Shown: positions 1 through 34,453 of the stretch, one piece after another
How positions within the stretch are numbered: the first letter of the stretch is position 1
Layout of the letters: every line of letters begins with the position of its first letter
DNA from: a virus
Reading direction: 5' to 3' (one strand)
Virus record (IMG/VR): IMGVR_UViG_3300043398_000217
Coordinates: 1 to 34,453 of that record
DNA length: 34,453 nt
Notes under the pieces: generated by a model
The model's database searches: none
What the model was told of the DNA's origin: nothing
The model's input: the letters and a program-made list of their open reading frames with translations, nothing else
Translations under genes and position numbers: made by a program

Positions 1-1
1 C

Positions 2-181
2 AGAGGCGGGCTTGACGGGCTTGCCACTTACTTCCCAGGCACACCACACGAAACCACGGTGTATCTGCCCGACTTCAAAACGGCCCATGCACTCTACAAC
101 GCAATCGCTGAAGCGATCAAAGCAGCACGCCAAGACGCCCGCGCCGGGTTGCTGGCACAAATTGGAAGGATTGAACCATGA
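2..181 (+). CDS. Partial hypothetical protein (C-terminal 59 aa)
   Basis: The reading frame is open from the left edge and stops at 179-181, so only the C-terminus is present. The final ~30 residues are Ala/Lys/Arg-rich and probably helical (for example AEAIKAARQDARAGLLAQI). Its stop overlaps the ATG of the next gene (ATGA at 178-181), the usual arrangement for translationally coupled phage genes, and this is the main reason to call it real. No family is recognised and no function is proposed. Confidence 0.6.
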   Translation, partial: RGGLDGLATYFPGTPHETTVYLPDFKTAHALYNAIAEAIKAARQDARAGLLAQIGRIEP

Positions 182-408
182 ACACGAAACAACCGTGGGC
201 GTTGAAGTTGGCTGACATGCTTACGCTATACGAGCCAGAGCCAGAAACTGAGGATCTGGCCGCCGCAGAACTCCGCAGGCTTCATGCTGAAAACGAGGCG
301 CTGCGTAGCTTAACCAAAGAGCTTGCAGTAATAGTGAAAGAGTTGTGCGTCTGTTACAACCACCCGCTGCCAGAAGCCACCCTCGCACGGGCAGGAGAAG
401 TGAAGTGA
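178..408 (+). CDS. Small hypothetical coiled-coil phage protein
   Basis: A 76-aa acidic protein whose ATG overlaps the preceding stop. Residues ~27-55 form an amphipathic helix with leucine spacing (LRRLHAENEALRSL), consistent with a short coiled coil and dimerisation. It ends in LARAGEVK, and the DNA coding this tail is nearly identical to the tail of the following gene. The same stretch also supplies the AGGAG ribosome site for the next GTG start. No family is recognised. It is probably a strain-variable accessory protein of the early region. Confidence 0.65.
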   Translation: MNTKQPWALKLADMLTLYEPEPETEDLAAAELRRLHAENEALRSLTKELAVIVKELCVCYNHPLPEATLARAGEVK

Positions 409-824
409 ACCAGATCGAACACATCATGCAGCTTGCGGATTTGTATAGCGTGTTGTTTGGCAGGTACAGAATTGAGCAATCAGCACTCTCTTTGTCGGAG
501 CACCAATACGCACGCATGGCCCTCCGCGACGCTATCGAACAAGCGCTTGCAGTGCAGCCAGAGCCGCCTGCCGTGACCATCCAGAAGCTGCGCTCCGAGA
601 ACGAAGCACTGTCACGGAGCCTCCGAATCGCACTGGAGGCCACGCCCCATCGCCCTGTAAGCCCGGTACTTGACGCTGAGGTGGCGATGGTTCTTGGGCT
701 GCGCGCCAAGCCACAAATCATCACAGGCCCGTGCGGGCAGTGCAAATCCACAAAAGACCCGTGCCCTTGCGGAAACGTGAACACAGGCCGATCCGCCCTC
801 ACACGGGCAGGAGAAGTGAAATGA
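405..824 (+). CDS. Hypothetical phage protein, module shared with next gene
   Basis: I place the start at GTG 405, which overlaps the previous stop (GTGA) and lies just after AGGAGAAG. An upstream ATG at 345 would force a 64-base overlap. The protein is then 139 aa. It carries the segment AIEQALAVQPEP, which recurs almost unchanged in the next protein, then a helical stretch with a leucine pattern, then a cysteine-rich patch (CGQCKSTKDPCPCG) that could bind a metal. It ends LTRAGEVK, repeating the tail of the preceding gene. Function is unknown. The shared pieces suggest growth by duplication and shuffling. Confidence 0.65.
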   Translation: MNQIEHIMQLADLYSVLFGRYRIEQSALSLSEHQYARMALRDAIEQALAVQPEPPAVTIQKLRSENEALSRSLRIALEATPHRPVSPVLDAEVAMVLGLRAKPQIITGPCGQCKSTKDPCPCGNVNTGRSALTRAGEVK

Positions 825-1348
825 ACCAAAGCAAAGCAACCAGCAATCTGTACGACTGCCTGTGCAGCAAGCTGTACGACTGCCTGTGCAGGTCGTGTGC
901 GCCAAAGGCTGAGGAAATCCTTACCGCCGCCATCGAGCAAGCGCTTGCAGTGCAGCCCAAGCCACAATCTTGCATTGAATTTCTCTACGAGCAACTGCGA
1001 AAAGAAACCGATGGAGGCAGCGAAAGCATGACGCACGATGATGCTATCGAAATAATCCGAGTATGGCGTGATGCTTACTATGCTCAAAAGTATCCGCAGC
1101 CCGAGCAGAGGCCGGTAGCAACGCTGTGGCAGCACAACGAAACCGGGCGCACCCGCATAACCATGCCGGAGGACATCACAGATTGCGACGCTAGGTGGTT
1201 CAAAGCTGCCGACCTTTACACCCAGCCGCAGGCTTGGGTTGGTTTAAGCGACGCAGACCTGGCCGGTTGCTCTACGGACGAATACAAAGCAGCGCGTTAT
1301 TGGGAAGCTGTGCTTCAGGAGAAAAACACAAAAGATCAACCCTCGTAA
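821..1348 (+). CDS. Hypothetical phage protein with C-terminal WVGLSDADL motif
   Basis: A 175-aa protein; the ATG at 821 overlaps the previous stop (ATGA) and follows AGGAGAAG. The N-terminus has two tandem copies of an octapeptide (LYDCLCSK, LYDCLCRS) coded by a 24-bp DNA repeat, giving a Cys-rich start. Next comes AIEQALAVQPKP, shared with the upstream gene. The C-terminal part (ATLWQHNETGRTRI, then YTQPQAWVGLSDADL) is of a kind I associate with modular accessory proteins of beta- and gammaproteobacterial phages, where substrate or partner are unknown. No catalytic motif is seen. Confidence 0.7.
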   Translation: MNQSKATSNLYDCLCSKLYDCLCRSCAPKAEEILTAAIEQALAVQPKPQSCIEFLYEQLRKETDGGSESMTHDDAIEIIRVWRDAYYAQKYPQPEQRPVATLWQHNETGRTRITMPEDITDCDARWFKAADLYTQPQAWVGLSDADLAGCSTDEYKAARYWEAVLQEKNTKDQPS

Positions 1349-1361
1349 CATCGTTTACACT

Positions 1362-1382
1362 TCTACTATCTTTCAACGACAA
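1362..1382 (+). promoter_or_regulatory. Recurring TCG-YTATCTT element, copy a
   Basis: The sequence TCTACTATCTTTCAACGACAA matches copy b (1580-1601) at most positions, including CTATCTT and ACGACAA. It lies about 35 bases before the ATG of the 55-aa gene in a short non-coding gap. It is likely a phage promoter or operator; the type of factor is unknown. Confidence 0.4.
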
Positions 1383-1398
1383 GCGGAACACCAACCAC

Positions 1399-1566
1399 AT
1401 GAAACTTCGTCTTTTTGCCCTGCGCGATACAGCAAGCAACAAAATCATCCCCGACCTTTTCTTCGGGGACAAGCAGGCTGCCAAGCGTGAACGGGATGCA
1501 CGCAATGCTCAAGGCGGTTCATACGCCGTCACCGCGGGGCCTGACCACCACAAGTACAAAGGCTAA
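1399..1566 (+). CDS. Small basic hypothetical protein (55 aa)
   Basis: A 55-aa protein starting MKLRLFALRD and rich in Lys and Arg in the middle (KQAAKRERDARN). It stands alone, with non-coding DNA and a copy of the recurring promoter-like element on each side. The N-terminal strand-like segment followed by FFGDKQAAKRERD suggests a small phage protein that may bind nucleic acid, but no family is recognised. The ATG is chosen because the longer in-frame extension would overlap the preceding gene by more than 150 bases. Confidence 0.65.
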   Translation: MKLRLFALRDTASNKIIPDLFFGDKQAAKRERDARNAQGGSYAVTAGPDHHKYKG

Positions 1567-1579
1567 AACACGGCCTTTA

Positions 1580-1601
1580 ATCGTCTATCTTCTGACGACA
1601 A
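1580..1601 (+). promoter_or_regulatory. Recurring TCGTCTATCTT element, copy b
   Basis: ATCGTCTATCTTCTGACGAC lies in the 65-base gap before the MoxR-like ATPase gene. It carries the full TCGTYTATCTT core shared with copies c-j. Probably a phage promoter or regulator site that starts the AAA+/VWA gene block. Confidence 0.5.
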
Positions 1602-1631
1602 AATTTCCCGGAACGACCGAAAGGAAAGAAA

Positions 1632-2642
1632 ATGAAACCCTCACAAGTAGCACGCTCGCTCACCCATCTCGTCGAGCGCAAACGCCCAGCCTTCATCTGG
1701 GGCCCTCCCGGAGCCGGCAAATCCGACATCGTCCGCACCGTTGCTGAAGAACGCGGCCTTGAGCTGCGTGACGTTCGTCTCAACCTGATGGACCCTGTGG
1801 ACCTCAAAGGTTTCCCCAGCATCGAAGAGACCGGCACCGGGCGCAACAAACGGCGCCAGATGGCATTTGTGCCGCCTGACTTTCTGCCCATGGACCCCAA
1901 ATCCGAGGGCATCTTGTTCCTTGACGAGATGAACAGCGCCGCTCAATCTGTTCAAGCTGCAGCGTACCAACTGATTCTCAACCGAAAGATAGGCGACTAT
2001 GAACTTCCAAAAGGCTGGGCCGTCCTTGCAGCGGGTAACCGAGCTGGTGATCGCGCAGTTGTGCACAGTATGCCTAGCGCTCTGGCTAACCGGTTCGTTC
2101 ACATCGACTTCGAAGTCGACGTTGACGACTGGTACGCCTGGGCCACACAAACAGGCGTGTCCGACATCACCCGAGCCTTCATCAAATTCCGCCCCAACCT
2201 GCTGCACTCCTTCGACCCCGGTGCCAACGAGCGAGCCTTCCCTACACCTCGCTCGTGGGTTTTTGTAGACGACATAACCCGTTCCAAACTGTCTCCTGAT
2301 ACCGAGTATGAACTGATCAAAGGCACCGTGGGCGAAGGCGCAGCCGCGGAATACCTGGCGTTTGCAAAGCTCGCTGCAGAACTCCCATCTGCCGAAGAGA
2401 TTTTGATGAACCCAGACACCGCACCAGTGCCCGAGTCGCCCGCTGCGCAGTATGCCGTGTGCACCATGCTCGACTCGAAAGCCACGGCAAACAGCATGGG
2501 CAGGTTGCTGACCTACGTCGAGCGTTTGCCGATCGAGTTCCAAGTGCTGTTTGTTCGCTCCGCAGCCATGGCAAATCGAACAGTCACTCAGTGCAAAGAC
2601 TATGTACGGTGGGTGACCGCGAACACCAAAGTCTTGCTGTAA
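1632..2642 (+). CDS. MoxR-family AAA+ ATPase
   Basis: A 336-aa AAA+ ATPase. Walker A is GPPGAGKS (24-31), Walker B is ILFLDE (94-99), sensor-1 Asn is near 136 (AAGN), and the arginine-finger region is SALANRF with Arg154. The order and spacing fit the MoxR group, whose members remodel or activate protein complexes and typically work with a VWA-domain partner. Here the likely partner is the DUF2201/VWA protein at 6797-7909, about 4 kb downstream on the same strand. The start ATG follows GGAAAG. It is cytoplasmic, with no membrane segment. The target in the infected cell is unknown. Confidence in the family is high; the biological role is inferred only. Confidence 0.9.
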   Translation: MKPSQVARSLTHLVERKRPAFIWGPPGAGKSDIVRTVAEERGLELRDVRLNLMDPVDLKGFPSIEETGTGRNKRRQMAFVPPDFLPMDPKSEGILFLDEMNSAAQSVQAAAYQLILNRKIGDYELPKGWAVLAAGNRAGDRAVVHSMPSALANRFVHIDFEVDVDDWYAWATQTGVSDITRAFIKFRPNLLHSFDPGANERAFPTPRSWVFVDDITRSKLSPDTEYELIKGTVGEGAAAEYLAFAKLAAELPSAEEILMNPDTAPVPESPAAQYAVCTMLDSKATANSMGRLLTYVERLPIEFQVLFVRSAAMANRTVTQCKDYVRWVTANTKVLL

Positions 2643-2646
2643 GGCT

Positions 2647-2832
2647 ATGACCATTAATGAGGACCTCACTCGCCGGATGTTCTACGCCTGGTGGAGGTGC
2701 ACTCCAGAAGCAAAGCTTCTGCGACCGCTGCCGGAAGAGTTGAGGTTCTTAGAAAAATACCCTAACAACTTCAAGAAAGTCCGCGAGGCGTTTCACCTTG
2801 CCTGGATCACCCACAAGATCACGGAGATGTGA
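2647..2832 (+). CDS. Small hypothetical protein (61 aa)
   Basis: A 61-aa protein 4 bases after the ATPase stop, so clearly in the same transcription unit. It is rich in aromatic and basic residues (MFYAWWRCTPEAKLL at the front, FHLAWITHKITEM at the end) and probably folds as a small helical bundle. No family is recognised. Its place between the ATPase and a NinX-like gene suggests an accessory role. Confidence 0.65.
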   Translation: MTINEDLTRRMFYAWWRCTPEAKLLRPLPEELRFLEKYPNNFKKVREAFHLAWITHKITEM

Positions 2833-2835
2833 CTC

Positions 2836-3174
2836 ATGAAAACAGCAAACCTGACAGGCCCACAACTTGACTGGGCAGTGGCGAAGGCCCTTGGGGAATA
2901 CCGGCCCGTACCCGTGCCGAAATACTCCATCAACTGGAGCCAAGGTGGGCCGCTACTGGAACGCGAACGCCTCAGTCTGACTTACGACGCACACTGGCAC
3001 TATGACCCGACCGACCCAGAAGACAACGGTGAGCGCTGGTACTGTGAATTGACTGAGCCGAACGAGGGCAGCAGCCACGGGAGGTACGGCCCCACCCCAC
3101 TTGTGGCAGCCATGCGGACCCTTGTTGCCTCACGCCTTGGCCCAGAAATCGAAATCCCACAGGAGCTTGTATGA
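2836..3174 (+). CDS. NinX-like (DUF2591) phage protein
   Basis: A 112-aa protein. The N-terminal pattern TANLTGPQLDWAVAKALG, the central WSQGGPLLERE, and the TPLVAAMRTLVASRLG tail match the DUF2591/P22 NinX family as I know it. Members lie in the early ('nin') regions of lambdoid and many other phages; the biochemical role is unknown. A GGAG at 2823-2826 precedes the ATG. The stop overlaps the next start (ATGA at 3171). Family assignment is by motif recall, not a search. Confidence 0.75.
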   Translation: MKTANLTGPQLDWAVAKALGEYRPVPVPKYSINWSQGGPLLERERLSLTYDAHWHYDPTDPEDNGERWYCELTEPNEGSSHGRYGPTPLVAAMRTLVASRLGPEIEIPQELV

Positions 3175-3428
3175 CCGCCTTCACCTACGAAGAAAACAAC
3201 GCCATCCGGGTCATCCGCAAGTCTATGCGGAACAAGCCAGGCATCGTCGCTGAGATCTTGAAAGACGCCCCATACGCCGCCGCTGAAGCAGTCTTACTGG
3301 CAGCGAAAAAAGAGACTGAACAGCTGCTACACGTCACCAAGGCGTTTGTTGCAGCAGCAAGTGTGTTGGCTAGTAAGCAGCAACAGGAACGAAGCGATGA
3401 CGCCACAGAAAGTACGAATCAGCCATAA
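3171..3428 (+). CDS. Small Ala-rich helical hypothetical protein
   Basis: An 85-aa protein starting at an ATGA overlap with the NinX-like gene. It is almost entirely helical in character, with an alanine-rich middle (APYAAAEAVLLAAKK) and a Gln/Asp/Ser-rich, probably disordered C-terminus. The following gene starts inside its last 32 bases. No family is recognised. Confidence 0.6.
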   Translation: MTAFTYEENNAIRVIRKSMRNKPGIVAEILKDAPYAAAEAVLLAAKKETEQLLHVTKAFVAAASVLASKQQQERSDDATESTNQP

Positions 3429-3657
3429 AACGGTGTACCTGGTTCCTCGAATTAAGTCAGGAGAAATAGGCTGCGCACAGTGTTGTTTTATTGCAACACA
3501 TCGCGCTTCGTACCCTGGTCCCGACGACTGCTACAGAACAGGCCGTTCACAAGAATGCCAAAAACGTGCTGACTCCCGTGTTTATGTGACGCCGCAAAAA
3601 CTGCGCCACCACTTATTTGCTCTAGGCAACCACCGCATCTTAGGAGAACCCTCATGA
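3397..3657 (+). CDS. Cys-rich hypothetical phage protein
   Basis: I start this 86-aa protein at ATG 3397, preceded by AGGAA at 3384-3388; an in-frame start at 3346 would overlap the previous gene further. It contains four or five cysteines (CAQCCF, DDCYR, QECQKR) spaced in a way that could bind zinc. Then comes VYVTPQKLRHHLFALGNHRILGEP. It overlaps the next gene by four bases. The cysteine pattern suggests a structural metal site. No function is known. Confidence 0.65.
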   Translation: MTPQKVRISHKTVYLVPRIKSGEIGCAQCCFIATHRASYPGPDDCYRTGRSQECQKRADSRVYVTPQKLRHHLFALGNHRILGEPS

Positions 3658-4481
3658 TCCAAGACAAATCCATGCTCGTTGACCTCACCATCTCAAAGTG
3701 GGGGGCTACAAAACACGACAAAGCTGTTTCTGCGGAAGTCGAACAAACCCATTCTGCCAAAGACGCTGGCCGCTATAACAAACGGCTGATCGACAAGACC
3801 CACCTGGCGGTGATCGACACACTCGCTGGTCAGATCCGCAAATACCACTACAGCCGCACGCTGCCCTGGTCTGACAAAGGCCAGCGCCTGCTGCCCAGCA
3901 AGTTGTTCATGGATTACCGCCAGGACATCAACTTGTTCAAAGCACAGTTCATCAAAGCCACCGACGACTTCCTGTCCATCTACCCACAGCTGGTACAAGA
4001 CGCTCGTTTGCGTCTGGGCACCATGTACCAGCCCGATGATTACCCAGCCGTCAAAGACCTGGAAAACGCGTTCGGTATTGAGCTGCTGATCACGCCCGTG
4101 CCCGATGCCGGCGACTTCCGCGTCGAGGTCGACAACGAAACTCGAGACGAGATCCGTAAGCAAATCACTGAAGCAGTCAATGCTCGCCAGGTCAAAGCCG
4201 TGCGTGATTGTTATACCCGCGCACGCGAAGTCGTTTCTCGCATTGCTGAACAGTGTTCCAAGAAAGACGGCCGTATCCACGACTCGCTGATGGAAAACGC
4301 CCAGGACCTGACCTCTGTGTTGGCCGGACTCAACATCACCGACGACCCCGACATCGCCCAGATGGAGAAAGACATCAAAGCGTTGATTGTTCACCCTGAC
4401 GCGATCCGCACCTCTCCCGCGACACGCAAGCGCATCGCCGACGGTGCAGCAGACATTCTCGCAAAAATGCCATGGAGTTGA
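3654..4481 (+). CDS. Helical phage protein between AAA+ and VWA genes, possibly DUF3150-like
   Basis: A 275-aa mostly helical protein with no transmembrane segment or catalytic motif. It starts MIQDKSMLVDLTISKWGAT and has a central segment (LPSKLFMDYRQDINLFKAQF). Phage MoxR-type ATPases are often accompanied by a DUF3150-like protein, and the size, the N-terminal 'TISKWGATK' part and the 'R.L.PSKLF' middle recall that group. I cannot confirm it without a profile search. If right, it would be the third member of an ATPase/adaptor/VWA set. ATG 3654 overlaps the preceding stop, and TAGGAG lies upstream. Confidence 0.75.
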   Translation: MIQDKSMLVDLTISKWGATKHDKAVSAEVEQTHSAKDAGRYNKRLIDKTHLAVIDTLAGQIRKYHYSRTLPWSDKGQRLLPSKLFMDYRQDINLFKAQFIKATDDFLSIYPQLVQDARLRLGTMYQPDDYPAVKDLENAFGIELLITPVPDAGDFRVEVDNETRDEIRKQITEAVNARQVKAVRDCYTRAREVVSRIAEQCSKKDGRIHDSLMENAQDLTSVLAGLNITDDPDIAQMEKDIKALIVHPDAIRTSPATRKRIADGAADILAKMPWS

Positions 4482-4482
4482 T

Positions 4483-5217
4483 ATGTTCCAGATAAACGTC
4501 CGCAGCATGCCTTGGTTACGGTCTTTCGCACGCTGCAAAGAATGGTACGAGCAAACAAAAAAGCCCGGAGGGAGTAAATGGAAAGAGAACGAAAGACCGC
4601 TGGATTCAGTGCGCATGCACCACAAGCGCATCGTGCTGAACTCAGCAGGTGGGTATGAATTGACGCTGTACCAAACCCCCCTGGTGACTTACTGGCCGGA
4701 CGGGACGGTCACAGTGCACCTTCATGACAGCAGGTCGTCTCGGCTTTTCCTCGACCGCATGCTGCCCAGCGGCTTGGCGATCAACACCAAGAGCAGGATC
4801 TTGCTAGGCGTAGATGCAGTCAATGGCGTTCGATGGGTTCAGGCCGGTCCGAACGGCGTTATGTTGGAGCGTGCCGAGTACGACCGCTGGAGGATCATAA
4901 ATGAGGTCGAACAACGTCGCCGTGAAGTCGTTAATCGTCAAAAGAGTTCAGAAGTCCGCAAGACAATAAAGCCGTTTTTGGCTTGGTACCGCGCAGCATC
5001 CAAGATCATTCCGTTTGAAAAACGGCACTTCGGTTCAGGAACAGCTTTGTCCATATTCGACGTGACAAAAACCGAGGACTGGCCAAAGCTGGCGGAGTTT
5101 GTTCACAACGAAGAAGTATTTCGGGGTCGGGCATACGACTATTTCGGCGCACGAGAGGTCTTGCCAATCCCTGATGACACGCCGCCGCGCCGGGGGCGTA
5201 GCTGGGCGCTCACATGA
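4483..5217 (+). CDS. Hypothetical phage protein (244 aa)
   Basis: The protein starts at ATG 4483, one base after the previous stop (TGA at 4479-4481). A beta-rich N-terminal half (IVLNSAGGYELTLYQT, LVTYWPDGTVTVHL) is followed by a charged helical section (VEQRRREVVNRQKSSEVRK) and a Pro/Arg-rich end. The N-terminal pattern 'Y.LTLY.TPLVTYWPDGTV' is frequent in phage proteins of unknown role. It is coupled to the next gene by ATGA at 5214. No enzyme motif is visible. Confidence 0.7.
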   Translation: MFQINVRSMPWLRSFARCKEWYEQTKKPGGSKWKENERPLDSVRMHHKRIVLNSAGGYELTLYQTPLVTYWPDGTVTVHLHDSRSSRLFLDRMLPSGLAINTKSRILLGVDAVNGVRWVQAGPNGVMLERAEYDRWRIINEVEQRRREVVNRQKSSEVRKTIKPFLAWYRAASKIIPFEKRHFGSGTALSIFDVTKTEDWPKLAEFVHNEEVFRGRAYDYFGAREVLPIPDDTPPRRGRSWALT

Positions 5218-5363
5218 ACTACTCGATCCACTCAAACCAAAACAACTCCCTCCCTGAGTGGGAAGTGTTCAACAACTCAGAATGGTTGGCGTCGTTCAGC
5301 CGCAAAAGCGACGCTGAACTTTTCGTCAAGATCAAACAAATCAACGACATCTTGAGCACATGA
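5214..5363 (+). CDS. Very small hypothetical protein (49 aa)
   Basis: A 49-aa frame (MNYSIHSNQNNSLPEWEVFN at the front) from an ATGA overlap at 5214 to TGA 5361-5363, which itself overlaps the next ATG at 5360. Both junctions are of the coupled type, and the gap between larger genes is exactly filled, so I consider it real. Its composition (Asn/Ser-rich start, then SRKSDAELFVKIKQIND) suggests a small alpha/beta phage peptide. Function is unknown. Confidence 0.6.
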   Translation: MNYSIHSNQNNSLPEWEVFNNSEWLASFSRKSDAELFVKIKQINDILST

Positions 5364-5803
5364 GAAAGCACACCAAACGCAAGGTCTACCGTGCGAACCA
5401 CCCGCTCAAAGACAAGATCATTCTCGATCATCTTGATAAGACCATTCGCGACCTAAAGATTCGGTTCTACCTGGCTTCAGATGGTGACGATGCAACACCT
5501 TACCTGGCCGAACTCGCGCATGTCTTGACACCGATCTGTGTTGGCGGGTCGATTCAGTTCGGCCGCGAAACACCTTGGGTGCGCCAGTTACACGGCGCGC
5601 TCAGGACCTTGCAGGCAATGTGTCTAGACGGCTACCGCTGGAACGCCGCAAACGCTGCACCCCTCAACGCAGCACTGGAAGTAGCGTTGGCAAATATGCG
5701 CGTCGTTGACCTGAAGCCGCTCATGCAAGGGATCGAAGAAGGCGTTGTGTTTGCCAGCTACATCTCTAACCACTTGGTAACCAAAGAAACTGTCTCGTCA
5801 TGA
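5360..5803 (+). CDS. Hypothetical phage protein (147 aa)
   Basis: A 147-aa protein with a very basic N-terminus (MRKHTKRKVYRANHPLKDK) and an otherwise helical body (VRQLHGALRTLQAMC, NAAPLNAALEVALANM). It is coupled on both sides by four-base overlaps, with the 49-aa gene and with thyX. The basic start could contact nucleic acid. I do not recognise a domain. Confidence 0.7.
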   Translation: MRKHTKRKVYRANHPLKDKIILDHLDKTIRDLKIRFYLASDGDDATPYLAELAHVLTPICVGGSIQFGRETPWVRQLHGALRTLQAMCLDGYRWNAANAAPLNAALEVALANMRVVDLKPLMQGIEEGVVFASYISNHLVTKETVSS

Positions 5804-6606
5804 ACATCGAACAAATACAAGCAGAGTACGTCGAACACATGGGCAGCGACCTGAGCGTCGTCAACGCAGCTCGTGCGTCGTTTGGCAAGACGAGCGACTG
5901 GGAGGTCAACAGCCACGTGCCACGTGAACGAGAGCTCAAGCAATCCGATGCCAACCTGATCCGCTTCCTGGCGACCGGCTACCGCAGCGGCGAGTGGGAT
6001 GGTCTCCTGAGCACCATCATCGGCCTGGTCCAGTATGGTCTGGACACGAATAACCTCGACTTGACCAAGTCCGATCTGACCAACCTGCTCAAAGCCTACA
6101 AGCGCAAGGCCCAACACTGGGCACCGTTCGGCCACCCGCATGTGTCCATCCGCATCAGCATCCCAATTTTCCTGGCACGGCAGTTCGTCAAGCACCAAGT
6201 GGGTGGCACGTGGTCAGAAGAGTCCCGCCGCTACATCAGCGACGAGCCGGGGGTGTGGTTCCCTGACGAGTGGCACACGCGGCCCGAGGACATTAAGCAG
6301 GGTAGCGGTGATCTCGTCAGCGGGCAAAACAATGCCCACGGTGTCGCCCAATCCGCCACCAAGGCCGCGCTGACTGGCTACGACTACCTTCTTGAAATGG
6401 GCACCGCCCCCGAGGAAGCCCGCATCGTGCTACCACTCAACATGATGACCACGGTGTACTGGACAGGCTCGCTGCTGTTTTGGAGCCGCGTCCACAACCA
6501 GCGCGTTGACAGCCACGCCCAGCTGGCCGCACAAGAGCTTGGCCGAAAGATCGGAGACATCGTGCGCCCGCTGTTCCCTGTTAGCTGGAAGGAGCTGTGC
6601 GAGTGA
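5800..6606 (+). CDS. thyX: FAD-dependent thymidylate synthase ThyX
   Basis: A 268-aa ThyX. The enzyme methylates dUMP to dTMP with methylene-tetrahydrofolate and FAD, feeding viral DNA synthesis. The signature region is at residues 127-145 (RQFVKHQVGGTWSEESRRY), the phage form in which the canonical RHR triad is KHQ and the SxRY end is SRRY. N-terminal VNAARASFGK and the later LPLNMMTTVYWTGSL and FSRVHNQR-like (WSRVHNQRVDSHAQ) motifs support the call. The length is typical for phage ThyX. The start ATG overlaps the previous stop. Together with the dUTPase at 18882 it indicates active control of the dTTP/dUTP pool. Confidence 0.93.
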   Translation: MNIEQIQAEYVEHMGSDLSVVNAARASFGKTSDWEVNSHVPRERELKQSDANLIRFLATGYRSGEWDGLLSTIIGLVQYGLDTNNLDLTKSDLTNLLKAYKRKAQHWAPFGHPHVSIRISIPIFLARQFVKHQVGGTWSEESRRYISDEPGVWFPDEWHTRPEDIKQGSGDLVSGQNNAHGVAQSATKAALTGYDYLLEMGTAPEEARIVLPLNMMTTVYWTGSLLFWSRVHNQRVDSHAQLAAQELGRKIGDIVRPLFPVSWKELCE

Positions 6607-6800
6607 ACGCGCCAACCAACGCGTTCACCGCAGACCGGCGCGAAGAAGTTCGTGCCTGGCTCAAATCCATCAACTGCTTGATCGATCCCAACAAACCTAA
6701 AAAGAGCCACAAGAAACCAAAAGCTTCGCAGACGCCTTTCGTACCTGAAGGCGTCATCCCGAAACCAACGCGCAAAAAGCCCAAAGGACCCAAGCCATGA
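6603..6800 (+). CDS. Small Lys/Pro-rich basic protein
   Basis: I choose GTG 6603 because it overlaps the thyX stop (GTGA) and lies 8 bases after AAGGAG (6589-6594); GTG 6597 is too close to that site. The resulting 65-aa protein has a short helical head (RREEVRAWLKSINCL) and a long Lys/Pro-rich tail (KKSHKKPK, RKKPKGPKP) that looks disordered and strongly basic. Binding to DNA or RNA is plausible but not shown. It overlaps the next gene by four bases. Confidence 0.55.
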   Translation: MNAPTNAFTADRREEVRAWLKSINCLIDPNKPKKSHKKPKASQTPFVPEGVIPKPTRKKPKGPKP

Positions 6801-7909
6801 CAGAAGTAAACAACAGTTCTGCAGCCAAAGAAAAGCTGACCATTGCCCGTGCGCAGCTGCTGCTCAACAAAGGGCACGGCTTCTTCGGTATGCTGGCTTT
6901 GCGCCTAAAGCTCGTTGAGGACTACAACGTCAAAACTCTGGCCGTCGACGGCAAGCGCTGCTTTTACAACCCGGACTTTGTTGTCAATGAGCTGACAGAC
7001 AACTTGACACGAAGCGCCATGGCCCACGAAGTCATGCACTGCGTGTTCCAGCACATTGGGCGCCGGGGGCACCGCAATCCGCGCAAATGGAACAAAGCCG
7101 GAGACTACGCCATCAATTTGGTGCTACAAGACTCAGGGTTTGAGATCGGCAAAAACTGGTTGATCAGCGATCAATACAAAGGCATGACTGCAGACGAGAT
7201 CTACGACTTGTTGCCTGACGAAGATGACGGCCAGGGCGAAGACCCACTTGATGAAGTCCTCAACGGCGACCCCTCCGACCAAGAGCAAACCGAGGTCGAG
7301 TGGAAACTGGCCACGGTGCAAGCCGTGAACACGGCCAAAACCCAAGGCCAACTACCAGGCGCACTGAAACAGTTTGTCGAAGAGATCACAGCGCCCCCTA
7401 AAGTCAACTGGCGTGATCAGTTGCGCCAGTTCATCACCCAGATCAGCAAGGACGACTATGCTTGGAGTCGGCCGAACCGCCGCTACCTGGCTGCCGGCGT
7501 CTACCTCCCTGGACTCTGGAGTGAGAACATGGGAGAGATCGTGGTCGTCATCGACACTTCGGGCTCCATCGACCAGCACACGCTCAACACATTCGGCAGC
7601 GAGATCAAAGCCCTGGTGTCGGCCGTGCGCCCGACCAAGACACATGTCATTTATTGCGACGCCGACATCAACCGAGTCGACGCTTATGAGCCGCACGACG
7701 AGCTGAAATTTGAGTTGTGCGGCGGCGGCGGCACCGACTTCTGCCCGCCGTTCCAATACGTCCAAGATCAGGGCATCAGGCCAGAATGTCTGGTCTACCT
7801 GACCGACTTGTACGGCCCCTCCCCCGCTGCGCCTGAGTACCCTACGTTGTGGTGCAGCACCACCAGCCAGGTCGCGCCGTTTGGTACGACCATCGAAATC
7901 GAGGTGTGA
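6797..7909 (+). CDS. DUF2201 putative metallopeptidase / VWA-like protein
   Basis: A 370-aa two-domain protein. The N-terminal half fits the DUF2201 putative metallopeptidase domain, with a zincin-like HEVMH (77-81) and a following conserved AGDYAINLVL. The C-terminal half is VWA-like with an intact MIDAS start (DTSGS, 253-257), a later Asp in IYCDAD, and GGGGTDF. Proteins of this build are found beside MoxR ATPases, as here (ATPase at 1632). The expected mode is that the ATPase remodels a target bound by the metal-site VWA domain. Whether the HExxH part is an active protease is unknown. It is coupled to the preceding gene (ATGA at 6797). Confidence 0.88.
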   Translation: MTEVNNSSAAKEKLTIARAQLLLNKGHGFFGMLALRLKLVEDYNVKTLAVDGKRCFYNPDFVVNELTDNLTRSAMAHEVMHCVFQHIGRRGHRNPRKWNKAGDYAINLVLQDSGFEIGKNWLISDQYKGMTADEIYDLLPDEDDGQGEDPLDEVLNGDPSDQEQTEVEWKLATVQAVNTAKTQGQLPGALKQFVEEITAPPKVNWRDQLRQFITQISKDDYAWSRPNRRYLAAGVYLPGLWSENMGEIVVVIDTSGSIDQHTLNTFGSEIKALVSAVRPTKTHVIYCDADINRVDAYEPHDELKFELCGGGGTDFCPPFQYVQDQGIRPECLVYLTDLYGPSPAAPEYPTLWCSTTSQVAPFGTTIEIEV

Positions 7910-7910
7910 C

Positions 7911-8360
7911 ATGGGCTACCGCTCTGACGTCCGAATGGTCATCCATGGCCCGAAGGAACTCATACTGCATGTTTTTGCTGACCTGCGTTTGCGGGGCGAC
8001 GAGGATATGGTGATCGCCTTAGACGAGTGGAAAGTCATGGCCACAAAGGGGGGCGACGCAGTTGCCATCCTTGGTCAAGGCGGAGTGGACTGGAAGTGGT
8101 ACGACAGTTACCCCGACGTGATAGCCCACAAAGAAATATTTGCCACCTTTGAGCAGGTCCATTACGACGGTACCCAGGCAGGGACCGCAACACTCATAGG
8201 CATGTTCACGCGAGTAGGGGAAGACACTGGTGACGTGGAAACACAGCACTTTGGAAACGACCCGTACGACCTGGCCTACCCCACTCAGCACATAGTGTGT
8301 GAGTTTGACAACTACGACAGACCCGATTTGCGCCCTCGCCTGCTTTCAACTGCGGCATAA
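7911..8360 (+). CDS. Hypothetical phage protein (MGYRSDV type)
   Basis: A 149-aa protein starting at ATG 7911, one base after the VWA gene's stop, hence the same operon. The opening MGYRSDVRMVIHGP and the pattern of alternating strands (ATLIGMFTRVGED, QHIVCEFDNYDRP) recur in many phage and prophage proteins of unknown role, as far as I recall. It is acidic overall. It is the last gene of the AAA+/VWA block and is followed by copy c of the recurring regulatory element. Confidence 0.7.
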   Translation: MGYRSDVRMVIHGPKELILHVFADLRLRGDEDMVIALDEWKVMATKGGDAVAILGQGGVDWKWYDSYPDVIAHKEIFATFEQVHYDGTQAGTATLIGMFTRVGEDTGDVETQHFGNDPYDLAYPTQHIVCEFDNYDRPDLRPRLLSTAA

Positions 8361-8378
8361 TCGTCTATCCTCGATAGA
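8361..8378 (+). promoter_or_regulatory. Recurring element, copy c, with perfect dyad
   Basis: TCGTCTATCCTCGATAGA contains the perfect inverted repeat TCTATC-CTC-GATAGA (8364-8378). It lies between the stop of the previous gene and the ATG at 8391. The dyad suggests a dimeric regulator; the wider core is shared with nine other sites. Confidence 0.55.
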
Positions 8379-8390
8379 ACGGAAAACGAA

Positions 8391-9122
8391 ATGGCAATCA
8401 ACAGCTGGTCATTCAGCAAGCTCCAGGACTTTGAAAAATGCAAGTTCTTGTGCTGGCTGAAACACGACCAAAAAATCCCTGAGCCTGAACGGCCGCTGCC
8501 TCCTGGCAAGACCGAGCACGCCAACGACCGCGGCACCCGCATTCATGAGAGCTGTGAGTTGTACATCAACGGCAAAAACTCCATGCTGGACCCAGAAGCC
8601 GACAAGCATTTCGGCCCCCAGATCGATCTGCTGCGTACGCTGCATGAAGACGGCCTGGTCAGCCTAGAAGGCGAATGGGGCATGAACCGCGATTGGGAAG
8701 TGGCCGACTGGAAAACAGCCTGGCTGCGCCTCAAACTCGACGCCATTGTGTTTCACAGCGATACCGAAGCCACGGTGATTGACTTCAAGACCGGCCGCAA
8801 GTTCGGTAACGAAATCAAGCACGGCGAGCAGCTTGCTCTGTACCAGCTCGTGTCGTTCTTGCGCTACCCCCAGCTGGAACGCGTCACCGCTGAGCTCTGG
8901 TATCTTGACCAGAAGCCTGGCGAGAACCTGACCAGCGTGACCTACACCCGCGACAAGGGCCTGAAGTACCGCAGCAACTTCGACCGTCGCGGCCACAAGC
9001 TGACCACCTGCAATGACTGGCCTGCCAACCCCAACGTCCACAGCTGCGCGTTTTGCCAGTACGGCCCTTGGAACGGCGGTCAGTGCCAAGTCGGCGTGAA
9101 GAAACAAAAAAGCACCAGGTAA
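8391..9122 (+). CDS. PD-(D/E)XK nuclease, RecB/Cas4-like, with cysteine cluster
   Basis: A 243-aa nuclease of the PDDEXK_1 (RecB/Cas4/AddB) type. Visible motifs are RIHE (His52), LDAIVF (Asp117), DFK (131-133) and QLALYQL (Gln147 and Tyr151). Cysteines C17 and C21 near the start and C219, C222 and C232 near the end resemble the split Fe-S cluster of AddB/Cas4 enzymes, though the last spacing (x9) is longer than usual. It would process DNA ends in phage recombination or degrade host DNA. The neighbouring SNF2-type helicase may cooperate. There is no cas1/cas2 or CRISPR nearby, so a CRISPR role is unlikely. Confidence 0.87.
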   Translation: MAINSWSFSKLQDFEKCKFLCWLKHDQKIPEPERPLPPGKTEHANDRGTRIHESCELYINGKNSMLDPEADKHFGPQIDLLRTLHEDGLVSLEGEWGMNRDWEVADWKTAWLRLKLDAIVFHSDTEATVIDFKTGRKFGNEIKHGEQLALYQLVSFLRYPQLERVTAELWYLDQKPGENLTSVTYTRDKGLKYRSNFDRRGHKLTTCNDWPANPNVHSCAFCQYGPWNGGQCQVGVKKQKSTR

Positions 9123-9276
9123 CCATATCTCCGCTGGCAGAGCGATGGAGTAGTCTGAGGCCGTTGGTGCGTCGACCAATCAGATGTGTGTGAGGACCTG
9201 CCGGGCTGGCCAAGCCCGTCCGTAACACAGAGGAACCGCCTTGCCCCGGCCAAGGAACGCACAAGCCGGGATTTTT
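9123..9276 (+). ncRNA. Possible structured RNA / 3' UTR with three hairpins
   Basis: The 187-base gap between the nuclease and helicase genes holds three successive hairpins: TTGGT/ACCAA (9164-9179), CGGGCT/AGCCCG (9202-9218) and the terminator stem CCCGGC/GCCGGG (9245-9270) followed by ATTTTT. No open frame fills the gap. This could be a structured 3' UTR or a small RNA ending at the terminator. It lacks a T-loop and is not a tRNA. No known RNA family is recognised. Confidence 0.3.
9245..9276 (+). terminator. Rho-independent terminator before helicase gene
   Basis: Stem CCCGGC (9245-9250) pairs with GCCGGG (9265-9270) over a 14-base loop and is followed by ATTTTT. The recurring promoter-like element (copy d) starts directly after it at 9278, so transcription seems to end and restart here. 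Confidence 0.6.
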
Positions 9277-9277
9277 A

Positions 9278-9299
9278 TCGTTTATCGACGGACGATCTG
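9278..9299 (+). promoter_or_regulatory. Recurring TCGTTTATC element, copy d
   Basis: TCGTTTATCGACGGACGATC keeps the TCGTTTATC core but has a different right half. It lies 32 bases before the helicase ATG and directly downstream of a terminator, as expected for a promoter. Confidence 0.45.
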
Positions 9300-9309
9300 A
9301 ACTCGAAAC

Positions 9310-10719
9310 ATGAAACCCAGTATTAAACCGTTTGCTCACCAGAAAAAATCTTTGGCGCACGCCAAAACCACGCCCATCGTCTACGACTGCAGCGACCCAG
9401 GCACAGGCAAGACCGCGGTAGCGATCTGGGACTTTGAGCAGCGCCGCAAAAAGAAGGGCAAGTGCGCTCTTGTCTTGGCGCCTAAATCTTTGTTGCGCAG
9501 CACTTGGTACAACGACTTTAAAAAGTTTGCACCGGGGCTCAAAGTGGCCGTCGCCACAGCCGCCGATCGCGGCGAAGTGTTCAAGCAAGACGCCGACGTC
9601 TACGTGACCAACATCGACGCCGCCAAATGGCTGGCACAGCAGTCCAACCAGTTCTTCGTCAAGTTCGACTCGCTCATCATTGACGAGTCGTCTGCCTACA
9701 AGCACGCCACAAGCCAGCGCAGCAAGGCCATGGCCAAGATCGCCAAAAAGTTCAAACACCGTCGGGCCATGACGGGGACACCCAACGGGCGCAGCATCAC
9801 CGACGTGTGGCACCAGGCCTTTTTGCTTGACGATGGCAAGCGCCTGGGTACGTCGTTCTTCAGTTTTCGCAACGCTGTGTGCGAACCCAAACAAGTTGGC
9901 CGCAACGCCCACGCCATCAACTGGACCGACAAAGACGGTGCGGAAGAAGCTGTCTTCGGTCTGCTGCAGGACATCGTCATTCGGCACAAGTTTGAAGACT
10001 GCGTCGACATTCCGCCCAACCACCGGTACACGATGGAGTACGAGCTGACGCCCAAGCAGCGCAAGGTCTACGACGAGTTCGAAATGCGGCAGTACGTAGA
10101 GCTTGCTCGCAAAACACCCGCCAACGCATCTGCAAGGTTGTTGGGCCAGCGTCCTGTGGACGTGGTGGAGCTGACCGCCATCAATGCCGCTGTGTTGGCC
10201 AATAAACTGCTGCAAGTCGCATCGGGCGCGGTCTATGGTGCCTCCAACGAGTGCGTTCTTGTCGACGACGGCCGCTACAAGATGGTGCTCGACCTGGTTG
10301 AAGAACGTCAGCACAGCCTGGTGTTCTTCCACTGGAAACACCAACGGGACGCTCTGGCAGCAGAAGCCGACAAGCGCGGTATTACGTTCTGCGTATTGGA
10401 CGGTGAGACCACCGATGACGAGCGCGCCGGCATGGTAGCTGCCTACCAAGCGGGTCGGTTCAAGGTCATGTTCGCCCACCCAAGGTCTGCCGCCCACGGG
10501 CTGACGTTGACCAAAGGCACGACGACGATCTGGTCCTCGCCAACGTACGACCTGGAACTGTATGAGCAGGGCTCAAAGCGCCAACACCGCATGGGCCAGA
10601 CCCAGAAGACTGAGACCATCACGATCATCGCCCCCGGAACAATCGACGCCCGCGTGTATGAAATCTTGCAAGGCAAGAACGCACGTATGCAAAACCTGCT
10701 GGACCTGTTTGCCTCATGA
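9310..10719 (+). CDS. SNF2-type DEAD/DEAH-box helicase
   Basis: A 469-aa superfamily 2 helicase. Motif I is DPGTGKT (29-35), motif II is DESS (125-128), motif III is TGTP (155-158), and the second RecA fold ends in QGSKRQHRMGQ, the SNF2-like motif VI that carries the arginine fingers. Two-lobe architecture and length fit phage SNF2-type helicases that act in replication or recombination through ATP-driven DNA translocation. It sits between the RecB-like nuclease and the DNA polymerase. Its stop overlaps the next ATG (ATGA at 10716). Confidence 0.9.
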   Translation: MKPSIKPFAHQKKSLAHAKTTPIVYDCSDPGTGKTAVAIWDFEQRRKKKGKCALVLAPKSLLRSTWYNDFKKFAPGLKVAVATAADRGEVFKQDADVYVTNIDAAKWLAQQSNQFFVKFDSLIIDESSAYKHATSQRSKAMAKIAKKFKHRRAMTGTPNGRSITDVWHQAFLLDDGKRLGTSFFSFRNAVCEPKQVGRNAHAINWTDKDGAEEAVFGLLQDIVIRHKFEDCVDIPPNHRYTMEYELTPKQRKVYDEFEMRQYVELARKTPANASARLLGQRPVDVVELTAINAAVLANKLLQVASGAVYGASNECVLVDDGRYKMVLDLVEERQHSLVFFHWKHQRDALAAEADKRGITFCVLDGETTDDERAGMVAAYQAGRFKVMFAHPRSAAHGLTLTKGTTTIWSSPTYDLELYEQGSKRQHRMGQTQKTETITIIAPGTIDARVYEILQGKNARMQNLLDLFAS

Positions 10720-10907
10720 AATCGTCTATCTTCAAACTTTTCCAAAAGCCTTCGGCTCGTACTTTGGCCCAAATCGAGCTCGACGAAGCCCGCCGCCAGA
10801 TGCTGGTAGCGCAGACTCGCTACGACTACAGCAAGTCCCAGGTCGAGTTCTACCAGGCCTGCATCAAACGTCTTGAGTCCACCTTGCGTCAAGAGGTAAC
10901 TGCATGA
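10716..10907 (+). CDS. Small coiled-coil protein upstream of DNA polymerase
   Basis: A 63-aa helical protein (LDEARRQMLVAQTRYDYSKS, then EFYQACIKRLESTL), probably a single long helix or coiled coil. It is coupled at both ends by ATGA overlaps, with the helicase at 10716 and the polymerase at 10904. Its first codons (MKSSIF) are written by a copy of the recurring regulatory element, so the DNA here may serve two purposes. Role unknown; a small replication accessory is possible. Confidence 0.65.
   Translation: MKSSIFKLFQKPSARTLAQIELDEARRQMLVAQTRYDYSKSQVEFYQACIKRLESTLRQEVTA
10722..10737 (+). promoter_or_regulatory. Recurring TCGTCTATCTTCAA element, copy e (inside a gene)
   Basis: TCGTCTATCTTCAAAC lies within codons 3-7 of the 63-aa gene. 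It matches the core of copies b and c exactly (TCGTCTATC) and lies 182 bases before the DNA polymerase start, so it may give the polymerase its own transcript. Confidence 0.4.
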
Positions 10908-13012
10908 GCTGGGTGTCAGCCACCAAGAAGACGCGCAAAATCGCTGAAGCGCTTGTACCGAAGCTCGCCCCTACGTTCAGCTTCAAGCCAGCAGAGATCG
11001 ACTGGGACCGCCTGGTCACGCTGGACTTCGAGACCTTCTACGACACCGACTACACGCTGAAGAAGCTCAGCACCAGCGAGTACGTGCGTGACCCGCGGTT
11101 CAAGGCGCAGATGGTTGGTATCAAGATCGGCCGTAACAAGACCAAGATCTACGGCCCCAAACAGATGGCCAAGGCCATCAAGTCCATCAACTGGGCCACG
11201 CACAGCCTGCTGTGCCACAACGTCCAGTTCGACGGCTTCATTCTGAGCCACCACTTCGGCGTCGTACCCGCCAAGTACCACGACACCTTGGGCATGGCCC
11301 GCGGCCTGCACAGCAATGAAATCGGCGCCAGCCTCGACGAGGTGGCCCAGTTCTATGGCAAGGGCAGCAAGATCGAAGGCGCGCTGGAATCCACCAAAGG
11401 CGTGCTCGACTGGCCCAAGGCTTTGTACGACGCCACCGCTCTGTACTGCGCACAAGACGTGGACCTGACGTTTGAGATTTTCAAGGAGATGCACGTCAAG
11501 TACCCACCCAGCGAGCTGGAGCTGATCCACATGACAGCGCGCATGTTCTGCAACCCAGTCCTGCGTGTCGACATCCCTCGCGTCCAGGCTGAGTACGAAC
11601 GCGAGGTTGCCGAGCGCAAAGCGCTGATGCTGAGCGTCATCAACCCGCGTGAGTACGACGACAAGACTACGCTTAAAACCCGCGCCGAGCGGGAGCTTGA
11701 AGGCGAAGAGCGCGACATGCTGATCGTCAAGCGCGTCGTCGGCAGCAATGAGAAATTTGCCGACCTGCTGAAAGTCACCGGCCTCAACGAGTACGACGTC
11801 CCACACAAGGTCAGCCCGGCTTACATCAAAAAGTCGCCGGCCGAGAAGGCTCTGGTGCCTGACGACGAGAAGTATGTCTATGCCTTCGCCAAAGACGACC
11901 TCGAGTTCATCAACTTGCCCGACCGAGTCTGGGAGTTGTTCCCGGACCTCGACCCAAACGACCCAGGCAGCGTGCTCAAGGCCAGTGCTCTGAGCGTACG
12001 GTTGCAGCAGCTCGTAGATGCGCGCATCAGCGTCAAGTCCACGACCAATATCACCCGGGCCGAGCGGTTCTTGGAAGCCGGCAAGGACGGCATGCCGTTG
12101 CCTGTAGGCTATGCCTACTACCGTGCCCACACCGGGCGCTGGGGCGGCAACAACAAGATGAACATGCAGAACCTCACCCGTGGCGGGGAACTGCGGCTGT
12201 CGATCCTGGCTGCTGCCGGCCATGTCATGTGCGTGGCTGACTCCGGTCAGATTGAAGCACGCGTCAACGGCTGGCTGTGGGATCAGGACGACCTGCTCGA
12301 CGGCTTTCGCGACAAGCGCGACATCTACAGTGAGTTCGCCACAGACGTTTACCTGCGCACGATCACCAAAGCCGACAAGAACGAACGTCACGTCGGCAAA
12401 GTGTGCGTGCTGGGTCTGGGGTACCAGATGGGTGCGCCCAAACTGCAGATGACGCTGGCCAAAGGCGCCTTGGGTGGACCGCCCATCGCCCTGCCGCTGG
12501 AAGAATGCCACCGCATCGTCAACATCTACCGGCGCAAAAACTTCAAGATCGCCAGCGGCTGGAAAATCTGCAGCGACTGGATCGAGCACATGGCCAATGA
12601 GCACGCTGAGCCCATCCGCTACAAGTGCCTGGAGATTGGCTTCGAGTACATCCGCCTGCCCAACGGCATGTGCCTCAAGTACCCGGATCTGAAGCAATCT
12701 CGCGGCGACAAAGGTTGGGACGAGTGGAGCTACCAGTCAGGTGACATGCGCAAGAAGATCTACGGTGGCCTGTTGACAGAAAACCTGGTGCAGGCACTGG
12801 CTCGAATCATCGTCGCCGAGCAGATGCTGATGATCGACAAGAAGTACCCGGTGGTCATGACCACGCACGACGAAGCCGTCGCGCACCCCAAGAAGAAAGA
12901 CGGCCAGAAGTGCTACGACTTCATGGAGAAGTGCATGACGACACCCATGTGGTGGTGCTCTGACATTCCGTTGGCGGCCGAAGGAGGTTTTGCTGACAAC
13001 TACTCGAAATGA
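10904..13012 (+). CDS. Family A DNA polymerase with 3'-5' exonuclease
   Basis: A 702-aa replicative polymerase. The N-terminal proofreading exonuclease has DFE (41-43) and a second Asp region, HNVQFDGF. The polymerase domain has motif A with Asp446 (DSGQIEAR), motif B around Lys499 (KVCVLGLGYQMG) and motif C HDE (655-657). The size and lack of a 5'-nuclease domain are as in many phage PolA-type enzymes. It copies the phage genome, presumably with the neighbouring helicase, DNA-binding proteins and ligase. ATG 10904 overlaps the preceding stop and follows AAGAGG. Confidence 0.95.
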   Translation: MSWVSATKKTRKIAEALVPKLAPTFSFKPAEIDWDRLVTLDFETFYDTDYTLKKLSTSEYVRDPRFKAQMVGIKIGRNKTKIYGPKQMAKAIKSINWATHSLLCHNVQFDGFILSHHFGVVPAKYHDTLGMARGLHSNEIGASLDEVAQFYGKGSKIEGALESTKGVLDWPKALYDATALYCAQDVDLTFEIFKEMHVKYPPSELELIHMTARMFCNPVLRVDIPRVQAEYEREVAERKALMLSVINPREYDDKTTLKTRAERELEGEERDMLIVKRVVGSNEKFADLLKVTGLNEYDVPHKVSPAYIKKSPAEKALVPDDEKYVYAFAKDDLEFINLPDRVWELFPDLDPNDPGSVLKASALSVRLQQLVDARISVKSTTNITRAERFLEAGKDGMPLPVGYAYYRAHTGRWGGNNKMNMQNLTRGGELRLSILAAAGHVMCVADSGQIEARVNGWLWDQDDLLDGFRDKRDIYSEFATDVYLRTITKADKNERHVGKVCVLGLGYQMGAPKLQMTLAKGALGGPPIALPLEECHRIVNIYRRKNFKIASGWKICSDWIEHMANEHAEPIRYKCLEIGFEYIRLPNGMCLKYPDLKQSRGDKGWDEWSYQSGDMRKKIYGGLLTENLVQALARIIVAEQMLMIDKKYPVVMTTHDEAVAHPKKKDGQKCYDFMEKCMTTPMWWCSDIPLAAEGGFADNYSK

Positions 13013-13021
13013 GGTGATGAC

Positions 13022-13690
13022 ATGACCAAAGCATCGGAACACCCGCGCTGGGCTGCGCTGTCCAGCAAACGCCAAGACGAGCTGTTGAACGAGTACCGCG
13101 ACGTCAACGTCGACCACGAATGGTGGGATTACACCTACGAGTGGTTCAAGACCGAAAGAGGCCCCAACGTTGGCATCGAGATAGACGACATCAGCTTTTC
13201 TGGTTTCTGGAGTCAGGGCGACGGAGCTTGCTTTTCTGGAGGCGTCGGCGCAAGAGGCGGTGACTGGGAACTGTTACTCAAGGCGGTTGGCAGACCAGAG
13301 CTGTTGGCGATGGCCAAAGACGAAGGGTGGTATTTCAGAGTCTCCACGTCTGGGCGCTACTCCCACGCCTACACCATGACCGGTGACCTCGGCGCCCATC
13401 TGCCCGACAACCCGTATGACGAAGAAGAAGAACCTCTGCAGCACAGCGCTTGGGGCATTGCCAACCCTGTCTCCTACAGCGACTTGGATCGACTGGAAGA
13501 AGAACTGACAGACCTTTGCCAAGACCTGGCCAAGGAGTTGTACCGTGCGCTGGAAGAAGAGTACGAGTACCTGACCGACGACGAGACTGTCATCGATTAC
13601 ATCCTTGACAACCTCGACGACGACGAACTGAAAGATCCGAACGAAGAAACTGAGGAGGACACCAACGAACAAGAATTACTCACGGCTTGA
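13022..13690 (+). CDS. Acidic phage protein with FSGFWSQGDGACF motif
   Basis: A 222-aa protein. The N-terminal domain carries the pattern ISFSGFWSQGDGACFSGG, which I recall from many phage proteins; some are loosely annotated as toxin-antitoxin components, without clear proof. The C-terminal third is extremely acidic (runs such as DNLDDDELKDPNEETEEDTN) and may mimic DNA or act as a flexible tail. It follows the polymerase gene by nine bases after GAGGTG. It is likely cytoplasmic. An antirestriction-type role is a guess only. Confidence 0.75.
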   Translation: MTKASEHPRWAALSSKRQDELLNEYRDVNVDHEWWDYTYEWFKTERGPNVGIEIDDISFSGFWSQGDGACFSGGVGARGGDWELLLKAVGRPELLAMAKDEGWYFRVSTSGRYSHAYTMTGDLGAHLPDNPYDEEEEPLQHSAWGIANPVSYSDLDRLEEELTDLCQDLAKELYRALEEEYEYLTDDETVIDYILDNLDDDELKDPNEETEEDTNEQELLTA

Positions 13691-13692
13691 CA

Positions 13693-13710
13693 TCGTTTAT
13701 CTTTGATAGA
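13693..13710 (+). promoter_or_regulatory. Recurring element, copy f
   Basis: TCGTTTATCTTTGATAGA is the best full-length match to the consensus and contains the dyad TTTATC-TTT-GATAGA. A TTGACA directly precedes it (13687-13692) and a TACAAT follows at 13713-13718, a possible host-type promoter with a 19-20-base spacer enclosing the element. It lies in the leader of the 135-aa gene. Confidence 0.55.
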
Positions 13711-13786
13711 CTACAATCAAGATTCAAAGTTACAAGTTACGGATTACCCCGCGACGAACCAGCCGCAAGGCTTAGGAGCACCCACC

Positions 13787-14194
13787 ATGGCCACAGCCAC
13801 AAAGACCCGCGCACCTGCGGGCAAAACGCCACCCCTTGGCGCCCTCATCGACCAGATGTGGGCTTTGCGCGACAAAAAGCGCGCACTCGAAGCCAGCATC
13901 AAAGACCTCGAAGGTCAGATCGGCGATATCGAGTCATCTCTCATGGAACAGATGAACGAGCAAGGCGTCGACAAGATGTCTGGCGCACTGGCAACTGTCT
14001 CCATTACCACCAACACCGTGGCCCAGGTTGAAGACTGGGACGCCTTCTGGGCCTTTATCCACAAGAAGAAGTACGGCCACTTGTTGCAGCGTCGCGTGTC
14101 CGATCCGGCCTATCGCGAGTTGTTGGGACAAGGCGTCACCGTGCCTGGTGTATCTCCGTTCAGCAAAGCACGCCTCAACCTGCGCGCTCGTTGA
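13787..14194 (+). CDS. Hypothetical replication-region protein with coiled coil
   Basis: I start at ATG 13787, nine bases after TAGGAG (13773-13778), rather than at the upstream in-frame ATG 13703, which would put the regulatory element close to its start codon. The 135-aa product has an N-terminal helical pair (ALRDKKRALEASIKDLEGQI) and a C-terminal part with DAFWAFIHKKKYGHLLQRRV and GVSPFSKARLNLR. Proteins of this form occur beside DNA polymerase and DNA-binding genes in phages, in my recollection, without a defined role. Confidence 0.75.
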   Translation: MATATKTRAPAGKTPPLGALIDQMWALRDKKRALEASIKDLEGQIGDIESSLMEQMNEQGVDKMSGALATVSITTNTVAQVEDWDAFWAFIHKKKYGHLLQRRVSDPAYRELLGQGVTVPGVSPFSKARLNLRAR

Positions 14195-14202
14195 ATTTCG
14201 AA

Positions 14203-14220
14203 TCGTTTATCTTTGAAGGA
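14203..14220 (+). promoter_or_regulatory. Recurring element, copy g
   Basis: TCGTTTATCTTTGAAGGA lies in the 32-base gap before ATG 14227. The GAAGGA end may also serve as the ribosome binding site, so the element sits in or very near the 5' end of the transcript. Confidence 0.5.
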
Positions 14221-14226
14221 CTGAAC

Positions 14227-15006
14227 ATGGCTACCGCCAAAAACACCCCCAAGACAACCGCTGTTGCGACACGCAAAGCTTCTGCAGGCGGCATCGTCTC
14301 TATTCAAGAGGCGTTGAAAGCTCAAGCAGCCGCTATGGCCGGACGTACCGCGCCCCCCACCGGCAGCACCATCAAGGTCACCCAAGACAAGAAGTTTCTT
14401 CTGCCCGACGGCAACAAAGTCGACGGTCCTTTGGAGCTTGTCGTGGTGGACTTCACCAACAAGAACACCTACTACGAAGGCTCTTTCGACCCGAACAACA
14501 TCACGGCGCCAAATTGCTTTGCCATCCACCCGATCATCAAGGACATGGCACCCAGCAACAACGCGCCTGACAAGCAGTGCGACGACTGCACAACTTGCCC
14601 CATGAACCAGTTCGGCTCTGCTGGCAAAGGCAAGGCCTGCAAGAACACCCGTGTGTTGGCTGTACTGCCGCCTGATGCTGACGAGTCCACCCCGCTGTGG
14701 TTGCTCAATGTGTCGCCCACTGCCATCAAAGGTTTCGACGGTTTCGTTGGTGCGGTCAATCGCACATTCGAAATGCCGCCGATCGCAGTGGTCGTTGAGG
14801 TCGATTTCAACCCCGGCGAAACATTTGCGTCACTGACATTCAGCAACCCGCGCCCCAACGACAACCTGGCTGCGCACTTTGCCCGTCAGGAGGAAGCCCG
14901 GGCATTGCTGGCAGTAGAGCCAGACGTGAGCGGCTTTGGCCAAGCTCCCGCCAAGCCTGCTGGCCGCCCTGTCGCACGCAAACCTGCTGTCGGCGCCCGC
15001 CGTTAA
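14227..15006 (+). CDS. Cysteine-cluster protein, possibly ssDNA-binding
   Basis: A 259-aa protein. A low-complexity Ala/Thr/Lys-rich start (about 45 residues) leads into a beta-rich body containing a probable zinc site (CDDCTTCP and a further Cys at KACK), then WLLNVSPTAIKGFDGF. The tail is Ala/Pro/Arg-rich (KPAGRPVARKP). The combination of a core with a cysteine cluster, a flexible basic tail, an own regulatory element and a terminator, next to DNA polymerase, would suit an abundant ssDNA-binding protein. No OB-fold motif can be proven by eye. The start is ATG 14227. Confidence 0.72.
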   Translation: MATAKNTPKTTAVATRKASAGGIVSIQEALKAQAAAMAGRTAPPTGSTIKVTQDKKFLLPDGNKVDGPLELVVVDFTNKNTYYEGSFDPNNITAPNCFAIHPIIKDMAPSNNAPDKQCDDCTTCPMNQFGSAGKGKACKNTRVLAVLPPDADESTPLWLLNVSPTAIKGFDGFVGAVNRTFEMPPIAVVVEVDFNPGETFASLTFSNPRPNDNLAAHFARQEEARALLAVEPDVSGFGQAPAKPAGRPVARKPAVGARR

Positions 15007-15018
15007 CAAATCCCCCCA

Positions 15019-15040
15019 GGCCCTTCGCTGGGCCGTTTTT
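15019..15040 (+). terminator. Rho-independent terminator after the cysteine-cluster gene
   Basis: GGCCC (15019-15023) pairs with GGGCC (15030-15034) across a six-base loop, followed by GTTTTT. It lies 13 bases after the stop of the 259-aa gene. Confidence 0.6.
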
Positions 15041-15064
15041 CAACTGCCAACCAAAAGGAACACC

Positions 15065-15361
15065 ATGGCAAAAGCACCTAAGACCCTGTCCAAAGCCGAA
15101 GTCGCTGCCCAGAAAAAAGATCTGGCCGTCGCTATCAAAGCCATCAAGGCTGAACACGGCAAATTTGTAAGCGACCACAAAGCCGCGGAAAAGGCCTTGG
15201 CCGCCGCAAAGAAAGAAGCCGACAAGCTGGTGGCTGTGGCTCAAAAAGCCGTTGACGCCACTGCTGGCAAGCTCGCGAAAGCCACCGACAAGGCAGATGC
15301 TGGCGTAGCCAAGCTGAACGCCAAATTGGCGGCGCTGGAGCCTGCTGCGGAAGCTGCGTAA
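15065..15361 (+). CDS. Histone-H1-like Ala/Lys-rich protein
   Basis: A 98-aa protein made almost entirely of Ala, Lys, Val, Leu and Asp, with repeating AAxKxADK-type blocks (AEKALAAAKKEADKLVAVAQ). It resembles bacterial histone-H1-like or long coiled-coil proteins. The start ATG follows AAAGGAA. It would bind DNA loosely or form an extended helix. It has its own gap on both sides: a terminator lies upstream and a near-perfect hairpin downstream. Identity by composition only, so the function is uncertain. Confidence 0.7.
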   Translation: MAKAPKTLSKAEVAAQKKDLAVAIKAIKAEHGKFVSDHKAAEKALAAAKKEADKLVAVAQKAVDATAGKLAKATDKADAGVAKLNAKLAALEPAAEAA

Positions 15362-15369
15362 GTGTGGGT

Positions 15370-15393
15370 GGCATCCCCTAAATAGGGGATGCC
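15370..15393 (+). terminator. Strong hairpin after the H1-like gene (terminator-like)
   Basis: GGCATCCCCT (15370-15379) pairs perfectly with AGGGGATGCC (15384-15393) around AAAT. The following ATCGATCTTTTATC is only moderately T-rich, so termination may be partial. Copy h of the recurring element starts 6 bases later. Confidence 0.5.
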
Positions 15394-15398
15394 ATCGA

Positions 15399-15416
15399 TC
15401 TTTTATCTGTGATAGA
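15399..15416 (+). promoter_or_regulatory. Recurring element, copy h
   Basis: TCTTTTATCTGTGATAGA keeps the TTTATC-N3-GATAGA dyad seen in copies c and f. It directly follows a strong hairpin and precedes the exonuclease gene by about 45 bases. Confidence 0.5.
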
Positions 15417-15460
15417 GTCGCCAACTTTCATTTCTGTCACACACACATAGGAAGCTAAAA

Positions 15461-16021
15461 ATGAAACACATTATGCTGGACTGCGAGACGCTGGGTACAA
15501 CAGCCGACGCTGTCATCATGTCTGTTGGTGCGGTCAAGTTCGACTTGAACTCCAAGAAAATCGACGATGCAGGGTTCTACGCATCGATCGACATCGAGAG
15601 CAATCTTAGTCTTGGGCGCCGTGTCCAGGAAGACACCTTGTTGTGGTGGCTCAAACAAGAAGCCGCGGCGCAGCAAGTCTTTCACGAGGCCAAGATCACG
15701 CTCAGCGAAGCGCTGACAGACCTCAGTGACTGGATCGGAGATGACGGCTACACAGTGTGGAGCAATGGAGCAGATTTCGACCTGCCCATGCTTGCGCATG
15801 CCTACAGCCAGATAGGTGTTGCAGCGCCCTGGAAGTTTTGGAACTCCCGCTGCTACCGCACCTACAAAAACTTGCCCGGCGCCAAAGACATTCGGTTGCC
15901 CCCGTCGGGAGTCAAGCACAACGCACTGTCTGACGCTTATCAGCAAGCGCAGACGATACAAGCCATCCACGCCGCTTTGTTCGGTGCTGGAGCAACCAAA
16001 CCCACGAAAGTCAAAGCATGA
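15461..16021 (+). CDS. DnaQ-like 3'-5' exonuclease (DEDDh)
   Basis: A 186-aa RNase H-fold exonuclease. The four acidic residues and the histidine are visible: Asp7 and Glu9 (LDCET), Asp105 or Asp107 (NGADFDLP), and His153 with Asp158 (HNALSD). The length and the SVGAVKFD and WWLKQE motifs fit the group annotated as 3'-5' exoribonuclease/exodeoxyribonuclease VIII-like (Rv2179c type). It could trim DNA ends in recombination or degrade RNA; the substrate cannot be told from sequence. AGGAAG precedes the ATG, and its stop overlaps the next start (ATGA at 16018). Confidence 0.88.
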   Translation: MKHIMLDCETLGTTADAVIMSVGAVKFDLNSKKIDDAGFYASIDIESNLSLGRRVQEDTLLWWLKQEAAAQQVFHEAKITLSEALTDLSDWIGDDGYTVWSNGADFDLPMLAHAYSQIGVAAPWKFWNSRCYRTYKNLPGAKDIRLPPSGVKHNALSDAYQQAQTIQAIHAALFGAGATKPTKVKA

Positions 16022-16467
16022 GCCACATTGACGCAACGCTTGAAGAGCGCGGCAGCCGCTACGGTGATTTTTCTGACCACGCCGACATAACGCAAGACCT
16101 CAAAGATGTCATGCACAACACTCCCAACTGGGATGACTTGGCTGCAGACCAGAAAGAAGCACTGGAGATGACGGCCCACAAGATCGGTCGCATCCTCAAC
16201 GGCGACCCGGACTATCTTGATTCTTGGCACGACATCATCGGCTACATCCGTTTGGTGGAACAGCGCTTGGAGCTGATGCAACCAAAAGAACAGCCAAGAA
16301 GCGCACAGGCTACCAAGCCTGCCGCAAAAGCTGAGCGTTGCCTTGACTGCGGAGAAGTCCATGAGGACGCTATCACGCTGGACATGATCAAAAAGATGGC
16401 GCGTGAGCAAGGTTTCACCGGCGACTTCCAGGTCGTTTATCTCGACGAAGATTCCGGCGAAGCATGA
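16018..16467 (+). CDS. DUF6378-like phage protein with C-terminal Cys pair
   Basis: A 149-aa protein. The first ~85 residues (TLEERGSRYGDFSDHA, then GDPDYLDSWHDIIGYIRL) match what I know as DUF6378, a helical phage domain of unknown role that resembles MazG-like folds in its helical acidic pattern. A linker rich in Ala/Lys/Pro leads to a short C-terminal part with CLDCGEVH. Copy i of the recurring element is written within its last codons. It is coupled by four-base overlaps on both sides. Confidence 0.78.
   Translation: MSHIDATLEERGSRYGDFSDHADITQDLKDVMHNTPNWDDLAADQKEALEMTAHKIGRILNGDPDYLDSWHDIIGYIRLVEQRLELMQPKEQPRSAQATKPAAKAERCLDCGEVHEDAITLDMIKKMAREQGFTGDFQVVYLDEDSGEA
16433..16450 (+). promoter_or_regulatory. 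Possible recurring element, copy i (inside a gene)
   Basis: TCGTTTATCTCGACGAAG lies inside the 3' end of the DUF6378-like gene, 31 bases before the ATG of the next gene. The distance equals that in copies c and d, but because it is coding sequence the match may be chance. Confidence 0.3.
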
Positions 16468-16877
16468 GCAAAGGGCCAGAGAACACGTTCATTGGGTCGA
16501 TCCACCGGTATCTGCCGGTGGAGATCTACCACATGAAGAACAACAACCAGTACAACAGCGGCATCGCCGACTGTTGGTACTCCGGCAACGCATGCGACTT
16601 GTGGATTGAATACAAGTTTGTGGAACTGCCCAAACGACCGACCACGCTGATCGACCTCAGAGACACCAACAAATACCTCACCGCCCTGCAACAAAAGTGG
16701 CTAGAGGACCGGTTCAACGAAGGTCGCAACGTCGGGGTCATAGCGGGCTGTAAAGCAGGCGGAGTCGTGTTCCCTGGCCTTCTTTGGCAGTCGCCAATAC
16801 AAACTTCTGCGTTCGTCGAAAAAGCGCAGTCGCGAAAGTCAGTTGCTGACTGGATCGCAGCCCAGACCCATGGATGA
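16464..16877 (+). CDS. Small PD-(D/E)XK-type nuclease
   Basis: A 137-aa protein with a compact nuclease pattern: Glu20 in an early helix, GIADCWYSG with Asp36, then IEYK with Glu49 and Lys51, which suits the PD-(D/E)XK core used by VRR-NUC and Holliday-junction resolvase-like enzymes. Many phages carry such a small endonuclease in the replication block, where it could cut branched DNA. The start overlaps the previous stop; the end overlaps the next gene by eight bases. Specificity is not known. Confidence 0.78.
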   Translation: MSKGPENTFIGSIHRYLPVEIYHMKNNNQYNSGIADCWYSGNACDLWIEYKFVELPKRPTTLIDLRDTNKYLTALQQKWLEDRFNEGRNVGVIAGCKAGGVVFPGLLWQSPIQTSAFVEKAQSRKSVADWIAAQTHG

Positions 16878-17085
16878 GAAATACCTTGAATACGCTGAAG
16901 AGCATGCAACCGCCCAGGTTCAGTGCGGTATCGAGAATGCGCGCAAACGCGCAGGCCCGCCGCCGGGTTTCGACGGCACGTGCAGCTGTGGTGACTCGAT
17001 CAATCCCGCTCGGGTAAATCTCGGCTACTATCGCTGCCTGTACTGCCAGACTCAACAAGAGCGATTAGGGAGGCAGTACCGTTAA
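16870..17085 (+). CDS. DksA/TraR-like C4 zinc-finger protein
   Basis: A 71-aa protein. An N-terminal helix (EYAEEHATAQVQCGIENARK) precedes a four-cysteine knuckle: CSCGDSINPARVN then YYRCLYC. This is the DksA/TraR zinc-finger pattern; short forms bind the secondary channel of host RNA polymerase and change promoter choice. In a phage it could redirect host transcription. I start at ATG 16870, overlapping the nuclease gene by eight bases; an in-frame start at 16843 is less likely. Confidence 0.82.
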   Translation: MDEKYLEYAEEHATAQVQCGIENARKRAGPPPGFDGTCSCGDSINPARVNLGYYRCLYCQTQQERLGRQYR

Positions 17086-17098
17086 TTGGAGGTTAATC

Positions 17099-17494
17099 AT
17101 GACTTTTGAAGGCCACAACGAACTCTACCCGGCGCTCGAAGCTGTGTTGAAGGAGGCCCTGGAACCGATGGACTGCAACCAGCTGTTCAATTTACCGCAA
17201 ATCAAAACACTGGCGCCGTCTGCAAACAGAGTTTCCGACTACCTTGGGGTGCTATACCGCAAAGGCCTTGTCAGCCGTGTCGCGGCCACTACAGACAACT
17301 CTGGCAGAAGCCGCACCCGGTGGGCGTATATATGGCGCAACAAGGGTACGCCGGAGTGGCGAGAACCTCCCGAAGCCCAGATCTACAAACCCAAAACAAT
17401 CGCTGACAGGCCCAACCTCTACATTGCAGAAGATGGCGAGTTCATCAACATAGAACTGCCTGGCTTCTCGATCAAGATCAAGAAAACAAAGTAA
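17099..17494 (+). CDS. Winged-helix-like hypothetical protein
   Basis: A 131-aa protein preceded by GGAGG. Residues ~10-80 read like a winged helix-turn-helix (ALEPMDCNQLFN, then NRVSDYLGVLYRKGLVSRV, then a strand with RTRWAYIW), as in phage regulators or replication initiator parts. The C-terminus is beta-rich with a basic end (FSIKIKKTK). It closes the transcription unit: a terminator follows directly. Regulator is the best guess, with moderate certainty. Confidence 0.7.
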   Translation: MTFEGHNELYPALEAVLKEALEPMDCNQLFNLPQIKTLAPSANRVSDYLGVLYRKGLVSRVAATTDNSGRSRTRWAYIWRNKGTPEWREPPEAQIYKPKTIADRPNLYIAEDGEFINIELPGFSIKIKKTK

Positions 17495-17513
17495 TCTGGG
17501 CCGACCGAAAAGC

Positions 17514-17534
17514 ACCCGCTTAGGCGGGTTTTCT
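17514..17534 (+). terminator. Rho-independent terminator before copy j
   Basis: ACCCGC (17514-17519) pairs with GCGGGT (17524-17529) around TTAG, followed by TTTC. Copy j of the recurring element begins 13 bases downstream. Confidence 0.65.
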
Positions 17535-17546
17535 TCGCCCTTTAAA

Positions 17547-17565
17547 TCGTTCATCTTTTAAAGAT
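17547..17565 (+). promoter_or_regulatory. Recurring element, copy j
   Basis: TCGTTCATCTTTTAAAGAT ends exactly where the ATG of the 83-aa gene begins (17566). One core base differs (TTCATC for TTTATC). Like copies d and h it directly follows a terminator-type hairpin. The gene has little room for a normal ribosome site, so the transcript could be nearly leaderless. Confidence 0.4.
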
Positions 17566-17817
17566 ATGTTAAACGAAGCCGAAAGATCTCAGGCCGAGGC
17601 CTATGGCTGGATTGTCTGCCGGGTGTTTGATTCCAAAACCGAACGCGTGACCGTGCAAGTCCTACCGGCTGCAAACAACGCCGTGAAAAACGCCGAAGAC
17701 CTGATGAAGGTCGTCATTCACCGAGCACAAGCCAACGACCCTTTTGCACAACGTGTGCTCAAGCTCGTGATGGACAGCATGAACCCGCCCGAGCCGGGGA
17801 AGAGGAAAAAAGCATGA
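17566..17817 (+). CDS. Hypothetical protein (83 aa) upstream of ligase
   Basis: An 83-aa protein with a strand-like part (GWIVCRVFDSKTERVTVQVL) and a helical part (AEDLMKVVIHRAQ), ending in a basic tail (PGKRKKA). It overlaps the ligase start by four bases, so the two are co-translated. The AAAGAT directly before the ATG is a poor ribosome site. No family is recognised. Confidence 0.62.
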   Translation: MLNEAERSQAEAYGWIVCRVFDSKTERVTVQVLPAANNAVKNAEDLMKVVIHRAQANDPFAQRVLKLVMDSMNPPEPGKRKKA

Positions 17818-18689
17818 ATTTCAAACCCATGTTGGCATCCCCTGCCGACGTAGAAACAATCCGATACCCGGTGTTTGCCAGCCCCAAGCTGGATGGGATT
17901 CGGTGCTCAGTCGTGAGAGGCAAAGCGCTAACCCGTGCGCTCAAAGACATACCCAACGACGACATACGGCGCCTGCTGAGCGACCCCGTGTTTGAAGGTT
18001 ACGACGGTGAGTTGATTGTCGGTAGTCCGACCGACCACGACGTGTACCGCAACACAGTCAGTGGCGTTATGAGCAAAGACGGCAGCCCGAACTTTGTCTA
18101 CCACGTGTTCGATCTACACACCGAGCCCGAACCCTGGGCCACTCGGTTTCAACGGCTGCAAGAGGGCTACCTGCCCTCTTACATCAGTGTGTTAGAGCAC
18201 AAGTTGATTGAGCACCCAGACGACCTACTGACTTATGAGGCAGCTCGTACTGCAGAGGGCTACGAAGGCGTGATCCTGCGCAAGCCTGACGGCCACTACA
18301 AGTTTGGCCGCAGCACTGCCAAGGAAGGTCTGCTTCTCAAGCTCAAGCGTTTTGAGGACAGCGAGGCCGTTGTGCTCGAAGTCATCGAAGAGATGTTCAA
18401 CGGCAACGAAGCCACGACCAATGAGCTGGGGCGCACCAAACGCAGCAGCCACAAAGAGAACAAACATGGCAAAGGGCGCATGGGTGCGCTATTGGTCAAA
18501 GACGTTAAGACAGGCGTCGAGTTTCAGGTCGGTACGGGCTTTAACGACAACGACAGGGTGCAGTTCTGGGAAGACCGCTTTGCGCAGCCCGGCGCGCTGA
18601 CAGTCAAGTACAAGTTCTTCCCCGTCGGCGTCAAAGACAAACCCCGCCACCCGGTTTACCTGGGCCTACGCGACAAGCGCGATCTATGA
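17814..18689 (+). CDS. ATP-dependent DNA ligase
   Basis: A 291-aa minimal ligase that seals nicks after AMP transfer to its lysine. Motif I is KLDG (25-28, Lys25 accepts AMP). Later motifs are GELIVG, the motif IV-like EGVILRKP, and LLKLKR (motif V). A C-terminal OB-like part follows (MGALLVKDVKTGVEF, TVKYKFFP). The length suits small phage ligases of the T7-like kind. It is coupled to the genes before and after by ATGA overlaps. It joins Okazaki fragments made by the phage polymerase. Confidence 0.92.
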   Translation: MNFKPMLASPADVETIRYPVFASPKLDGIRCSVVRGKALTRALKDIPNDDIRRLLSDPVFEGYDGELIVGSPTDHDVYRNTVSGVMSKDGSPNFVYHVFDLHTEPEPWATRFQRLQEGYLPSYISVLEHKLIEHPDDLLTYEAARTAEGYEGVILRKPDGHYKFGRSTAKEGLLLKLKRFEDSEAVVLEVIEEMFNGNEATTNELGRTKRSSHKENKHGKGRMGALLVKDVKTGVEFQVGTGFNDNDRVQFWEDRFAQPGALTVKYKFFPVGVKDKPRHPVYLGLRDKRDL

Positions 18690-18895
18690 CAACACAAATC
18701 CCCCACATATCCGGCAATGCCGAATACCGATACCCCGCTGCGGGCGACCCGCCCTGCCCCCGCGGAACCAAGTGTCTGATCCTCACCCGCCTAGGCGTCT
18801 GCGTCATTGGCGTGTGGGGTGACGACGCTCTGGCCTGGGCGCCTCTACCAAAACGTGACCATGAAAAGGAGAGCAAGATCCATGATCTCTCGTGA
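18686..18895 (+). CDS. Small hypothetical protein (69 aa)
   Basis: A 69-aa protein beginning at the ligase stop (ATGA at 18686) and overlapping the dUTPase start by 14 bases. The beta-rich core (KCLILTRLGVCVIGVWGDD) holds three cysteines. Its tail sequence (KRDHEKESK) is shaped by the ribosome site of the next gene. No family is recognised. Confidence 0.6.
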   Translation: MTTQIPHISGNAEYRYPAAGDPPCPRGTKCLILTRLGVCVIGVWGDDALAWAPLPKRDHEKESKIHDLS

Positions 18896-19544
18896 ACGAC
18901 TCGCTGAACACCTGCTGCTGCAAAACCAACTCAACCGGGTGGTCAACCCTGATTGGGTGCAAGCACGCTACAACTGGACCCGCGCCATCATGGTCGAAGG
19001 GGTCGAATTGCTCGATCACTACGGATGGAAATGGTGGAAACAGCAAGAGCCCAACACCGCCCAGGTGCACTTGGAACTGGTTGATATCTGGCACTTCATC
19101 CTGTCCAACGAGCTGGCTGCCTGTGATGGCGACGCCGAGGAGGCATTGGGCAACCTCTCTTACGCCCTGAAGAACCCCCAGTATCTGGCGCCTATGGGCT
19201 ACAGCAATGTGGACGTTCGAGGGCTGAACGCACGCGATCTGACCCACGTACTGGTGGCCAACGCCGCTGCCAGCCACGTCCACATGACTGCGTTTGATCT
19301 GCTGATGTACCAGACCCAGCTCAGCTGGGAGAAGCTCGATCTGCTGTATCGCACCAAGAACATTTTGAACGTGTTCCGCCAACGCCATGGCTACAAGGAG
19401 GGCACGTACATAAAGACCTGGTTCGGCAAGGAAGACAACGAGGTCATTTATGACCTGTTGGAGGCCAAGCCTGACGCCACCACCCAGATGCTTACCGAGA
19501 AGCTCGAAAGCATCTATTCACAACTTGCAAAGGAAACCGCATGA
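18882..19544 (+). CDS. Dimeric all-alpha dUTP diphosphatase (dUTPase_2 family)
   Basis: A 220-aa enzyme converting dUTP to dUMP, which keeps uracil out of DNA and makes substrate for ThyX. Family marks are RAIMVEGVELLDHYGWKWWK, the acidic helix ELVDIWHF, and the late block RQRHGYKEGTYIKTWFGKED, typical of the all-alpha NTP pyrophosphatase superfamily (dUTPase_2, also MazG relatives). I use ATG 18882 because AAGGAG (18866-18871) precedes it; an in-frame ATG at 18861 lies ahead of that site. It is coupled to the next gene. Confidence 0.9.
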   Translation: MISRERLAEHLLLQNQLNRVVNPDWVQARYNWTRAIMVEGVELLDHYGWKWWKQQEPNTAQVHLELVDIWHFILSNELAACDGDAEEALGNLSYALKNPQYLAPMGYSNVDVRGLNARDLTHVLVANAAASHVHMTAFDLLMYQTQLSWEKLDLLYRTKNILNVFRQRHGYKEGTYIKTWFGKEDNEVIYDLLEAKPDATTQMLTEKLESIYSQLAKETA

Positions 19545-19777
19545 GACTTTACCTGGTCACCGCCAACGAATCCCCGCTGAACAGCATCTGGGCTGGCTCA
19601 CAAAGTGAAGCCGCCAGCGCACGAAAGACACTCGTCGAACAAGGCGCCAAGCGCAAAGATTTGATGACCCAAGAGGTTGAAGTGCCCACCAAAAAAGAAG
19701 AGCTGATTGGGTTCCTCAACTTACTCGCCTCTGGCGAAGACGTCGTTGCTATTACTCAAAAGCTGACGGCGCAGTAA
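19541..19777 (+). CDS. Small hypothetical protein (78 aa)
   Basis: A 78-aa protein starting at an ATGA overlap with the dUTPase. It has a beta-alpha start (LYLVTANESPLNSIWAGSQS) followed by a helix of charged residues and KKEELIGFLNLLASG. This resembles small adaptor-like phage proteins but I do not know the family. It ends four bases before the HTH gene. Confidence 0.6.
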   Translation: MRLYLVTANESPLNSIWAGSQSEAASARKTLVEQGAKRKDLMTQEVEVPTKKEELIGFLNLLASGEDVVAITQKLTAQ

Positions 19778-19780
19778 ACC

Positions 19781-20161
19781 ATGCACCCTGCGCGCACGTT
19801 GGGCCTCGTCGAGGCTGCATCCTTGCTGCGTGTCCATAAGGACACGTTGCGGGAGCGTGCGCGTGTGGGGTTAATACCCGGAGCAAAGATCGGTAGGTCG
19901 TGGGTCTTTCTGGAGGCCGACTTGGTCGCCTTCATGCAGGCCCAGTACCACAACCAGGAGCATTCATGTCTATCTACCAACGGAAAAACACCCACATCTG
20001 GTGGGTCAACATCTCGCACCCAAACCACCCTCGCGTTAGACGTTCGACTGGAACGACTGATCGCGCAGAAGCGCAGCGCATCCACGACGAGATCAAAGCC
20101 GAACTCTGGAAGCTCGCGCCAACTGCTTCACTCCCTGGCAACACGTGGGGCAAAGCCGTAA
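19781..20161 (+). CDS. Excisionase-like helix-turn-helix protein
   Basis: A 126-aa frame. Residues 7-53 form a MerR/HTH_17-type DNA-binding unit (LVEAASLLRVHKDTLRERAR, GAKIGRSWVFLEADL), as in recombination directionality factors. Lying directly before the integrase, it is the best candidate for Xis. Its remaining ~73 residues are Ser/Thr/Arg-rich and overlap the integrase coding region by 196 bases. This tail may be readthrough of an open alternative frame or a genuine extension. No strong ribosome site precedes ATG 19781. Confidence 0.7.
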   Translation: MHPARTLGLVEAASLLRVHKDTLRERARVGLIPGAKIGRSWVFLEADLVAFMQAQYHNQEHSCLSTNGKTPTSGGSTSRTQTTLALDVRLERLIAQKRSASTTRSKPNSGSSRQLLHSLATRGAKP

Positions 20162-20937
20162 ACGCCTGGCTCGATATCGAAGAGCGCAGCGAATCCGAAC
20201 TGCTGAGTCTGCGCAAATTCAATTCTTTGTACGCAGACCGCCCACTGACACGCATCAAGGGTGACGACATCGCCAAAGCGCTCAGCTTTTGCCGCACAGC
20301 AGGCACGCACACGCGCTACCGCACCATGATCGTGGCCATCTTGAACGTAGCCAAAAAGCGCAGATGGTTGGCTGAAGTCCCTGACATACCGGTGCGCCGC
20401 GACAAGAAAAAGAAGACCCGCGAATGGATCACACACGAACAATGGGAACGGCTTCATGACGAGTTACCCGCACACCTTGTGGCACCAGCAGCGTTTGCAG
20501 TCAATACAGGACTGCGTCAGTCAAACGTGTTCAAACTCCGTTGGACCGATGTTGACCTGGACCGAAAACTTGCCGTCGTACATGCTGCCGAGACCAAGGA
20601 CGACGATCACTTGGCAGTCCCGCTCAACGACGAGGCCCTCAAGGCCATCGAGTCCCAGAAAGGGGTACACCCTGAGTTCGTCTTTACGTTCAGGCGCAAA
20701 CCGATGGCGAAACCGAAGTACGCCTTCACCGACGCGTGCCGGAGAGCTGGTGTACCTGAATTCACCTGGCACGGCTTTCGTCACACCTGGGCCACTTGGC
20801 ACGTCCAGAACGGCACGCCTCTTGAGGTACTGCAGAAACTGGGTGGCTGGGCTGACCTTCGTATGGTACTCAACTACGCGCACCACTCGCCGGGGTTTGC
20901 AGCGCAATTTGCCAACAACGTGAGGAAGAAAACATGA
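19966..20937 (+). CDS. int: Tyrosine-family phage integrase
   Basis: A 323-aa site-specific recombinase. I use ATG 19966, five bases after AGGAG (19956-19960). An N-terminal arm-binding beta part (TRSTG-like STGTTDRAEA) precedes a SAM-like core-binding helix region, and the catalytic domain shows Arg184 (TGLRQSN), Lys211 (ETKDDD), the HGFR box (269-272), Trp295 (GGW) and the nucleophile Tyr304. It should recombine the attP at ~22480-22530 with a host tRNA-Val gene. All catalytic residues are present, so it is expected to be active. Confidence 0.93.
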   Translation: MSIYQRKNTHIWWVNISHPNHPRVRRSTGTTDRAEAQRIHDEIKAELWKLAPTASLPGNTWGKAVNAWLDIEERSESELLSLRKFNSLYADRPLTRIKGDDIAKALSFCRTAGTHTRYRTMIVAILNVAKKRRWLAEVPDIPVRRDKKKKTREWITHEQWERLHDELPAHLVAPAAFAVNTGLRQSNVFKLRWTDVDLDRKLAVVHAAETKDDDHLAVPLNDEALKAIESQKGVHPEFVFTFRRKPMAKPKYAFTDACRRAGVPEFTWHGFRHTWATWHVQNGTPLEVLQKLGGWADLRMVLNYAHHSPGFAAQFANNVRKKT

Positions 20938-21170
20938 TCTCCACTGAAGCACTGCACGCTTTGCTGAACTTGAGCGTCCTCGACGGTTTTCTTGCCGCCG
21001 TTAAAGCCCACCACAAGGAGTACGGCGAAGAACTTGGTTACGCCGTGGTTGCCTTAGATCGCATACGCCAGCACGTCCTAGCCACTGCGCCGGACCTTGC
21101 CGAAATATATACCGGACCGAAGAAGCGCAAACCTGTAGTTACCGGCAACGCAAGAGGGAAACATGAGTGA
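20934..21170 (+). CDS. Small hypothetical protein after integrase
   Basis: A 78-aa helical protein (TEALHALLNLSVLDGFLAAV, YAVVALDRIRQHVLA) starting at an ATGA overlap with the integrase, with a basic end (GPKKRKPVVTG). It is co-translated with the next gene. Function unknown. Confidence 0.65.
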   Translation: MISTEALHALLNLSVLDGFLAAVKAHHKEYGEELGYAVVALDRIRQHVLATAPDLAEIYTGPKKRKPVVTGNARGKHE

Positions 21171-21726
21171 CGACAACTCGGACAAAGGGCAGTTGCGCCG
21201 CGAAATCATTGCGCTCAGCCTTGCCGATTCTTGGGAAGAAGCAAAGCGCGAGTGGGGTCTCTCGCATGTTGAATACCGTGACGAGGGGTATTGCTTATGT
21301 GGCAAACGGATTAAAGAGCACTGCTACATAACCAACCGTAAAAACAACAACACGACACACGTAGGCAATGAATGTATCAAGCATTTCGACGGCGCTATTG
21401 CACACGCAGAGCACACCAAAGAAATCTTCAAGTTGGTCAAAAAGATAGACAAGAGCGTCTACCACCACCCGGGGGTACGGGCTGTTGCCATCGCGTATGC
21501 GGCTGGTTGTCTAAGCCTGGCGGACATTCAGTTTTTAGCCGGCAAAGAAAAACGTCGGCATTTGTCTCCGAGCCAGATGCGCTGGATGCGCGACATCAAC
21601 AACCGCATCATCCGGGGCTTGATGGCCAACCCAGACAAGTACATCCCTGATAGGAGAAAACATGATCTCAAAAGCAGCCAAAGCCGCGGCCATCCTGGTT
21701 TTTACCAGTGGCGTTCAGGACTATGA
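21163..21726 (+). CDS. Hypothetical phage protein with treble-clef-like Cys/His motif
   Basis: A 187-aa protein. A probable zinc site lies in residues ~43-75: CLCGKRIKEHC, then VGNECIKHF. The pattern C-x-C-G ... C ... GxxCxxHF occurs in many phage proteins near integrases. The rest is helical, with RWMRDINNRIIRGLM. The last 21 residues overlap the next gene by 65 bases, and its GGAGAA ribosome site lies inside. The overlapping tail may simply be an open frame without a natural stop. Confidence 0.72.
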   Translation: MSDDNSDKGQLRREIIALSLADSWEEAKREWGLSHVEYRDEGYCLCGKRIKEHCYITNRKNNNTTHVGNECIKHFDGAIAHAEHTKEIFKLVKKIDKSVYHHPGVRAVAIAYAAGCLSLADIQFLAGKEKRRHLSPSQMRWMRDINNRIIRGLMANPDKYIPDRRKHDLKSSQSRGHPGFYQWRSGL

Positions 21727-21916
21727 ACAAGCGGCACTGATCTACAACGCCATCGATTACAGCGAGGACCCACCCGACGACGTCCTTGAAAACTACCCCG
21801 GCGTGCGCCGGTGGCACGAGGTAGAACACATGGGTGGTGACGACTGGTGGGACAACGTCGTCATGCACGCCAAGTGCATCACGGCTGCGCACAAGCATTT
21901 TGAGGAGTCGCTATGA
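21662..21916 (+). CDS. Small hypothetical protein (84 aa)
   Basis: An 84-aa acidic protein with an Ala-rich helical start (ISKAAKAAAILVFTSG) and Trp-rich end (GGDDWWDNVVMHAKC). Its ATG follows TAGGAGAAAAC. It overlaps the preceding gene by 65 bases and the following gene by four. No family is recognised. Confidence 0.62.
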   Translation: MISKAAKAAAILVFTSGVQDYEQAALIYNAIDYSEDPPDDVLENYPGVRRWHEVEHMGGDDWWDNVVMHAKCITAAHKHFEESL

Positions 21917-22092
21917 GCACCCCCGTTCGCTTCGTCATCAACGTAGAAGAAGGTGTTGTTCAGAGCGTGCAAGGAGATCCGCTGCCTGAGCACATTCAAG
22001 TTGATTTCATCGTGCGCGACTTTGACAACATCCGTGCCGGTGACGACGACCCGCTAAGCGGGCAAGAAGAACCGCAACTGTTTTATTGGTGA
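21913..22092 (+). CDS. Very small hypothetical protein (59 aa)
   Basis: A 59-aa frame from ATGA overlap 21913 to TGA 22090-22092. It starts with a strand-rich part (STPVRFVINVEEGVVQSVQG) and ends with an acidic tail (AGDDDPLSGQEEPQLFYW). The tight spacing to both neighbours argues that it is real. Small acidic phage proteins of this form have no known role. Confidence 0.6.
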   Translation: MSTPVRFVINVEEGVVQSVQGDPLPEHIQVDFIVRDFDNIRAGDDDPLSGQEEPQLFYW

Positions 22093-22097
22093 CAGCC

Positions 22098-22403
22098 ATG
22101 AACAACGAAAACTACCTCCGAAAACTCGAAACATCAATGCCAACTAAATCGGGGATGTACCTCCGGCTGCTGCACGGGAGGACTGCGCCTGATGCGGACA
22201 TGGACGACTGGGGGCCCAACGGACCCTACATCGGACCGTTGGCATGGTGCCACTTCACCTACCTGAGCTTCATCAACTTGTGTGCTGCTGGGGATGATGA
22301 AGGGACTGGCCCCATGGGCGAAGGTGACCCGATGTATTTCCACAATGACCTCCTGTACTACGACGGCATGTACTACGGAGATTTTGAACTGGAAGTACTG
22401 TAG
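22098..22403 (+). CDS. Hypothetical protein, last gene before attP
   Basis: A 101-aa acidic protein; ATG 22098 lies six bases after the previous stop. It has a strand/turn pattern with many Asp, Gly and aromatic residues (GMYLRLLHGRT, DDWGPNGPYIGPL, YYDGMYYGDFEL). It closes the int operon, and the att region follows 20 bases later. No function known. Confidence 0.65.
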   Translation: MNNENYLRKLETSMPTKSGMYLRLLHGRTAPDADMDDWGPNGPYIGPLAWCHFTYLSFINLCAAGDDEGTGPMGEGDPMYFHNDLLYYDGMYYGDFELEVL

Positions 22404-22411
22404 GCTGTGGC

Positions 22412-22432
22412 TGTCACAGCAGCCTGTCACAG
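22412..22432. repeat. Left TGTCACAG repeats (possible integrase arm sites)
   Basis: Two direct copies of TGTCACAG start at 22412 and 22425 (13 bases apart), left of the tRNA-like core. Together with three right copies they are placed as the arm sites of a lambda-type attP would be. Confidence 0.5.
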
Positions 22433-22478
22433 TAGGACCTAACCTGTTGATTCATAACGTGAATTTGTGTCGTTCGCG

Positions 22479-22530
22479 CACCTTGACATGGTGGGGGTCG
22501 TTGGTTCGAGTCCAATTGCGCCTACCAAAT
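22479..22530 (+). other. attP: attP core: 3' half of tRNA-Val(GAC)
   Basis: The sequence folds as the 3' half of a tRNA: anticodon stem CACC/GGTG (22479-22482 with 22490-22493) around loop TTGACAT with anticodon GAC, variable region, T-arm with TTCGAGT (22505-22511), acceptor strand TGCGCCT (22517-22523), discriminator A and encoded CCA (22525-22527). The 5' half is absent. On integration this piece would restore the host tRNA-Val gene. It marks the phage attachment site, about 1.5 kb downstream of int. Confidence 0.85.
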
Positions 22531-22543
22531 TTCCTTATAAATC

Positions 22544-22577
22544 AAGGGCTTAGAAGAAATTCTAAGCCCTTTATTTT
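22544..22577. terminator. Strong rho-independent terminator next to attP
   Basis: AAGGGCTTAGAA (22544-22555) pairs perfectly with TTCTAAGCCCTT (22560-22571) around a GAAA loop, followed by TATTTTTAT. It could be the host tRNA's own terminator carried along with the attachment sequence, or the end of the int operon. Confidence 0.8.
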
Positions 22578-22627
22578 TATCATTCGTCAACAGAACCGGC
22601 CTAAAGAGGTGACGAACGGCCTATCGT

Positions 22628-22657
22628 TGTCACATCGTTTGTCACAGCCTGTCACAG
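22628..22657. repeat. Right TGTCACA repeats (possible integrase arm sites)
   Basis: TGTCACAT at 22628 and TGTCACAG at 22640 and 22650 (12 and 10 bases apart) lie to the right of the core, in the same orientation as the left pair. Confidence 0.5.
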
Positions 22658-22742
22658 CAAGGGCGCGCTGCCCTGAAAATACCGCCCTCATTCTCGTCCT
22701 GAGCTTTTTGCTCAGCCCGTTGTTCAAGAGAAAGGCAAATTG

Positions 22743-23021
22743 ATGTACAGCAACTTTTTGTTGGGTGAACTCAAAGTCTCAGACGCTACCAAAACCAAGC
22801 TCAAACGTGTGCCGCTGGACATGGTGGCGCGACACGCCATCAACGACCATGGTGTCGTGACCGCGCTTGAACGAAGGCGCAACCAAACCGCAATGCGAGA
22901 CGCCGGACAGATCATCTCGCGTTACATGGTCAACCCACTCGACCCACAAGAAGGCTACGTGGAAATCATCACCGACGAATGCTGGGGAGCCACGCACGTC
23001 AAACTCAAGGAAGAAGCATGA
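22743..23021 (+). CDS. Hypothetical phage protein (92 aa)
   Basis: A 92-aa protein; I use ATG 22743 rather than TTG 22740. A ribosome site GAAAGG lies upstream. The body is basic and helical (LERRRNQTAMRDAGQIISRY) and the end is strand-like and acidic (GYVEIITDECWGA). It is the first gene on the other side of attP, so in an integrated prophage it would lie at the opposite end from int. It is coupled to the 41-aa gene. Confidence 0.62.
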   Translation: MYSNFLLGELKVSDATKTKLKRVPLDMVARHAINDHGVVTALERRRNQTAMRDAGQIISRYMVNPLDPQEGYVEIITDECWGATHVKLKEEA

Positions 23022-23143
23022 CACTATTTTTCTCAATCGCCCGAATCATCCGCGCTGCATACAAAGCACTGCGCGCTGCAGTCGGCATCATGATCGTCGC
23101 CCACGGAACCTACAAATGGGTACAAGCCAAGCGAGCGGCGTGA
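23018..23143 (+). CDS. Very small hydrophobic/basic peptide (41 aa)
   Basis: A 41-aa frame from ATGA overlap 23018 to TGA 23141-23143, preceded by AAGGAAG. It has a hydrophobic middle (AAVGIMIVAHGTYKWV) flanked by Arg/Lys on both sides, which would allow a single short membrane-associated helix. It may be a small membrane peptide, but holin identity cannot be claimed. The stop is followed by the AT-rich convergent junction. Confidence 0.5.
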   Translation: MTLFFSIARIIRAAYKALRAAVGIMIVAHGTYKWVQAKRAA

Positions 23144-23293
23144 CCCACGGACTTACGGCTTACAGCGACTTCTAACTTTATATATACCTATTCACTCTTT
23201 ATTACTCTCTTCTCTACTTTTAATTCAATTTAAACTTTTCTAGTGTAAGAATGTAAGAATGTAAGAAGATAAAAGAGAAGTAAATAGGTATAG
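23144..23293. repeat. AT-rich convergent junction with iteron-like repeats
   Basis: A region far richer in A and T than its surroundings. It has three tandem 8-base units GTAAGAAT/GTAAGAAT/GTAAGAAG (23245-23268), inverse CTTAC units near 23154-23164, and a perfect 10-bp inverted repeat TATACCTATT (23183-23192) / AATAGGTATA (23283-23292). It has no gene. It could be a replication origin, a structural junction or just a spacer. Confidence 0.5.
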
Positions 23294-23320
23294 AAAGCGG
23301 CCGAGGCCGCTTTTCTTTTT
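23294..23320. terminator. Bidirectional terminator between convergent operons
   Basis: AAAGCGGC (23294-23301) pairs with GCCGCTTT (23306-23313) around CGAG, followed by TCTTTTT on the + strand. It separates the + strand early genes from the - strand structural genes, whose last stop is at 23347. Confidence 0.8.
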
Positions 23321-23346
23321 GCTCACAGCAGGTATGGGGCGCGGGG

Positions 23347-26300
23347 TCAGTTTACCAGTGCTTTGAACAACCCATGCGCGGGCAGAGCATTCAGCGTTGT
23401 CGCACCCATGTCATCGCGGAAGCCGTCAATGATCTGTTCGACCGCCGGCCCACCCATTGACGCCAAGTCACCTGCTGCATCGACACCGATGTTGCCGATG
23501 CCCAGTGCACCAGATCGGTCAAGTCCGTGCATCACCCACTCACCCAGGTCCATGCCCTTGAGGTGCTGTGGCAACTCCCCGCCGTTGAGCATCAGGCCTT
23601 TGGTCACGTCCGCAGCGATCATGGCCGGGATGTACCAAGCAAACGAACCCAACGGTGCAAGGTTGCCGTACTCCAGTTCCTTGACCGCACGATGCAGGAT
23701 GGTTTTGTGGAAGCTGTAGCTGAACTGCTTCAAGTGGAAGAACATGCTGTAGCTCGGGTCGCTCGACCATGCAGGGCGTTGCGCTGCGTTTGGTGTCAGC
23801 ACCGCGCCTTGCACCCAGTGGTTGATGGCGTAGTGAATGCGGTCGGTGTGTGCACGCGCTTGTTCTTCGTTCATGCCGGTGGCGGTTTTGATGCTGCGCC
23901 AGTCCGTGAGCAACGCCCCATCGCTGTCGACAATCAGGTCTTTGGGTGCCAGCCCCAACTCCTTGAGCCAACGAATGCTGTGCTCGCTCGGTGTGCGCTT
24001 GTGGTGCTCCAAAAACTGCACCGCCGCTTTGGTGGCACCCACACGCATGCCGCGGTTCCATGCCTCCATGCCGTTGAGCCGGAAAAACTTGTCGTTGATC
24101 TTGCGTGCAGTCGGGCTCATGTAGGTCGACGAGTATTCCTCGGACACGTGGTGGCTGAACATCGCAGCATCGACAGAGCCCACAGCCATGGCGAGCTTTT
24201 CCCATTGGTCAGGGCGGCGCTCTTTGGGCACCTCGCGGAACATGTCGGCCCAGCTCTGACCCACTTCCTTCATGCCCCGCAGGAACGACTCGTAGGCCTG
24301 CTTCATGGTCGCGCCTCGCGCCAGCATACCCAGTGGGTCCACCACCTGGGAGAAGATCGCCAGCGGCAGCAGCCGCACGTTCTGGTACACGGTCATGGCG
24401 CTGCCGAACTTGCGCATGGCGGTGCCTTCAGAGTTCTGCCCGATCGAGCCTTCCATGGCCTCAACCGCCTGGTTCACATCGCGCATCTGCCGCGCCACCC
24501 ATTTGTTGCGGGCTTCAGCGTCTTTGAACTCGCCCCGGCGTTCGCGCTTGGCCGCCGCTTCCATGAGCTCAATCTCTACGTTGTTCAGCGCAGCGCTGAG
24601 CTTCTCGCCTTTCTGGCCAAACCGTGCTGCGTACTCTGCAGCACGTGCGCCAGCGTGGAAATAGGTCGTCAGCGTCTTGATGGCGTCCTTGCTCTGGAAC
24701 TTGGCAATGTCAGCACCGTCCAGCCATGCCATGTCACGCCCTTGCCCTTGCGCAAAGAATGGCGTCAACACCCCGTCCTCGCGTTGTGCAGGCATCTTGC
24801 CGTCCACCATGTTGTTGGTGATCAGCGCGTTGAACAGGCGCATGGCAGATTTCTGTTTTTCCTGATCGTTGTTTCCATGCAACATGCTGCCGTACTTCGT
24901 CGTCAGCAGCGTCAGGAATTCGGTCTGGTTTGCCATCAGTGCCTCGGTGTCCCAGACCCGGGGGAAGTAGTTTGGCCCGCGGTCGCCCAGCTGCAGGCCT
25001 TTTTCCTCGACCATGTATTTGCGGAACCGCTGGATCAGCGCCCTCGTGCGCTTGGCGGCTTCACGCGTCGGTGCATGGGCGATGCTGTCGAGGTCGTCAT
25101 TCTCCGCTTGCAGGGCCGTGGTCATGGCCTTGAGGTCGCGGTCGTTCAGGTCTGAGATAAACAGGCTGAACTCGTTGACGTACCGTGCCGCCATGCGGTG
25201 ACGTGCGTTGAGGTAACCCTCTTGGGCAGAGCCATCGCTGCCCTCACCCGGGTTGGTCCAGAACGTCACACCCAGCTTCTTGGACGTCATGCTGTCGCTG
25301 TTTCTCAGGACGTCGTTGGCAGGAAGGACGCCGGCAGCTATCATTTGTACCAGACCGTCCATTTTTCGCAGCTGCTTTTTGGTCCAAGTACCCTGGTTCA
25401 GGGCTTTGGCCACGACTTTACCCGCCACGCTGGGGTCACCGCCCAGCTGACCGGTGTGCAGAGCCATCAGAAGGTCCGCAGAGCGTTCCAAATCGCTCAC
25501 CTGACCCAACACCCGCCTGAAGAACTTCAAGAGCTTCTGGAACAGCGTACGGGGTTTGCCGTAGGGCAAATCCAGCAGGTCGGCAGCCCAGAACTGGTAC
25601 ATGTAGGCCAGCCGCTCCTCGCCGTTGGCCAGCGCAGCCTGCGCCTCGGGGTAGCCATCCAGCAGGGCATGTACCCGCTCCAGGGTCGGCTTGTGCTCGG
25701 CCAGGGCCTTGATCACGTCCATGGCCAGTGGGTTGCTGCGCACGAACTGCTTGAAGAAGGCGTGCAGGGTCTCGTGGTAGGCGGTCTGCAGCGTGCCAGC
25801 CGCCGGGGTGGTGGAGATGCGGATCAAGTCATCGGCGTCGATGAACTCACCCGAGTAGCCGGTGATGTCCGCAAACTCGACCTTGACTTTGTTGCCCAGG
25901 GCGTTGCGGATGTAGGTCAGTGCCTGACTGCGCTCCTGCCAGGTGGACTTGGGCGCAGAGCCGGGTTGGTCGTTTTGAGCGTTACGCGACCCACTGGGCG
26001 CGGACTGGGACTTTCCCACGGGAGCCCCGGCCTCCTTGGCCGGAGCTGCGTTCCTGTCCAGGAACTTGTCCAAGTTCATGACCGTCAGCTTCTCACGTAC
26101 GTCGGCAGCCACAAGGGCCTTGGCCACCTTGAGCTTGTCCTTCTGGGCGAGGTCGCTGTCGGCCACGATACGCAGCACCTGTGCACGTGCAGCCTGCAGC
26201 CGCTCGTGGTCTTTCGGACCGGCATCCACCATGCCCAGGTTGTCGGCACTCAGCGCTACAGCCACAGGCATCGCGAGGTGCGCGCCACCAGTAGCACCTT

Positions 26301-29300
26301 CCTTGGCGTAGGTTGGTGCCTGGGCCATGCGCAGCCACTGGTCGACTTCAGCCATACCGGCATCGAAGTCCGTGCTCAGCAACTGCCCCAGCTGTTGGCC
26401 AAGAGCCGTGCCACGACTTTCCATCTTGGCCTTGGGGTAGGTCTGCCCTTGCTTTGTGCCTGAGTCGGCGGTGTAGCCCTGCGATATGGAACGCGCACGC
26501 TGGTCGGCGAAATCGTCCGGTGCACCGGTCACGGCGCGACCGCCCTTTGGTTTGGTCGCCACGTCGAGCGGGGTCATTTTGAGATCGGTGGTTTTTGCCT
26601 CGTGGGGTTTTACGTCGGTGCGGTTCGCAGTCTGCAGACCCTGGAAGCCGGCGTTGCGCTGAAGCCCGCGCTTGCTGTCCAGGTCGTCAAACACTGCCAC
26701 TGTGGGCAGGTGGATCTGCTTGCCACGCGGCGCCTTGGTACTCAGCTTGTACCCGCTCGGCTCCTGCTCTTGGCGGGAATCAGGGCTGAAGAAATCAGCG
26801 CGGTCGTTTTGATCCCGTGCCACTTTTTCTTGGTACTCGTCAGTGCGGGCATCTTCAACAGAGCGTGGGTCACGAGGTCCAGCGATCGGGGCGATCTTTT
26901 CGCCGGCCTTCCCGGCAGCGTTCTGCTCTTTCCCATACAGCATCCCGCCGTTTGTCGTCGTCGCCAACATCAAGCTGTCAGGCACACCGTTCTTGCCCTC
27001 ACCAAAATACTCTTTGCCGTTCTTCTCGTTGAGCTTGTAGGGCCAGCCTTCCACACGACCGGTGTCCATGATCATGCCGACGCCCTCAAGCACCAGGTCC
27101 AGGTAGGTGCGGTTCTTGTTGCCGTTGCCGAAATACCCAGATGTGTCCTCGAAGTCGTTGGCTGTGCGCTCGTTGCGTCGCTGCTGCACCAGGCGTACCA
27201 GGTCAGAGACTTTGACGTGGAGCAGACCGCCATTCGGGCTCAGCGCCGACTTGAACGTCAGGATGTTGGCGGCAGCGATCTGCTTGTTGCCTTGACCCTC
27301 CAAACTGCGGGCGCGGTTCACCACCTTGAAGCCAGAGTCATGCAGTGACAACAGCTCGGTCTCGTCGAGCTTCATGTTGTCGCGGTCGCTCAGGCGCTCG
27401 GCCACAGCAAGCTCGCGCTCACGGAAGTAGGCTTCAGCGTCGGCTTTGACTTTCTTGCGCGCACCGGCCTGGACGCGGAAGTTGGCGCGAGAGCCCTTAC
27501 TCTGGTCCATCTCATCCAGCAGCACCTGATTGGCCAACTCAGCGCGTTCGGTATCACCGTCCTGGCGCAGGTAGTCGCGGTACAACGACAGCACTTTCGT
27601 GGGCTGAGCGTTCTGCCCTTGCAGCACATCCCACGCGGGTTTTGCACCCACACGCCAACCACCTGCTCGGTTGACGAAGAACGATTTCATCGCGCTATCA
27701 AGCGTGGCTTGGGCGCTTTCATCGCCGCGGGTTATCAGGGCTCGGACTTTCTCAGCACCGGCCTTGTTGCCCTCTTGCTCCATCAGCGCAGCCATGCGCT
27801 CAGGTGTGCGGTCAACCTGCAGGTATTTCTCCAGGTCAGCAACGCGCTTGTCAATGGCGATACCACCGCCAGCCTTCTCGCTCAGCGTCTGCCCTTTGGT
27901 GAACAGGCGCGGACGGCGACGCGGGTCGGGCAGCGGGTCTTCGCCCATGGCCTGGCGATTGATGTTCTCTTGCTGGAACTGCTTGTACTGCTCACGGGTC
28001 ATGCCCTTGACGTCGGCAGCGAACGGATCACGGCTGTCCAGGTCTGTGCGGTTGCCGGTGCCGAAGAAGCCATACACCTTGCTGCCTTCGCCTTTGGCAA
28101 ACGTCTTGAGTGCAGCTTCTTGGTCGTAGGCCGACGAGCTGTTCTCAACTACCTCACCGTCCTCGTCAACAGTGAAGCCCTCTTCCATCACCTCACCGTC
28201 GTTGACGTGACTCTCATCGCCGTCCTGCTCGGTCTGCGGCGCCACTACGGCCAACATGCGGTTCAGGGTGTCACGGCCTACCAACTTCTCCAAGGCCTTG
28301 CGCGCTTGTGGCGCAGCGCGGCCCAGGCTCACAGCCTCGACCATGCCCAGCAGTTGGCGCTGGCTTTCCGGCGCACGCAGGTTGATGCCTTCTTTCAGCA
28401 GCTTGGTCTCGGTCTCGGCGTCCACTGCACCCATCAGTTCAGCAGCAGCGGTCGAGCGGATCTGTGCGGTATGAGCACCGCTCTTGTCGGCACGTTGAGC
28501 AGTCAGCTCCTGCGCCATCGCATCAAACACTGGCGCAGCACTGGGCGCCGCCATCTGCCGCAGATTACCGACAACTTGCTCTGCTTGTGCGCCATAAGCC
28601 ACACGCAGGCTGTTGACGATACGGTTCACGCCCAGGCTGAACGTGCTGTTGTTGAGGTTGCGGCGCAAGTCAGGAGCTGCGGTGCTGGGGTTCACCTCGG
28701 CCAAGTCCGCCATTTCGGCGATCTCGTAGCCCATGTCGCGCATCAGCTCGGCGATGGGGCCTTTGCGTTGGCTTGTCGCAGAAAGGTACTCGGCCATACG
28801 GTCGGCGTTGCCGGCAGCCTGCGCGTTCTTCTTGCTGCCCTCTTTTGCCCCGTCCCACACTGCCTGACCGAAGCCCTTGGCGGCGTCGAACCCCTTGCGC
28901 GCAGCCCACATGGCTGCCTTGCCAATCAGCTTACCGCCCTTGCTCGCAGCTTCACCGAACCGACCGGCCTGCTTCTCCAGCTGCGCTATCTCGCTCTGAC
29001 CGACGATGTAGTCTGCAGCCTCTTCAACAGCGGTCTGCTGAGCCACAGGGTCATCGCTCATGATCCGGCCAACAAGGTCCACCGCGGTCTGGTCGCCGCT
29101 CTGACCCATGGCGTCCAGCCGGTCAACGATTGCCTGCATGCGCTTGGGCTCGTTCTGCTCTTGCCAGAGCTGCCATGCGTTCGGGTCCTGGCTGCCCTGC
29201 AACTCAGCTGGCGGGTTGCCCATGATCAGGTCGCGCTCTTCCTGCGTGGCCTGCCACTTCGACTTCAGCTCTTGGCTCGCGGCCTTGAGGTTGTCCTTCA

Positions 29301-30348
29301 GCGCCGTGACAGACTGTGTGCCGTCTTCGCCAGTGGCGAGGTCAATGACCTTGTCACGCACTTTGCCGGCCACCTCACCCGCCTTGTCCATGCCTGCTTC
29401 AGCGTACGGCCGGGCCATGTCGACCACAGACCCTGCGGTGTCCTTGACCGCACCCGCCACGCCGTTGATGCGCTGGGTGCCAGACGCGCCCAATGCTTCT
29501 GCAGCGGCAAATGGCCCCGCGCCAATAGCACCACCCACGAAGCTGTTGAGGTAGGACGAGGCGTCCTCGGACGTGTCGCGGTTCGGGTTCAAGTACCCTT
29601 GGGTCGCCTTGCTGCCAACGTCCTGACCCAGTTCAGTAGCGCCCTCAAGCCCCATGTTGCGCACGAGGCGACCACCGAACGTGCCGGCGGCTTCTTTTGC
29701 ACCCATGCGCAGGCCTGCACCACCCAGTGTGCGGCCGACCATGGCTGGGAGCACTGTGTCCAATGCACCGGCAGCGTAACCATACATACTGGCCGTGTCA
29801 TTGAAGTCCTTGGCCGACGTACGCGCCATCAGCTCCTTGTCCTGGTAGGCGTCGTTGGCGAACTCGCCCTTGAGCTGATTCTGGTTGATGGCGTACGCTG
29901 CTGCTGGAGCACCAAGCGTCTGCAGGCCAGCACCCACCGCCTTGGCGATCGGGTTGGACGAGAACCGCAGCCCAGTACCGACGGCTGCGACCCCCGTGCT
30001 GGCCAGCACCGGGTCGACCATGGACGCAGCGCCCTGCCCCACCTGCCCACCGACGTAGCCCATCAAGCTGTCGACGCCCTTGACATCTTCCACCCGGTTT
30101 ACTTCTGGGGAGTAGATGTTGCGGCGCGCTTGTAGCGCATCGGCTTGCTCGCGCAGTGACGCAGCACGGGCTGTATCTCCTGCTGCATTCGCATTGGCCC
30201 ATTCAGCGCCCAGGCTGTTGGCCTCGGTGCCGATACGCCCGGCTTCCCAGCCGCGGCGCAGGGACGACATCCCCTCGATGTAAGGCCGGTCCAGCTCTGT
30301 GGTCGATACGGTAGGGCGTGCAAACAGGTTGTCGCGCAGGGTGGCCAT
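23347..30348 (-). CDS. Giant polyvalent-type virion/ejection protein with HETLH motif
   Basis: A 2333-aa protein, the last gene of the - strand structural unit. N-terminal MATLRDNLFARPTVSTTEL leads into long Gly/Ala-rich, membrane-active-looking segments (VGGQVGQGAASMVDPVLAST and others near 150-300). The centre is largely charged and helical. At about 1525-1529 an HETLH zincin motif in a AYHETLHAFFKQF context, with EERLAYMYQF downstream, recalls the metallopeptidase domain of phage polyvalent proteins. The C-terminus (~2000-2330) has a conserved-looking ending (FFHLKQFSYSFHKTILHRAV). It is probably ejected with the DNA. AAGGA precedes the ATG, and the upstream gene stops 14 bases before it. 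Confidence 0.85.
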   Translation of the reverse strand: MATLRDNLFARPTVSTTELDRPYIEGMSSLRRGWEAGRIGTEANSLGAEWANANAAGDTARAASLREQADALQARRNIYSPEVNRVEDVKGVDSLMGYVGGQVGQGAASMVDPVLASTGVAAVGTGLRFSSNPIAKAVGAGLQTLGAPAAAYAINQNQLKGEFANDAYQDKELMARTSAKDFNDTASMYGYAAGALDTVLPAMVGRTLGGAGLRMGAKEAAGTFGGRLVRNMGLEGATELGQDVGSKATQGYLNPNRDTSEDASSYLNSFVGGAIGAGPFAAAEALGASGTQRINGVAGAVKDTAGSVVDMARPYAEAGMDKAGEVAGKVRDKVIDLATGEDGTQSVTALKDNLKAASQELKSKWQATQEERDLIMGNPPAELQGSQDPNAWQLWQEQNEPKRMQAIVDRLDAMGQSGDQTAVDLVGRIMSDDPVAQQTAVEEAADYIVGQSEIAQLEKQAGRFGEAASKGGKLIGKAAMWAARKGFDAAKGFGQAVWDGAKEGSKKNAQAAGNADRMAEYLSATSQRKGPIAELMRDMGYEIAEMADLAEVNPSTAAPDLRRNLNNSTFSLGVNRIVNSLRVAYGAQAEQVVGNLRQMAAPSAAPVFDAMAQELTAQRADKSGAHTAQIRSTAAAELMGAVDAETETKLLKEGINLRAPESQRQLLGMVEAVSLGRAAPQARKALEKLVGRDTLNRMLAVVAPQTEQDGDESHVNDGEVMEEGFTVDEDGEVVENSSSAYDQEAALKTFAKGEGSKVYGFFGTGNRTDLDSRDPFAADVKGMTREQYKQFQQENINRQAMGEDPLPDPRRRPRLFTKGQTLSEKAGGGIAIDKRVADLEKYLQVDRTPERMAALMEQEGNKAGAEKVRALITRGDESAQATLDSAMKSFFVNRAGGWRVGAKPAWDVLQGQNAQPTKVLSLYRDYLRQDGDTERAELANQVLLDEMDQSKGSRANFRVQAGARKKVKADAEAYFRERELAVAERLSDRDNMKLDETELLSLHDSGFKVVNRARSLEGQGNKQIAAANILTFKSALSPNGGLLHVKVSDLVRLVQQRRNERTANDFEDTSGYFGNGNKNRTYLDLVLEGVGMIMDTGRVEGWPYKLNEKNGKEYFGEGKNGVPDSLMLATTTNGGMLYGKEQNAAGKAGEKIAPIAGPRDPRSVEDARTDEYQEKVARDQNDRADFFSPDSRQEQEPSGYKLSTKAPRGKQIHLPTVAVFDDLDSKRGLQRNAGFQGLQTANRTDVKPHEAKTTDLKMTPLDVATKPKGGRAVTGAPDDFADQRARSISQGYTADSGTKQGQTYPKAKMESRGTALGQQLGQLLSTDFDAGMAEVDQWLRMAQAPTYAKEGATGGAHLAMPVAVALSADNLGMVDAGPKDHERLQAARAQVLRIVADSDLAQKDKLKVAKALVAADVREKLTVMNLDKFLDRNAAPAKEAGAPVGKSQSAPSGSRNAQNDQPGSAPKSTWQERSQALTYIRNALGNKVKVEFADITGYSGEFIDADDLIRISTTPAAGTLQTAYHETLHAFFKQFVRSNPLAMDVIKALAEHKPTLERVHALLDGYPEAQAALANGEERLAYMYQFWAADLLDLPYGKPRTLFQKLLKFFRRVLGQVSDLERSADLLMALHTGQLGGDPSVAGKVVAKALNQGTWTKKQLRKMDGLVQMIAAGVLPANDVLRNSDSMTSKKLGVTFWTNPGEGSDGSAQEGYLNARHRMAARYVNEFSLFISDLNDRDLKAMTTALQAENDDLDSIAHAPTREAAKRTRALIQRFRKYMVEEKGLQLGDRGPNYFPRVWDTEALMANQTEFLTLLTTKYGSMLHGNNDQEKQKSAMRLFNALITNNMVDGKMPAQREDGVLTPFFAQGQGRDMAWLDGADIAKFQSKDAIKTLTTYFHAGARAAEYAARFGQKGEKLSAALNNVEIELMEAAAKRERRGEFKDAEARNKWVARQMRDVNQAVEAMEGSIGQNSEGTAMRKFGSAMTVYQNVRLLPLAIFSQVVDPLGMLARGATMKQAYESFLRGMKEVGQSWADMFREVPKERRPDQWEKLAMAVGSVDAAMFSHHVSEEYSSTYMSPTARKINDKFFRLNGMEAWNRGMRVGATKAAVQFLEHHKRTPSEHSIRWLKELGLAPKDLIVDSDGALLTDWRSIKTATGMNEEQARAHTDRIHYAINHWVQGAVLTPNAAQRPAWSSDPSYSMFFHLKQFSYSFHKTILHRAVKELEYGNLAPLGSFAWYIPAMIAADVTKGLMLNGGELPQHLKGMDLGEWVMHGLDRSGALGIGNIGVDAAGDLASMGGPAVEQIIDGFRDDMGATTLNALPAHGLFKALVN

Positions 30349-30362
30349 GGGTCGGTCCTTGG

Positions 30363-32543
30363 TTATTTCTTCTTGGATTCAGCCTCAAGCAGCTCGCGTT
30401 GCGTCTGGTTCCACTTTTCTTTCGAGATGAACTGGCGCGAGCCGTCACCCAGGCGCAGGGCAATATCACCGTACTCGACCTCTGGCCCCAGTGCATCCCA
30501 AGCACCTGCGATGCCGTCCATCTTGGCGTCACGCAGATCGAGCTTGGTGCGGTCGGGCTTGCGGTTCCCCACGAGTCGATCCCATCGGCTGTTGTTCTGA
30601 GTGCGGTTGATTTCCTGACGCATCGTCTCACCGGCAACGATCTGCGGCATGACTGCCTGTTGTTCGGGCTCGCTGGCGCCTTGGAATCCTGGGGCCATCT
30701 CGGACACACTGGCACGGACCTGGGCGAGCTTGCCCGGATCAACGTACGCTTTGCCGTCCTTGTCGTAGCTGATTGCCAAAGACTCCATGCGACGGTCGGC
30801 GTTCTTGGCGGCGTTGGCGCCGAAGTCCTGTGCAGCCTTGGCTGTGTCCAGGAAGTCTTTCGGGTCAAGGCCGTAGCCTTGGGAAATCATGGCTGCTTTC
30901 ATCGGGTCACCACCCGCCTGTTTGAAGATGTCGGCACGCAGCTCGCGCATCCGAGCAGCCTGCGCCAGCTCCATCTGCTTGGGCAGCAAACGGCCTTGGA
31001 GGTCCATGTCTTGGCCACGCAAGCTGACCTCGTTGTTCATGCCGGTGGTACGCAAACTCGTCGAGTTGTTCATGCCGGTGGTGCGCACACTTGCCGAGTT
31101 GCTGTCCCGGTTATTAGCGCGGCTTGTCTGGTCGCTCAGGAGCTGACGAAGCGTCTGGTTCGATACTTTGATACCCGCTGCGCGGAGTTCTTTGACCTGG
31201 TCAGCGATGCTACTTTGAGCACCAACCATGGCACCTGCGGCGTTGATGGCTTGGGCTTCCGCGACTTCGCGGTTGTACTGTGCCTGCTGCGCACCCGTGA
31301 GAGCAGAACTGGGGTCGAAGCCGCTTGCAGTCTTGCCACCCGACAAGCGCAAGCTGCGCATTTCTGCTGCCTCTGGTGTGAGGAAGTTTCCAGACTCGTC
31401 TCGACCAACGAAGCGCTCTGCCGCACCTTGCGGGATCGAGGCGTCAATCGCCCTGAGAGTGCGCCCAGCACCGTCAACGATCGACGCTTTGCTGCCCACG
31501 TTCATACCCGAATACACCGTGCCGCCGTTGGCGTCTTTGGTCTTGTAGATCACGCCATTGCGCAGATCGTTGGGGAGGTTGGCCGGTACGGAGGCGAGGT
31601 CTTTTGTGAAGTCGTAGTTGCTGTTGACGTCGCCTCTGTAGAACGCCTTGCCCCCAGCACTGGCCGGGTAGTTCCTGCCCTCGTTGGAGTAGCTGGCTTG
31701 CGTCGGGGTCTGGGGTGCGGTGGGCTGAGCAGCGGCGGTTGCAGCGGCCTGTGCACGGGCCTTGTCGCTTACTGGCCCGTAGCTGCCTGGAAAGCCAAAG
31801 AAGGCGTTGGTGGCGTCGCCAAACTCGCCTTTGCTGAGGGCCAGCCCAGTAGAAGCCAAGCGGTCGCGGGTGTTGTCGAACCCTTTGTTAGCGAGAACGC
31901 CCCCAACCAAAGCGCCCGCAGCCGCCCCACCTGGCAGAGGGGTAAGCGCTCCAAGAGTACCGCCGATGGCCGCTCCGCCGGTGGTCAACACCCCGCGTGC
32001 CAGCGTGCTCCCTACGCCGTCAGCCGCTTGCCGGCTGAGCTGGTCACCCGTCACGCCTGGCTTGTTGGCCAGTGCGTTGTATTCCCCGAACTGGTTGTAG
32101 CCCTCGATTGCGCCAGCAAACCCCCCCATGCCGGCGGGCGAGGCGAGCGCAGTTGCGGCGCCCTTGCCGAACTTCAGAGTATTGTTGGCAGCGGCCTTGG
32201 TGGAGTCCCACGCCCCTCGGAGGCCAGTACGTTTTGCTACATCACTTTGAACACCACTACCACCAGCACTACCACTACCAGCAGGCTCCACCACGGGTGC
32301 CCCGGCAGCACTGGGCGGAACACCCCCCACCCCAGGTTTTGCTGCTCCTGCTGCTCCTGCTTGTGTTGCTCCTGCTGTTGCATTCGTTGCTCCTGAGTTG
32401 GGTGGTATGTATCTACCGGTAGCTCGGTCGACGTCCCGAAGCGTAGCACGCGGCTCTTCGCGCACAAAAGGGAAGTCGCGTGGGTCCGCAGGGACCGCTG
32501 GCCGAGGGTTAGGGCCTGTGGGCCAGTCGAGAGTGGTAGCCAT
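30363..32543 (-). CDS. Probable internal virion / DNA ejection protein (726 aa)
   Basis: A 726-aa protein. A Pro/Gly/Ala-rich N-terminal ~110 residues (GATNATAGATQAGAAGAAKP) look disordered. Around 170-215 there is a Gly-rich hydrophobic stretch (TTGGAAIGGTLGALTPLPGG) as in pore-forming or ejection proteins. Two 11-residue repeats (SVRTTGMNNST, SLRTTGMNNEV) come from a 33-bp DNA repeat at 31032-31097. The rest is helical, with a charged end. The place between two other large virion-type genes and the size near that of T7 gp15 support the ejection-protein call. The ribosome site lies in a hairpin (32545-32566). Confidence 0.75.
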   Translation of the reverse strand: MATTLDWPTGPNPRPAVPADPRDFPFVREEPRATLRDVDRATGRYIPPNSGATNATAGATQAGAAGAAKPGVGGVPPSAAGAPVVEPAGSGSAGGSGVQSDVAKRTGLRGAWDSTKAAANNTLKFGKGAATALASPAGMGGFAGAIEGYNQFGEYNALANKPGVTGDQLSRQAADGVGSTLARGVLTTGGAAIGGTLGALTPLPGGAAAGALVGGVLANKGFDNTRDRLASTGLALSKGEFGDATNAFFGFPGSYGPVSDKARAQAAATAAAQPTAPQTPTQASYSNEGRNYPASAGGKAFYRGDVNSNYDFTKDLASVPANLPNDLRNGVIYKTKDANGGTVYSGMNVGSKASIVDGAGRTLRAIDASIPQGAAERFVGRDESGNFLTPEAAEMRSLRLSGGKTASGFDPSSALTGAQQAQYNREVAEAQAINAAGAMVGAQSSIADQVKELRAAGIKVSNQTLRQLLSDQTSRANNRDSNSASVRTTGMNNSTSLRTTGMNNEVSLRGQDMDLQGRLLPKQMELAQAARMRELRADIFKQAGGDPMKAAMISQGYGLDPKDFLDTAKAAQDFGANAAKNADRRMESLAISYDKDGKAYVDPGKLAQVRASVSEMAPGFQGASEPEQQAVMPQIVAGETMRQEINRTQNNSRWDRLVGNRKPDRTKLDLRDAKMDGIAGAWDALGPEVEYGDIALRLGDGSRQFISKEKWNQTQRELLEAESKKK
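31032..31097 (-). repeat. 33-bp tandem repeat within the 726-aa gene
   Basis: Two copies of a 33-bp unit starting GTTGTTCATGCCGGTGGT (31032 and 31065 on the + strand) encode the repeated RTTGMNN-containing undecapeptide. They differ at a few third-position and other bases, so the duplication is not brand new. Confidence 0.7.
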
Positions 32544-32544
32544 G

Positions 32545-32566
32545 GGTGTTCCTTGGTTGGAACACC
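32545..32566 (-). promoter_or_regulatory. Hairpin covering the ribosome site of the 726-aa gene
   Basis: On the - strand transcript GGTGTTCC-AACCAA-GGAACACC forms a perfect 8-bp hairpin that ends one base before the ATG at 32543. The AAGGA ribosome site is partly in its loop and partly in its 3' arm, so the stem could limit translation. Confidence 0.6.
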
Positions 32567-32633
32567 TTCATGGCCGCGGCTCCGGTGGTTTTTGTTGGAT
32601 TTTACCTGAAGGCGGGCTGTGAGGGATAGGCCA

Positions 32634-34453
32634 CTACTTCGCCGCATCTTCTTCATGCGAGGTGGTTTGGCTCCAAGTACGGCGACCTTGGATAGCTATG
32701 CTGGTCTTGTCTTCCTCGGTAATGCTCCGCCCGTAGTTTCCGTCATCGCTCAGTCTCGCACTCACACTCGTCGTGCTGTATGCAGCCTGGGCAATGCCAG
32801 CGCGAGCGGCAACTTCAGCGCCCTTAAGACCAAAGTCAATGCGCGTCTGCTCTGCAAACGCCTGTGCGTTTAGGGCATTCACCCTGGTCTCGTGGTCGGC
32901 CACCGCCAAGGCGAGTGTGTTTTGTGCGGAGGCCACTTCCACCGCCGCTCTGTTTCGCGCCTCGTTATGACGGAGCGCCGTGTCTACCACCTTCAAGAAG
33001 GATATCGCCTGCCCTTTATTTGCCTCTACCTCAGCGGCCTTGGCTCGCAGGTAGTCCCGCTGGGCCTGCCCGTACTCTTTGTAGCTGCTGACTTCCGCAT
33101 TGAATGCGGCCAGCGAAGCGTCGACGTACTGCGTATAAGACTGCCCGCGTGACCCCTCGGTGCGGTAGAACGACGCGTAGGCGTCGAAGTTAGCCTGCAT
33201 CACCCCCAGCTTCGAGGCTTCTGCTTCCACCGCATCTGCGTAGCCACGAACCCTGGCTAGGTCTGTTTCGGTCTTTACCGATAACGTACCCACCGCCTGC
33301 CTGTAGCTCTCTAGGTTGGTTTTGGCTATCTGCGCGTTTTGTCGGTGCCCTTCGACCGTGATCTCAAACTCGCCCAGCACCAAAGCTTGCTGCTCTATGC
33401 TCAACGCGTTGACTTGGGTCGCTGCGCGATAGAGGTCAACCTGACTGCGGAACATATCGACGTCAGCCTTGTAGGTATCCAGTTTGGCGCGCTCTGCGGC
33501 GATCCGTGCCACTACAGCCTCGTCCTGTTTAAGGACTGCCTGCACGTACTCACGATAAGCGCTCACCAGCGTGCGGATCACTTTACTGCGGGTGTTGTAG
33601 GCTTCGACAGCGCTGTTAAAGACCTCCTGGGCCATCTGCACGTTCAGCCGGACCGCCTCGATAGTTTTTGCGGCGTGCGCCATAAGAAACCCAGAGTGTT
33701 TTGTCCCGACAGCGACAGCCTGCGCCAGCGCCTCTACGACCGTCGCCTTGGTACGCTCATACGATTCATCTCTGGCTTTGTCAGACACCTCCCGGCGCTC
33801 TACACGGATCTCATTCAGCAGCTCCGACACTGCCCCGACAGCGGGGCCGCTAAGCGCGGGGAAACCTCTTGCAGCGGAGTCAGCAAGTATTTTCTGGGTG
33901 CCGAACAGCTCTTTGCGTTGCGAATATTTGTCCAGGTCGTCGTACACGCGGTCGCTGTCGAAAACCCAGTTTGTGGCGATCAGCGTTCTGAGTTCGCCGG
34001 TAACACTACCAAGACCGGTGTAAGTGCGCGTTTCGAGCGACGGTATCGTGGCGGGGTCGTAGGGTTCATAGTCCGGGAAAACTACGTTCAGCTGCTCGAC
34101 AGTGTCAGGCTCGTACTCTATCAACTCGATCGGCGTAAGCTTGAGCCGCTGCAGGATCTCAATCGAGGGGGCACTTGCTTCGCCAAACCCTGCGCTTTCT
34201 ACTTGCGGGAGGTAGCCGAAGGTAGGGTACGCCGTGGGTGCCGACTCGATCGTGGCGGACGGCATGGTCGGTGAGTCGACATAGGCCCCATAAGTTGGGG
34301 TCGAGGCCGAGAGATCAGAGTAGCTTAAGTCTCTATAAAGTGCCCGGTAAAAAACCCCGACCGGCTCGGACTCGATATTCTTTGGCTCGACCAGTATCTC
34401 CGCGTCCTTTAGTACGGGGGCGGCCACGGCTACGCCGCCCACGACGGAGCCTG
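32634..34453 (-). CDS. Long coiled-coil structural protein (partial, >=602 aa)
   Basis: The frame is open to the right edge (the residues GSV precede the GTG at 34442), so the N-terminus is missing and the visible part has at least 605 residues. The first ~200 residues are rich in Pro, Thr, Tyr and acidic residues (YRDLSYSDLSASTPTYGAYV). From ~210 to the end it is almost uninterrupted helix with many Ala, Glu and Arg (heptad-like; VEALAQAVAVGTKHSGFLMA). This suits an extended coiled-coil virion protein. It lies upstream of the two large ejection-type proteins. No enzyme motif is seen. Confidence 0.75.
   Translation of the reverse strand, partial: GSVVGGVAVAAPVLKDAEILVEPKNIESEPVGVFYRALYRDLSYSDLSASTPTYGAYVDSPTMPSATIESAPTAYPTFGYLPQVESAGFGEASAPSIEILQRLKLTPIELIEYEPDTVEQLNVVFPDYEPYDPATIPSLETRTYTGLGSVTGELRTLIATNWVFDSDRVYDDLDKYSQRKELFGTQKILADSAARGFPALSGPAVGAVSELLNEIRVERREVSDKARDESYERTKATVVEALAQAVAVGTKHSGFLMAHAAKTIEAVRLNVQMAQEVFNSAVEAYNTRSKVIRTLVSAYREYVQAVLKQDEAVVARIAAERAKLDTYKADVDMFRSQVDLYRAATQVNALSIEQQALVLGEFEITVEGHRQNAQIAKTNLESYRQAVGTLSVKTETDLARVRGYADAVEAEASKLGVMQANFDAYASFYRTEGSRGQSYTQYVDASLAAFNAEVSSYKEYGQAQRDYLRAKAAEVEANKGQAISFLKVVDTALRHNEARNRAAVEVASAQNTLALAVADHETRVNALNAQAFAEQTRIDFGLKGAEVAARAGIAQAAYSTTSVSARLSDDGNYGRSITEEDKTSIAIQGRRTWSQTTSHEEDAAK

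Follow-up and report, generated by a model that had tools for sequence, protein, structure and literature searches.

Three genes on the + strand of a phage genome, coding for a MoxR/midasin-type AAA+ ATPase, a DUF3150-like protein and a zincin fused to a VWA-like domain, make up a gene set that is real, conserved and functional-looking. We put at about 60% the probability that they encode one ATP-driven intracellular remodelling machine that is carried on mobile DNA and does not serve virions solely. The set is found in many phages and also on plasmids of bacteria, so its action probably takes place in the cell, on behalf of mobile DNA, and goes beyond particle building.

The genome is IMG/VR virus record IMGVR_UViG_3300043398_000217, and the window analysed is the whole stretch of 34,453 bp (Table 1). 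Its + strand holds an early block with the ATPase, ThyX, the VWA protein, a Cas4-like exonuclease, a SNF2-type helicase, a PolA-type polymerase, an exonuclease, a ligase and an integrase, while a late block on the − strand opposes it and encodes a 2333-aa virion protein. The ATPase and VWA genes are thus part of the early replication block, distant from the late genes. A promoter and terminator scan of positions 1200-8500 gave counts at or below those of shuffles, and none on the + strand. The original prediction had taken the phage to be temperate. The integrase supports this, as do loci of matching synteny on contigs from Variovorax, Herminiimonas, Janthinobacterium and Polaromonas.

Table 1. 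Positions in the window of the three genes, their key residues and other genes named in the text
Feature	Position	Strand	Basis
MoxR/midasin-type AAA+ ATPase, 336 aa, related to N4 gp24	1632..2642	+	phrog_1297, Pfam
Walker A GPPGAGKS, residues 24-31	1701..1724	+	sequence, conservation
Walker B LFLDE, residues 95-99	1914..1928	+	sequence, conservation
R154, candidate arginine finger	2091..2093	+	106/106 conserved
NinX-like	2836-3174		E=7.8e-12
DUF3150-like protein, 275 aa, recurrent third component	3654..4481	+	Pfam below cut-off, hhalign, AF2
ThyX	5800-6606		Pfam Thy1 E=2.1e-31
Zincin (DUF2201_N)/VWA-like (DUF2201) fusion protein, 370 aa, related to N4 gp25	6797..7909	+
HEVMH zinc-binding/catalytic motif, residues 77-81	7025..7039	+	sequence, conservation
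D103 in NxAxDxxxN, candidate third zinc ligand	7103..7105	+	107/107 conserved
MIDAS motif DTSGS, residues 253-257	7553..7567	+	sequence, conservation
MIDAS T313	7733-7735	+
MIDAS D337	7805-7807	+
Integrase	19900-20937		phrog_1 E=9.8e-54

Domains and active-site residues of the three proteins

The ATPase matches phrog_1297 (ATPase) with E=1.8e-103 and exceeds the Pfam cut-offs for AAA and AAA_5, with the AAA_3 model reaching 20.9 bits against a cut-off of 27. It has the core features of MoxR-type AAA+ proteins (Walker A, Walker B, a sensor asparagine and arginine residues), and the two Walker motifs, N136, R154 and R207 are conserved in 23 aligned relatives as well as in 106 non-redundant ones. 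Within the larger set, K30 of Walker A is kept in 105 sequences, the remaining one being gapped, and in Walker B D98 is found in 105 and E99 in 96, with D in the others. From what is known of the AAA+ family, R154 is a candidate arginine finger. Among the solved structures matched by the ATPase profile are midasin, NorQ and CbbQ, which work with MIDAS/VWA partners. The phrog and Pfam matches and the conserved motifs confirm the MoxR ATPase with intact Walker A and B that had been proposed from the sequence.

In the 370-aa protein, both the DUF2201_N metallopeptidase domain (Pfam E=3.6e-46, 158.4 bits) and the DUF2201 VWA-like domain (E=1.4e-25, 90.2 bits) score over their cut-offs, and the whole matches phrog_1314 (E=2e-104). 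Its AF2 model has a pLDDT of 88.6, and the VWA fold was recovered by VIA-align with Z up to 12.7 (rmsd 3.0, 152 aligned residues) in a search that probed mainly the VWA half and barely the zincin half. An HExxH motif and a complete MIDAS are present together, as the original prediction of a metallopeptidase-like/VWA fusion had it, and these domains and residues bear it out. Among 107 non-redundant relatives, H77, E78 and H81 are found in 106, 105 and 107, respectively; D253, S255 and S257 of the MIDAS are invariant, and T313 and D337 are each kept in 106, the remaining relative being gapped. For a third zinc ligand, the strongest candidate is D103, in an NxAxDxxxN helix. The near-invariance of the zincin, MIDAS and ATPase residues indicates that in most members both active sites are under selection. 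One plasmid copy (L205, from P. dioscoreae pIII) has lost H77, E78, H81 and D103 but kept its MIDAS, so proteolysis is not always needed; judging from this copy, binding may count even without cutting. The label of HNH endonuclease, carried by phrog_1314 and by many RefSeq phage records, was rejected, as the motif is HExxH and a Pfam search to E=1 yielded solely DUF2201_N, DUF2201 and a weak VWA match, with no HNH nuclease domain.

The 275-aa protein scores 19.5 bits (E=6.8e-4) against Pfam DUF3150, below the cut-off of 24.9, and is therefore filed as a divergent relative and not as a Pfam member. When a profile of 49 phage members was aligned by hhalign to one of canonical DUF3150 proteins, the probability was 97.2 (E=3.8e-11, 143 aligned columns), compared with 0.15 for an unrelated Nmad5-like family used as control, which upholds the earlier suggestion that this protein is possibly DUF3150-like. 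The AF2 model (pLDDT 91.1) has an alpha/beta N-terminus followed by long helices; a Foldseek search with it found no match below E=0.001, and in VIA-align it reached Z values of at most 9.0, on helical bundles, so that no solved fold stood out. A DUF3150-like gene is present in 38 of the 107 non-redundant loci that hold both ATPase and VWA genes, lying between the two in 28, before the ATPase in nine and after the VWA gene in one. None was detected in the other 69 loci, and DUF3150 is thus not obligatory. In 16 of the 107 loci, the ATPase and VWA genes flank the gene of a protein with weak similarity to Nmad5, which in some phages takes the place of DUF3150; its profile (probability 1.4 and 0.15) ruled it out as a DUF3150 homologue.

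Linkage in phages and on plasmids

The ATPase and VWA genes form one tightly linked module. In best-scoring IMG/VR loci from each search, a partly redundant and non-random sample, all 56 loci that are anchored on the VWA gene and extend at least 5 kb upstream have the ATPase gene on that side, in the same orientation; of 42 loci anchored on the ATPase and extending 5 kb downstream, 41 have the VWA gene there. Loss of one gene without the other in close relatives had been named as grounds for doubting the module, and these counts leave it unrefuted. Overlapping open frames had produced two spurious exceptions (L113 and L055); in the remaining one (L168), no DUF2201_N was found within the 61.6-kb record. 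The order, ATPase then VWA, is constant among the 107 non-redundant loci. Replication genes are less regular companions than the ATPase, with PolA downstream in 33, SNF2 in 36 and Cas4 in 32 of 62 loci of the VWA-anchored sample. INPHARED yields 812 phage records with an ATPase match and 737 with a VWA match, the counts per host genus being near-equal. The mirror-tree distance correlation between the two proteins (r=0.92) is uninformative, as similar correlations were obtained with PolA, SNF2 and Cas4.

Eight open reading frames, the DUF3150-like one included, separate the ATPase and VWA genes in the window; of the others, which had been counted as six unknown genes, one is ThyX and one NinX-like. 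It had also been suggested that the intervening genes supply the substrates. The presence of ThyX, the NinX-like protein, a 244-aa protein and small proteins varies freely among relatives, and the ATPase, DUF3150 and VWA genes are adjacent or nearly so on plasmids and in loci such as L010 and L011, which speaks against this suggestion. Intervening genes other than the DUF3150-like one are not parts of the module.

A DUF3150-like gene was also found in 44 plasmids, nearly all from Burkholderiales, and for Burkholderia, Paraburkholderia, Cupriavidus, Caballeronia and Variovorax the number of plasmids matching DUF3150 equals the numbers matching the ATPase and the VWA protein. Among the plasmids listed, the ATPase gene is upstream of DUF3150 on the same strand in 30 of 30, at a distance of 149-203 bp in 29 of these, and the VWA gene follows DUF3150 after 49-131 bp in 23 of 23. 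The carriers include conjugative and mobilizable plasmids, and in the annotated plasmids pBVIE02, pIII and pENH92 the trio has a PRTRC cassette, type IV secretion genes or both in its neighbourhood. No virion module is apparent in the annotated stretches around the trio, which makes a virion-only function unlikely for the family. The ATPase/VWA pair was located in several bacterial contigs as well.

Canonical DUF3150 genes in Burkholderiales genomes adjoin genes for CobT-like VWA proteins, several of these loci being near CobS-like ATPases, so that this combination of three protein types is found in two divergent lineages. The CobS-like and CobT-like proteins are remote relatives of the window ATPase and VWA protein, at least one locus (L226) has another gene order, and their CobS and CobT scores are far under the NCBIfam equivalog cut-offs.

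Related ATPase and VWA systems

RavA-ViaA, CbbQ-CbbO, NorQ-NorD and midasin resemble the window proteins in joining an AAA+ protein of the same broad group to a MIDAS/VWA domain. They act on cellular substrates, and to our knowledge none has a zincin domain or a DUF3150 partner. Among viruses, Acidianus two-tailed virus (ATV) likewise encodes a MoxR ATPase (p618) and a VWA protein (p892), which have been shown to interact, with p892 binding p618 and raising its ATPase activity (PMC4124505). The ATV pair has been assigned to extracellular tail development and, in contrast to the window pair, is described in the jumbo phage report as without a peptidase domain (PMC7824862).

The phage pair itself is already known, since a MoxR AAA+ protein and a vWA protein with an N-terminal metallopeptidase domain, as in the window, were described in group 2.2 jumbo phages in 2021 (PMC7824862). 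The passages of that report consulted name no third component, whereas the family studied here has a recurrent DUF3150 gene and a plasmid trio. In the literature searched we found no mention of DUF3150, and the DUF3150 partner and the plasmid trio appear to be unreported. In phage N4, gp24 is 35.9% identical to the window ATPase over 93%, and gp25 is homologous to the VWA protein, with the same gene order and with the HExxH and MIDAS residues kept; unlike in the window, the two genes are adjacent, with no DUF3150 gene detected. Both belong to a core of 14 genes common to 25 N4-like phages, with no function given, and their transcripts are middle (PMC4193335). A term search of the CRISPRi-ART paper found no mention of N4.

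A putative remodelling machine and its alternatives

From these features we infer a complex of the three proteins. The AAA+ ATPase would form a ring. The VWA protein would attach to it by way of the MIDAS metal, in the manner of RavA-ViaA, CbbQ-CbbO and midasin, and the DUF3150 protein would serve as a helical adaptor, either choosing the substrate or bridging to it. Powered by ATP hydrolysis, the machine would pull on the substrate, which the zincin part of the VWA protein may be able to cut. The machine would act within the cell, in the early or middle phase, on a complex that faces both phages and plasmids, most plausibly one in DNA metabolism or a host barrier. As a more pointed and doubtful version of this reading, a widespread machine of MoxR ATPase, DUF3150 adaptor and zincin/VWA protein could strip or cleave host complexes on incoming phage or plasmid DNA, with gp24/gp25 as its N4 version.

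A possible role in host remodelling, immunity control or virion assembly had been raised for the window genes, and the plasmid trio weakens a virion-only role, so that the choice is narrowed but not settled. As a virion-assembly chaperone, the ATPase and VWA protein would fold, assemble and proteolytically process structural proteins, along the lines suggested for jumbo phages and the ATV tail, which we consider unlikely. In its favour, the role has been put forward for group 2.2 jumbo phages, whose pair has this domain architecture (PMC7824862), p618 is itself part of the ATV virion and binds tail proteins (PMC4124505), roseophage RPP1 has a second structural module near its gp24/gp25 homologues (PMC4193335), and the PA5oct ATPase record bears an ESI-MS/MS note like those of structural proteins there. 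However, the presence of the intact trio on Burkholderiales plasmids, as of the pair in bacterial contigs, argues against a purely virion-assembly role, the window pair is far from the late genes, and N4 gp24/gp25 are transcribed as middle and not late genes (PMC4193335).

An anti-defence machine, dismantling or cleaving an immune or restriction complex with which the host endangers incoming phage and plasmid DNA, is in our estimate somewhat less probable again. It would suit a module common to phages and conjugative plasmids and the early position of the genes, but the core status of the pair in all 25 N4-like phages compared suggests a housekeeping over a host-specific role (PMC4193335). The VWA and DUF3150 proteins matched no PADLOC family, and the ATPase gave only short P-loop-type matches; this negative result weighs little, because PADLOC covers defence and not anti-defence. 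We also counted in favour of this alternative that a survey of bacterial conflict systems reportedly features MoxR and VWA proteins. A metal-chelatase or cofactor-insertion helper that, like CobS-CobT or NorQ-NorD, activates a phage metalloenzyme, for instance in nucleotide metabolism, is very improbable: the sister trio has CobS-like and CobT-like proteins, the ATPase matches NorQ and CbbQ, and a thymidylate synthase gene is nearby in the window, in N4-like roseophages and in S-TIM5, but the CobS/CobT scores are those of remote relatives, a ThyX relative lies near the VWA gene in just about eight sampled loci, and ThyX, being a flavoenzyme, has no need of metal insertion.

An intracellular remodelling machine is thus our preferred reading. 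The module bears on two N4-like core genes without a known function, one of which, the VWA gene, is annotated as an HNH endonuclease in many public phage records, and its being common to phages and plasmids narrows the range of possible roles for gp24 and gp25. DUF3150 gains a first context, and the pairing of E. coli with N4 makes the role of the module open to laboratory testing.

Proteins in and beside the DUF3150 slot

At related loci including L049, L071, L117 and L139, the DUF3150 slot between the ATPase and VWA genes is taken by a protein of roughly 225 aa that resembles Nmad5, and a second Nmad5-like copy often lies 3′ of the VWA gene. Several relatives from Burkholderiales (L002, L003, L190, L191) carry a counterpart of the window's 244-aa protein close behind DUF3150. 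On an Akkermansiaceae contig (L197), a divergent second ATPase/VWA pair adjoins the first.

Coordinates of features in the window and related loci
Locus	Positions	Feature
Window	4483-5217	244-aa protein, family unknown
Window	13703-14194	163-aa protein, within replication block
L002	13493-16468	Interrupted PolA gene
L004	16303-20169	Split PolA gene
L024	7197-8339	N4 gp25, phrog_1314 family
L197	11544-15128	Second, divergent ATPase/VWA pair
L205	20911-22188	VWA protein, P. dioscoreae pIII

The replication block

In L002 an inserted stretch of roughly 0.9 kb interrupts the PolA gene, and in L004 the gene lies in three pieces; these splits are possibly introns or inteins. The window's 163-aa protein has a match at 9.4e-25 to a minor head protein family, and a weak one to Mu Gam-like end protection.

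The zincin/VWA protein and its plasmid form

Many RefSeq phage records, and likewise PHROGs, name the phrog_1314-family zincin/VWA protein 'HNH endonuclease'; Pfam found no HNH domain in it. The P. dioscoreae plasmid protein, still housed in the three-gene operon, keeps the MIDAS and has lost the zinc-site residues, and by its sequence is a naturally occurring, predicted peptidase-dead version.
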